Origin: Anastrepha obliqua
Taxonomy: Eukaryota; Arthropoda; Insecta; Diptera; Tephritidae
Assembly (NCBI RefSeq): GCF_027943255.1
Contig: NC_072893.1
Coordinates: 8,804,001-8,868,000 of the forward strand
Direction of reading: 5' to 3'
DNA: 64,000 bases
The translations under genes were made by a program, and so were the position numbers. Below, piece by piece: positions 1 through 64,000 of this stretch. The notes under the pieces were generated by a model, which saw nothing but the letters and a program-made list of their open reading frames with translations, made no database searches and had not been told where the DNA came from. Positions within the stretch are counted from its first letter, which is position 1; the number at the start of each line of letters is the position of its first letter.

Positions 1-310
1 GCAACGTGAGGCCGAGCGTTATCACGCTGTAGAATCACTTTTTCACGCCCCTCCGCGTATTACGGCCGCTTCTCGCACAGTGCTCAGCTCAATCGCATCA
101 ATTGAAGTCGATACCGATCCCCAGTGATGGTTTCGCTTGGTTTTAACAGTTCATAATAAATAACACCATCTTGGTCCCTCCAAATATGCAGCATAATCTT
201 CGCAGCGTGAATATTCGGCCGAGGCGATGACGTAGAAGCATGACCGGGCAGACCCCATGACTTTCTTTTCTTTGGATTGCTGTAATGAATCCATTTTACA
301 CCTTCCTTTT
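1..310 (-). pseudogene. mariner transposase fragment (catalytic core), decayed
   Basis: Read on the minus strand, this encodes the middle of a mariner-type DDE transposase, which cuts and pastes DNA at TA sites. Recognisable blocks in order are WIHYSNPKKRKSWGLPGHAS, then MLHIWRDQDGVIYYELLKPS, then ETITGDRYR, and finally VILQRDNARPHV around the second catalytic Asp. In-frame stops lie between GDRYR and the DNARPH block, so the copy is dead. The sequence stops resembling mariner above about position 310 and runs off the window start. A related decayed copy is at 20870-21620. The subfamily is not assigned. Confidence 0.85.
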
Positions 311-627
311 TTGCCGCTGGAGCAGTTGTTGGTATTAATATTAGGTAGGCTGCTGTTTTGACAATACATAAATGTAATCTTTGTAAGACTGTGATATTTC
401 ACTTAAAATATGGAAAGCTTAAATATCATACTTCTTAATTTTTTATAAGCGTGCGTAATTTTCGTTCTTATGACAATTATTTCTATACTAAACGTTTTCT
501 AAGAATCCCTAACTATTTTGCATTTGAATTCTAAATATAACAGAATCATTTCCACTAGAAAACTTAAAGCAACGAGCTGTGATTCATTCCTTATTTTAAT
601 TATTTCCCATAATTTCCCATGAAAATA
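311..627. other. AT-rich spacer, nothing recognised
   Basis: No coding pattern, RNA gene or repeat structure was recognised between the mariner fragment and the target duplication of the next element. Confidence 0.5.
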
Positions 628-667
628 TGTACGTGTCATGATTCAATTATAGAAGGTTAGGTAAGTA
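628..667. repeat. Left target duplication (628-636) and 31-bp TIR (637-667)
   Basis: Nine bases TGTACGTGT, then the left inverted end. Both recur exactly at the right end. Confidence 0.9.
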
Positions 668-2314
668 GTGACAAGGGCGCTTTGACACTCCCTTATTTTA
701 GGGCTGCATTTACGAAGGATGGGAAAAAGGGAAAAATGTTTTCCCCTTCTTGCCCAAAGGTAGTAAAAAAGTACGTAAAGTAACTAATTGGTCCTGTAAT
801 AAGAGAAAAACAAGTATATTGGTTATTTAATCTACATTAAAACAAAACGACAGAAAAATTATAGTTTTTTCTTTAAACAAATGTAATATTTATTTAGAAT
901 ATTTTCTATGTTTATCTACCAACACAAGAGCACGCAGAACTATGGTTTGTTCCTTAAGTATGTGTTTTAAGTTAGTTCGTAGTTTTAAAATAAACATTAG
1001 TATATTTTTTATTACAAGTTTAGCAGTTTATAGTTTAAAGTTCGTTTACCTTAATACACTTGACCCTAATATTAGTAAGTGTTGGGAAAATGTATTCATA
1101 TGGTCTAAAACAAATATTTCATATATTGCTAATATAATTCATAAATTTACGTAAATCAAATGCAATGAGAAAAATTGCGGAAAGTGGCTCGTATGGGTGT
1201 TGGAACGCTGCTCTGATTCGAGCAGATATAGGGACGTTGAACTTGCGCAGAAACCGAAAACCTGTAAACCAGAAGCCTTAAAAATTGTTAACTTCAAATA
1301 CATATAAAACTACGACTTACGTCCCTTGTAGACGGAAAGTGCGAAGATTTGATCGCAGATCTACGTACAGCGTACTATTCTAGACCCGGTACGGTATCGG
1401 CGGAGCCAGCCAGTTCGGAAACCAAGTCGACTTCAGAGGCACCAGCAGCAGACACATAACGATGTCATCCATGAAATTGTCCGAAGAACCACATACATAC
1501 GGCAATGCTAGTAAACAAAATAAGCTTTTGTGTAACTTTATTAAAAAGAAAACGACGCACAGAAGTCATCTATACGTAAATGTACGTTTCATAACTGTTT
1601 TCACACACTTTTATTCCTGAAATAAATACTGACTTTTAGCATCTTTTATATGTTTTATTATGCACTGATATTTACCTGGGCTCCTATTTTCTTAATGATT
1701 TGTTAAGTTTTTTTATTCGTTGGTATGCTGAATTTGCTCAGAAATCAAAAATCTGCAAATCAAAAATATTAGAAATAGATAATTTACTAATACAATATTA
1801 TTACTTACGAGTATTTAACGATATAAAACGCGTACGAATATTAGACACGGGGCTGCAGGTGCAGGAATGCTGAATTTGCTCAGAAATCAAAAATATTAGA
1901 AATAGATAACTTGCAAATACAATGTTATAACTTACGTATATTTACAGGAAAACGATTTTGGAATTCTATAATGGTTATTATGAAATACTGCACTTGCGCG
2001 AATACGAACACCTGCAAATAAAAGCTTTTAAAACCAATTTATTTGCGATTTACGAATTTACTTACTTGAATGTTTCCAATTAAATAAACGGTTTTTAACG
2101 AATATGAATAAAGCAACGTGTCAAAAATGGAAACAGTGTTGCCGATCAAATAATTTGCACCAAAAGTTTAGTATTTACTACAATTCAAAAATTTTTTTGT
2201 GAAATAGGTACTTTTTTTTGTAAAGAAGCAACACGTTTTCAAATAAGGGAGCCGATTTGTCAAGAGGGAGCGAGAAAGCTGCTTACTTACCTAACCTTCT
2301 ATAATTGAATCATG
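637..2314. mobile_element. Non-autonomous DNA transposon, P-element-like ends
   Basis: A 1,678-bp element bounded by perfect 31-bp terminal inverted repeats (637-667 and 2284-2314) starting CATGATTCAATTATAG. It is flanked directly by an identical 9-bp duplication, TGTACGTGT (628-636 and 2315-2323). A subterminal 11-bp inverted pair, CTCCCTTATTT, lies at 688-698 and, inverted, at 2241-2251. Nothing inside reads as a transposase; there are internal direct repeats near 1730-1815 and 1867-1950. The 31-bp ends, the leading CATGAT, AAGGT at positions 17-21 of the end and an 11-bp subterminal inverted repeat all recall Drosophila P elements. The P-element target duplication is 8 bp, however, so a Mutator-like element (9 bp) is the alternative. 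Superfamily is inference; the element itself is directly visible. Confidence 0.85.
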
Positions 2315-2323
2315 TGTACGTGT
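2284..2323. repeat. Right 31-bp TIR (2284-2314) and target duplication (2315-2323)
   Basis: Exact reverse complement of 637-667, followed at once by the second TGTACGTGT. Confidence 0.9.
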
Positions 2324-2589
2324 CACATGTAAGCATGCAATATTTTCTCAGAGTCAACCAAAACACCGGCTCTGAATGCGCGCTCTATTATTGACCCGAT
2401 ACAAAGCAAGCCCACAGTTGATTAATGCTTTCACTCTTCCTCGGCAAAATTCCATGCGAATTTGATAGGTGATAGCCGCTATTGAACGATCATAGGTGCC
2501 ATACATACACGCTTGTAAGTATGCTTTATTAATGCATTTGGATGTGAGTAGAGCAGAGAGTAAATTTGAGATGCATACTTCTTGATCGA

Positions 2590-2955
2590 ATGCAATGCAA
2601 CAAAAGCAATATTTGCGAGCGAGGCAGTAACAGTACGAGTTGAGTTCAAAACAACAATGTGTAAACACTGAGAGATGATTCTCTATGAGAGCTGCATTCG
2701 GTGATATGCAAAAATTATAGAACTCTTTATACAAATTGCATGCACTGAGTTTGATTATTATCAGTTCATGAATGCAACGCAACAAAAGCAATGTTTGCGT
2801 ACGAGACAGTATAAATAACAGTGCGAGTTGAGTTTAAAAAAACAATGTGTTACCTGTGAGAGCTGGTTCTCCATGAGAACTGCATTATGGGCTGCTACAC
2901 AAAAATTATAGCACTCTATATACAAATTGCAAACACAGAGTTTGATTACTTTCAG
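2590..2955. repeat. Tandem duplication, about 182-bp unit, two copies
   Basis: The block beginning near CAACAAAAGCAAT at about 2600 recurs 182 bp later at about 2782. The two copies share the GAGTTGAGTT, CAATGTGT, ATGAGA, GCTGCAT-like and CAAAAATTATAG blocks in the same order, with scattered differences. No protein is supported. It lies about 0.6 kb upstream of the F-box gene start, so it could be promoter-proximal, but no function is visible. Confidence 0.75.
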
Positions 2956-3530
2956 TTCATAAAATCGAATGGGGGTGTAAACATTTATTTAGTGAATTGG
3001 AGATGAAATTCCCGTAGAGGAATTATAAATCAATTAGTGGAAGTGAAAAATCATACGAAAGATCTGATTTTTAAATATGTGATTTACTGCTTTTAGACAC
3101 AAGGCGCTCAAAAAACAAAATTATATCCTCCAATCAGTTGATTGTTGTGCGCTGTACGATCAGCCAATGTAAAGTAGATGCATCAAACTTCCTTACTTCT
3201 CGCAGTGGTGGGGTGAAACGCTACCTCTTCGGAAATTCCCTGTCTAATAAGATTTTAAAAAGTAACTTGAAAAAAAAGGAAGTGCGAGTGTTTTGCATAG
3301 ATTTTGTTTTTAAAACTGCAGATTTATTCTTCTACATATACATATATAGCGTGCGGATAAAGACGAATTTTGTAATGGAACCTGTTAGTTTTCTAAATAA
3401 TTCGCTGCGATAATCTTTATAAACATATATACATATATGTATATATACAAAATAGTAGCAGTTGTGAATTCAAAATATCGTTTGCGCTTTTTTTTACATT
3501 TTGTAACACGGTAAAAAACGAAAAAGAACA
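2956..3530 (+). promoter_or_regulatory. Presumed upstream/5' leader region of the F-box gene
   Basis: Non-coding stretch directly before the F-box start codon. An alternating TATATACATATATG-type tract lies at 3424-3448, about 85-105 bp upstream of the ATG. No confident TATA box or initiator was identified. The context at the ATG, aacaATGG, is a good insect start context. Promoter status is inference from position. Confidence 0.35.
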
Positions 3531-3921
3531 ATGGTGACAATACTCGACTTGCCTGACGAATGCTTGATAAACATTTGTAAGCGATTGGATCACGATATCC
3601 AGCGTTACCACTGGGTGAATGTGTGCAAAAGATTCCAGTACATCTACTATGAGTATTTCCATAACTGGACGGAAGTTAATGATTATTTAGCTCAAAACTT
3701 TGGTCACCTAATCGGCACCGACGATTTTCCGATGCAAATAATCAAACGCATTAATTTATCGAAATCAAAGTGTTCTAAAAGATTTCTAAATAAACTACGC
3801 ATCTCTCATCCAGAGATTGAGGAAGCAAAACTCTTTTCGTTCACTGATGAGCATATGGCTGAGCTTTTGCCTTTGCCAAATCTGAAAGTTTTAATCTGCA
3901 TTGGCACTTACGATCTACGTG
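3531..3921 (+). CDS. F-box/LRR protein, exon 1 (gene spans 3531-15366)
   Basis: Four exons join in frame to about 463 aa: 3531-3921, 10964-11712, 15055-15206 and 15267-15366. F-box proteins are the substrate receptors of SCF ubiquitin ligases; the F-box binds Skp1 and the repeats pick the substrate. Residues about 4-44 form the F-box, with LPDECLINICKRL followed by VNVCKRFQYIYY. Residues from about 70 on are leucine-rich repeats. Exon 1 ends in split codon phase 1 (G|GTAATT donor). It joins exon 2 after TTCCTTAG to give Gly, in frame. The start is the only Met before the F-box and has good context. Introns of 7,042, 3,342 and 60 bp show the first two have been inflated by transposons. I do not recognise a specific orthologue or the substrate. 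Confidence 0.85.
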
Positions 3922-4011
3922 GTAATTTTTTTATACATCAATATTTTATTTATTTATTTACGTATAATGTTTATTGAGTGTTAACATAAGTATATAAGTA
4001 TACATTAGGCC

Positions 4012-4421
4012 GGGTCGATTTGTAGGGAGGCAAAAAAATCGCCCATTGCTCTGTGAAAAGCATATTCTAGGGATCAAAATAAGACACTTTGCCGAAGGAA
4101 CCATACCTCTAAAACGAATTCTGATGTCCCCCAACTTTGGTCGAACTTTTTAGTTTCTTTTCTCATGTAAAGGCCAAAAATGAGTGTGCCACTGGCATGG
4201 GTGGATCGGCCGTCCAAAGTTAGTGGGGGTCGGTCATACATTTGGACTCGATTGGTGTACTCTAAATGGGTCAAAGTGGGATTTTTCGTTCGACCCAAAT
4301 TGGGGGACATCAGAACTCGTTTTAGAGGTATGGTTCCTTCGGCAAAGTGTCTTATTTTGATCCCTAGAATATGATTTTCACAGAGCAATGGGCGATTTTT
4401 TTGCCTCCCCACAATCGACCT
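4012..4421. mobile_element. Fold-back (long inverted repeat) MITE
   Basis: Left arm (4012 to about 4150) is repeated in reverse at about 4283-4421 with only a few differences: GTCGATT...GGGAGGCAAAAAAATCGCCC at one end and the mirror image at the other. The arms are about 135 bp, separated by a unique spacer of about 130 bp. Transcribed RNA would form a long hairpin. No transposase and no clear target duplication were seen. It lies in intron 1 of the F-box gene. Confidence 0.8.
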
Positions 4422-4429
4422 GTGTGATA

Positions 4430-4799
4430 TTTAGTTTAATTGGATAGCCCGATGGGAGATCAGGCAACTCCTCACGGAATAAGTACATTCACTTTCTAGT
4501 AAAAATATCAATAATCCTCTGCGAATTTTTTTATATACATAGATATGTTTTTAGTAGCTTATAGAATAACCCGAAGATCACCACCAACTTGGTAATGGAG
4601 AGGTTTGAAATTTAAATGGTTCGCCTTTGTACCGAGCGATTTGTAACTCATAAAATACTCAAGCTAAAAGCCCATTGTACTCAACGCTCTAGAAAGTAAA
4701 AGGGTAGATACTCTAGGAGGAAAGAAGAGAAGTAACAGAAAGAAAGAGATAGGATAGAAAAAAGATAGAGACAGAGATGGTGAATCCTGTGAGAATTTT
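4430..4799. other. Intronic spacer, nothing recognised
   Basis: Non-coding intron sequence with a purine-rich GAAAGAAAGAGATAGG-type stretch near 4735-4780. No gene or repeat was identified. Confidence 0.4.
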
Positions 4800-5030
4800 C
4801 CAGATTCTTTGGCAAATTCCAGATTCCTTCAGTTGGAGAGAGCGAATATTACTCGTTCTCATGACATCGAAACCCAAAACCCATCAGCAGAACGTCTTTT
4901 CTTCCAAGTTTTAGAAGAAAGTTCGACAGTTTTCTGTTCAGGCTTGTCACAAACCGCTTCCCAGCGTTCTACTTTTAGACTAGACCATCGCTCTTTATGT
5001 AAATTACATACGTAATCACTGATCTAATTC
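4800..5030 (-). pseudogene. RNase H-bearing LINE fragment (post-RNase H region)
   Basis: The minus strand reads ISDYVCNLHKERWSSL and then KVERWEAVCDKPEQK. The same block follows the RNase H domain in the LINE copy at 24297-25640 (WISDYVCNLHKERWSGL). RNase H-bearing non-LTR retrotransposons use this domain to remove RNA after target-primed reverse transcription. Only the tail remains. The clade (I/Loa-like) is inferred from the motif style. Confidence 0.65.
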
Positions 5031-5370
5031 CAATGGAGAGGTTTGCTGTTTGCGGTAAAAGAATCACTGGAGAAAAACCTGCAGCCCTTCATTTATAGAC
5101 GAATTAAATTTAGTTCCAACGCTGGATGGTCCACTCTGAATAATGAGCACACAAAATGCGCTTTGATCGCATCGATGCGATTTAACATAAAGAGTGGAAA
5201 AGCTAACATTTGACACCGAATGTGTCAACTTAAGGTTAGGTTAGGATAAATGAATGGCTGCGCTTACGAAGGGCTCACTTGGCCAAATATTCAAAACTCG
5301 ATTGCTGCAATACCATACAGGGGAAAGGAGAAGGGAGGAAGAAGGGGCCTTAGGATTAAAAGGTTGATCA

Positions 5371-5690
5371 TCATGCACTTAAGACAACACCGACGGTGGG
5401 CCAGATGTCTAAATCGTTGCCGACAAGAGCAGGGTAGCTGAGAAAACGGTGCTGAGAAGATTCCTCTTCACCTTCCAGAGAGCTTCTGCAGAACGGTCTT
5501 GCGGCAATCTCGAGTCTCACCGCATAGACACTTAATGGACAATGTCCGGTAAAGATATCCATCAAATTGGAGAGCTGAGGCTTTGTTAGCCTTAGAAGCT
5601 CCCTCGAGCGCTCCCGATCTACCCGTGGGCAGAAGGCACTCGCCATTTTGCACGTTTGCGCACTATCCCAGCGCTCGCTGAGTTGACGCG
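5371..5690 (-). pseudogene. LINE ORF2 C-terminal fragment
   Basis: The minus strand carries LLRLTKPQLSNLMDIFTGHC then VYAVRLEI and a Cys/Glu-rich tail (CRSSLEGEEESSQH). This is the usual C-terminal block after RNase H in I-group LINEs; compare ITKPQLSNFVGVLTGHY at 10186-10850. In minus-strand order this block precedes the fragment at 4800-5030, the reverse of an intact element, so they are two separate insertions or a rearrangement. Confidence 0.65.
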
Positions 5691-6080
5691 AGACCCATCT
5701 TTACGAGAGTAGACCACAGGATCTCAAGGGAACCCCAATCCTATCAACTAAAATAAATGCATTGTTCTTAAAACGGAAAATTAGGTTAATATCTAAACGA
5801 GTCGACGCTTGAACAATGTTAGGAAATATTTATTTATTTATTTATTTAATACACAAACGTCAATCAAAAAGAGAAAAAATGAATTTTGAGGGGAAAAGTT
5901 TAAACAAATTAATAGGGTATTTGTAACAATTAATTCATTCAAAAAAAATTTCCGAAATGTTTTTTGACCTAGGGGTATGGTAATAGACGTGATATAATAT
6001 CTGGTACGTGCTTGCAAATTGTTGATGTGGAACTGGTCATAGATCTCAAGTGTTGATCTGTATCCTCCTTGGCGACTGTA

Positions 6081-7113
6081 TCAGTATTCCAGGCTTCTGC
6101 AGAGTTTCACTTGTATTCGTTCAACGCGTTTGATTGCAGAGTCAGTAAAAGGAGACCAGATTACTGTGCCATATTCCAGAATTGGAAGGACTAAGAAGGA
6201 GAAAAGTCTCAGTAAGGTGTTGGGATTTGTGAAGTTCTTGCTGGTTCTAGTAATAAAACCAAGAGTTTTAAACGCTTGGAGAGTAACCTTGTTAATATGT
6301 TTGTTAAATGTCAATCTGTTGTCTATGATGATACCTATTTACATAGATCCTTTATGCTGTCGATTTCACTTATTGCCTCGTTGTTTAAATTGTAGTTGGT
6401 TAAAGTACAGACGTGCGATCTTGAGATAGATACTGCTCCACACTTTTTGATATTCAGGCCTAGTTTGTTTCTGCTGCACCAGGCCGACAATAAGTCAATA
6501 TCACTCTGGAGAATTTTGATGTCTTTTACACTAGTAATCGATCTGAAGATTTTTAAGTCGTCCGCATATAGTAGGTACTCAGACTGTAAATGATCGCCAA
6601 TGTCGTTAACGAATATGTTGAACAGAGTTGGACCCAGGTGTGATCCTTGGGGCACACCCGACGATACATCATGCTTGGTGGATAGATGACCATCCACCCG
6701 CACTTGAAATTGCCTTTCAGATAGATATGAGTGGACCCAGCCCAGAGTATTGCCTTGAATACCGTATCTGTTGAGTTTATTTATCAGGATACAATGATCG
6801 ACCCTATCGAATGCTTTGCCAAAGTCCATGTAGATGGTGTGCACTTCGGTTCCTTCGTTTAGCGCTTCTTGGAGGTAGTTGACATAGATAAACAAATTCG
6901 AAGTAGTAGATCTCCCGCCAACAAACCCGTGCTGCTTGTTGGTGATAACGTTCGAGAAAAATGCTGTGAGTTGGGGGAGAACTATTTTTTCAAAGAGTTT
7001 AGCGAGAGAGGATTGTACGCAGATTGCTCTATAGGACCGTCCTTGTAAATGGAGCAGACGTAGGAGGATTTCCAAACTGTTGGGAAGGTACCGGTTTGTA
7101 GAGAGAAATCAAA
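6081..7113 (-). pseudogene. CR1-type LINE reverse transcriptase segment
   Basis: Reverse transcriptase fingers and palm of the LINE. The minus strand shows SSLAKLFEKIVL, HGFVGGRSTTSNL, MDFGKAFDRVDH (catalytic Asp block), SGVPQGSHLGPTLFNIFVND and LLYADDLKIF (the catalytic YADD). The thumb follows, with SAWCSRNKLGLNIKKC. A frameshift separates the N-terminal KSSYVCSIYKDG block from the rest. Without the inserted element, the reading continues from 8414 to 7113. Confidence 0.85.
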
Positions 7114-7115
7114 TA

Positions 7116-8411
7116 CAGGGTGGCTGATGAAAGCCGCTACCAAAACAAAATTGAATAACTTTTTTTCTTTTTAAGTTATCTGTTCCATTTTTGTTTTAAT
7201 TTGCAGATTGATCTTTAAAATTTATTAAAATGGATAACTGGGACACGCAAACAAGAATTTGGATAGTCCGCCGCTATCACGCACTGGAGTCCGTAGTTTT
7301 GGTACAGAGAGAGTACAGGCGGATGTTTGGCGGCGGTCCCCCGAGCAGAGGGACCATAATAAGACTGGTGAATAATTTTGCTGAGCAAGGAACAGTCGCA
7401 AGAAGGCCTTATCATCGAAACCCACCAGTTCGGACGGAGGAAACGATCGCTGCTGTAGCTGCAGCTATACAAAGCAATCCAAGGGTTTCAACAAGAAGCT
7501 TATCTGCTCAACTTGGTGTCAGCCGACAGTCTTTGCAAACAATAATGCACAAAGATTTAGACTTATTTCCCTACAAAATTCAAATGGTTAACAAACTGAA
7601 TGCAGGAGACTTGCCGATTCGCTTGGAATTTTGCCAGAAGATCCTGCAAATGGTGGAAGAAGACCAAAACATGTTAAACTGCCTTTTCATGTCTGATGAG
7701 GCCCATTTCGATTTAAACGGCAATGTGAACAAACAAAATTGTCGAATATGGAGTACTTCTAACCCACAGATACTCCACGAGACGGAATTGCATCCTCTTC
7801 GCGAGACAGTGTGGTGTGCGGTTTCTTCACGCTGTATTGTCGGGCCTTATTTTTTTTGAGAAAATGGTCACACCGTTACGGTTACTGGAGACCGTTATTT
7901 GAAAATGCTGAATGCTATCCAGAACTACGCCGAAAGAGAATTCCTTTCAACTCTGTGTGGTTTCAACAAGATGGGGCAACGTCTCACATAGCCCAGACTG
8001 TTATGACAGAGTTGTGACGAAAATTTCCCAATAAACTGATTTCAAGAAACTCCGAATTTCGTTGGCCTCCCAGATCGCCTGACCTTACTGCACCTGACTT
8101 TTTCTTATGGGGCTTATGTAAACAAGAAGTTTATAAAACAAAGCCAACAAATTTGGATGAACTAAAACAATCCATTCGGGCAACAATTCCTGTCGCAACT
8201 CTCAAGGCAGCAATGAACAACTTTTTACTAAGATGCCGCACTTGTGTCAACGAGCTGGGGGGCATTTAAATTCAATTATTTTTAAAACTAGTTAAGCTAC
8301 ATTTAATAAAATTTAATGACCTTCAACTTGAAAAAAAAAATGAATGAATTCCATATACTAAAAAAAAAGTTATTTGAGTTTCTTAATGTAGCAAAATTCA
8401 TCAGCCACCCT
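7116..8411 (+). mobile_element. mariner-like element inserted in the LINE, TA duplication
   Basis: A 1,296-bp element whose ends CAGGGTGGCTGATGAA (7116 on) and TTCATCAGCCACCCTG (to 8411) are inverted copies. TA (7114-7115 and 8412-8413) flanks both sides. The LINE reading frame resumes on both sides (ATSHISHI before, FDFSLQTGTFPTVWK after), proving it inserted after the LINE. It encodes one decayed Tc1/mariner-superfamily transposase. Confidence 0.95.
7230..8269 (+). pseudogene. Tc1/mariner-superfamily transposase, frameshifted
   Basis: Open for the first 209 residues from ATG 7230: an N-terminal helix-turn-helix region (YRRMFGGGPPSRGTIIRLVN), then LGVSRQSLQTIMHKDL and the first catalytic Asp in FMSDEAHFDLNGNVNKQNCR. 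After about 7857, two frame changes and a TGA (8015-8017) break it. Remaining blocks are VWFQQDGATSHIAQ (second Asp) and WPPRSPDLTAPDFFLWG (third acidic position), 36 residues apart counting the stop. It ends CRTCVNELGGI before TAA. The family resembles insect elements with the NKQNCR motif. The small element at 42499-42858 carries the same FSDEAHFHL block. Confidence 0.85.
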
Positions 8412-8413
8412 GT

Positions 8414-9515
8414 ATATGTGTGAGATGTGGCTGGTAGCACAGTTTTTGAGGAAGGTGTTTGGTAGCCCATCCGGGCCAGCACCTTTCTTTGTATTCAATG
8501 TCAGCAGTGCTTTGTAAACATCATTTATATTAATCTTGAAATCGGTGATAGTATTAGTCGGCCTGTGTCCTAGATCCGTTCACGTTAAGCCTCGATGCGG
8601 ATCCTGATTATATACACTCTTGAAAAAGGATGCGAACATGTTACTAATCTCAATGCCGGAGTCAGCCGACAGATTATTCCAAGTCTTATGTTTAATGAAT
8701 TTCCAAAATGCACATGTATCAGTCCGAACCTGCTGCTCAATCATATCTATATAATTTTTGTAGCATAATGTGTTGAGCTCCTTGCACTCCCGTCTAAGTT
8801 CACTAAATTTTCTATAGTACAAATTAGTATCGTTTTTCTTGTATTTCTTGCAGTTGGAATGAGCTTCTTTCTTGAGTAGTGTTTTGAATTTTAATTCACT
8901 TGAGAACCAGTAAGGGAAGTGACTTGTTTTTTGGACACGCACAGGAACATATGATGAGATGCCTTCCTGGATTATGTCATAGAGTACTTTTATTTTGCAG
9001 TCTAAAGTGCTTGATGAATAAAAGTTAGACCAATCAGCGTTTACGAAGAAGTTATTGAGATTATCATAGTCACCGTTCTTGAAATCATAGTAAGTCGGTG
9101 TTGCAGGCTTTAGACTGGGCTGAAGCTCGATAGTGATATCAAGAGCAGGGTGATACAGATTCATCGTGGTGATTGCTTGAGTATATTCTACCTGAATAGA
9201 AATGTTACTAAAGCAGAGATCAAGCAAGTTATTATTATCGATATGGACACTGTTAAATTGTTGGCATTCCAGCGAAGAGAAACCTTCGTGTACAGAATTT
9301 TCACAATAAGTGCAGGGTGAGCTGCTGGGAAGGTTGAAGTCGCCAGTGATAAGGAGATTTGCGGCACTAAGTTTTTCCTTCAGATAGTGAAGCGTATCAA
9401 TGAATGTCTGGACAGCTGCGAGTGAAGCTCTCGGAGGAAAGTAGACGCACCCGACGATGATATCAGAACTATTGAACTTCAATTTTACGTAGATGTGTTC
9501 TTCAGCTTCAAGCAT
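8414..9515 (-). pseudogene. CR1-type LINE endonuclease C-terminus and linker
   Basis: The minus strand reads IIVGCVYFPPRA and LLITGDFNLPSS, the apurinic endonuclease core that nicks target DNA. NNNLLDLCFSN and a long linker follow, then the start of the reverse transcriptase (KKGAGPDGLPNTFLK). The first third of the endonuclease is missing. One TGA stop lies at about 8580. It continues into the RT segment beyond the mariner-like insertion. Confidence 0.8.
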
Positions 9516-9813
9516 TGGTCGTCGAGCAGTCGTCTTAGCTTATTCATGGTAATATTATCGTTATCTTCATCATCATCATCGTATTCAAGATCGTCCGTGG
9601 TGGCGACATTAACCTCCAATTTGCAGGAATCACATTTCCACAGGAACCCCTGTAATTTAACTTTGTTAGCACAATCAGTGAATTCGGATTTGGTAAGCCC
9701 CGTACAATTGGCATGAGTCCACGTAAGGCAGGCTACACACAACATACTAGATGCTCAGCTGCGTGGCAAACACCACATGTGTGCTGTTGCTGGGTGCCTT
9801 TTTTAGGAGGCAT
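9485..9813 (-). pseudogene. LINE ORF1 start with PHD-like zinc finger
   Basis: Starts at ATG 9813 (MPPKKGTQQQHTCGVC). The Cys/His series CGVC, CVAC, HANC and WKCDSC fits a C4HC3 PHD-like finger, which CR1-clade LINEs carry in ORF1 and which is thought to aid nucleic-acid or chromatin binding. An acidic stretch (DDLEYDDDDEDND) follows and then the frame runs into the endonuclease part of ORF2 after about 95 residues. The rest of ORF1 and the start of ORF2 are therefore deleted. Confidence 0.7.
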
Positions 9814-9881
9814 AGTTTGTCGCAGAAATTCACGTATTACTGAGAGAACTTTTACTGATTTTGATTTTTTTTAATTTTGGT

Positions 9882-9964
9882 GTTTCACAGAGATTCGAAC
9901 CTACGTTCTCCTGTGAATTCCGAATGATAGTTACGCACTAAACCATTCCACTACGGCGGCCGCC
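9882..9964 (-). repeat. tRNA-derived SINE head
   Basis: On the minus strand this has both RNA polymerase III internal promoter boxes: A box TAGTGGAATGG (9943-9953) and B box GGTTCGAATCT (9891-9901), at tRNA spacing. The ends do not pair as an acceptor stem, so it is a tRNA-like SINE head rather than a working tRNA gene. I recall similar sequences from tephritid flies, unchecked. Confidence 0.6.
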
Positions 9965-10185
9965 ATCGAATACTTTCAGATTTGGAGCGTTTGTATCCAT
10001 TAAGACAACATGACCCAGTCAACAAAGCCGCTGGATCATTATTCGCTGCACTATGTCTATGTTGCCGTAAATTCGTTTCTTACATGAAGCTATTTCAAAT
10101 TTCTTCTTTAAAGTTTCAAACGTTAGTTGCCCCATCCATTTATTTCATCCCCTCCATCATATTTACTCCGATAGCCGTTACGGTG

Positions 10186-10850
10186 CATTCGAAATTAGTC
10201 AGGGAATGTCTGGTTTCACTTTCGATTACATCCGAATTCTTTGACATAAGACTAATCTGGTTTCATCATAGCGACATTGCAGGTAACTGCGAAGCGGACG
10301 AGCGGACAAATCAAGGGACCTCTGAGGTAGTTTCCCCGCGAAACGAGAGGATCGGGATTAACTTGCACTCTTTTCCTGGAACTATGGGCCTCGCGTCAAC
10401 TCAACGAGCGCTGGACAAGTAGACAAACTTGTAAGGTCGCAAGATCTTTCTGAGACCACGTGTGGGATGTTCGAGGGATATGCTGCGGATAACAAAACCT
10501 CAACTCTCAAACTTCGTGGGTGTCCTCACGGGGCACTATCCGCGAGCTACGCACGCCGTGAGACTTGGAATTATTTCAAGTCCTTTTTGCATCAGCTGTA
10601 TGGGAGACTCTGCATCTTCTCCTTAAATGCCCCGCTCTAGCAGGATTAAGATTTAAGCATCTCGGCTCTCACTTCTTTTCTACGCCTGCTGATGTAGCAG
10701 GCCTTGATGTCAAAAATTTGATACCAGCATAAAGCGGCTAACAGTACCGCAAATTAGTCACCGTTCGTAAGCCACAAATACTCAACCTCCTCCTGCATCC
10801 CCTTCATTCTCTCCTCTCTCTCCTTTCACAAAAGATGAACTGAAATTCTT
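10186..10850 (+). pseudogene. LINE RNase H and C-terminal domain, 3' end
   Basis: The plus strand reads SKLVRECLVSLSITSEF, RLIWFHHSDIAGNCEADE (RNase H catalytic HSxxxGNxxAD block, with WVPGH altered to WFHH), then the tail TKPQLSNFVGVLTGHYPRA, THAVRLGI and CPALAGLRFKHLGSHFF. A stop near 10731 ends it, followed by a pyrimidine-rich 3' UTR. It directly precedes exon 2 of the F-box gene. Frame changes show decay. Confidence 0.75.
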
Positions 10851-10963
10851 CGTCCAAGTGGCCCACTTTCTGGGCAACCATTATAACCTAACCTCACCTG
10901 CCCCACCCAAAGTCACTTTCAGTATTCACTTTCAATTGCCCTTTCTATGTTTCTTTTCCTTAG

Positions 10964-11712
10964 GTAGAAGTTTGATAGACCTCTGCCGACTCACTGAGCT
11001 ACACATTCACACCAACAAATTCATAGATTCGGAAAATTTGATTCACACCACCTACCACAATCCATTGCGAGTGCTAGTAATTCCTAATGATCCGGGAGTA
11101 TTCTCCGAAAAGTACGCGTTTGAAATGGTCGAAAACTTAAAGTATCTCGAGGAGCTTGTGGTTGAGTATAATCACTGCAAATCTTGGCAATTGATTGGCA
11201 CTTTACCCCTACTTAAGAAGCTTGAGATTTGGGATTTCGTTATTCACGTATGTGATTCATGCGCAGAGAAACCCGATTTATATGAAACGTGCGCTCCCAA
11301 CCACGACAAAATCATATTTGATGAACTGCGCAAAAGAAATCAATTAGAGGAGCTCATTTTCTGTGATGGTGCTCTAACTGATTTTCACCTAAACGGAATT
11401 TCTGAATTGAGAAGCTTGCGGGTATTAAAATTTTCGCGCGCGGCTATGCCACACGAAGTCTCGCTAGATATATTTAAAGAATTGATCAATTTGGAAGAAC
11501 TGCATATCGATGGCGGCCGAAAAATAATTGCAGAAGAATCACTCGAATTTATAAAAAATTGTCAAAAATTAAGAGTCATACATTTTTGGTACGCAGCTGG
11601 CATAAATGCGAACTTTATTTCGAACGCAAATGATATCGTAAGTAAAAGGAAGTCGTCTACGGTCAAACCTTTAACGCTGGGATTCAGCTTTATCACGAAA
11701 ACGATGATAAGG
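10964..11712 (+). CDS. F-box/LRR protein, exon 2
   Basis: Acceptor TTCCTTAG at 10963; donor AGG|GTGAGT at 11712/11713. Encodes about 250 residues of degenerate leucine-rich repeats: LTELHIHTNKFID, LKYLEELVVEYN, LPLLKKLEIWDF, NQLEELIFCDGALTD, LRSLRVLKFSRA and LINLEELHIDGG. No stops. The reading frame is phase 1 in and phase 0 out. Confidence 0.88.
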
Positions 11713-11924
11713 GTGAGTACTGAAAAAGTTATACGCTACGTGAAATTCACTTAAAGGTAATGGTATTTCTTAATTTCATTACTTTCTGTGTCATTTTTAA
11801 ATTTTCACTTTCTATGTCTTCAATTGGGTAAGTTGGGCATGAAACCATTTGAGTTTATACGTAAGTTTAAAATTTAGATTTAATATATGTAACTAGTAAC
11901 AACATTCTGACCCAGCCCAGCGGA

Positions 11925-13495
11925 GGATAAGGATGCAATTAAGAACCTGAAGCTCAACAAAGCTGCGGGCGAATATGGTATACAGCCTGAACTAATAACT
12001 GCCGACCCGCAAATATCAGCGGAAATTCTTCATCCTCACATCACCGCCACCTGAGCAAGGAAAAGCTGTCTTCGTCTTGGACAAAATGCATCATAGAGTA
12101 GCTGCCCAATGCAAAATTGTCCTCGTCGCCATCGTTCTTGATGACGTCATGAGCCAACTGACCCTGCACAAAAAAGGCATCATGAGAACCTGGACCTTGC
12201 CGATAACATCTGACTCCTCTCTCACAAACTCTCTGACAAGCAAACGCACTGTCGGAGGTCGACATCGCCAAGATCAAAGCTATGAGAGTCAGCCACAATA
12301 AAACAAAACCTATAATAGTTGACGGGTGTCCGGTGAAATTTGTCAAAAGCTCCTGCTACCTCGGCTGCACTATGACGGCAAACGGTGGAATAGCTGAAGA
12401 TGTCAACAGCAGGTTAAACAAAGCATACAGTATGGGGGAGTTCCCAAATGTCCAAGCCCACTAAACTACGAATATTCCGCTCATTCTCTAACACCATCAC
12501 ACAGAGGCTGCACTCCTTCATCAACAAAAGCCTCCGCATCATCTGCAGAATATTCTGGCCAAACACCATCAGTAACGACGCACTGTGAAGATTAACGAAC
12601 GAGGAACGCATCCTTGGGCAAATCAAACGCAGAAAGTGGCGATGGATAGGTCACACATTGAGAAAACCACCAGATAGCATTACGAGAATTGCTCTGAACT
12701 GGAACCCGCAAGGGCTTCAATACAAGGCCAATTCTCATAAAAGTCGTCAATCGAAAAGAAAAAAATATATATGACAGTGCACAGCACATGACGAAAGAGC
12801 TGGCATTCCAATGGACAGCCCACGCATTTGAGAAGTTATCACCGCGGTTAACTCTTTTCAAAATAGCATGGCTCCTGGAGACGAGAACACCTCGTCTGAA
12901 TTCTTGAAAGCAAATCCCGAGGACCGCGCGGGATTAATACACCTATTGACTTTGAAATTCTGGGCAACATGTGACTTGCCTGAAGAACTGAAGAAAGGCA
13001 ATCTGACGGAATGTAAGAACTGGAGGGGCATTACCTTGCCCAATGTGATCAACAAAATAATCGCACAAATCATAAACAGAAGACTTTCTGGAACAGGCGA
13101 GCTTCACAGCGAACCGTTAATGCTTCGACCACATCAACAGTCTTCGAGTTATTGTTGAAAAGAAATTTGAGTGGAAGATCGCGCTCTTCCAAAAGGTGTT
13201 CAATTCTTTACTTCACGGCGCTATTCGTTATGACCTCGAGTGCAAAGCGGTCCCATCGAAACTGATTCAGCTCATCGAGGCACTTTACACGTACGAAAGC
13301 TGTCGGATAATGCATGAGAAACTTCTGGCTGACAAAATCAAAGTAGTAGGACGTTTCGACAAGGATGTGTTTGCTCGCTACTTCTCGTTAACATCATTTT
13401 GGACGTAGTCATGAAAAACGCCTGGTTATCAGGAGGGGACTGGGGACTGCAAGGGCGCCTAGCAGATCTGGACTATCTTCATATGACGGCGAAGA
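11925..13495 (+). pseudogene. RTE/Jockey-like LINE fragments, rearranged
   Basis: Plus-strand non-LTR reverse transcriptase pieces in intron 2. First comes an N-terminal block (AIKNLKLNKAAGEYGIQPEL). Then a C-terminal piece from about 12282 carries VSHNKTKPIIVDGCPVKFVK, CYLGCTMTANGGIAEDVNS and the [18 protein letters not shown] tail in shifted frames. Then, from 12868, an RT N-terminal to middle part: GNLTECKNWRGITLPNVINK, VPSKLIQLIEALYTY and GLQGRLADLDY, where the YADD site is lost. The order is C-terminal before RT core, so at least two copies or a rearrangement are present. Clade assignment is by motif memory. Confidence 0.7.
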
Positions 13496-13539
13496 TTCAA
13501 GCACAAAAGTTTTCTCTAACTCCGCCAATGTATCTATTT

Positions 13540-13903
13540 TCCCAAAATTGCCAAAGACTGCTAGTGTTTTGCGATCCTACAGGCATGCAAAATGCTTAGG
13601 AAACGTAAGAGCGTGAGAGATACTGATAGTCAAGCCGCGATAATGGCTCTGACGACGCCATGGTCCAAACTAGTCAACTCCAGTGAGGCGGAGATCCAAT
13701 CTCTTGGGTGTGCAGGTAACATTTCTCTGGTCTGGATCCCAGGACTTAAGAACATAGTGAAATTGGTGATGAACTTGTCAGGAAGAGGTCCACTGAATTG
13801 GTCTCAGAGACCTTTCATTCGGTTATTAGCATCCCGTTGCCTGCTGTTAAAAGGGAATTTCAAAACTTATTTCTCAAGACTTACACTTACCAGTGTGCTA
13901 TAA
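13540..13903 (+). pseudogene. RNase H-bearing LINE fragment
   Basis: The plus strand reads DTDSQAAIMALTTPWSK (RNase H Asp block) and CAGNISLVWIPGLKNIV (the WIPGH block with His changed to Leu). This is the catalytic half of a LINE RNase H. It abuts the RTE-like fragment on its left and ends at a stop near 13903. Confidence 0.7.
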
Positions 13904-13924
13904 ATTTCAGCTGCAGGTAATCGA

Positions 13925-14670
13925 TTATTTTAGAAAAACTTCAGTCAAAACCAACTCTGACGACGCCATACAAACGTGGCGAACTAGAATTTGCAAAACA
14001 AGACATGTCGTGGTCCGATGAAGAGAAAAATTTAATATTTTCGGACGAAAAACGTTCAACGTCGATGATCCGACTTGTTTAAATTATTAAAAATATCGTT
14101 TGAAAAGCCTTGAGTATTCTTTCACCAAGCGAAACTTTTGAAGTGGCTCTTTGGTCGCGACCACAGAAAAAATGATTCATTACAATTCAGTCATCACAAA
14201 ATGAAAAGGCACAACTAAGCTGACATGGCTACAAAACATAACTGAAGGCTTTAGGAAGCTTAAAATAAAAAAACTGGAATAAGGTAGCCATTGGCGAGTT
14301 AAATGGGAGAGGATCGTTGAAGAAGCTGCAGCTCACCGCGAGCTGTACTGCTGATGGGTGATGATGATAATGAACTCAAATGGCTACATAAATTTATAGC
14401 ACAAAGTCTTGATTAACTTTAAAGAGGATGTAATGCCTCATTTTAGTTGACTAACACAGACATACTTGCCAGCCGAAGTTGACTTGCGGAGAAACAGATT
14501 CAAGTATTTGAGTGAACATCACGGTCCCCAAACTAGGGTCCGATCGAGGACATGTGGAGGATTATTCATCGTCGAGAATACACTGGAAGGTTTAAGCTTC
14601 AGTTCTTTAATAAGGTATGCAAAGTGGTTATGAGGGAATAGTCGCGAATTCCACTTTCGTACTATCAAAA
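13925..14670 (+). pseudogene. Tc1-like transposase relic
   Basis: Degenerate plus-strand Tc1 family protein. The first catalytic block is MSWSDEEKNLIFSDEKRFNV near 14010-14070, and a late block GPIEDMWRIIHRREYTGRFK is near 14535-14595 (the NPIENLWG-type region). Many stops and frame changes lie between. A GTGCCTTTAAT(C/T)GAATTTC motif occurs twice in the same orientation (about 14802 and 14980) and may derive from the element end. Confidence 0.6.
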
Positions 14671-15054
14671 TGTCCGTGCTTCGATACCAAAACGGACCTT
14701 TGAAGGGATAAATAAAACTAAGGACTGGACTTTCTATTCATTTTATGTAACCAATATTTGGCATGTTTTTCTGAATAATTTCTTTGTTGTGGAAGCAGTG
14801 CCTTTAATCGAATTTCCTATTAAATTTGGTTGTGTTTAAGAAAAAATAGTATTTCAAGTTCTCATTGTGTGTAAATTTAATTTTTTATTTTTTGAGCTCC
14901 TAATGAAACTCGCTACAGATTGTAAAAAAAATATGTTTTTTAGTGTTTTTATTCAAAGTACTTCAGGAAAAACAAGGTGCCTTTAATTGAATTTCGAGGA
15001 GTGTATATGTATATGTGAATATGGACTTATTAATTAACTTATTGCTATTTCCAG

Positions 15055-15206
15055 GGTTTGTGTATTCGGACACCAGTTGTGCATATAAGAATTACGATAT
15101 TAAGAAGGAAATTTGTTGCTGCAGAAGAATCGTATTTGAAAAGTGAGGAGGAATGTGTGAGCCAATCGGATGTACAAGGAGATTTGTTGAAGAGGAAATT
15201 TTCAGT
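15055..15206 (+). CDS. F-box/LRR protein, exon 3
   Basis: Acceptor TATTTCCAG at 15054; donor CAGT|GTGAGT. Encodes 50 residues plus two bases: GLCIRTPVVHIRITILRRKF, then an acidic stretch (EESYLKSEEE). It joins exon 2 in phase 0 and exon 4 in phase 2 with no stop, which supports the exon. The homology is weak. Confidence 0.7.
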
Positions 15207-15266
15207 GTGAGTAGTTGGACAAATATTTGAAAACTATTTTTTAATTATCCTCTGCTTTATATTTAG

Positions 15267-15366
15267 CATGAATATGGTAGCCGAAGAGAGGGAAGTTGAT
15301 ATGGAAATCATTCGTGGAATCGCAGCAAGGGCAGAGTCAGAGGAGGGAAGTGAAGAGAACGAATAA
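15267..15366 (+). CDS. F-box/LRR protein, exon 4 (terminal)
   Basis: After a 60-bp intron (GTGAGT...ATTTAG) the frame continues with VMNMVAEEREVDMEII and ends EGSEENE before TAA at 15364-15366. The acidic C-terminus has no recognised domain. Confidence 0.7.
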
Positions 15367-15457
15367 GAACACAACAGTTGAAGGAAAAGGGCCCTGAAAT
15401 TTGATTTAAAAGATAAAGAGGTTATAAATAATTTGAATATTATACAGCAAAACGAAA

Positions 15458-15463
15458 AATAAA
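15458..15463 (+). terminator. Candidate polyadenylation signal of the F-box gene
   Basis: AATAAA about 92 bp after the stop codon, followed by an A-rich run. Confidence 0.5.
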
Positions 15464-15599
15464 CAAAAAAAGCAAGCAAGACAAAACTTTTGAAAGTTAA
15501 AAGTTTTGTGTACCTCGTATTTTGGATATTTGTGGTTTACGTCTTGATGTATTTCCACAAATGGAGGAGCGTACATTCAAAACGACAGATGTTTTTCTA

Positions 15600-15905
15600 T
15601 GAACGACTTTTTTATGAGGCAACAATAAGGCAACATTCATTAATATTTTGTTGAAAAGCCTTTTTGCTTTATTACTGCTGTACAGTGTCTTTGCTTCTGC
15701 TTACTGAGTGCATTTTTCACGTCACTCCAAAGATGTTCCACTGAATTTAAGGCGACACTCAAAGATAACCAACGCAAAACAATGATCAAACTGTTTTCAG
15801 AAAAACTTTTTGGCCATACGAGATGTGTGCTTCGCATGATTGTCTTGTTGACCGACAAATTCTTTTCTGCATAAGGCAGCATTGCATTTTGAAGTATCTG
15901 AACGT
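15600..15905 (-). pseudogene. Tc1-like transposase C-terminal relic
   Basis: The minus strand reads AMLPYAEKNLSVN, WPKSFSENSLIIVLRWLSLS and SVEHLWSDVKNALSKQKQR. This is the region around the last catalytic residue of Tc1-like transposases, whose usual form is [15 protein letters not shown]. The catalytic Asp of the second block is not preserved. It is short and has frame changes. Confidence 0.6.
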
Positions 15906-16240
15906 ACTTGGTATAGATAGACTAGATGGCGTCTTCGAAGGTTCTTGGTCTTCCTGTACGCGGACGGTCTCACGGTTCAACCACCGTCTTTAAAGCGACG
16001 GAACCAATCTCGGCACGTTGTTTCATTTAAAGCACCATCTTCATAAACTTTTTGTAGATCTCGATGTCTCGATGGGCTTCAGCCGCCGTTTTTTTTTTTC
16101 GAACGAAAGAGGAAAATCAACACTTCCCGCAAATGACGACTGTTCGGCACAAAATCAGGCATTTTCACAAAACCAAATTACTAATGTTCGACACATTTCA
16201 TTTACCATATGTCTAAGCTTGGTTTATGACGTTTAGGTTA
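15906..16240 (-). pseudogene. mariner-type N-terminal (DNA-binding) relic
   Basis: The minus strand reads QKVYEDGALNETTCRDWFRR then FKDGG, followed by a Arg/Pro-rich stretch: the paired-like helix-turn-helix region of mariner transposases. It directly adjoins the Tc1-type C-terminal relic at 15600-15905 in the same orientation, giving an apparent chimera of two families. Confidence 0.55.
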
Positions 16241-16299
16241 TGTCAGAATCGACTAGCACACACTGGTGGCGGCATCTATTGACAAACAGCGGGAACATA

Positions 16300-16960
16300 G
16301 TTGCGCTCCTAATATTTTGTCCAAAAGCATTTTGTACAAATATTTTTTTAACAAACTAATTTTTTTTTAAGATTTATTTACTTACAAAGAAATTTTACAA
16401 AGAAACATTTACAAAAAAAAAAAAATATTTTTTTACAAGGAAAAAAAATGTTTCTCTTTTTTTACAAAGAAAAAAATATATTTTTACAAGGAAAAAAAAT
16501 GGTTCACTTTTTTTTACAAAGAAAAAATTTTTACAAAGAAAAAAATTTTTACGAAGAAAAATTTTTGATTAATATATTTTATCCAAAAAAATGTTTTACA
16601 CATTGTTTAACACTTTTTTTTACCAATAAATTTTTTACCAAAATAATTTTTTTTTAATATTCAGTTGCTTGCTTTGTTCAGTTCTTACCTTCTCGTGAAG
16701 CTTAAAAAAGAGCTAAAAAATTGGAAAAATACTAAAAAAATGTATTTCCACAGAAGTTTTTAACAAAAAAAAATTTTTAGAAACTTTAGAAAAAATTGGT
16801 ATTTTACAAAGAATTTTTTTTAATATAATATATTTTATCCAAAAACATTTTGTGCGTATTTTTTTACCAATATAATTTTGTTTTTTAAAAACAAGGAAAG
16901 TATTGCTGTGTAAAAAAACTCTACACCAGCATTGAATAAATCACAAAATAATTTTTTGTT
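16300..16960. repeat. A/T-rich low-complexity repeat block
   Basis: Irregular repeats of TTTTTACAAAGAAAAA-like units with long T and A runs. Small apparent ORFs here are composed only of Phe, Lys, Asn and Tyr codons and are not genes. Confidence 0.75.
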
Positions 16961-18735
16961 TGTTTTTCAACATTTTCTCAGTGTGCTTTTTGTTATACTC
17001 GAAAAATATTTGGATAGGTTGAGTTGGATTCGCTCATTTATACTCCTATTGGCTCTTTGCGATTAGAGAAATCGGACAACAATCAAGCTAACCTCTCTGA
17101 AAATATTAACATTTACATGTTCACATATGTACTTCCACATGATAATAATGTAAAATGTAAGCTTCCTCTTCTTCTTCTTACTAAAATATAAATTTTTTTT
17201 TTTTTTTTGAATTTTCGAAACCTTTTTTTATATGAAAAGCTATTGTCCTATTAAATCCAGTTGAAAAAGTAGCCTGCATTGGTTGCTGTCCAACATCATT
17301 CATCTCCAAATCAAATTTAATGAAGCCTAATGAAATGTGTGCACTCAGTAAAGTTTGTTGCCGCTAAAGCTGTTTCAGTAGATAATAAAATGTGTACGAG
17401 TATAGCAGAAGTTTTCAGTGCATGTGACTTTTTTATACATATCTGCATATGGCACAGTTATATTGATCATTTTTGTTGTCAAATACTGATTATCGTCATC
17501 ACTATCACGTCCGAATTGTCAAACATCAAATTTGAATGAATTTCGTCGAAGTGTTAGTGAGCCAAACGCCATTATGCGATGCTGATTGGAGTGGCCTAAG
17601 GATTGGAGTGGTGGCTCGGCGAAGAGTGCTGTGTTGAGCAACTGACTGTTGAGTGCTGGAAGGTGAAGTGACCTCACGGCCAACAGTGGCAGGTAGTTCG
17701 TGTGCAAACAAATTTGGAAAGCAATTTCCTATTTTCGTAATCGAAACCATCTAGTCAAATAACGGAAGCATCCGCAACGTGGCATAGCGATGATGCACTT
17801 TCAGCAGGGGGCAAGCGATTTGGTAATACTCAATTTAAAATGTGTTTTTTTTTCTGTTGACGACTTATTCAAAATGTTGCAGGGAAATTTGGTTTGACTG
17901 CATTTCGTTAGCCAAAAATTTTAAAATAACTAAATGGACAATGCATGTAGAATTAAATGTTGAATGAAAGCCTTGTTTTTTATAAAATACTTATCCTCAA
18001 TATTTTCATCCCATCATGATGCATCACTACGACACATCGCTGTAGCGCTTGATTCTTTTCCCATACTTTTCCTACATCCATGGAAACCTTAGATAAATTT
18101 CCACACAATCCCATGCATACCTATCTCCCTCTACTGCCATATATGGAGCGAAGCTGTACCAAGATAATAATAGGATGTGAAAATAAAAAAATGCAATTTA
18201 GTAAACTTTTTGCGTCAAGAAATGCGGAAGTTCTTGAATGGTATGTACCTAAACATTTCGCTCTATGCGCATGCATGAATGTTCGCCATACGCCAGTAGA
18301 CAACGAACTTTGTGACATTGTTCAAGTTTACATTTACCTTAAGGCACTCTCAATGCATATAACGGTGAATGTAGCATATAAAGCACACACTCCGCAATGT
18401 GGCGTCCAATGCGAAAGGGGCGAGGACAAATGCTAGCTTTTGCTCTGAAAGCAATTAAAAAACTCTGTTAGCCAGCAAAGAAGACGATGACAATGAAATT
18501 ATGTTTCCAACTAATGCACGTGAGTAAGTATTTACTTAAGAATATATGTGCGTTTACATATGCACAAGTGCATACATACTTACAGTGTACAGCAGAAGTC
18601 TTGATACTCTACCACTTCGAAGAAGTTTTATAAATATACCTATGTATCACGAAAGGTTTTGTGTATTTTAATATTTTATTAGAATTATTCCCATAAGTTT
18701 CCGTCCTTTCCGATCTTAGCCAAAGTTGCGAGTCA
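16961..18735. other. Non-coding spacer, nothing recognised
   Basis: No transposase, LINE or splice-supported exon was recognised. A 118-codon open frame at 18080-18436 has no family resemblance and no supporting signals. Confidence 0.4.
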
Positions 18736-19327
18736 TTGGTAGTCGAAAAAGTCTTTTCGTATTTCTAATCAAACTTCAACTCATTTTTTCTATATTTATG
18801 AACTTTATTAAACTAAATATGTACCATTTTGGTCGATCACCTTTTGCCATTTTTCTTCTAGAGACATTATTCCATCAGTGTAAAACTTTTGTGGTTTCTC
18901 GGCGAAAAACTGCGACAAGTAATTTTCACAGGCTTCTCTTGAAGCCAACTTTACTCAATTGCGGGAGTTCTGCATTCACCGAAACAAATGCTAGTCCGAT
19001 GGTGCAAGGTCAGGGCTATATGGTGGATGCATCAAAACTTCCCAGCCAAGCTCTCTGGCGATGTCACGGCAGCTTATGTGACGGTGCTGGTCAGTTTTTT
19101 CCATAATTTCAACGATAGGTCGCCCGGAGCGAGGTGCATCTTTCACATCGCAATTTCCAGAACGGAAGAGAGCGAACCATCGTTGTGCTACACGAACTAA
19201 TACAGCATCGTCTCCGTAAACTTCACAAATTGCATTGGTGGCTTGCGTGGCATTCTTCCCCTTTTTATACAAAAATTTCAAAATATAGCGAATTTCTTCA
19301 TTATTTTCACTAATTTTTGAACAGCTA

Positions 19328-20625
19328 CGAGGGGTGCCTTTTATATGTCGGGATTTGGCAACCCTGGTATTTCAATCTGGCAACTCACAGCTGTTTCGCA
19401 AAGTTTGACATTTTTTGGCTTTTACGTACTCAGAACGTTTTGAAATACCAGCGCTATTTGTGTTGTTTACAGTAACTTAAAAGATTCATCTCGGTCCAAG
19501 AATGGAATTAAATCGTAAACATTTTCGTGCGATTATTTTTTACAACTTTCGACGTGGATTAACTCAGCAACATTGCATGGATGAACTTAATTCATTTTTT
19601 GGCGATGAAGCTCCATCAAGGACCAGTGTTTATCGATGGTATGGTGAATTCAATCGTGGTCGTAGTTCACTCCAAGACGAATTTCGTGAAGGTCGTCCAA
19701 AATCAGTTGTTGTTCCGAAAACCATTGATGCTGTGCGCGAACTGATATTGCAAGATCGTCATGTGACCTATTGTGAGATTGAGACACTCTTAGGCATTAG
19801 TGGGACCAGCATACATTCAATATTGCATAAACATTTGACTGTCAAAAAAATTTGTTCGCGTTGGATCCCACACAATTTGTCAATCGCTCAAAAAAGGGCT
19901 CGTGTTGATTGGTCGAAGGAAATGGTCAAAAAATTCGATCGTGGGGCTTCGAAACACGTCTATGACATCGTGACAGGTGATGAATCATGGATTTACGCGT
20001 ATCAGCCCGAAAATAAACAGCAGTCGACTGTATGGGTGTTTCAAGATGAGCCAAATCCAACAAAAGTTGTTCGCGCACGAAGAACTTCCAAGCAAATGGT
20101 CGCCTGTTTTTTCGGAAAAACTGGACATGTCGCAACCGTACCACTAGAACAACGCAGAACAGTAAATTCTGAGTGGTACACAACCATTTGTTTGCCAGTT
20201 GTCTTCCAAGAAATTAGGAAAACCAATCGCCAAAGACGGATCACTCTTCACCAGGACAATGCGAGCTCTCACACATCGGCTCAAACAATTGCATTTTTGA
20301 GCACCCAAAACATTGAATTAATGGGTCATCCGCCGTATAGTTGTGACTTGGCACCGAATGACTTCTTTTTATTCCCGTACGTAAAAACCAAACTGAGAGG
20401 TCAACATTTTTCGACACCTGAAGAAGCGGTTGCGGCATTCAGAATGCATGTTTTAGAGGTACCTCATTCAGAGTGACAAAAGTGCTTTAACAATTGGTTC
20501 AAAGGCATGCAAAAGTGTACTCTTATAGATCTTCATGGAGAATATTTTGAAAAACAATAAAGTGATTTTCGATAATTAAAATTTGTTTTTGTTCTCTAAT
20601 CCCGACATATAAAAGGCACCCCTCG
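19328..20625 (+). mobile_element. Nearly intact mariner nested in an older mariner
   Basis: A 1,298-bp element with 28-bp identical inverted ends beginning CGAGGGGTGCCTTTTATA, flanked by TA on both sides (19326-19327 and 20626-20627). It is inserted in the 5' leader of the minus-strand mariner at 18736-20796. The near-perfect ends and almost open gene indicate a recent insertion relative to its surroundings. Confidence 0.95.
19502..20476 (+). CDS. mariner transposase, one premature stop near the C-terminus
   Basis: The open frame is 324 aa; mariner transposases are about 345. It binds the inverted ends and cuts and inserts at TA. N-terminal paired-like region: FRAIIFYNFRRGLTQQHC and APSRTSVYRWYGEF. 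Linker: the WIPHNL mariner signature. Catalytic D34D core: first Asp in TGDESWIYAY, second in LHQDNASSHT, third in YSCDLAPNDFF with exactly 34 residues between the last two. The usual YSPDLAPSD signature reads YSCDLAPND. A TGA at 20474-20476 stands where related proteins have Trp, and the frame stays open for another 28 codons to TAA at 20558-20560. Loss of these residues may or may not abolish activity. The subfamily is not assigned. Confidence 0.93.
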   Translation: MELNRKHFRAIIFYNFRRGLTQQHCMDELNSFFGDEAPSRTSVYRWYGEFNRGRSSLQDEFREGRPKSVVVPKTIDAVRELILQDRHVTYCEIETLLGISGTSIHSILHKHLTVKKICSRWIPHNLSIAQKRARVDWSKEMVKKFDRGASKHVYDIVTGDESWIYAYQPENKQQSTVWVFQDEPNPTKVVRARRTSKQMVACFFGKTGHVATVPLEQRRTVNSEWYTTICLPVVFQEIRKTNRQRRITLHQDNASSHTSAQTIAFLSTQNIELMGHPPYSCDLAPNDFFLFPYVKTKLRGQHFSTPEEAVAAFRMHVLEVPHSE

Positions 20626-20869
20626 TATAACTTTTTTTCAACTTCTCCGAATTTAATTTTTTTTTTTAAATGAAGCTTAAAATGTCACCTTTCTAATGAC
20701 CTTTCGATGACACAATGTGATTGGTAGCACTGAAGACAGATGACACTCCAACGACATCTATTGACAAAATACGAAAAGACTTTTTCGACTACCCAATATT
20801 TAAGCAATGAAATAATAGATGATATTATGTGAAATATGTGCCATTGGAAGCTACAACTTAACTCCATCT

Positions 20870-21620
20870 TTCAGGCAGCATACGGACTCCTCTGATAAAA
20901 AATTCTAGTTCTTTTGACTCGAGAATATAGTGAGAATACAGTGGATGGGGCAAGGTTTCCCAATTCTGTCCCTCTAAATATTTCTGGACCGATTTAGCAA
21001 CATGTGGCCTGGCGTTGTCATGCAGCAAAATCAGTTTGTCATGTCTACCATCTACCGTCCCATTCCGACCGCTTTTCTTTGAGCGCTCGATTCAAACGCC
21101 TTAGCTGTAGTCGGTAACGATCGCCAGTGATTGTTTCAGTTGGTTTAAGGAATTCATAATAAATGGCACTCTTCTGATCCCACACAACCTCCAGATGCAC
21201 AACATAACCTTTGAAGCAGGAATATTTTCTTTCGCTGTCGATGGACCTGCTTCATCTGGCAGGCTTCAACATTTTCGATGCTTAGAGTTATCATATTAGA
21301 TCCATTTTTCATCGCCTCATCGTCTGTGACGATGCGATTCAGAAAACATTTTCTTTACTGTCGTTCAAGAAGCATCTCACACGTCACCAAACGTCTCTTG
21401 ATATCCCTCTCCGATATCCTTCACTTGATGTGGCACCCAGTTACCTGCTTTCTGGACCATTCCCATCGTGTGCAAACGTTTACCAACATGCAACACTTTA
21501 GACATATCATCAAGGGTTCGACATGCGACTTCATCCTATAATTGTTGTAGTTGAGTATCTTGGAGTTTTTTCGATGCCCCATCGCGATATTTATCATTCA
21601 CGTGTCACTCAAGTGTCGAA
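20870..21620 (-). pseudogene. mariner-type transposase, decayed
   Basis: Minus-strand blocks in order: [57 protein letters not shown] and [11 protein letters not shown]. These are the DNA-binding/linker and the first two catalytic blocks of mariner. The third catalytic Asp block is mutated away (LYSHYS). There are several stops and frame changes. It is related to the fragment at 1-310 (shared HDNARPHV and ETITGDRYR-like blocks). Confidence 0.75.
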
Positions 21621-22261
21621 ACCACTATTTAAAAGTTGGATTTGATGGAACGTTATTACTGTAAATACTGAGCAATATACGACACGTTTCAGCTGCACTT
21701 TTCTTTAAAAGGAAAAAGGTCCCGCAAATGCTGTTTTTCGGGCCGAGCGTAGACATTTTTGACGTCAGATAAAAAGGATCTTTACGCTTCAAATGAATGT
21801 CAACTTCTGCGGTCGAGACCTCACATCTATTGTACATCTTCTCATCCAATTGTTCCTGTGTGAAATATAAGAAAATATAAAATATAAACTATCTCATTCT
21901 CAAATAAGAAAGAAAAACCCATAGAAAATCTGAAAATTCACATAGCATAAGTGTTGATACTCTTGCAATAAAGGATTTATGTATGAAAAAATTTAATAAC
22001 AACGATAGTTTTGATTTGCGATGCTTTATTAAAACTTTTCATGTACGATTTTCTTACTTACAGTTACATTTTGGCTTGCCGTTGTTGATGCAGCAGGCAA
22101 AGTTGATTCTTTTTTTTTTTTTTTAATTACGAAGGAGTACAATGTGTATTATTCATATATTAATAAAGTTTTTCAGAATCTATAATAAGGTGTGAAATTT
22201 CTTAAAATTATACTTAGAAATGGCAGGGTATCAAGATTTATGCTGTGCACTGTATTTCGAG
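21621..22261. other. Non-coding spacer, nothing recognised
   Basis: AT-rich, with a T run near 22100-22125. No coding signal or repeat boundary was identified. Confidence 0.4.
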
Positions 22262-22990
22262 TAGTAAGTGTGGGCATAAAAGTAGGTAAGTAAATATTTA
22301 TGTTTGAAAATGCATAAGTATGTAAGTTTATAAGTATACCAGTATATAAGTATATAAGTACGTTAGTATGTATGTAAGTACATCAGAATATAAGTATAAA
22401 AGTAGGTAGTGAGTAAGTATATAAGTATACATATAAGTATATAAGTATATACGTAGATAAGTATCCAAGTATAGTAGAAGATTAGAATTATATAAGAACA
22501 CAAACTTATAAGTAGATAAGTATTTAAGTACATAAGTATATAAGTATATATATAAGTACATATATTAAGTATATAAGTACATAAGTATATAATTATATAA
22601 GTATATAAGTTTATGAGTATATAAGTATATAATTATGTAAGTATATTATATAAATATAGAAGTATATGTATAAGTACATAAGTATATAAGTATGTAAGTA
22701 TATAAGTATATATGTATATAAGTATATAAGTATATGTATATGTATATATGTTTATAAGTATATATGTATATAAGATTATAAGTATGTAAGTATATAAGTA
22801 CATAAGTATATAACTATACAAGTATATAAGTATATAAGTACATAAGAACATAAGTATGTAAGTATATAAGTATATAAGTATAGGTATAAGAACATAAGTA
22901 TGTAAGTATATAAGTATATAAGTATATAAGTATATAAGTATATAAGTATAGGTATAAGTACATAAGTATGTAAGTATATAAGTATATGGT
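22262..22990. repeat. Microsatellite block, TATAAGTA 8-bp unit
   Basis: About 730 bp of imperfect tandem TATAAGTA units with variants (CATAAGTA, TGTAAGTA). Apparent ORFs rich in Tyr, Leu, Ile and Thr on the minus strand are repeat artefacts. A short related tract lies at 24243-24296. Confidence 0.92.
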
Positions 22991-24296
22991 ATATGAAGTT
23001 TCTTATCACCGCTTCGTTTACACTAAAAACAGAATCAGGGCCATTTTTCGTAACAAATTAGCCTTTTTAAATCAATACAAATGTATAATTAACCTCCTCA
23101 CTCCAACAACAGCAATAAAGACCGCTACTAACTAAATATGCTACGTACTTATCGATGAACACAGATGCATACTTACATACATGCCTATAAACTTACGTAC
23201 ATACATAAAATGTGTACCCGCCGCATTACTTTCGCGTAATTACCAGCTAAATTAAGTGATACAAACGAGAAAGGATTTAGAATGGAAAGCACCATTTGTT
23301 GACATCATTTCTGTGCGGGTACGCCTTTCTCGCGCACTCGAAACCAAAAGCAAAAGGTGCGAGCGAATTAATTTTAGTGCAAATTTCACAAATAACAGCA
23401 GCATAGTTCCCAAGGTGGGCTGTGTATTCTATCGAAAGAGTGCAACCTTTATGCAGAAACTGTTTATCGATAAAGGGTTTGCGCGCAATTAAACTTCTGC
23501 AATCAATTTGACTTATTTGGTTTATTGATGAAGTACTTTGAATGTGTTTTATTGGACTTTGAATATTATGTTACTCATACGCCACGTATAACCATCTTGC
23601 TTGTGAACGCGATTGCGCCGGTAAATTCATATGTATAAACGCTGTAATTAAAATTGAAAACAAATTTACCCGATTCCGCTACGCTCAACGCCACTGCACA
23701 ACTTTTTGCTTCAAATTCTCCCTTTTTCCTCTATTTTTGAGTCACATTTTTGCTGTATTTTCGTTCTCTTGCTTTATTTTGCTCCTCTGTATCATTGTGC
23801 CATCGTCAACGATAGCGCTATTCAATGCGCTGTTGCCACTTCACTTCACTTATTTCTTTGTATTTCTCTTTTACATCATTTGTCAGGCCTCCATTCAGCC
23901 GCACTTCAAGTGGTTTTGGCGCTTTGCTCCACCAACAAACTTACCCGACTTATTGCTTTACTTTTGTTCTTTCACAATTATCGTTAAATGCCTTAAGCAC
24001 CTGCTGTATAATGGAGGAAAACAAATTAGGACAAGCGTCAACTCGCGACGAAAACAACAAATTAACAAAGCATCTGATGATTGCCAGAAAAAAGAGAACA
24101 TTATTGCCAACGATGGCCTTTAATATTATCTTCCACATTGTCACCATTTTATGCGGGGAAAACAAATTTTCCTGGACGCCAAAAAACCAGGTATAAAATG
24201 CAAAAAATAGCGGTAGGTTAATTTACTTTACCTACATAATTCTTTACTTACAACTGTACTTATATACTTACATGCTCATACACTTATATACTTACT
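22991..24296. other. Non-coding spacer with weak open frames
   Basis: Three overlapping plus-strand open frames at 23706-24196 encode hydrophobic, Leu/Phe-rich stretches without family resemblance or splice support. I see no gene here. It ends in a short ACTTATATACTTAC repeat. Confidence 0.4.
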
Positions 24297-25640
24297 TGAG
24301 AGAACGAATTTTACTTGTTTTCTTGACATCGGAACCTAAAATTCGTAGCCTTGCTCTAGCTAATGCGGCACACCACCATCAACCGAACGTCTTTCCTTCT
24401 AAGTTTTAGTAGAAAGTTTGACAGTTTTCTGTTCGCGCTTGTCACAAAACACTTTGGAGTTCTGCAACGTTCTAGACCGGACTATCGCTCTTTATGTAAA
24501 TTGCATACATAATCGCTGATCCACTTCTTGATTCCTACCGAATCGTCGGCAATTTTGTTTCCTTGAACACCGGAGTGTCCTGGAACCCATATAAGCACCG
24601 GCTTATTCTCTCTTGCAACAGAATTAAGGTTCTTCTTACATTCTTGAACAATCTATGAGGTTTGCTTTGCATTTTCCAGAGCCTTTAGCGCAGCCTGACT
24701 GTTACTGACGTCTCCAATCTGTTTTCCGCTCCAATTCCTCTCAATTATCAATCTCAATCTCTTACATTCAGAAGTTGCCGTTTAAAAACAGTTGCCATTC
24801 CTCCCATAGCATAGTGATACTTATTACTCTCGTTTAAGTACCATCCGGCTTCAGAACCTATTTCATTCTTAGACTCACCATAAGATCTTCCTTAGGAGCC
24901 AAAAACAGTGGATACTGCTCAGATAGCATCTTAAAGATTTATCTGTGTACCGAATCTCCGTCTTCTTATAGAGCCTACACATTGCTTTTATTGCTTCCTT
25001 TTGTATCTTAAGATCCAAGGGGAGCAAATCAAGCATAGCGTTTAGGGCATCACCGGAGGTTGTACTCAGCCGTAATGCATAAACATTGTAGCCTGTTTAG
25101 TTTCCGAAGTGTAGACTTAACCATAGTCCGTCTTCACCAAACCACAGAAGCATAAGTGATGATTGGTCTGATAAGTGCTGTGTATATCTATAGGTACCAC
25201 AGCAGGTTTCAGACCCAAGTTTTGCCAAAGGCTCAACGGCATTGTTGAAAGATCCCCAATGCGCGATCAACCTTCAGCGAAATATGTGTTTGCCAAGTCA
25301 GTTTATTTCCCAAGATTACTCCTATATATTTAACTTTCTCAGAGAGACTGAGTATCCCACCTTTTAGTGCTGGAAGCCTTAGTCTATTCAGTTTCCATTT
25401 TCTCGTGAACAAGACTAAGTTAGTTTTGTATGGATTGACAGAAGGAGCTTGTCTCATGCACCAGTCGTCGATTTTATCCAGAATCCTTAGGGATTTATCC
25501 GATGTTAGCGCACAGACATCCTCCGCATATGGTTGGACATGATAACCGAGTTCCTGCATCTCCGTTAGAAGAGTGTCTACGACGAAGCACCACAGCAGCG
25601 GAGAAAGAACACCCCTTGGGGGCATTCTTACTTGTAAGTA
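24297..25640 (-). pseudogene. RNase H-bearing LINE, 5'-truncated
   Basis: The minus strand begins inside the reverse transcriptase: PPRGVLSPLLWCFVVDTLL, then the catalytic site as PYAEDVCAL (the first Asp of YADD is Glu), then KYIGVILGNKLTWQTHI. RNase H follows, with PVLIWVPGHSGVQGNKIADD, then KKWISDYVCNLHKERW and the C-terminal tail. Several frame changes are present. Fragments at 4800-5030 and 5371-5690 are of the same kind. I/Loa-like clade by motif style. Confidence 0.8.
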
Positions 25641-25756
25641 GAAACCTTATTCAATTTGTTGAACTATAAGGTGTTGAGATATGCAAATTTTTTGTTCAAA
25701 TCCTTGTAGCGATCCATAAAAGTTGTTTTGAGATTTTGAAATCCATTTTTTTGACG

Positions 25757-26990
25757 TCTTTGTTTATTTATTTATTTATTTATTTATTTAATCAACAAAC
25801 AACAGACTTACAGACTATTACATAAGTAGGTACAAATTAAGACCTTATGACAAGAATCTTATAAGTAACTTCTTAAAAGTAAACTTACAGTAAGAGAAAT
25901 CAAAGACTAAGGAAGAGGAAAAAGCATTAAATAGAGCTAACATCCTTCTAAAAGGAGCATTCATTCCATAAACAGTTTTAGCAATACCTGCAAAAAATAG
26001 TTCTTTAAAACGGAAAATGCGTGAGAGAACTTTAAAATTAATTTTATTGAGCAGATACGGACAATCTATTGAGCCCGTCAAATATCGAAGACAAAAGACA
26101 TCGACAACAGAACACGCCTAGACTCAAAAGGCATTAGATTTATTAACCGATAAGATGGACCAATAAGATGGAATGGGTTCAACGAATTTCATCGAGCGCA
26201 AAGAAAAACGCACAAAGGCTCTCTGAACAGAGTCTAATCTATTAATATAGACTGCATGAAACGGTATCCAAACATGCCGCGTATTCTAACCTGGACCGAA
26301 CTAAGGACGCGTACAACAGTTTGAGAGTATTGGGATCAGAAAACGAAGAACTATTTCGACGAATAAAGGCTAACATTGCGAACGATTTAGAAATAATAAA
26401 GTTTATGTTGTGGAGCCAATAACTTATGTTTATCAAGTCGAACGACACAGTGCCTATTATTGAGGTAGGAAATTAACCACTTAAGGAATCGAAACCCTGA
26501 AGTTTAGCAATTAATATTAGGTGAGTTACCCTATCATCAAGCCCTAGAGAAATCTGTTTAGACTGCATTCATTTGGAAACCTCTTCGAAATATTTAAAAA
26601 CAGCCCTCCGTAAAGACAGCTAAATTCGTTAATGTAGATCTGCCTGGAATAAACCCATGTTGATTGGGACATAACAAATGCTTAACAGCAAAGTATATTT
26701 TGTCTTTGACTATATACTCAAATAATTTCGAAACTGTAGATAGTTTGGAAATCGGCCTATAATTTTCAATATTATTTTTATTGCCGCTTTTAAGGACAGG
26801 CGTAATGTAAGTAAGATTATAGTCTTCAATGAAAAATCCGGCAAAAAGGCGTAATTTGAGGCGTTAAAAGCTGGGCAACTTTTAATTAAAACAACCGATA
26901 GACCATCAATATCGGTACTAGTGGACGGCTTAAGCTGATTTATGCCAACAATGACATCCTCGTCGGTCAAATTTTATTTCCCAAAGTTGA
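25757..26990 (-). pseudogene. CR1-type LINE relic, second copy
   Basis: Minus-strand pieces include IVGINQLKPSTSTDIDGLSV (RT N-terminal block), FSDPNTLKLLYASLVRSRLE (a thumb block; compare FTNPNTLLRLFSFLVLPILE in the LINE at 5822-9830) and a TTTA-type tail at 25757-25790. Many frame changes. Same family type as the 5.8-9.8 kb LINE but older. Confidence 0.65.
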
Positions 26991-26994
26991 TAGA

Positions 26995-27490
26995 AGTATC
27001 TACTGCCACTCCCTTCTGCGGCCATCACAGCCACGGTTAGCAAATGGGCAACTACCACCCACAAGCGAGCTTGGCAGACTGAGAGATGATGTTATCTGTC
27101 ATGTCCGATCGACTGTCGCAAACCCTTCTATCATTAAGCAGAGGGGAGTGCAGACGGCTGGTTGGACTGATGACGGGCCACTTTCTGTGGGTGAAGCACA
27201 TGGAAAGGTTCGGTATCTCAGACAGTGTACCCAGCTTGTGAAGAGGAGGATGAGACGATGGACCACTTCCTGCGCGTCTGCCCCGCCTTCGCCCGAATCA
27301 GCTTTGAGGTCTTTGGCACTGATGTGTTAAGAAGCGACCATCTTGGCTCCTTGGCACCATAAGATCTACTCAGATTTCTTCGCAGATCGTGTAGATTTAA
27401 AGAAAATTAAAAGGGAATCCAAGTTTAGTACAATGGACTTAATTAATGTCTGAATGCTGTACTTGCTAGTTGTCCCGACAAAAAAAAAAA
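26995..27490 (+). pseudogene. LINE ORF2 C-terminus with poly(A) tail
   Basis: The plus strand reads LSRGECRRLVGLMTGHFLW, KHMERFGISDS, CEEEDETMDHFLRVCPAFAR and GSLAP, then a stop, a 3' UTR and an A run at about 27480-27490. This is the Cys/His tail after the RNase H domain in RNase H-bearing LINEs. Opposite in strand to the neighbouring CR1 relic. Confidence 0.7.
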
Positions 27491-27606
27491 TCTAAATTAG
27501 ACAGGATATCTTGAGCGAACTCAAAATCCGTAGTGCCTGAAATAAAATGCGAAGCAAAAAAGTTTGCAAAGAGATTGGCATTGGTATAAATGGGAGGTGC
27601 CAATAT

Positions 27607-28205
27607 AGCACATGGGCTGAAAAGAACAACGAACAACGCAATAATTCCAGCTCCACTCTAACATTTCAACACCACTTTTGTAGAACCTCCTTTGCCACAA
27701 AATAAGCCTAAGTTTCAGCGATAAACTCTTCATTTAAGAGAAAATTTCTTACCGGCGAGCAGACAGTAATCACTAGGAACCGAATATGATGGATGTGGAA
27801 GCAATTCGAAGTTTAATTCATGTAGTTTTGCCACTGTTTTGAATGGCTCAGTATCATCAACATATTCTTGTTGCTGATCAACAATGCGCAAACGTGGCAC
27901 CCACTTTGAACAGAGCTTCCTCGTAATCAAATGCTCATGCAATATAAAGGCAACTCGTTCTTTTGATAACTTTACGACGTGAGCTAACTCACGCAACTTA
28001 CATTTTTCGACCATTCAAAACGATTTCGTGGATTTATTTGATGTTTTCTGGTGTTACCACCTCATTTGGACGCCCACTGCGTTGTGCATTACCGGTGTTC
28101 GGTGTCTGTATGACCACGTTTGATGACAGCAGACCAGCGTTTTATTGTTGTTTCTGATGGAACGGAGTCCCCATAACACTTTTCAAACCATTGATTCGGT
28201 GGAAC
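27607..28205 (-). mobile_element. irritans-type mariner with internal deletion
   Basis: Minus-strand transposase pieces: WFEKCYGDSVPSETTIKRW, then CKLRELAHVVKLSKERVAFI and HEHLITRKLCSKWVPR (the linker signature), then a jump from VDDTE to FKTVAKLHELNFELLPHPSY. The deletion removes the first two catalytic Asp blocks. The left end GCACATGGGCTGAAAAG matches the end of the small element at 43986-44153. The wording of the motifs fits the irritans (Himar-like) subfamily. Dead. Confidence 0.75.
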
Positions 28206-28700
28206 GGTATTTTCCCCTCAGCAGTGCAAAATTAAAACACGAAATTCTTTTTGATCCTCCCGGTCTTACTATATTTCGCTGAGTCCTGGATATTGACGAG
28301 CACCGATGGACGGTTTTAGGAGTATTCGAGAGCAAAAATTCTTCGCAAGATGTATGGTCCAATTTGCGTGAATGATTCATATCGAATACAATGGAATTAC
28401 GAGCAGTACGTCCACATCGACGTAGTAAAGGGCATTGAAATTCAGCGGCTGCGTCTAGTTGGCTAGGTCACGTTGAGCGAATGGACATTAACGTACTAGG
28501 AAAGAAGGTGCTCTTTTCGAAATGCACTCGCAAAAAAGGGCGTCCTCATTTCCATTGGAAAGACCAAGTCGACGACGACCTGGCCGCCCTTGGTGTTTCT
28601 AACTAGCGCCAATCTGTGCAATGCAGAGGAAATTGGCGCAACATTTTGATCGCGCCAGAGACCGACTATCGGTTGTAGTTGTAGTGGTAGAACTCGGCAG
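28206..28700 (+). pseudogene. LINE C-terminal region
   Basis: The plus strand carries RLVG/WLGHVERMD-like sequence, KKVLFSKCTRKKGRPHFHWK, DQVDDDLAALGVSN and CRGNWRNILIAPETDY, a tail common to RTE/R4-like insect LINEs. Two stops and frame changes. Only the end of the element is present. Confidence 0.65.
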
Positions 28701-28729
28701 CTAAGGCAACAAAACAATTTAACAGCATT

Positions 28730-29852
28730 TAAATCGAAAATGCTGCTGGAAACACCATTTCGCGCCTTTTATCGGTCATGAACGCTATATTCTTGTGGGT
28801 CCATCAAACAATCAATAATTTTGGCACTATCATCAGCTAATCAGCTTAATCATTCATTTTGATGATACCAATGGGTCGCTCCAAAGTGACCGCAACAGAA
28901 TTTATATTACATGGTTGAACGAACAAATGCAATGTACTTAGTCTGGATTTTCTTGAGATAAATGCAAAAACTCTTACTTGAAGTCTCTGAAAATTTGATT
29001 GAAATCCATGTAAAAAAAATTGGCTTTTGTTTATCTGTTTAAATTCTCAGAGATATGCTCGATTTGAGACACCCTGTGTATTAACTTGAGGTTTATTCTT
29101 TTCATCTCATTTCTACACCAACTATGAGAATGCATTGCGCGTACATTTTAAAAGTTTTAAGCGGAGGGCTTTGGTTCTTTGGTTTTCTCTTTATTTTTTA
29201 TTTGCATTTTCCTTAGCGGCAACTTAACTTTTTACCATACAAAACACACCCACTTGCACAGCTCTCAACTTTCCGCTGCGTGCTTGTCTAGACAACCTGT
29301 TATCTTGGCATATGCTCGGGTAGTAAATATTTTACATATCCACGAAAAGTGAATGCAGATTATGGGATTGAATTATTACTTTCACTTTTGACATCTAACG
29401 GCGCAAGCAGGTGGAGCTGCAGAAATGGGAAGATAAATGCACCGAAAATATTACGACTTTGAATATAATAGAAGACTTTAACGAAATCGCTGAAGTGCCA
29501 TGAAAATATATTTGAAAATTTGCTGAGTTCCTCTTATACTTGTACGTAGGAGACTGCAGGAGAAAAGTTTGAGTGCATGAAAATCTACGGAAAAACTACA
29601 TTTGGCTAAAACACACGAAAATTATGGGCGAGCGCTATTGGAAAAACTTTTTGTGCCATTTGGTGTTCCATGCACGGAGATTCGAAGCTGCGCGCTTCCG
29701 TATCGGCGTACCTCTATAGAGAATAGAAAAGCAGCCCAATAAACATCTGTGCTACAAATTTTCATAGGCTGGCAGGCGGGGTGGGTGTCGTAGTTACACA
29801 CTTAGACCAGTTGTAGATCCATTGTGATACCACTGGAGCTTATCCTTACACT
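28730..29852. other. Non-coding spacer
   Basis: No gene recognised. A GAGACACCCTGTGTA sequence at about 29068-29082 looks like one transposon end (inverted ACAGGGTGTCTC), but no partner end was found. Confidence 0.4.
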
Positions 29853-30480
29853 ATGTGTTTTTTTTTTTTATCCGCTACTTCTGTCAAGAATTGCGTGTTT
29901 GCAGGAAAAATTCCACTGGATATCCGAGCACGTAAATTAAAACGTCTCTATCCAAGGCAAGATGCAAAACCTACAAGGGGCCAAAAGTTGACACAACGAA
30001 TGGCGTCACTTGATGAATGGCAGCAAAGATGGGATCATTCTTCTAAAGGTCGTTGGCACGAACTTACCCCTACCCTTGACACGTGGTTACGGCCAAGACA
30101 CGGAAAAGTGGATTACTTCCACTCCCAGATGCTGAGCGGACACGGGTGCTTTCAATATTATCTGCATAGGTTTGGTCTATCCGCTTCACCACGCTGCCCT
30201 ACCAGCCCAGAGAAGGTTGAAGACGTGCGCACGTACTCTTCTACTGCCCAAGATTCGCCACTGAGGAGTTAGCCTCTATCCTTGGAAGACAGCCAAGTGA
30301 GACTACTTTAACTGGCAGTATATGCATTTCAAAACATTGCTGGGATGCTGCATGCAAGTTTTCCAAGCAAGTATTGCGTACGCTACACAAACAGGACAAA
30401 GAAAGGCGAACAATAGAGCTGTTTCAGTACCGGCAGCTAGAGAAAAGTAATATTAACACCCTGTGCCGCATCTGATCACA
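29853..30480 (+). pseudogene. R1-like LINE ORF2 C-terminal fragment
   Basis: The plus strand reads GKIPLDIRARKLKRLY, LDEWQQRWDHSSKGRW, WLRPRHGKVDYFHSQMLSGH and GCFQYYLHRFGLSASPRC, the region following the RT thumb in R1-type LINEs. A frame change then leads to FACPRFATEE. The zinc-like Cys/His tail (CPTSPEKVEDV) is mutated. A longer relative is at 31880-32620. Confidence 0.7.
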
Positions 30481-31239
30481 CCGAACTTCCCGAGAAGTGC
30501 TAAAGCTAACTTGAAACTATATTCCAGAGGAGGTCGACTCAGACAATTACGAACACTTGAGTTAACGACTCACGACCATATCATACGCAGACATGACGGT
30601 AATGCATATGACATTACCGCACACTTTCGAAGTTTCATTTACTTCTCAATGGAGTAATGGAGACTATCAGTGGCATATCACCTCCATACGTCATAGATAG
30701 GGAGCCTGGACGCAGCTTTCTCTTGCGATTGATATCCACAATCACGGCTCCACCCTCGATGTAGTACAAATGCGGTCCCGGGGTGGAAGTCAGCCGAAGA
30801 GGGGAGCTCTCTTTTAGTGAGCTTACCCCACATATCATTAGCGCGACGGCACCAATTGAATGTTTCTGGCATTTTTATACTCCCCTCCACAACATTTTGT
30901 GGATACAATGATTTGAAATCCTGCAGCGTTTAGAAGTCAGAAGCTGCAAATTTCTAGGTTTCGCAACCAAACATAAGAGCGGACTTCACGTTGAAGTTAA
31001 ATATTTAATAAATGGAACAATGAGCTGAATGAACTTAACCGTAATAAGAGAACATGGACATGGTATTGCAGAGAAGGCTCAATAGTTAGTCACCTATCAT
31101 TTATTTCTATCTTGTGTTTTGAAAGTGTGATGATTCCTTGAATCATTCCTTTGCTCACCTGTCGACATGTAACCGTTGCGGACGGCAATTCAACCCAACT
31201 ATCTGATCCCACTACTTAGGACTGGCAAGCTGATCATCT
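30481..31239. other. Unassigned stretch, possibly old LINE
   Basis: Open frames on both strands are short and carry no convincing motif. Probably decayed repeat sequence between two R1-like fragments. Nothing further can be supported. Confidence 0.35.
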
Positions 31240-31350
31240 TTCTTTTGTTTTTCCTTGTTCACTCCTATCGGGAGCATAGGCCCTCGATAAGACTAAGTCT
31301 TGCGTTGGTTTCGTTAATCTATTTGCTTTCTGGCAGGGTAGCTGATTAGC
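31240..31350 (-). repeat. SINE-like fragment
   Basis: On the minus strand it shares the block AATCAGCTACCCTGCCAG... AACCAACGCAAGAC with the plus-strand copy at 31690-31870 (CACCTACCCTGGCAG... AGCCAACGCAAGAC). A weaker match to its tail is at 42995-43040. Confidence 0.5.
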
Positions 31351-31689
31351 CTGCCGCTAACATTCCTAAGTAGTGGAAATGCCCACCTGTCGCTGCTTAG
31401 GAACAACGCCTTCTTCCTGCTTGAAGCGCCATCTGTGTCTCATATTTTTCTGGCAGAAGGATCGCACAGATGGTTGAGGACTTCGCTAAATTTCGTGCGT
31501 TTGCGTTATTACCGCGGTTGCCCGCTTTGCGGGGCGCCACTGGTGCAATGTGTAACTGAGTATTTTTCTTTGTTTCTGCTTGTTTTAATAGCCGCAATGC
31601 AAATAATGCGCTGACCATTGTGCAGGAGTAAGGATGGAAAGGATAAGTTTTAGGGGTTGAGGAGTGAGATTTTTTTTTTTTAAAACAGG

Positions 31690-31870
31690 GAAAGTAGGTA
31701 AGTTTGGAAAAGTGCGAAGACCTTGCTTTACCTAGGAGTCTAGCGTAAGTGCAGTAGCCTACCATTCCAGATGTTGTGGGTTCGTATCCCACGTAAAGCA
31801 GGCTAATCACCTACCCTGGCAGTAATCTATCGCATTAACGTAGCCAACGCAAGACAAAGCCTCGGATACA
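31690..31870 (+). repeat. SINE-like element with tRNA-type B box
   Basis: Contains GTGGGTTCGTATCCCAC, a B-box-like arm with perfectly pairing stem, preceded by a TAGCGTAAGTGCAGTAG segment that could be a degenerate A box. It shares its 3' part with the fragment at 31240-31350 in opposite orientation. Confidence 0.5.
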
Positions 31871-31879
31871 CCAGTACCA

Positions 31880-32620
31880 GGACACGTAAGCCAAAGAAAC
31901 CTAAGGAGGTTACTCCATATTGTTCTTTTATGGGTTTTGCTGTATGCAGCTCCAACATGGGCGGAAGCCACAAACTACAGCTCATATGTAAGGTGTATGG
32001 AATCGTGTGTATCGATTGAGTGCCCTCAGAGTGTGCTGCGCGTTTCGCACCGTATCAGAAGACGCCATTATGGTTATTGCAGAGCTACTCCCAATCAGGT
32101 TAATGGAAAATGAGTGCGCTCAAGTTTACAAGAACAAATCGGGTCCAGCACGGCGGACTATACGTAATGAAGCAAGTGAATTTAGTATGCGTACATGGTA
32201 GGTAAAATGGAGTTCATACCTCTACGGGAGTTACGACGTACCGCTTGATTTCGATAATCTCCAAGTTGGTTAACCGAACACATGGATAGGTAGACTTTTA
32301 TCTGACACAAATGCGGACTGGACATGGTAAGTCGTATCTACATAGGTTTAAACACGAAGACGATCCGTACTGCACCTCTCGTGTGCTGACTGTAGAAGAC
32401 GCAGAACATGTTTTGTTTGTCTGTCCTCGATTTGATTTCAAAAGGGGGGAGATGAGCATTAGGGTGGGCAAACCAATTACAGTTCTTAGCCTAGTGGATA
32501 TGATGCTTGAATCGGAAGATAACTGGTAGAGTGTCTGTAATATGGCAAGAAGTATTACCACAAAGCTGTGTCGCACTGAACAACAGCAAAGACCTTCATG
32601 AATTGGCAATAGGCCGCTCC
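31880..32620 (+). pseudogene. R1-like LINE ORF2 3' end
   Basis: The plus strand reads VYRLSALRVCCAFRTVSED, MVIAELLPIRLMENE, then YLHRFKHEDDPYC, TVEDAEHVLFVCPRFDFKRG and LVDMMLESEDNW. These are the thumb/connector and the C-terminal Cys/His block of R1-type LINEs. Stops at about 32200-32300 and after EDNW break it. Its 3' UTR (CTTCATGAATTGGCAATA) is cut by the element at 32639 and recurs at 33050. Confidence 0.75.
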
Positions 32621-32638
32621 CCCTCCTGTGAAGTGATA

Positions 32639-33023
32639 CCCTGTGATCAAAAAGTACCGGGAAGGTGCTTTTAGCCTGCTTTTTGCTGGATTATTTGACC
32701 AAACACCAAGTAAATACCATCGTGCAAGCACTGTATTCACCTGATATGGCCCCGTTCTTTTTGTTTTGTTTCCCAAGTTGAAGTTACCACTTCGTGGAAG
32801 GAGATTTTAGTCGATAGAGGAGATCAAAGAGAATGTGACTAAAGAGCTAAAGGCTATCCCGTCGTCGGCGTACCAGGTCGAAGGCATGGAGGACTGGGTT
32901 AAACGTTGGCACAAGTGTGTTGCTTCAGACGGGTCGTATTTTGAAGGAGCTAAAATAAATTTGCCTGAAATTTAATTCTGTTTTGTTTTATTTAAACGTT
33001 CCCGGTACTTTCTGATCATAGGG
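32639..33023 (+). mobile_element. mariner deletion derivative with TA duplication
   Basis: A 385-bp element with inverted ends CCCTGTGATCAAAAAGTACC and GGTACTTTCTGATCATAGGG, flanked by TA (32637-32638 and 33024-33025). Inside, only the C-terminal third of a mariner-type transposase remains: LTKHQVNTIVQALYSPDMAP, KLKLPLRGRRF, IKENVTKELKAIPSSAYQV and WVKRWHKCVASDGSYFEGAK. It has one in-frame stop. Confidence 0.88.
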
Positions 33024-33025
33024 TA

Positions 33026-33110
33026 CTTGACGGTTGAAGTCGCGCAAATCTTCATGAACTGGCAATAAGTCGCTGCCCGCCTAGTGAAGGTATACTTCAC
33101 GGTTGTTCCG
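33026..33110 (+). repeat. Second copy of an R1-like LINE 3' UTR piece
   Basis: TCTTCATGAACTGGCAATAAGTCGCTGCCC closely repeats the sequence left of the 385-bp element (near 32592-32625). Confidence 0.6.
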
Positions 33111-33129
33111 CGGTGTGAGGAAAATGGAG

Positions 33130-33370
33130 CTGGGGTGGGTTTTTAGTGGGAGAGCCGAAAGGTAAGTCTCACACTTTTCGGCTTTCAATGTTTTGTGCCA
33201 CCTCAACAAAAAGAAAAAAGCCTAGGCCAAGGAATACTTGGAGAAAGTCTATATTGCGCGAGCTAGCAAATGCCCCTACGTCACATAGGACGGCGCAATA
33301 TCAACGGCCCAAAACAGAGTCTTGTCGGAGCTCTATGCTCCTGAACTGAGTAAACAAATAAAAACAAAAC
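33130..33370 (+). pseudogene. LINE ORF2 3' terminus
   Basis: The plus strand reads KPRPRNTWRKSILREL then a Gln/Arg-rich part and, in another frame, QNRVLSELYAPELSKQ. This resembles the GRPRNTWRR ... ALCSTG tail of RTE/Jockey-like insect LINEs. Short and frameshifted. Confidence 0.5.
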
Positions 33371-35738
33371 TCATCCTAGTCTCTTTATGAATAAAATCAA
33401 ATTTCTGTTTATCTGAGAGTTGGTACAACAAAACTCCTGTGTACGCATAATCTCACCAAATTTATGCATCACCTCATTGCGTACAGCTGCCGCACGTCGA
33501 TTCCACAAAAATAGTTGCAACCTGAGTGGCGCCGTCTAGCCATTGGCAAGTTGATGCGTGTTTTTTAAACAAAAATAGATGAATATAAAAATTCTAAAAC
33601 ATGGTTTACAGTGAAGAAAAAAACAATATTTTTTAAATGCCCTTAATATTGTATTGATGTTGGCGATTTTTTTGGGAAAATGCTTTCACTTACAACAACA
33701 AATTCGCATTTTATTTATTTGTATACATTTATGCGCTTGAGCAAAATTGTTTCTCTGCAAAACGAACCAGAAGTTAATTACCACATTTTAGTCAAATAAA
33801 GCGGCGATTCAAAGGAAATTTCAATTTAGTGCATTTTGCATATAATTGAAAGGAAGTGGGAAATAAGCAAATAAATAGCGAAGCGTAAAATTTGAAAAGC
33901 GCTAAAAATAAATAAAAAAGCGAAATAAAATATGGCAATTATACATATTTCCTTTTCAATGTTGGTTCCAATGAAAAGCGGGAAGGTATATTGAAATGAA
34001 AAATGAAAAATAAAAAATAAGAAATAAAAAAGTATAAATGCCGGATTAACCAGGTGCAGCTGGAAGGACGCCATAGTAGGAACTGTGAAATATTACTGAA
34101 AAATAACTGTTTTTTTTGCTTTTGTTTTTTTCTTCTTGCCAGCACTCACCTTTGGGGTGAAAGCTTACCCGCACCCTCGCACCAGGGGCTGGTTTTAATA
34201 AATTCATATCTCAAATGGAAATTCACTTTTATGGTGCCGCAAAATTGGAATTGTGCGGTCGCTGGCCACCTTTGTGTAATCAAACACACATGCATACATA
34301 TGTGCATGTGTATGTGTGTGTGCATATGTGTTGAAAAAAAAACAATTGCAATTTTTATTATTGCCCTTTGACGAAAAAAGGAATGTAACAATGAAATCCA
34401 TATGCAGGCTGCAGCTGAAGGACAGCAAATACTTTTTAAATCGAATGCGGAAAATTTGAACCTCTTCTCAGTCTTCTTCTTCTTCTTTTTACTCAAGCGC
34501 CTTTTCGCAACTCTTTTCACACTTGACTTTGGACAGCTGAATGTGTGCGTGCGTGCGCAAGTTCAATATTTTTTATTTTATTTATTGAAATGTCAGAGCG
34601 TTAAAACAAAGGCGAGCTTAAAAGGTATAACAAAGGGAGAGATTATGACGGAGATTAAAACGCGGAGAGCAAAGGTATTGTTTTGTTGTAATAGAGTGCG
34701 AGTAAGAAGTGATAGTCGTTAGTAATTCGTGGGCAATTTCAGCAAACCGCTCGCTCTACACACAGACACACACAGCTACCTTCATGCTCACCACCTTCAT
34801 ATCCTCGTCTATGGAGTTGCGAGATGCCGAGATGTGAGATGCTATTTAATAAGTATTTTGTATGTAGTGATGTATGTGTATGATGTATGTACACACATGT
34901 GACAGCATTTTGTACAGTTCAATAGTCGCATATGTTTTAAAAATTTATGCTTTTTTAATAGCTGCCGAAGCGATGTTACAAGCGAAAATGGTTGGCTATG
35001 GTTTGGCCTTTCTGTGTAAGGTTCGCTCGATTTCGATTGGATTATATGCGGAAACCCGTTGAGCTGTGGTGCATACGTAGTGGAGATGTCTCGTCGTGTC
35101 TCTTCTTCTGCCTCTTTTGAGTTTGCAGCGAATATTTTACGCCATTAATTTTACACTTTACTTTGTGAGAGTAATAAATTTTTCAGCATTCATTTTATGA
35201 AATACCAAAACTGCAGGGCGGCAAAACGAGCACGGGAATGATTTCACAGGGCTTCACAGGCGATCAGAGGGCTTTTGAAATTGTCTTCCTGTGGCATTCT
35301 TTTTTTCAGAAAAATAATATGAGTGTTGTGGAATTTCGAACGTTATTCATTTCATATAGGAATATACAAGTGATTGCATTTGAGAACGGAGGTGCCTATG
35401 TATGCATGCACTTTTGCAGTCGTCGATTCGCGATGTAAAATGGAGATAATTTTTGTATTTAAATATTCATTTATACATCGAAGAGGAAATTGGAAAGGCA
35501 CGAATATGCATTTAAATTGAAAATCGGCAAAATGAGAGGTGTGGCAAAGGACTACGTACTCGCGCATGCATCCTGCATGTATTTATATTTATATATAGAA
35601 CATTGGCTTATATTTAAATCTTATATGAGCTTCTGTTTCTAAGTTTAAAGGAGCCAGTATAATTTCACACCCATTCGTATATGCTTAGCGCACCCTCAGT
35701 CAATCTCCCCATACAAAAGAACTGGCTCTAACTTATTA
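33371..35738. other. Non-coding spacer, possibly unique DNA
   Basis: No repeat or gene recognised over about 2.4 kb. A mixed CA/TG tract lies at 34285-34330. Open frames of up to 124 codons on both strands are low-complexity and lack family features. One of the few stretches in the window without obvious transposon sequence. Confidence 0.4.
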
Positions 35739-35740
35739 TA

Positions 35741-36999
35741 TTGGTAGTCGAAAAAGTCTTTTCGTATTTCTATTCAAATTCAACTCATTTTTTTTATATT
35801 TATAACGAACTTTATTAAACCAAATATGTATCATTTTGGTTCACCACCTTCTGCCATTTTTCTTCTAGAGACATTATTCCATCAGTGTAAAACGTTTGTG
35901 GTTTCTCGGCGAAAAACTGCGACAAGTAATTTTCACAGGCTTCTCTTGAAGCCAACTTTACTCAATTGCGGGAGTTCTGCATTGACCGAAACAAATGGTA
36001 GTCCGATGGTGCAAGGTCAGGGCTATATGGTGGATGCATCAAAACTTCCCAGCCAAGCTCTCCCAGTTTTTGCCGAGTCATCAAAGATGTGTGTGGCCTA
36101 GCGTTGTCCTGATGGAAGACGACGCCCTTCCTGCTGATCAGTTCTGGCCGTTTTTTTTCGATTGCTTGCTTCAATCTCATCAGTTGTTGACAGTAAAGTG
36201 TAGAATCAATCGTTCGAGCAGGCTGGAGCAGCTCATAGTGGATGATTCCTTTCCAATCCCACCAAAAACACAGTATAACCTTTCGAGACGTCAATCCTGG
36301 CTTTGCGACCATTTGTTGAGCTTCAACACCCTTGCATCATGATCTTTTTCGCTCATTATTGTCGTATTTGATCCACTTTTCATCTCCTGTTATCATTCGC
36401 TTCAGAATTGGTTCGATTTCATTTCGTTTCAGCAAAGAATCGCAATGTTAATGCGGTCCATTAAAGTTTTCACAGACAATTCATGTGGTACCCAAACATC
36501 GAGCTTCTTTTTATAACCAGCCTTTTTTAAATTGTTCAAACTCGTTTGATGATGAATGTTTAGTGCCTTGGCGATGTCATGGCAGGTTACGTGACGGTCC
36601 TGGTCAATCTTTTTCATAATTTCATCGACTTTTTCAACGATTGGTCGACCGGAGCGGGGTGCATCTTTCACATCGAAATTTCCAGAACGGAAGCGGGCGA
36701 ACTATTGTTGTGTTACACGAACTGATACAGCATCGTCTCCGTAAACTTCACAAATTTCATTGGAAGCTTGCATTCTTCCCTTTTTATACAAAAATTTCAA
36801 AATATAGCGAATTTCTTCATTATTTTCACTCATTTTTGAACAGCTATAACTTTTCTTCAACTTCTCCGAATTAAATTTTTTTTAAATTGCACCTTTCGAA
36901 CACTATATGATATGACAAAATGTGATTGGTATCACTGGAGATAGATGACTCCAACGACATCTATTGACAAAATACGAAAAGACTTTTTCGACTACCCAA
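35741..36999 (-). mobile_element. Full-length mariner copy, frameshifted transposase
   Basis: A 1,259-bp element with ends TTGGTAGTCGAAAAAGTC and GACTTTTTCGACTACCCAA, flanked by TA (35739-35740 and 37000-37001). The minus-strand transposase starts near ATG 36833. Blocks: KDAPRSGRPIVEKVDEI, DVWVPHELSVK (linker), FWWDWKGIIHYELLQPARTI, GVVFHQDNARPHTSL (second catalytic Asp), WEVLMHPPYSPDLAPSDYHL (third). The region of the first catalytic block and the C-terminus is frameshifted. This is the parent family of the deleted copy at 18736-20796. Confidence 0.92.
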
Positions 37000-37029
37000 T
37001 ATTTATATCAAGAACTTCCGTGATATACA

Positions 37030-37329
37030 GCCATGGTCATATAAATAGCACATTTAGACTTTGGAAACAAAGATTTGAATATGTTTTTAGATAACTATTT
37101 TTTATTGGGAAAAAAGCAAAATAAAAAATAAAAAACTTTTTTACTTCCACATTAAAACAAAAAAATGGTCAAGAAGAATTTCAGTTCTGATTTATTTTAC
37201 GAAAACGTTTCTTTTTTTTTTCTATTTCAATTTTTCTTTCTTTTTGAGTTTCAACAGTATTTAGAAGCCAATACCACCATATACATTTATTTAAAAAAAA
37301 ATTAGCTCTCGTTATTTAATTATATATAA
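37030..37329. other. Probable Tc1-like terminal relic
   Basis: TGGTCATATAAATAGCACAT at about 37033 resembles the TGGACACATAAATAGCACAT end at 39777. Low-complexity T-rich sequence follows. No transposase is present. It may be a cut-off element end bordering the Jockey LINE. Confidence 0.35.
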
Positions 37330-39766
37330 TATTTATTCATAAAATTGTGACACCATTTAATCTGCAGGTCAGTTGGTCGTTTGCGCTAAGCCTCCTCGTC
37401 TCGATTTCCTCTTTCAATGGATGTTGTCGAATTTCCCTGTTAGAATGTTCTAGTAGACGGTTTGTGTGTCTTAAGCTGTTGTTGCGTATTTCTTCATGGA
37501 CTGTTTTTACTTTAAGTTCTCGATGGATATTATCATTTAGTATATACCACTCTGCTTTTGATATTATATGGAGTATCTTATTTTGCGTTTGTTGTATAAT
37601 TTTTATATTTGTACTGCTCCCCAAAGCTCTGAGCCATATTTCCATATTGGTGTTATAATTACTTTGTATATTAGTATCTTATTTTCTAGTGAGAGCGTTG
37701 AATTTTTTCCCAAAAGCCAATGAAGTTGTTTAAACCTAGTCTTGATTTCGCGTCGTTTTTGTCTAATGTGTAACTTCCAGTTAAGTTTATTGTCTATAAT
37801 CATACCCATGTATTTTGCCCTTGTGTCGTGGTGGATTTGTTTATTCTTTATGAATATTGGATTGTAATGTTTTTTCTCTTGTTAAAGTATGTGACGTGAG
37901 CGGTTTTATCTTCGTTTATTTTGATTCCCCATTTCTCGAACCATTGAGTGGTGTTGTCAAATAATTCCTGAAGTTCATAAGCAGCCGTTCTTGGATCTTT
38001 GTCTGATGCCAGCAAGACAGTGTCGTCTGCAAATGTTGCTATTAGAGAATTCTTAGTTGCCGGTGTAGGGATATCAGCTGTGTGAAGAAGGTAAAGAAGT
38101 GGCCCAAGGACACTACCTTGCGGTACACCTGCTTCCATTGTTAGTATATCAGAATACTTATCTTCGAATTTTACATAAAATTGTCTTCCAGTTATATAAC
38201 TTTTCATTAATTCGTAGTTGTCTGTTGGTAAATATACTGTGCCAAAAGCTTTGGCTACGTCAAGATATACTGCTTCACAAGTTTGTTTTTTATCGATGTC
38301 TTCAAAAATTTTGTTTGTAACTCTGTGAACTTGTTGGATGGTGGAATGTTTTTGCCTGAATAGTGGCAAGGTATTATTTTGTCCTTTTGTATAATGGGAT
38401 CGATTCTGTCAAAAAGTAACTTTTCAAGTAGTAGACTTATAGGTCTGTACGAAGTTACTTGCGTAGGATCTTTGCATGGTTTTGGTATTGCGATAATTTA
38501 AGCAATTTTCCATACTTTTGGGAAATATTTCAAGTTCAAGATTTGATTGAGCAAGTTCCTTGTATAGATAAGCCCCTTCTCTGTGAGTTCTCTTAAAATT
38601 TTTCCAGTTATTAGGTCGTATCCTGGCGACTTCTTAGGATCAGTTCTCTTACATATGCATTGTTTTATTTCTTCTAATGTAACATTTTTTGGTTTGCATG
38701 GATCTTTTTTTGCGTGGGTCGGGAAAAGGTTTACATTAGGCGTATTGTTCGTAAAAGTACTTTTGAAGTGTTTTGCGAGAACTTCAGCCTTGTCAAGATT
38801 TGTTCTAGTCCAACTGCCATCAAACTTTCTGATAGGTGGTTACAAAAAAATTTTATTTTCGATTTTCTTTGTAGCTTTCCATAGTGAATAGTTTGTCGTT
38901 ATACCGGGTCCAAGTTTTTCGATGCGTCTCTTAAGTTTTATATTTTTATGGTCGAATAGCATTTGCTTGATTCCCTTTGTAGCTGCGTTTAGCTTGCTTT
39001 TGTCAAGTGGCAGCCTTGTTATTTGCTAGCGTTTACGTAAGCGGTTTTTTTTTCATTTTTTCTTGGATGTGTGCAGGTATCTTGTAGCTCGAGGAACTGA
39101 GCTTCTTGTGGAGTTGATTTCATAGTGGCGTTCATTATTGTGTGATTAAAATAGCTTAAGCTTATTTTATTGTTAAGATTACGGATGACTATTTCTCTAA
39201 ATGTATCCCAGTAGGTTTTTTTGTTATACCTATATGTTTCTATTCGAGGATTCCTTCGTATATGAGCTCTGATATATCATTATTATTGGGGAATGGTCAG
39301 ACGACAATTCAATTAACGATTTAATTGACATATCTTCGTGGTTAACGTTTTTGGTTATAAAAAAGTCGATCAGATCTGGACTTTTTTTTGGATCAGTTGG
39401 CCAGTATGTTGGGTCGCCACTACTTATGAACTTGCTGTTGTTCCTTTTTATGGCGTCCAGTAAATTACGTCCTTTGGAGTTCGTAAATCTTGAACCCCAA
39501 ATTGCATTTTTAGCATTATAATCCCCGCCAGCTATGTATCGTTTGCCAAGTGTTTTCAAAAAGTCGTAGTATTGTGGTATGGAATTTATGTACTTTGAGG
39601 GACAATATACAGCAGAGATTGTTAGTTTGCCGCCTTCATCTTCAATTTGGATCGATGTGGCTTGTATGTTTTCTTTTTCGTATTTTTCTAATTCAATGCA
39701 TTTAATGTCTTGCCTAATTATTAGCGCTGTGCCACCATGGGCTTTGTTGTCAGGGAAAACGTTGAT
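37330..39766 (-). mobile_element. Jockey-clade LINE, 5'-truncated in the endonuclease
   Basis: Minus strand, 5' to 3'. Endonuclease part: PDNKAHGGTALIIRQDIK, RYIAGGDYNAKNAIWGSRF, SGDPTYWPTD, PDLIDFFITK, ELSSDHSPIIM. A frameshifted linker follows. Reverse transcriptase: LFRQKHSTIQQVHRV, VYLDVAKAFGTVY, EAGVPQGSVLGPLLYLLHTA and IATFADDTVLLA (catalytic FADD intact), then the thumb GIKINEDKTAHVTYF. C-terminus: MGMIIDNKLNWKLHI, IIQQTQNKILHIISKAEWY. Several frameshifts. The Asp in DVAKAFG is retained but the usual AFDRV is changed to AFGTV. This copy is dead. Confidence 0.85.
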
Positions 39767-39776
39767 AACTCACGAA

Positions 39777-40646
39777 ACCTCCTGGACACATAAATAGCAC
39801 ATCCTAAAAAATTCCAAATAAAAGCAAAAATAGTAAACAAATCAGATGGTTAAGTAATAATATTGTTTTACCAGATTAGTATTTTGTACTATTTCCACCG
39901 TTTTTGATTGCTTCTTCAAGCCGTCGCTCCATACTTTCTACAAGCTTGTGACATCTCTCCTTTGGAATCGAGTACCAGCCTCCTCAACTGCGGCCCACAA
40001 ATCATTAAAATTTTTGTTAGCGATTTTGACCTTAACGTCATTCCACAAATTTTCTATTGGATTGAGATCAGGGCTCTGCGCCGGCCAATCCAGTACATTA
40101 ATTTCTTCTTTTCGGCGCCATTGCTTCACTGTCTTTGCAGTATGCTTTGGATCATTGTCCTACATAAATGTCCATTTTTAATGGCTTCATTTTATTCTAG
40201 AATATATCCAGATACTCCATTTTACCAATCACGCGAACAATCGGCCCAACACCATGTCAGGAAAAAGTTCCCCAAACCATGATGCTTCCGCCGTCGTGTT
40301 TAATCGTCTTTTTTGTGAACTTAGGATTTAGCGCTTGATTTTTTGGACGACGTACAATAGTTTTCCCATCTGGTCCCATGCTATTTATTTTGGTTTCGTC
40401 GGACCAAGGTACGTTTTTCCAAAATTGAATAGATCTGTCTTTGTGGGCTTTTGCAAAGGCAAGTCGGTGTTTGTCTATGTCTTTTTGAGAGTAGTGGTTT
40501 TTTTCTGCTTATGCGGCCAAACAGCTGGGATTCGTTAAGTCATCTTCCTACAAGCTTTCTGGTCACCTGTAGCCCAGGTTCTTGGTTTATTTCAAGCATT
40601 ATTTGCCGTGCCGACTAAAAGGATCTGCTTTGGTTTTGCGTTTTAT
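39777..40646 (-). pseudogene. Tc1-like (DD34E type) transposase, decayed
   Basis: The minus strand ends with [20 protein letters not shown], then [20 protein letters not shown] and [20 protein letters not shown], a textbook Tc1 C-terminal catalytic region (second Asp and the final Glu of NPIENLW). Upstream pieces KHDGGSIMVWG-like and HTRLAFAKAHK-like are present only as frameshifted matches. The low-coordinate end TGGACACATAAATAGCAC probably marks the element end. The other end is missing where the fragment at 40647 begins. Confidence 0.75.
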
Positions 40647-40970
40647 ACAGGGTTTGATTGAAAAGTAATGAGCCTAATTTTTTTAAGCAGTTTTATTAAA
40701 CCTTTTGGCTTATACAACTATTCTTCAAAATAGGACTCTTGAGCGTCAATACACTGCTCCTGCAACGGTCCTCCTTAAACTCATCCGCCAGAATCGCATT
40801 CAATTCGGCTGTCACAGTTTTTTGGATCGCCTCGATGGAGTCGGCTTTCTCTTCAGGCGCGGGAACAAGAAGAAGTCCGGAGGGGACAGGTCTGGGCTGT
40901 AGGGAGGGTGGGGAAGCACCGGAATAAACTAATTCTTCAAACATAATTTTACTACTCGCATTTTTTCTAA
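40647..40970 (-). pseudogene. mariner-type C-terminal fragment with one end
   Basis: Begins CAGGGTTTGATTGAAAAGTA after TA (40645-40646), a mariner-type end. The minus strand reads LKRKADSIEAIQKTVTAELN-like sequence (EKADSIEAIQKTVTAEL), AILADEFKE and CIDAQESYFEE, the C-terminal tail of a mariner-like transposase. The catalytic core is absent. Confidence 0.65.
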
Positions 40971-41254
40971 ATTTATAGAGATGTACCCAGTTGTATCAGA
41001 CAGGCAAGGTTTTCCTACCCAAACTTTTAACTTTGCAGAGTTCCAAGAAACTTTCATGGGTGCATCTCTAACGTATAAATAAATTGCGATACCCTCGATC
41101 CAGCGAGTTTTGAATGTTTTGCTCTATCTGTACCTCCACAATTGGCCGAAACAATTTCTTAAGCTGCGCTGGGTGTGTGTGTTTCGTTCCGATGGCAGGT
41201 CGGTGAGATCCTAAAAAATCTGTTTCTATCATAAAATTCTTATCATAAAATTAT

Positions 41255-41360
41255 CGTTGATGGCTCGGACACGCGCTTAGAATGCCACAACTCGAGAGGC
41301 AGTTGAATTACGCCCTGTTGGAGGCCGCAGAAGAGGACGCTAAGAAGAAGAAGAAGATCT
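41255..41360 (+). pseudogene. LINE C-terminal scrap
   Basis: The plus strand reads WLGHALRMPQLERQLNYALL then an Glu/Lys-rich run. WLGHxLRMP is typical of the C-terminus of RTE/R4-like LINEs. Confidence 0.45.
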
Positions 41361-41559
41361 TTACTTACATAAATAAGATATCTTACCTGTAGTAGTCTCC
41401 TGCATCGTAGTAAATAAAATTCATGTTTGGTTTTTTTTGTTCCTCTTGGATTGCATTTATTGTTTTTTTTTTCGTTAACTCTACACCAATTGTTACATTT
41501 TATAACAATTTAATAATATAATATTTGATAATTTGATAACATAACAAACCATATTAATT

Positions 41560-42380
41560 AAGAGTTTAAAACTTTTAATTTTTTTTTAATTTAATTTTTT
41601 AAACAAAGTTTATAAATTTTTGAACAAACTTTTACATTTTTTAAACAAATTTTTTAACAAAAATTTTTAACTTTTTACACAAATTTTTGTGAAAGCTCGA
41701 AGCTCTAATGCATTTTTTAAACAAAATTTTATTTTTTTACACAAATTTTTTAATATAAATTTTTGTGCACCTTTAAACAAATTTTTACATTTTTTAAACA
41801 GGTTTTTCAACAAAAAAAATTTTTTTTTTTTATAATAATTTTTGTGAAAGCTCGAAGCTCTAATGCATTTTTTAAACAAAATTTTAGTTTTTTACACAAA
41901 ATTTTTAATATAAATTTTTTGTGCAACTTTAAACAAATTTTAAATTTTTCAAACAAATTTTTTATACAAATTTTTGTTAAAGCTCTAATGCATTTCTTAA
42001 ACATAATTTTTAAATTTTTACACAAAATTTTTAAATATTTAATACAAATTTTTTGTGAAATTTCACTGCATGCAACTTTTAAAAATGTTCAAAAAGAATT
42101 AAAGAATTAAAAATGTGTTGACCATAATATTAAATTTTTTAAACAAAACTTTATATATTTTTGAACAAATTTTTACATTTTTCAAACAAATTTTTAATCT
42201 ACATTTTTTGTGTAACTTTAAACAAATTTTTAAATTTTTTAAACAAATTTTTTAACAAAAATTTTAAATTTTTTATGCAAATTTTTGTGAAAGCTCTAAG
42301 CTCTAATGCATTTTTTAAACAAAATTTTTACACAAAATTTTTAAATATTTAATACAAATTTTTTGTGAAATTTTACTGCT
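41560..42380. repeat. AT-rich tandem array with about 155-bp period
   Basis: The marker AGCTCTAATGCATTT occurs at about 41701, 41856, 41981 and 42299 within TTTTTTAAACAAATTTTT-type filler. The intervals of about 155, 125 and 318 bp fit an irregular tandem array. Apparent Phe/Lys/Asn-rich ORFs on both strands are artefacts. Confidence 0.75.
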
Positions 42381-42498
42381 GGAGTCTCATATAGCAGCTC
42401 ATTCACTTTGAGTACAATAAAATGTGAAGCAGGATTTTGGTGTTTTTTTTTTGCACATAAGAAAATACATAAGAATCATTACACGCTGACTTGTACTA

Positions 42499-42858
42499 AA
42501 GGGTGTTTAAATTTCAAGGGCCGTTGTTGAATGTGAACCACACCTAAATTTGAATCATGGAAAGATACACAATCGAGCAACGCGTTTAAGTTATTCAGGC
42601 TTATTATGAAAACGGGCGTTCAAACAAAATCAATTTTTGAAGAAAATCATCTTCAGTGATGAGGCACATTTTCACCTCAGTGGATTCGAAACAATGGCTG
42701 GTGCCGCCGAGGCTGCGGCGGCCATTTGGCAAATATTTTGTTCCATGCATAATTGAGCCATAGCAATATTATCATAATAAAGAGAAATGACAATAATTTC
42801 CTAAAAAAATTGTATTTTATTCAAAATCAACACCGGCCCTTGAAACTTAACCACCCTC
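42499..42858 (+). mobile_element. Small Tc1/mariner-type deletion derivative
   Basis: A 360-bp element with inverted ends AAGGGTGTTTAAATTTCAAG and CTTGAAACTTAACCACCCTC, flanked by TA (42497-42498 and 42859-42860). Inside are the N-terminus of a transposase (MERYTIEQRV, IQAYYENGRSN) and then KKIIFSDEAHFHLSGF, the first catalytic block, joined across a deletion. Non-autonomous. Confidence 0.85.
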
Positions 42859-42877
42859 TATTATATTACATTTATTG

Positions 42878-42880
<3 letters not shown>

Positions 42881-42914
<34 letters not shown>
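42881..42914. repeat. (GT)n microsatellite
   Basis: Seventeen consecutive GT dinucleotides. Confidence 0.97.
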
Positions 42915-42916
<2 letters not shown>

Positions 42917-43985
42917 AAGATTACTAGAGATTTTTCATAAAATGGGCTGATACCTTTTGCTGCTAGTATCCCTTGGTTCTGCATATTATCATTTTTTTTT
43001 TATTATTTTTTCTTTAACTCTTATTGGAGCGTAGGGCGTCTGTATTATTATTACTTATAAATAAGTTAAATTAAAAATAATAAAATTAATAAATATTAAA
43101 TAAAAAAAATTGTATTGTTCCTAGCGAGCGTTTCATGAGACATATTTTAAATAATTTTTATCTTAAGCTCTGAATCAGTTACATTCTTTTATTATGTTTT
43201 TTTGATATATTTCGATTAAAAACTGAACAAACATTAGCGCCAAATATGCGAAGCTGAATATCAAATGGTTTTGTTTCTTATTTTTAGTAATAATAATAAT
43301 AATATTAATAATATAGCATAAAATCTGCCGTAGCTATAAGTTAGCCTCTAAAATATGTATATGGCAATCTGGTGCAACATTTCACCACTTAGCTTTTACC
43401 CATACTAAAAGCTTCACTGAAAGCTCGATCTTTTAAGCCGTGCACACGAGAGGTGCGGTTAGAGCTGTATGTGTTGCTATGACTACTCGTATAAGGCGCA
43501 TAGCGCAAAGCTTGTTGTAAAATCCTATTATAAATTGCCACGCTTAAATGAGTAGCGCATAGCTGGTCCCTAAGTGTTGAAATGCGTTGCCAGCATATTT
43601 GCACATATTTTGTCATTGTAAGTTAAATTTTCGAATAGAGCTTAAATTTCAAAATTTTAATAAATACTGCATTGTACAAAAATCTTATAAACAGATTGAG
43701 TACATTAAAAAAAATACAATATTATTTACTGTTATTGCGATTTTTTCTTATGCATAGAATTATTAAAAATTACGTTTTTTTTTAATTCTGTAAAAAATAT
43801 ACATAGACCCATTTATACGGCCTCACCTTATCAATTTTCATTTGCTGTTCCCTAAGTTGATTTCTTTTTTGCTTGTAGTAAGCCTAAAGCCCATATATTT
43901 TCACTTCTAATGCCTCACAGTACGTCGTATACGAAAGCAATGCTGGACACGGCAATGACTGCTTCGTCCGTAATAATTATTGTAA
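42915..43985. other. Spacer, with a SINE-like scrap at about 42995-43040
   Basis: AT-rich non-coding sequence. CTCTTATTGGAGCGTAGGGC near 43019 resembles the tail of the SINE-like copy at 31240-31350. Short AAT/TAA repeats lie at 43050-43110 and 43290-43320. No gene. Confidence 0.4.
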
Positions 43986-44153
43986 CACATGGGCTGAAAA
44001 GTCCTGGGTCTAACACATAGATGACACTAGTTTTAAGGTTTTTTCATTTAGTGCTAACCTTAAAAATGGCAATTACGTTGATGAATAAAGCTAGTTTTGG
44101 AAAAAAACAAAAAATGTTTTCTTTGTTAAGCCCGGGACTTTTCAGCCCATGTG
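43986..44153. mobile_element. Short MITE with mariner-type ends
   Basis: Inverted ends CACATGGGCTGAAAAGTCC (43986) and GGACTTTTCAGCCCATGTG (to 44153) enclose about 130 bp without coding content. The end sequence matches the left end of the irritans-type mariner at 27607, so it is probably a deletion derivative of that family. The flanking TA duplication is not clean. Confidence 0.75.
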
Positions 44154-44834
44154 GTGTGTACATAATGTCAGCGTCGAGAGAAAGCGTACAGCATATATTG
44201 AAAAATTTTGACTATTTATTTTTTCATTTTCTAGTTTCAATTATTTTTTTATAAAACTATAGTTTATACTACAACAAAAGACATATAAAGCCAAATTTCA
44301 AACTTTGTACAAAATTTATAAAATTTCGTCGAATTTTCATCAAAATTTAAAAGTTTTTAAACAGAATTTCTAGAAAGATTTCGAGTATGCAATTTTGTAG
44401 CTCATTAAATTTTGTTAATTTTGCAATTTTTTCAATTTTCAAGAAGCTAAAACATTGCGTTGATTTATGACAATTTTTTCTGCTGACAATGTTGGGTGTT
44501 TTCCTACATATAAAAAATGCTCGAAATCAATTTTTTATATCTTCATCACTCTTGAAGGCATGAATAGCAATTTAATTTAATCAATCTAAACGTCGATTAA
44601 ATTTATCATTATTCACCGCCCTACTCACCACGCAAGTTACGTACCATCACTCCACCACCCTAGGCTGTGTTCGTAAATGCAACATGACGCGCAAACTACA
44701 ATTGCATAACAAACAGAACGTTCAGAAATGCCAATATGGCAGCAATGCAATAATCAAGCGTTCAAAAAGACAACAATTCTATCAGTTGTCACTCATAATT
44801 TCTATCAAAAAATTGTTTACTGCATTTAACTACG
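44154..44834. other. Spacer and presumed 5' leader of the next transposase gene
   Basis: Non-coding. A 32-bp sequence ending CATCACTCCACCACCCTA (44631-44662) recurs at 56249-56280 with one difference. Confidence 0.4.
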
Positions 44835-46409
44835 ATGTCTGATGAAAAGTAAGTGCAAAACTGTTTTATTTTAATTTTTGTATTGAAATTTAGTTAAATT
44901 ATGTTAATAAATCGGTCATCTATTAGACGAGCAAGACATAAATATCGCAAAGATATAGCAAAAGATATCGAAAGAAATTTTTCAGGCTTAAATGTTGACT
45001 TTGCAATAGTGCACTGGGATACCAAATTACTGCCAGATTTGACCAATACGAGTAAAGTTGACCGCCTACCCGTTATAGTCAAAACGCCTGTAATCGAGCA
45101 GCTTTTAGGAGTTCCACATATTCCTTCAGGATGTGGAAAAGAAATCTCCAGCGCAGTTTATGACACATTAGAAAAGTGGTCATTGCAACATAAAGTTCAA
45201 GCCTTTGTATTGGTCGCAGCATTTTATATCTAGCTTGTCGGCATCATGTTTATGAGTTGGTGCTGCAATCGGCTATTTCAAGTGTAAAACTATTTAAATC
45301 TACTCCATTATTTAAAAAATTCAAAGCTAACTTTTCAAAAATCAATACACAAAATATCTGTGACTTTAGCACAAGCAGTATGTTAATGACATTATTAGAA
45401 GGAAAACGCGATGAAATATTACAATTTTGCTTGACAACACTTGAAAAAGAGCACCAACCACGTAATGATTATAAGGAATTCCTTGAATTATCGATAAGAC
45501 TCTTGGGTGGAACACTTCCTAAGGGCAATGTCATACGAAAGCCAGGTGCTTATCATCAAGCTCGGTGGATGGCAAAGGCCATTTATAGTATAAAAATATT
45601 TCTATTACGGAATGAAGTCGAAACAACGGAAGATGAAAAACAAGCATTATGCAGAATATGTGGTTTTATTGTTGTTAACTACATAAAACCATGGTTTAGA
45701 GCAAACAGAGCAATCGAGGCTCCATGGCAAGATATTTGTCTTTTGAGAAACTTGAATAATTACCTACAAAAAGACGAAACAGTGGCAAAAGCATGTATAA
45801 TGAAGTTTATAAATCATCTCTGGTACTTGGCAGATGAGGCGGTCGTGTTTTCATTATTTGATCACAATGTGCCAATTAAAAAAAGAGAGAAGATGGCGCA
45901 AAAGCTTAAAAATATAATGCAGGATAAACAAAGTGAATCAAAAAATGAAACCGATGCCTCGAAAAAACATTCTGTTCAATACAAGGACCTGAAATTTTTT
46001 TTACAAAAAGACCTTCCAAGTTGTTTAATAACTGAAAATTCAATGAATTTATTTGAACGCTTCAATATAAATCCCGCATTTTTGAATGAAAATGCTGCTG
46101 AATGGCATCTTAACCCGAAATATATTGAAGGAAAAAAAATCTTGGACAACATTAATGTAGTCAACGACACAGCTGAAAGGGGGTGAAGTTGATGGAAGAA
46201 TTCAACAATTCTTTCACTAAAAATGAAAACCAAAAGCAGTTCGTTCTTCTAGTAAGTAAAACACGTCATACAAAATTTTGTTATTTATTAAAAATTAACG
46301 ATTTTCATTTATATTATAATTATAGGTTGTGGAGGAATATAGAAAAACTTACCCTAAACACACCACAGAGGCTATGAGTGTCGACTTCAGTAACAAAAAT
46401 AACAAGTGA
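44835..46409 (+). pseudogene. Decayed DDE-type transposase of an unnamed family
   Basis: A probable short first exon (ATG 44835, donor 44849) is followed by a long coding region from about 44901. The frame breaks between VQAF and LYLACRHHVYELVL near 45205-45235 and again by one base at 46183 (AERG|VKLMEEFNNS). It ends across a 74-bp intron (46252-46325) with VVEEYRKTYPKH and TGA 46407-46409. Candidate first catalytic Asp: IVHWDTKLLPDL. The second Asp block expected between VQAF and LACRHH (D-T/G-T-x-x-N-T-G in the relative at 59402) is deleted. The final Glu candidate is in NDTAERGVKL. By these shared positions it seems related to 59402-61393. I have no secure superfamily name. The right end GGACCACCCTAA near 46670 may be the element terminus. 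Confidence 0.7.
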
Positions 46410-47857
46410 ACTACGTTTTTATTCAAAAATTATTTGAATTTCTTTTTATTATGTTTTTTTTTTTTTTAATGAGAATTTGCATAAAATAAAAAAGCAAAAC
46501 AAAACATATTGTCAATTTTTCATATATCTTTTCTAAGTATGATTTCAATGCCATTGCGGCACGTGATAACGGTAATTTATCGGTATGAAACTTTAGGAAA
46601 TATTTTTTTTTATCAAAAACAACATAATGAGAGATTCCTGCATTGAAAATTTTGATTTCGAAAAATAAGGACCACCCTAATATATATATATATCTTTATA
46701 TATATATTTCTTATGTTCGTGTGTTTGTCACTGAACTCCTCCTAAACGACTGAACCGATTTTGATGAAATTTTTTGTGTGTGTTCAATGGGATTCGAGAA
46801 TGGTTTAGATTCACAATTTGGTCTCCTGGAAAATGTTTTTTTAATTAATTTTTTAATAATAAGTAGTTGTTAATTTTGGAATGTTTCACATTGGATCCGA
46901 TAGACTGCGCTATCATCGCAGCGTCAAATATTAAATAATACTTTATTTCAATTTCAGTCTGTCCCGACAGTTGGCGCTGCGATCGAATTGAGAGAAATAT
47001 TTTGTTATAATTGCGTTATTTAAACAGCGTGCTGAATCAAATATTAAATCAACAGTTACTAATTGTTAAAAAAGTTTTGAAGTGTGCATAAGAAACAATA
47101 CATTTTGCGACTTTAGTGCAGAATCGAAGTGAGTATATTTCTTATGAATTTGTTTATGAAATTTACACGTGCGTTGATTAATTACCACTCTAACCTATAA
47201 ATTTATTTGTGTTTTATACGCGTCATTAATTTCTAACTGTTAGAAGACTTAGTGAAAAATAAAATGATAGAAATGAATAAAAAAATAGAAAAAATTTATG
47301 AATATGAGTAAAAAAGCATAAAATGAAATATTAGAAATTTAGAATCTGTGTCGATTAAAAATTCGTCCAAATAAAAATCCGTGCAAATAAAGAGACAAAC
47401 CTTACAAGTGAATAAATAAAAATCCATAAAATTAATAAATTCAATAAAAGTTAAATTTCATAGACAACATATGGAGCTTCTTTGTGTTATCCATAAAATT
47501 ATATTTTTATTTAATTGTTTGATTAAACGGATTTTTATTAATTTACTTTCAATATTTGCCTCTTGATTCACACGGATTTTTATGTGGACAGATTTTTCAT
47601 CGCTATAGATTTTATAATAATGAATATTTTATTATATGCTTTTTTACTTATATATTCATTTCTTTAAAGAAGTATTTTTTAATCATCTACATTTAATGAT
47701 ACAGATTGTATTTAGATGGATTTTTATTTTTCACTTAATTTCGAAACAGTCAGAAATTAATGACGCAGATAGTAGCTCATTAATTTCATAATGAATTTTT
47801 TACATTATTTTTATATTCGTTGTGCATTATTTTGTAGTATTTTTCTTTTACAGAAAA

Positions 47858-50800
47858 ATGCCACGTCTTCGTGGAAGAGCGAAAAATATTGGTCGACGTA
47901 CTCGGAATGCGCAATTGGTCCATGATCGTCGATTAAATAGATCAGTTGAAGAACTCTTGACGGATAATGTAAATTCCAGAGATCAAGTTGCATGTTCACG
48001 AGCAAATGAAAATTCAGAGCAACGCGTTCGACGTCTTCATGCTAATACATTAAGACAACGAGAGGCACGTCAACGACTGACCGACGCACAGAGAGAACAT
48101 CAAAATCGGCAAGTGCTCGAAAATCGAACATTGACACGAGCATCACTTAGTCGTCTCGCGTTTGAATATGATCCTAAAATAGACTATTCGTCACATGCAC
48201 TAATCACGATAGGTAGTATGGACAAAGAGTGTAAATATTGTCATGCTTTTAAGTACAAAGGTGAATCGGTTGGTTTATGTTGTGCGTCTGGAAAAATTTC
48301 ACTGCCATCGCTAAATCCACCACCAGAACCTTTAAAAATACTTTTAGCCGGAACCACATCTCAATCGAAATTGTTTTTGCGGAAAATTCGTAAATTTAAT
48401 TCATGCTTTCAAATGACATCATTTGGAGCAACAAAAATCGTCCATAATGAAGATGGTTGTAATTTTGAATCTACATTCAAGATTCAAGGTCAGGTATACC
48501 ACCAAATTAGTTCATTGCTTCCAATGCCTGATGCCGATCCAAAATTTCTACAAATTTACTTTATGGACGATGAGGAGCAACAATCACATACACGCTGTGT
48601 TTACAACCATATAGAGCAGATGGAAGAACGAGAAATTGTGGATATTTTACAAACGTTTTTGCAAAATCATAACCAATTGATACGATTGTTCAAGACTCTT
48701 TCTAACAGACTGCAAAACGACAAGTACGTCATTGTCATTAAAGCAGACAAAGTGCCCTATGGCGAACACGCAGGTACATATAATGTTCCAACTATTAATG
48801 AAGTTGCAGTTGTTATGGCTGGTGACCCATGTGAACGGCGAGACATTCGCATACAACGCAGAGATGATACGGTGCAAATAATTCAAGACAATCATCGTTC
48901 TTACGATGCTTTGCAGTATCCATTGATATTTTGGGAAGGAGAAGATGGATATTATATCAATATTAAACAAAGGAATCCAACTACAGGTACAATTCATAGA
49001 TTATCTAACAATTTTTTTTTTTTCTAAATCCATAATTTCTGTTTATCTCATAAATATATTTATTTGCAGGTGAAGAACTGAACAAGAAAGTTAGTGCTAT
49101 GAACTTTTACGCATATCGACTAATGATTCGTGCTAATGAAGACAATAACATTCTCCGATGCAGACAGCTATTTCATCAATACATTGTCGATATGTATGTA
49201 AAAATCGAAAGTGAGAGATTACGATACATAAAATTTAATCAAGCAAAACTTCGTGCTGAGGAGTACATTCATTTGCGTGACGCCGTAATCGGTAACGTAG
49301 ATGCAACGAATAACATCAACAATATCGGGACCGCATATATTCTCCCGTCATCATACATTGGTAGTCCGCGCCATATGCAGGAATACATTCAAGGTGCCAT
49401 GACCTACGTACGTGCATACGGCCGACCAGATCTTTTTATTACATTTACGTGTAATCCAAACTGGGATGAAATTAAAAATTTGCTGTTGCCAGGTCAAACA
49501 TCGATGCACCGTCATGATGTCACTGCACGTGTTTTTAAACAAAAATTAAAATCTTTGATGAATTTAATTACTCATCACTCGGTATTTGGTAAAACACGTT
49601 GTTGGCTTTACTCGGTTGAATGGCAAAAACGAGGCTTACCTCATGCGCATATTTTAATTTGGTTGGTGGATAAAATACGCCCAGAAGAAATTGACAAAAT
49701 TATTTCAGCGGAAATTCCAGATCCGAACATTGATCAAGAATTGTTTGACATTGTTACTACTAATATGATCCATGGTCCATGTGGTACTCTAAACATAATG
49801 TCACCATGTATGGATAATGAAAAATGTACAAAGCGTTTTCCAAAACCATGTGAAACTGATACTATCACTAATATTGATGGCTATCCATCTTACCGACGTA
49901 GAGACGTAGACAATGGTGGTCAATCATATGAATTACGTCTGTCAAATGGTGTAATAGTAGATATTGATAATCGCTGGGTAGTCCCATATTCACCATTGCT
50001 GTGCAAAACCTACAAAGCGCACATTAACGTCGAACTATGCAGTTCAGTGAAGTCGATCAAATACATTTGTAAGTATGTTCACAAAGGTAGTGATAAAACT
50101 ATATTTGCTGTTCAAAATATAAACGACAATGACGAAATAACACGTTATCAAATGGGTCGATACATAAGTAGCAACGAAGCTATTTGGCGCATTTTTACGT
50201 TTCCTATCCATGAAAGGGATCCTGCTGTGATACATTTGTCTGTGCATCTTGAAAACGGACAACGTGTTTACTTCACAGAAGAGACTGCACTACAACAGGC
50301 TTTAACGGCTCCAAAAACAACTCTTACTGAATTTTTTAAACTTTGTAGTCGACAAGATGTTGTTGGTCAATTCGCAAGGACATTAATATACGCTGATGTT
50401 CCTAAATTTTTTATATGGAATAAACAATCAAAAAATTGGGAACCGCGGAAACGAGGCACTCCAGTCTCAGGATTCGCTGACTTATTTATGACAAATACGT
50501 TAGGTCGATTATATACAGTTCATCCGAAGCAACGCGAATGTTTTTTTTTGCGTTTATTACTGGTTAACATTCCTGGACCAACGTCCTTCCAATATTTGCG
50601 AAAAGTCAATGGTATTTTGTACGACACTTTCTTCGATGCGTGTAGAGAGTTACATTTATTGGAGGATGATAACCATTGGGACCTCACACTTGCAGATGCA
50701 GCACTGAGCTCATCTCCACAACAAATCCGGCAATTATTTTCAATAATATTAACAACGTGTTTTCCGTCTGACGCATCTGCTCTGTGGAACAAATATAAAG

Positions 50801-52392
50801 ATTCAATGAGTGAAGATATTTTGCATCGGACTAGAATTGCTAATCAAAATCTTAATATTGAATTCTCCGCTGAAATATACAACGAATCATTAATAATGAT
50901 TGAGGATATTTGTATTCTTATTTCGAACATGCCGCTCATCCATTTCGGAATGCCAGCGCCGAACCGCCCAGCGGTAGATATCATCAATAGCGATGTTCAA
51001 CGTGAACACCAGTTCGATAAAACTTCTTTGGCTACTTTTGTTGCTAATAATGAACAATTGCTTACTGCTGAACAACGAAATGTATATGATGAAATTGACG
51101 TATCAATTACAGCACAACAAGGTGGTTTCTTTTTTTTGGACGCACCAGGTGGCACTGGTAAAACATTTCTCATCTCACTGATACTTGCGCGCATTCGATC
51201 ACAAAATCATATTGCGTTGGCCGTTGCTTCATCAGGTATTGCAGCAACGTTACTTCATGGTGGACGGACTGCCCATTCAGCACTAAAATTACCTTTGAAT
51301 GTTCATACAAATCCTGAAGCAATATGTAACATAAAGAAGCATTCAGGCATGGCTGAAGTTTTGAGAAAATGCAAAATTATTATCTGGGATGAATGTACAA
51401 TGGCCCACAAGCATTCGCTCGAAGCTCTCGACAGGTCTCTGAAAGATATCAGAAATAATGCTCGGCTTTTCGGTGGTGCTCTACTTCTGCTGTCTGGTGA
51501 TTTCAGACAAACACTACCAGTCATTCCACGTGCGACATATGCAGACCAAATAAACGCATGTTTGAAAGAATCTTATTTATGGCGAAGTGTCACTAAATTA
51601 TGCCTTACTCTTAATATGCGCGTTCAACTTCAGAATGATCCATTAGCATCAGGATTCGCTGAACAATTGTTAAACATTGGCAACGGTAAAATTCCATTGT
51701 ATGAAGATACACAATATATTCGACTACCAGAGAATTTTTGCAACATGGTGGCTACCAAAGATGAGTTAATAGAAAGTATCTTTCCAGATTTGAAACATAA
51801 TTATACTAATCATGTATGGCTGCGAGAGCGAGCTATTTTAGCCGCAAAAAATTTAGATGTTGACGCCATCAACTTTAAAATACAACAGTCATTGCCTGGT
51901 GATGAAATTATATTTAAATCGATTGACACGGTTGTTGATCCTGACGAAGTTGTCAACTATCCTGTAGAGTTTCTAAATTCACTAGATTTATCCGGAATGC
52001 CACCGCATAATTTGCGGCTGAAAATTGGCTCACCTATAATTTTGCTTCGAAATTTAAATGCCCCAAAATTGTGTAATGGCACGCGATTAGTTGTAAAAAA
52101 AATCATGGGCAACATTCTCGAAGCCACTATTTTAAGTGGAAAATTCCAAGATGAAGTTGTACTTCTACCACGGATCCCAATGATTCCTTCAGATTCACCT
52201 ATACCATTCAAACGTTTACAATTTCCAATCTGCTTGGCATATGCTATGACTATAAATAAGTCACAAGGCCAAACAATGACAATTTGTGGCTTAGATTTAG
52301 AAAATCCGTGTTTTCTCACGGCCAATTATATGTTACGTGTTCTAGAGTTGGAAAACCATCGAATTTGTTTATTTATACACCTCAAGGCTTAA
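47858..52392 (+). CDS. Helitron Rep/helicase protein, one late frameshift
   Basis: Two exons: 47858-48986 and 49070-52392, split by an 83-bp intron (G|GTACAA ... TTTGCAG|GT) that restores PTTGEELN. About 1,483 aa before the shift. ATG 47858 follows a TTTTACAG acceptor, so a leader intron is likely. N-terminal zinc-finger-like region: CKYCHAFKYKGESVGLCC. HUH nickase: GLPHAHILIW (HAH near 49642) and the two-tyrosine KYICKYVHKG (near 50062). Helicase of the Pif1 type: Walker A APGGTGKTF (near 51145), Walker B IIIWDECTM, GDFRQTLPV, and late motif YAMTINKSQGQT. A single base is missing near 52312. In the next frame HGQLYVTCSRVG and the normal end continue to TAA 52425-52427. The final SRV motif is therefore out of frame, and helicase activity is probably lost. 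Confidence 0.93.
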
Positions 52393-52894
52393 CCAAAAAT
52401 ATTGTACATCCAATCGCATTACGATAAATTAAGTTTTTGTAAATTAAAAAATATATGTTATAAATAAAATAGTTTTAGTGAAATCTTTTTCACCTTGAAT
52501 TAAAAAATGTTGAAATTTTTATTTACGAAGCTGCTATTGCCACATTCCACGGCTAATATTCGTGTCTGTAATCAGTCGTTTCATTGGCTTAAAATTTTCC
52601 GTAACTCTCAGAAATATCCATGTCTATAATCAAATACATATAGTGACTGCTATTATTTATTTCACGGATTTTGTCAGTGGAGTGTGACAATAAACACATC
52701 TTTTTCCTAAGACAGCGTCGACATTACATTTCACTAATATGGATACACATACTCACACGCTATCGATTGGTCGAATTGTGATACACGTATATGTAATGAC
52801 GTAAGATATTGTAATAATTTTTTAATAATAATCTTCATCAAAACGGTCCAGATTGTTGTAGCTTAATAATAACGTTTGAAATTTCCGAATTAAA

Positions 52895-52931
52895 GACGTG
52901 TGTACAGGACAACGTCTGTCGGGTCCGCTAG
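52895..52931 (+). terminator. Helitron 3' end with palindrome and CTAG
   Basis: GACAACGTCTGTC followed by GGGTCCGCTAG (ending 52931), then T. The palindrome plus CTRR end is the Helitron 3' transposition terminator. Confidence 0.85.
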
Positions 52932-53017
52932 TATAGATATAATTTTTCGTAGCATTTGCATACATAAGTGCATGATGTTAGAAAAACTAATAGTTTGCGT
53001 TACTTTACGCAAACTAT

Positions 53018-54121
53018 CCCTGGAATGTGGAACCCATTTATATCATTCCTGTAGGGTATTTTTGTTTTTGTTTCTTAATCCCTAATTTCCTTAAGGGCCG
53101 TCACCATTTCCTTTTCACATGTGTAGACGGCGTGTGACGCTGACGTGAGTGAAAATCCCTGGAATGTGGAACCCATTTATATCATTCCTGTAGGGTATTT
53201 TTGTTTTTGTTTCTTAATCCCTAATTTCCTTAATGGCCGTCACCATTTCGTTTTCACATGGGTAGGCGGCGTGTAACAAACGTGAGTGAAAATCCCTGGA
53301 ATGTGGAACCCATTTATATCATTCCTGTAGGGTATTTTTGTTTTTGTTTCTTAATCCCTAATTTCCTTAATGGCCGTCACCATTTCGTTTTCACATGGGT
53401 AGGCGGCGTGTAACAAACGTGAGTGAAAATCCCTGGAATGTGGAACCCATTTATATCATTCCTGTAGGGTATTTTTGTTTTTGTTTCTTAATCCCTAATT
53501 TCCTTAATGGCCGTCACCATTTCCTTTTCACATGGGTAGGCGGCGTGTAACAAACGTGAGTGAAAATCCCTGGAATGTGGAACCCATTTATATCATTCCT
53601 GTAGGGTATTTTTGTTTTTGTTTCTTAATCCCTAATTTCCTTAATGGCCGTCACCATTTCCTTTTCACATGGGTAGGCGGCGTGTAACAAACGTGAGTGA
53701 AAATCCCTGGAATGTGGAACCCATTTATATCATTCCTGTAGGGTATTTTTGTTTTTGTTTCTTAATCCCTAATTTCCTTAATGGCCGTCACCATTTCCTT
53801 TTCACATGTGTAGACGGCGTGTGACGCTGACGTGAGTGAAAATCCCTGGAATGTGGAACCCATTTATATCATTCCTGTAGGGTATTTTTGTTTTTGTTTC
53901 TTAATCCCTAATTTCCTTAATGGCCGTCACCATTTCCTTTTCACATGTGTAGACGGCGTGTGACGCTGACGTGAGTGAAAATCCCTGGAATGTGGAACCC
54001 ATTTATATCATTCCTGTAGGGTATTTTTGTTTTTGTTTCTTAATCCCTAATTTCCTTAATGGCCGTCACCATTTCCTTTTCACATGTGTAGACGGCGTGT
54101 GACGCTGACGTGAGTGAAAAT
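53018..54121. repeat. Minisatellite, eight units of 137 or 139 bp
   Basis: Units start CCCTGGAATGTGGAACCC at 53018, 53157, 53294, 53431, 53568, 53705, 53844 and 53983. Two forms differ at the 3' end: the 139-bp form (GTAGACGGCGTGTGACGCTG) and the 137-bp form (GTAGGCGGCGTGTAACAAAC). They are arranged long, short x4, long x3. The units are otherwise almost identical. Unit length is not a multiple of three and no unit is coding. The array lies between the Helitron 3' end and an env remnant. Confidence 0.97.
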
Positions 54122-55167
54122 TTTGAAGAGAATCGACAATGTGTTTGTTTTGTGCAAATTTTAAGACAAAATTTAGCAATTTCAAGAAAAAAAAATTGAA
54201 GTGTCTGACAAACCAAGCTGCAGTTCATTGGACTAAGGCCGGAATTGTTAATTCATACATTTTATCAAATGAGGAATTAGAACTACTCAAATCGGTATTT
54301 CTTAGTAATAACCTCACATTAAATAATGCTGAGGAATTTTTAGAACTAGGAGATATAAAGATAGTTACAAATAGTTCTATGATATTTTATATTGTCAGCA
54401 TACCACTAACTAATGAGGAAATTTGTAATTCAGTCACAATCAAACCAATAAAAAAGAATAAATGTATCAATAAAATCCCATACGAGGACATTATTACTTG
54501 TAACAAAAAAATGTTTGCTGTTAAACTAAAATGTAAATAAAATAATAATTTAAGAATTTGTAATAATAAAAATATAATAGATATTAGTAACACTACCTGT
54601 ATCCCACAACTCCTTAAGAGCAAACCAGCAGAATGCACGCTAATTAATAATCAACACATCCCTTCAGTAGAAGTCATAACACCAGGCATAATTTTACTTA
54701 ATCAATACAAAGGTTCAATCGAAATTGACAGTCAGAATATCACCCTTGACGGGTCATACGCAGTACAATACCACAATTCTACAGTTTTCGTAGATAACCA
54801 GAAATACTCCTTTAACGAGATACTAACCAATAAGCCATTGCCAGCCATATTACAGTCAAATATTCCCTCAAATATAGAAGAAGAAATACTTAGCTTAGAG
54901 ATGATGAAAGAACTCCATATCAATAATACAAAAAAGTTAAATTCATTAGAGACAGCCCATGCAACAGCCTTGATAACAAATTTTTCGCTAACCATAATTA
55001 GCATTATTTTAATAGCAGGAGTAGTCATCAAATTGACCATAGAAACATTTCTTAAAGCGAAACCAATAGAGCCATCGAGTTACAAAGTCGACGTCAATGT
55101 AACCGACAGCAAACGGGTCGCAACACAAGAAACGGCTAAGTTCACTACCTTAACCGTATGCTATTAG
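54122..55167 (+). pseudogene. Errantivirus (insect endogenous retrovirus) env remnant
   Basis: C-terminal part of an env-like protein of a gypsy-group insect endogenous retrovirus. The frame opens directly at the end of the minisatellite, so the N-terminal half is missing. An in-frame TAA at 54538-54540 interrupts it. The second half carries many N-linked glycosylation motifs, a hydrophobic membrane anchor near 54985-55045 (ALITNFSLTIISIILIAGVV) and a short cytoplasmic tail ending before TAG at 55165-55167. Env gives these elements their retrovirus-like character. gag and pol are absent from the window. Inactive by truncation and stop. Confidence 0.7.
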
Positions 55168-55205
55168 TTTGAACGAACGGGGACGTCCGTTTTTAGCGGC
55201 GGAGG

Positions 55206-55596
55206 AGTTAGCACCAATTAAGTTATAGCAATACCCGTAATGCATTGCGACATGACCCAGACGCTGAATAAGCAAACCCAATAATGTTGGGAATAACATC
55301 CGGCATGCGCCGATTTAAACCAACAGCCAAATATACTGACACCTCGATCAGCAAAATTAGCTTTAGCAATAATATTACAATAGCCAAATATACTGACACC
55401 TTCATCAGCAAAATTAGTTTAAGCAATAAACATCCAGCATGCGCCGATGTAAAGCAGTTGTCAAAAATGCTGACACAAGTAGAAATAAGTTATGTTAAGG
55501 AGAGATTTAGTAATTAAGCTTTGAGTTGTAAGTTGGAATTTATAGAATAAAGGTCTTTCGACCAAGAAAAATTTGTTTTTTTTCCATCGTCCAATT
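55206..55596 (+). repeat. 3' LTR of the errantivirus remnant
   Basis: A purine-rich tract (GCGGCGGAGG) directly precedes AGTTA at 55206, as before a 3' LTR. The LTR ends near CCAATT (55596), giving inverted AGTT/AATT-type ends. It holds an internal duplication (AGCCAAATATACTGACACC twice, near 55327 and 55383) and an AATAAA signal near 55546. The 5' LTR is not in the window, so the boundaries are inferred. Confidence 0.6.
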
Positions 55597-56781
55597 TTCC
55601 GGACGATAATTTATATGAATTAAATATGCAATATATGTATGTATGTACATATATACTGCGGGGTAAAATTCTTATGCATGTACATACATACTTTGCATTC
55701 CATACACTGTATGTAAATATGTACGGTTGGTGCATGAAATATGTATAAAACCTCTAATTTAATCTTTTCCATTTTGTATTAATAACATCTCTTTTATACT
55801 ATATAGGTACAGTAATATAAAAACGATACAATCACGAAATTTAAAAGGGATCTGCATCTGACTCGGTAAGTATTAAATCAGTGAATGTGTTAAAGATATG
55901 GAAAGGCATGACCAGTGCGGTTGGTCATAGCTTTTGTTTATACACTGTGCAGTGAATTCATGATTGTGTGGCCAAAAAATGTGTCACAGGATCAGTGCGA
56001 TTAATCCAAACCAGAAAGATGTGCATATGCCATAGTTTAAGAAGCCAATCGTTTGCATTATAAATTTCTATTTGTGGTTTGGTTAATAGCAATCGCCTGC
56101 GCAGTGTAAGTAAATGGAAAAAATGTATGCACGTTTGTAGAATAAGAATAAATTTGTGATATACGTGCATACACTTTTCCATTTATGTAAGCTAGCGCAA
56201 TACTTCACACTCCTCAACCAAAATATGATGGTAACCCAACACTCCACACGCGAGTTACGTACCATCACTCCACCACCCTACCTATTTATTTCTCTTTTCT
56301 GAGTTATGAGAGTATTGTCTTACATTTAATGAAATTGGAATCATACGCCAAACTATTTAAATGCTAAGATACTAAGATTTCACAAGTAAAGGTTCCCACC
56401 AAAAGATTTGCTTAGTATGTCAAAATAACTACGACACGTTTTTCGCTCAATGCAGTTATGCTCTCAATAAGCATAAAGTACTGCATAAAGTGAGCGCAAA
56501 ACAGGTGTTATTAGAATTAAGGAAATTGTAAAAAGTTAGTCTGTAGATTCGCAGCAATCAAGAAGGTTGAATTTGCTTAAAAATGAAACTGTGAAAAAAA
56601 AAATTAACTTTAGTGTTTTAATTTAAGTCTAAAGACTTAAAACACATTAGTCGCGCAACGCTTTTGAGGAAATACCAGAGCAGCGATTGGCGTTCCCGTG
56701 GGAAACGCCTACTCAGCAAAGAATTGGTCACGTTGCAAGCACACGGGCTTAGCTTTAGTATTAGAATTAAAATACTTTTAA
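55597..56781. other. Non-coding spacer
   Basis: Short TATGTATGTACATA-type repeats near 55627-55660. The 32-bp sequence shared with 44631-44662 lies at 56249-56280. No gene was recognised. Confidence 0.4.
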
Positions 56782-57510
56782 GGCGGTCTTCTACCGTCAC
56801 GGTTTGAAAAAATCGATTTTTTTTTTTTTAGATTTTTTAAAAGCTACTAATGTTAAGAGTATGCTATAAAGAGGGTTTTATGAAAAACATGTTCCTTCAT
56901 GAGCATTTCGGGGAGAATACATGCATGCGCGTGGCATTTTCGAGCGTTTCTTTATCTTTAAACGCCTTTTCCCGAAAGTTGACTTTTTTCAACTTTCTGG
57001 TCACACATCTACTATAAATATTTGTCGAATTCATTCCATCTTTTTTCCAGTTATTCAGTGAACATCTCGCTATGTTTTCCCAGACCACTTTTTTCAATTT
57101 TTGATTAGTTTAATTTTGTGGGCCTCTAAAGTGTAAAAAAAAGAGGAAATTTTCAAACTATTTTTTTAAAATCACGCATTTTTTACAAATTTCAAAATAT
57201 TTAAAATCGCCACTGGGAAAACATAGCCAACGCTACACTTTATGATAAAAAAAAAAAATTTTTTGATTTCAGATAAGTAAAATGGTCGATCGCGTGCCAC
57301 AAAGTCGCCTAGGACATTTTTACAAGGGCAACCTCGAGGACGGTTCAAGGACACAGGGCCAAAGAATTCGATTTGAAAAATATATTTTTAAATAGTGCAA
57401 ACTTGTGCAAATTAAATAAAAAAAATCTGATTTCATTATCTCAAGTGGTTGCTTTGTAATTAATTCCCAAAAATAGGCCCGAGATTAAGGCGCGACGGTA
57501 GAAGACCCCC
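56782..57510. mobile_element. Non-autonomous element with TTAA target duplication
   Basis: A 729-bp element between two TTAA sites (56778-56781 and 57511-57514). Ends GGCGGTCTTCTACCGTCACG and, inverted, GGGGGTCTTCTACCGTCGCG match at 18 of 20 positions. TTAA duplications are made by piggyBac and Kolobok transposases. Ends starting with G-rich GG(C/G)GG fit Kolobok better than piggyBac (usually CC...). No transposase inside. Superfamily is inference. Confidence 0.8.
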
Positions 57511-57972
57511 TTAAGTCAGTTGTAAAATAAAATTCAACCAATAAAGACCGGTCTCCGGAATAAAATTGTTTTTTTATAAACAACCACGACCGGGTAGTTT
57601 AACTTGTATAAGAAATATGCATATACATATAAGCAATTTGTGAAAAGTTGTGTATATCTACATACATATGTATATGTAAATAATCTATATTATTAAACTA
57701 ATAAATATTTTTTAACCTTAACTTGTAGCTCGTAAGCGATTTAATTAAAAGGGAGACGTGCAACATTTACCAGCATCCAGCAAAGCTACCAGGGCAGATT
57801 CAGTAAGTATTTTGTAATTTTTCAATTGTGCGTTATTAGTCTGATATTATATCTTTCACATATGTATTTTTTCTAATTATTAAAATTTGTGTTTAATTTT
57901 TGTTACAGAACACATTAATACGCACACACTTACACGCGGCGGACGTATTTGTTAAGTATCGTAGTTAGAAAA
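57511..57972 (+). other. Presumed leader of the DUF4806-like gene
   Basis: CCAATAAAGACCGGTCTCCGG near 57539 resembles an LTR polyadenylation region. A candidate leader exon ends at CA|GTAAGT (57802/57803) and an acceptor TTGTTACAG lies at 57908, 65 bp before the ATG at 57973. Confidence 0.35.
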
Positions 57973-58962
57973 ATGAGTAAAAGAACGTTGTCTAATTTAT
58001 TGGGAAAAGAAAAAAAAAATTATGAGGAAAATGTAGCGAATTTTCGCAAATTAAATGAATATGTTACCGTAGAAGGAAATGAAAACTTTCCCAACAGATT
58101 AGACGACGATGATTTTCCATCAACAAGTAGAGTAGCTTTGCAAAATTTAGAATATGATATATGTAGATAGCGGAGATGACAGTGTGTGTTTTGAAGATTT
58201 AGATATAGAAGATGTTGAGGTAGATAGTTATTCAGAGGATAGGGATAATAATTTAGAAAATGCGTTCCTTTTGTCATACTTAAAACTACTTCCATTTTAG
58301 GGTCTGCCGTGCAGCGTAAGCGGTTTGCTGTATCGCAGCCCTACGAAAGGCGTACAGCAGTCCCAGATTCCCCCAGCGCAACGGTATCCAACCATGCTAC
58401 TGCGGTTCCAAGTATTTTTTTGTTATATTTTAATAAATTTCAATTCTTACCATTATTTTTTTGCGAGGTTGTTAAAAAAAAAACACTTATTTCAGGTGAA
58501 CCAGTTTCTCTGGCTTCGTTACAAAAGGAGCTGAGAGAAATGCGGAGCGATATCCGTGAATCATTGGGGAAGATAAAGACCACCTTAAGGGATCTAGAAA
58601 GTAAGGTGGAAAGAAATTTCAAGGACTTCGAAAAGAAGGTTATACAAGTATCTTATTGAAGTAATGAATTATAACTTTATAAGCTCTTTATTATTTAGAT
58701 GCCAGAAAGAACGGAATGTCAGGGCCAGGGGTAGCTGATGAGAGAGGTGAACGTGGTGATGACAAGAGTTCACCAGAGTATTGCGCGCATCATGGGAGAT
58801 ACTCTGAGTCCTGAGTATATTAGGATTCAGAGTATGCTCCCAATAACATCACAGGATGCGATTAATACTCTGGAGGAGCTCTTGAATACCAAGCCATACT
58901 CCGAAGCTATGGTAACTATTATTTCTACTATAAAATATACACATGTGATCATGGTTGCTTGA
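57973..58962 (+). pseudogene. Degenerate gene with coiled coil and DUF4806-like end
   Basis: Plus-strand exon-like pieces. The first starts MSKRTLSNLLGKEKKNYEEN and continues, after one frame change near 58160, into an acidic run (DSGDDSVCFEDLDIEDVEVD). Next comes SAVQRKRFAVSQPYERRTAV (from about 58301), then after a 97-bp intron-like gap (donor near 58414, acceptor TTATTTCAG at about 58495) a coiled coil: SLASLQKELREMRSDIRESL and LRDLESKVERNF. The last piece reads SIARIMGDTLSPEY and MLPITSQDAINTLEELLNTK, which resembles the start of DUF4806, a domain common in insect proteins of unknown role. It stops at a candidate donor (ATG|GTAACT) without the rest of the domain. Function unknown; probably a decayed gene or transposon-carried gene. 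Confidence 0.5.
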
Positions 58963-59401
58963 GTTAAATTGTAAAATTAAAATTGTAACTAAGAATTCTC
59001 CGTAGAGCGTTTTTAAAATTTGCCGAAATAAGAGATTTTACAAATTTTGAGATACCTATTTCCACTCAAACAACTATGATTTATATAAAATTACGTACAA
59101 TAGGGTGTTCAAAAGTATGGCCATTTGTAGAAATTGGAAAATTTATTTTAACTTAGAATATTTATTTCAGAAGCATACATATGGATGTATACAATATCAA
59201 ATAAGCTCAAAAAATTTTTAATAAAATAAATAACTTAAGTTTATTTTCGAGCCACAATCGATAGCAGCAGACACTTGCGAAGTTTTGTACAGCTCTTGGC
59301 CCGCCCTTTTTGGACGACTCAGAACTCACCGCGTGAAGGTGACTGTACGACGAGTTCCACCCACTCCCTTCCCAACCAACCAACCAAAGATGAAAAATTA
59401 T
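58963..59401. other. Intergenic; one transposon-end-like motif
   Basis: AGGGTGTTCAAAAGTATGGC at about 59103 looks like a transposon end. No inverted partner was found in the window. Confidence 0.35.
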
Positions 59402-61393
59402 TTATTCGGGAGTGGCAAAGTCTGCTTTAGTGTCAAATTGAGGCATAACTGTACTCACTTCTCGTGCTGCTCTTATAAACCCATCACGTCTCTCGTTCCC
59501 ATACACTTTTGAGGACGCTTGAGTTACTAGTTTTACGCAACGCTCCACAGCTTGCGTATGGCATGGAATATTTGTTAAATCTATGGTTAATTTAGGTTTT
59601 TCTTTATCAGAAATTAATTGCAAGATATCTTCAGAAGAAAGGCTGTCTAAAATTGGAGGGCAGGTAAGTTTCATTTCAGACCAATTAATTAACTCAAAAT
59701 ATTCATTTGCTTCAAAGTTCAGTTTAGGAACCAAAAAGTTTCTAATATTTTTGTCTTTTGAAGGGATTTCTTTTATTTTCAGAACTCGCCTCAATCCAAG
59801 ATCGCGGACATGCTCTCTGTCATCCACCACCATCGAGAGAAGAATGTTTTCTGGATGGGCAAAAAAGGAATTTGTTTGAATAACCTTATGAACTACTGCC
59901 TGGACTTCTGAAGATAAGATTCTACATTTTTTAATACATTCTAAAATATGTTTAGGTCCGTCAACTATTGACGAATTTGTTTTGATTTCGAACCATAGAG
60001 GTGCGTATACAGTCAAAATGTATTTTACAATTTGAATGAGATTTTTAGATGGCTCCTGCAAAGAAATGTATAATCGTAGGAACCTGTTTGCAATTGTCAA
60101 CCAACGAGAGTGTGATATTGGTCCCGGATCTCGATTTGCTAGATCTGGGGAGATCTGGGGATGCCTCAAAGGTAATTCATTAAAATGGAGGAGACAGATA
60201 GCCCCTTGTACTGGTCTTTTTAAACGCGTTTCAATGAATTTTATTGCACCATTCTTCCACCCAGTATTTGTTGACGTACCATCACATCCAATCACTACAA
60301 CATTAGATTGATTTATACCATTTTCTTCAAAATAATTTACAATGCTGTATGCTGTGTCCTTTCCACTTTTTGAAGTAGGCACTAAATGACAAAGGTACTT
60401 TGAGCCTGGTTCTGCTGTTACTGAAATGTGCTCTTCTTTTTTTATAGATTGATAACGTTTGTTTCCTTTTTCAACTAAAACTAAAGTGTCATCCATCCTG
60501 CCATCAAAATACACACACATCGGATCGTTTAATTGCTCTATTGCATTCCCCGATTCGATAAGTTTTAGTCTACATTTTTCTTTTTCTCTTCTCATTTTGC
60601 TTCGATCAACAACAAAAGAAGTATCTTTGTCCGTTATAAGACCAACGTCTTTAAATGCACTAGACACAATAGCTGCTGCTGCTCTATCAGATACTCCAAA
60701 ACGATCACTTGTTAAGGCCGTTGCTGGAAGTGATAAGCGCATCTGTGCATTTTTTGAACTTGCTGACTGAGAGGAAATAGAGCGTGGGGTCTGAAAATCG
60801 GGATCATTCTTATCATTGTCAACTTCAGGAGTTATCTCTGTTTCAGAATCAATACTACTACAAGAAGGTCCAGGTAAGTTGGTCTGACTTAAGTGACGAG
60901 CTTTTCTCTGCAATTTTAATGTAAGCTTTTGAGTTTCTTTGGTATCTACTGTCCCAATCTTTCCTTGTCCGAGATATCTTTGAGCATATAGAAATTTGAT
61001 TTCTAATGGCGGTATCTTTCTATCTTTAGGGCATGTGCAGTTGATAGTTACCGGCCTGGGACAAATACACTTGTCAAAGCTTCTTTGATAAAAGCAATTG
61101 AGTGTCATCTCGCACTTGCAGGACGAAATGTCAAATAATGTACTTGAAGATTGTTCAATAAAATCATTGTACTTCTTTTGTTTCTCAGGTGTGTCTTTGT
61201 CCCTTGAATAAGATTTACGAAGAGTGTAGTATCGATCATGTAGATGTTTAATCTTTTGTACAACTCTTGTGTGGGAAACTATTGGAATCGAAGCCTTGGA
61301 ATAAAGGGACTCAGTCTGATGAGCTACAGTATCTGCTACAACTGTGAAGCTTAACTTCTGACCAGAACTGGCAGCAGAAGATTCTACTGACAT
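59402..61393 (-). CDS. Putative DDE transposase-like protein, 663 aa, open
   Basis: An uninterrupted minus-strand frame. The first ATG is at 61393 (MSVESSAASSGQK). Residues about 92-121 form a Cys cluster (CKCEMTLNC, DKCICPRP, INCTC), probably metal-binding. Candidate RNase H-fold triad: Asp297 in VYFDGRMDDTLV, Asp371 in VIGCDGTSTNTGW and Glu617 in CHTQAVERCVKLV. Between the last two lie LLHFNELPLRH and DLANRDPGPISHSRWLT. The join LPLRH|PQISPDLANRD looks shortened compared with relatives I remember, suggesting an in-frame internal deletion of some tens of residues. The C-terminus MPQFDTKADFATPE looks complete. It seems related to 44835-46409 (shared D, NTG-type and ERGVKL/ERCVKL positions). 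No superfamily name is assigned; a domesticated gene cannot be excluded. It is transcribed away from the RAG1-like gene at 62390. Confidence 0.75.
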   Translation of the reverse strand: MSVESSAASSGQKLSFTVVADTVAHQTESLYSKASIPIVSHTRVVQKIKHLHDRYYTLRKSYSRDKDTPEKQKKYNDFIEQSSSTLFDISSCKCEMTLNCFYQRSFDKCICPRPVTINCTCPKDRKIPPLEIKFLYAQRYLGQGKIGTVDTKETQKLTLKLQRKARHLSQTNLPGPSCSSIDSETEITPEVDNDKNDPDFQTPRSISSQSASSKNAQMRLSLPATALTSDRFGVSDRAAAAIVSSAFKDVGLITDKDTSFVVDRSKMRREKEKCRLKLIESGNAIEQLNDPMCVYFDGRMDDTLVLVEKGNKRYQSIKKEEHISVTAEPGSKYLCHLVPTSKSGKDTAYSIVNYFEENGINQSNVVVIGCDGTSTNTGWKNGAIKFIETRLKRPVQGAICLLHFNELPLRHPQISPDLANRDPGPISHSRWLTIANRFLRLYISLQEPSKNLIQIVKYILTVYAPLWFEIKTNSSIVDGPKHILECIKKCRILSSEVQAVVHKVIQTNSFFAHPENILLSMVVDDREHVRDLGLRRVLKIKEIPSKDKNIRNFLVPKLNFEANEYFELINWSEMKLTCPPILDSLSSEDILQLISDKEKPKLTIDLTNIPCHTQAVERCVKLVTQASSKVYGNERRDGFIRAAREVSTVMPQFDTKADFATPE

Positions 61394-62389
61394 TTTGTAC
61401 CTCACTTCTTGCCAACATTGTATAATGTCGGTATTAGTGGGAAGGACCGATGACAGCAGTGGTTTAGGTGCACCAAAAAATGGCAGTAAGAGACATGAAT
61501 AAAATGTTTCAAGAGATTTAATGTTAAGTAATTGTGTAAACTATGTAATTCAAAAGAACATCGAATAGAATTTTTTTTGACCAAACAGCGCTGTTCGACA
61601 AGAGTGAAAGCAGAACTGGTAATGACCAGAGAGTACTAGCTCTTCCGTGCACTTCGTTTATCGGTATGCCAGAATCAAAAGCAAAATGAAAAGAAAGACG
61701 ATGGAATACAAGTAACCAAGTGGAAGACGATCTAAAGCACAGACGTGTTGTAGTAGCCGTAAGCCGCTTTCACGCAAGCCTCATTTGGCATAGGCTTCCT
61801 TAGTAGATTTGGTGTAAAATTGGTAAAAGTTAATCGCTCAGAACCACAGAAATGGATAGATTAGTAAATTAAAAATCTACTACTCAATGCTGAAAGTGCT
61901 ATGTATAAAAAGGGAGCTCGATCTTTAATCATTTACAACTTCTACAAGTTTTCGTAAATCAGCTAGATTTGGGATAAAATTTGTAAATTTTAAATGCAAT
62001 GCGCGAACGGAAGATATTAACCGATTTGAAATTTCTTTTTTTTCCTAAATTTGTATTGATATGCAGCAACTTTTCCCTGCTATTACGATATGATTTGAAA
62101 AAATTTACGTATTTCACTCCGGTCTAGTAGACATTGCATAATTAGGCGGCCAAAAGTTAAAAAAAATAAATCAACTTAAGAAGAAACTATTGATGCACAT
62201 TGTTACCTGACACTTCTTAGAAACCCACCCCATTAATTTCAGCTCTCAGAATAGCGCACGCGCCGAATTACAGGTAGTCGGATTTCAATTGTCATTCACA
62301 GTGTGCATATATAATTCTCGGCGTTTTCCGTGATACATTTTTACAAACTCAATATTTATTTTTGCAAATTTATTTTCACAGTGATTGTG
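61394..62389. promoter_or_regulatory. Shared upstream region of two divergent transposase-like genes
   Basis: 996 bp separate the two start codons. No coding content was recognised. The right side holds a TATA-like box 76-82 bp before the 62390 start. Nothing comparable was identified for the minus-strand gene. Confidence 0.4.
62308..62314 (+). promoter_or_regulatory. TATA-like box of the RAG1-like gene
   Basis: TATATAA, 76-82 bp upstream of the ATG at 62390. A transcription start about 30 bp downstream would leave a leader of about 45 bases. Confidence 0.45.
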
Positions 62390-64000
62390 ATGGATATCAA
62401 TAATCCAGGTATGTATCTTCATTAGTTATGTAGTAGTCACCAATTTTAAGATTGTTTTGTATATATTAGAATCTTTATAAAAGATCACGTTTTTTGAGTT
62501 AGATTTTTGTAAATTAAATATTTTAAAGGGGTTTATCACTATTTTCCCTGTTCGTCCCTGTAATATTCTTTAATTTCATAATTTGTGCATAGTTTAAACA
62601 ATTATATAAAGTTATAATTAGCCGCCAACTCCCGCCTATTAACAAAAACTAGTTAATCAAAGACTTAAAGGACATACCTTAAAAAAATTATGTTATTAGC
62701 ACATTATTTTTAAAGTAAGTTTTTCTTTGTCGTAGGTTCATCAAGCGCCTCTAGTGTGAAAGTAGTGACGCGAAGATATTTATTTGACCTGATGCAAGGT
62801 CAAAACTTACCTACCTTGGATAAAAAATTAGATTTTTTGGAAAATTACCTTCTCGAGGTTGTAAAGTTTCTGAAAATTGTAAAAAAGCTTTAAAGCATAA
62901 ATATTCCTATTTTAAATCACAAATGAAACAAAGAAGGTCAGGAGCAGGAAAAACTAAAGAAGTATTCCTTAAAAATAATCATTTATGGTTAGAAGGGACT
63001 TTTAAAATACCAATGGATTCATCTTATCGCCAAGGTCGTCCATGTACATCGTTTTCTGAATCGAGTGATCGAAGCAAGAGAAGGAAAACTAAGGAAATAC
63101 GTAGTTTGGTAAATCCTGAGGTGATTGTTAATGCTGCGCAAGTGATTTTACAAACTGAGGGAAAAAGAAATGCCTCTAAAGTCCTTAAGGACATAACTTA
63201 TTCACCTACACGGGCTAGCAAATACATAAAGTCATACTCTAAGAGTAATGAGACAATTCCTCCACTCACCCCCTTTGAAGCTCTCAAATTGTTTGTTGAG
63301 GCTGATCTCACAAGGCGACAATACGAAATAGTAAGGGCAACAAACAAGGGTCATTATCCCTGTTATGATCTTTTATTAAGAGCTAAAAAAGAATGCTATC
63401 CACCTGAAACGGCTATGAAAATTACAGCTACCTGCGCGGAAACGGACCTTCAAAGTCTAATGGATCATACAGTAACCCGTTTATCGCTTTACCTAGAAGA
63501 GTTGTTAATTACTCTTAGTATAACCGAAAGAGAGTCGTTAAATATTATTTGCAAATGGGGTTGTGATGGCTCACAACAACAGAGGTTTAAACAAAAATTT
63601 GTAGATGATGTCGACTCTGATGCAAATATATTTTTAAGTTCGTTTGTTCCCTTGCAAGTGGTTTGTGGAAAGAATGATAAAAAGATTGTTTGGCAAAATC
63701 CTACACCTTCTTCGCCACGCTTTTGTCGGCCGATTCGGTTTAGGTTCGTGAAAGAAACCCCTGATGTAACCAAGGACGAAATAACATTTGTGGAAAATGC
63801 TATTAAAGCTCTAACTTTAACCGAAGTATTTATAAATGGGAATATTTATAAATTTAATCATATTATGAAGATGACCATGGTTGATGGAAAAGTGTGTAAC
63901 GCAGCAACTAACACAACCTCAACAAGTCGGTGTTACATATGTGGGGCCACCTCAAAAAACTTTAATGATTTAAGTAACAAAAATGTTGTTTCTCCTGAAG
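62390..64000 (+). CDS. RAG1/Transib-like DDE transposase, partial (runs off the window)
   Basis: Exon 1 (62390-62408, MDINNP) joins exon 2 (from 62736) across a 327-bp intron (G|GTATGT ... CGTAG|GT). A one-base loss near 62857 breaks the frame. From about 62860 to 64000 it is open without a stop, over 370 codons; an internal Met is at 62923. The core matches RAG1/Transib transposases, which cut DNA as DDE enzymes. KWGCDGSQQ has Asp at 63565, cf. RAG1 D600. After FCRPIRFRF and IYKFNHIMKM comes MTMVDGKVCN with Asp at 63883, cf. D708. RCYICGATSKNFNDL has Cys at 63931 and 63940, cf. C727/C730. There are 105 residues between the two Asp; RAG1 has 107. The catalytic Glu and the paired His lie past the window. 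Family by motif alignment from memory; the frameshift suggests a recently inactivated copy. Confidence 0.75.

Follow-up and report, generated by a model that had tools for sequence, protein, structure and literature searches.

A Transib-type transposase gene at the edge of a window of Anastrepha obliqua DNA

The right edge of the window analysed here (a whole stretch of 64,000 nucleotides of Anastrepha obliqua DNA, G000:C2:8804001-8868000) almost certainly carries a Transib copy, a cut-and-paste DNA transposon whose transposase gene is nearly complete. The copy belongs to a known kind, of which it is an ordinary representative and not a new lineage, and its core is well preserved. RAG1, the enzyme that shuffles human antibody genes, has Transib as a known relative. 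An earlier note on this DNA, made from the letters alone, had proposed a RAG1/Transib-like transposase and allowed for a distinct RAG1-like lineage. Features of the copy and of its neighbours are listed in Table 1.

Table 1. Features of the Transib copy and of the elements inserted into it (positions beyond 64,000 are extended coordinates)
Feature	Position	Strand	Basis
hAT-like DNA transposon (class by 8-bp duplications)	59279-62126	-	copy comparison, inverted ends
667-aa ORF of hAT-like transposon	59402-61405	-	ORF list
Transib element, family A copy, in-window part	62127-64000	+	comparison with siblings L010-L013
5' TIR remainder	62127-62155	+	29-nt inverted match, 93%, to sibling L010 3' end
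Likely first coding exon, 19 nt (ATG...CCAG, then GTATGT)	62390-62408	+	read from sequence
Exon 2, N-terminal part (acceptor AG 62734-62735)	62736-62922	+	sequence and sibling comparison
Transposase ORF, part within window	62923-64000	+	ORF list, HzTransib match, alignment A1
GRP and basic segment (GRPxxxFxxxxxRSKRRK)	63034-63105	+	alignment; sits ahead of core
Catalytic Asp 1, D247 (RAG1 D600 equivalent)	63565-63567	+	structure-chain matches, alignment A1
RFCRPIR block, aligned with RAG1 C-K/R-P-L block	63718-63738	+	sequence comparison
Catalytic Asp 2, D353 (RAG1 D708 equivalent), in MVDGK	63883-63885	+	structure-chain matches, alignment A1
CYIC, presumed zinc-ligand Cys pair (C369, C372)	63931-63942	+	CYLC at same HzTransib columns
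BEL/Pao retroelement, 6636 bp	64774-71409 (L014:774-7409)		LTRs, ORF matches

Transposase reading frame and catalytic residues

The frame of more than 370 open codons that had been seen to reach the window end without a stop is indeed present. From the ATG at 62923 it stays open to the window end and continues for 767 bases beyond the edge, up to a stop codon at 64765-64767 (614 codons from that ATG). Measured from stop to stop, the frame has 647 codons, and the completed protein comprises 646 aa.

Analysis of this protein located the Asp of the CDG motif (63565), the second Asp (63883) and CYIC-GAT (from 63931) exactly where the earlier note had put them. CxxC follows the second Asp at a distance of 16 residues, as had been counted (C369 versus D353); both Asp residues were placed correctly too, but they are 106 residues apart (247, 353), not 105. 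The FCRPIRF block, supposed to stand at the site of CCKPL in RAG1, is aligned with the RAG1 C-R/K-P-L block. Agreement with RAG1 had been described as almost one to one: the D/D/CxxC order is shared, but zebrafish RAG1 CxxC is offset by three residues in the HMMER alignment. Extension to the right, suggested as the way to the catalytic Glu and the His pair, recovered both. Codons of H536 (64432) and H541 (64447), which make up HxxxxH, and of E562 (64510) are situated just past the window edge, while D, D, C and C codons are inside the window. The entire RAG1-type set of DDE triad, CxxC and HxxxxH, by which Transib is recognised too, is present in the completed protein. We take RAG1 counterparts of the triad to be D600, D708 and E962, paired by HMMER alignments. 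RAG1-type catalytic order is thus readable from raw sequence at the window edge.

Conservation of these residues was evaluated in alignment A1, whose seven rows include HzTransib and families of the same genome. D247, E562, C369, C372, H536 and H541 are identical in all seven rows and D353 in six, the exception being L033 with Tyr. Structure prediction of the window piece, run without an alignment, reached a mean pLDDT of 36, too low for use.

Relationship to Transib, ProtoRAG and RAG1

To place the completed protein, we compared it with solved structures. HzTransib (PDB 6pqn) is matched over residues 148-622 with E 9.2e-110 and 371 bits, which rules out chance; ProtoRAG RAG1L (PDB 6b40) is matched with E 5.4e-6 (29 bits) and zebrafish RAG1 with E 2.2e-5 (27 bits). 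Since the match to HzTransib, the sole Transib from outside this genome in our comparison, is far stronger than those to ProtoRAG or RAG1, we conclude that the window protein is a Transib transposase. The proposed RAG1/Transib-like identity is further confirmed by the Pfam RAG1 profile (PF12940), on which the completed protein scores 29.6 bits (cut-off 25); only three of the seven rows of A1 match this profile.

The earlier note had also suggested a profile search against RAG1, ProtoRAG and Transib. All three were matched, HzTransib by far the best. With profile A1, ProtoRAG is detected (6e-13), as is zebrafish RAG1 (2e-9); its 1.5e-228 to HzTransib is circular because HzTransib is one of the seven rows. 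The 359-residue window piece alone yielded no RAG1 match in the Pfam search and RAG1 at only 0.081 among solved structures, which partly bears out the warning that the open frame is easily missed, but it finds 6pqn at 6.9e-40.

It is highly improbable that the protein belongs to a distinct RAG1-like lineage apart from Transib, for instance a ProtoRAG/RAGL-like one. Such a lineage would display the similarity detected here to ProtoRAG (5e-6) and to zebrafish RAG1 (2e-5), as well as the Pfam RAG1 match; nevertheless, 371 bits to HzTransib are opposed to 29 and 27 bits, and siblings of the window copy have CAC-starting TIRs and 5-bp duplications. Moreover, ProtoRAG carries a RAG2-like partner, for which full-length siblings of 2.9-3.0 kb offer little space. 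The distinct lineage was therefore not borne out, and closer relationship to RAG1/RAG1L than to Transib was rejected on the bit scores. In viral contigs, 26 stretches fitted a pattern, with no relatives among them.

Family A siblings and target duplications

The Transib copy belongs to family A, one of five families that we labelled A-E within this analysis. It shares 98-99% identity over blastn matches with four siblings, two of them full-length (L010, 3025 bp; L011, 2894 bp) and two internally deleted (L012, 1908 bp; L013, 2020 bp). A 300-bp segment from the 5' end of family A gave 12 matches in the genome. Terminal inverted repeats of the siblings are imperfect and start with CAC (CACAGACGTAG... 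and CACGTAGGTAG...); the sequence at sibling ends is CACAGACGTAGACATTGCATAATTAGGCGGCCAAAAG and, on the opposite strand, CACGTAGGTAGATTTTGCATAATTAGGCGGCCAAAAAG. Flanks of all four siblings are duplicated on both sides (CATCG, CGCCG, CGTCG and CGTTG). TIRs, 5-bp duplications and hairpin chemistry are hallmarks of Transib.

In the window copy, the first 7 nt of the sibling 5' tip are absent. Transib sequence continues to 64773, and the 3' tail with its TIR is found at 71410-71785, followed by CGCCG. Inverted repeats and 5-bp duplications, which the earlier note wished to see checked, are thus present in siblings; for the window copy itself no target duplication can be read because its left end is interrupted, and it retains the right flank CGCCG only.

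Transib families in the genome

Further, we searched the genome (836 Mb, 204 contigs) for related sequences. At least 128 matching stretches were found with the window piece (113 of 1142 candidates scored) and at least 70 with the longer protein (68 of 1919 candidates scored). Open frames of at least 590 codons occur in 19 of 34 loci (L016-L049). Target duplications were scanned in 30 loci of the five families, using end patterns derived from the copies and leaving out L021, L044 and L045. Matching 5-bp duplications flank 24 of the 25 elements with both ends found: 4/4 in family A, 11/12 in B (16 scanned), 4/4 in C, 3/3 in D and 2/2 in E (3 scanned). The sole exception is L036, with unequal CGCCG and CGCTG. 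Judged by eye, all matching duplications but one (CGCTC) fit CRNYG (23/24).

Protein identity of the window copy amounts to 60-63% with families B, D and E, 43-44% with family C and 41% with HzTransib. An unrooted tree groups families B, D and E together with the window protein and puts HzTransib nearer to family C; with one outside Transib included, this tree cannot place families A-E among all Transibs. Nine family B copies (L023, L025-L028, L030, L034, L039, L040) combine unbroken frames of 683-688 codons and 94-99% protein identity with identical duplications of 5 bp, suggesting recent activity. Family C ends are CACTGTG and CACAGTG, the latter being the RSS heptamer consensus. The family C element L046:588-4264 has ends CACTGTGG and CACAGTGG, and in family C elements repeated stretches are situated about 121-122 bp ahead of the 3' end.

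Gene structure and nested insertions

The probable first exon, whose ATG at 62390 is the start given in the earlier note, is likely spliced to 62736 onward, judging from the sequence and from frames of L018 and family B that extend upstream with a similar N-terminal motif. One base present in all four siblings is missing from the window copy at about 62857, and the N-terminal part of exon 2 is therefore out of frame with the core. Because its left end is broken and its N-terminal exon frame-shifted, the window copy is most likely a relic.

The left end is disrupted by a separate hAT-like transposon that ends at 62126 (...CACTCCGGTCTA), exactly at the start of the remaining Transib sequence. 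Copies L050, L051 and L052 match it up to exactly 62126 and then diverge. Its inverted ends are 199 bp long and start with TAGACCGGAGTG; the L050 and L051 copies have their far ends at L053 and L054, both of which contain a 199-bp inverted match to 61928-62126 (90-91%). The 8-bp duplications of these two copies, read by eye, are CTGTAGAT and ATGTATAT, both of nTnnnnAn type, the duplication rule for hAT. In the window, the 8 bases following the transposon, GTAGACAT, fit nTnnnnAn and equal the Transib tip from position 8 onward, which places the insertion 7 bp inside the 5' TIR. The far end of the transposon was not found in the window, as the copy match stops at 59279 and pattern searches were negative; neither the displaced left Transib tip nor the left duplication was found by a pattern search of the window. 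Pfam gave no matches for the 667-aa ORF, and open frames in other copies reach 776 codons. The transposon is high-copy: at least 107 stretches match it (66 of 863 candidates scored), the majority with 94-99% identity. Four of its copies are arranged in a row, about 8.66 kb apart, at G000:C6:17.30-17.33 Mb.

On the opposite side, a retroelement is inserted 6 bp past the Transib stop codon, with ATAAG on both sides. It is identified as BEL/Pao by ORF matches to Pao peptidase A17, DUF1759 and DUF5641; reverse transcriptase and integrase fell below curated cut-offs. Its LTRs (635 and 576 bp) align with 1 mismatch in 576 aligned positions and 59 gap columns. This LTR retroelement is young, with a single LTR mismatch in 576.

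Other candidate elements were noted in the window by eye: two ORFs (401 and 1097 aa) at 47822-52392 look Helitron-like, a 324-aa ORF at 19502-20476 resembles mariner transposases, and a pair of ORFs on the minus strand (246 and 311 aa) at 6335-9515 look like pieces of a non-LTR retroelement.

Selection and domestication

Core sequences of the window copy and L010 differ by 4 synonymous (389 sites) and 20 non-synonymous (1453 sites) substitutions, those of the window copy and L011 by 5 and 23, respectively. Such substitutions look neutral, as expected under drift, with no sign of retention; hence nothing points to domestication. At the DNA level the copy diverges by 1.3-1.6% from L010, L011 and L012, and by 3.9% from L013, where the alignment looks misplaced next to the L013 deletion.

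One might suppose that the copy is a domesticated Transib-derived gene, retained by the host and with its ends blocked by other elements. Both ends are in fact interrupted, and among the matches listed this is the sole family A copy with an unbroken core ORF (in four others among those listed, a single frame extends no further than residue 440). However, youth of the copy alone may explain the unbroken ORF, and the lack of synonymous excess against siblings, the small DNA difference from L010, L011 and L012 (1.3-1.6%) and the base lost in the N-terminal exon make domestication extremely unlikely. It was rejected, since neither sibling divergence nor substitution counts give any sign of it.

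N-terminal GRP/RSKRRK segment

A segment common to the five Transib families, GRPxxxFxxxxxRSKRRK followed by AxxxxLxxxGxxxASxV and SPxRAxKY, begins about 78 residues ahead of the core. In RAG1, GGRPR belongs to the nonamer-binding domain, N-terminal to the RAG1 core, and it is visible in the RAG1 segment compared. The whole-protein profile aligns the GRP segment with GGRPR weakly (1.0 and 0.5 bits in two RAG1 chains). The N-terminal profile has no matches among PDB chains, and a score of 12.8 against a 64-residue RAG1 segment was reached by 10 of 200 shuffles; homology of the N-terminus to the nonamer-binding domain is thus no more than a lead. It is doubtful that the segment could be a counterpart of the RAG1 GGRPR domain predating the Transib/RAG split. 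If true, an end-binding domain would be older than this split.

Proposed history of the copy

The transposase encoded by an intact copy would be of DDE type, with RNase H fold and zinc-binding insert. This enzyme is expected to pair two CAC-starting TIRs, to cleave them through the nick-and-hairpin route of HzTransib and RAG, and to insert the element into CRNYG-like 5-bp targets, giving rise to target duplications of the kind seen in siblings. The window copy probably entered a CGCCG site. Later, the hAT-like transposon would have inserted into the 5' TIR 7 bp from the tip, and BEL/Pao 6 bp past the stop codon.

Comparison with known systems

The present Transib family adds to comparative material on RAG origin, the genome containing at least five families with many unbroken copies; the accepted Transib-RAG picture is unchanged.

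Within the genome, families B-E share with the window copy 43-63% protein identity, matching 5-bp duplications and ends starting with CAC, but their TIR sequences differ from those of family A. HzTransib of Helicoverpa zea (6pqn and five related entries) is about 41% identical over a nearly full-length core transposase, with the same catalytic and zinc columns. The first matched residue is 9 in the solved chain and 148 in the window protein, which, in contrast to HzTransib, has an extra N-terminal part with the GRP/RSKRRK segment. Likeness to ProtoRAG RAG1L is weak (only 29 bits) and is seen around the first Asp and around the His pair and Glu. Vertebrate RAG1 core has the same order, D - C-R/K-P - D - CxxC - HxxxxH - E. 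Similarity to it is, however, low (zebrafish, 2e-5), and whereas RAG1 is a host gene, the sequence described here is a multi-copy element with TIRs.
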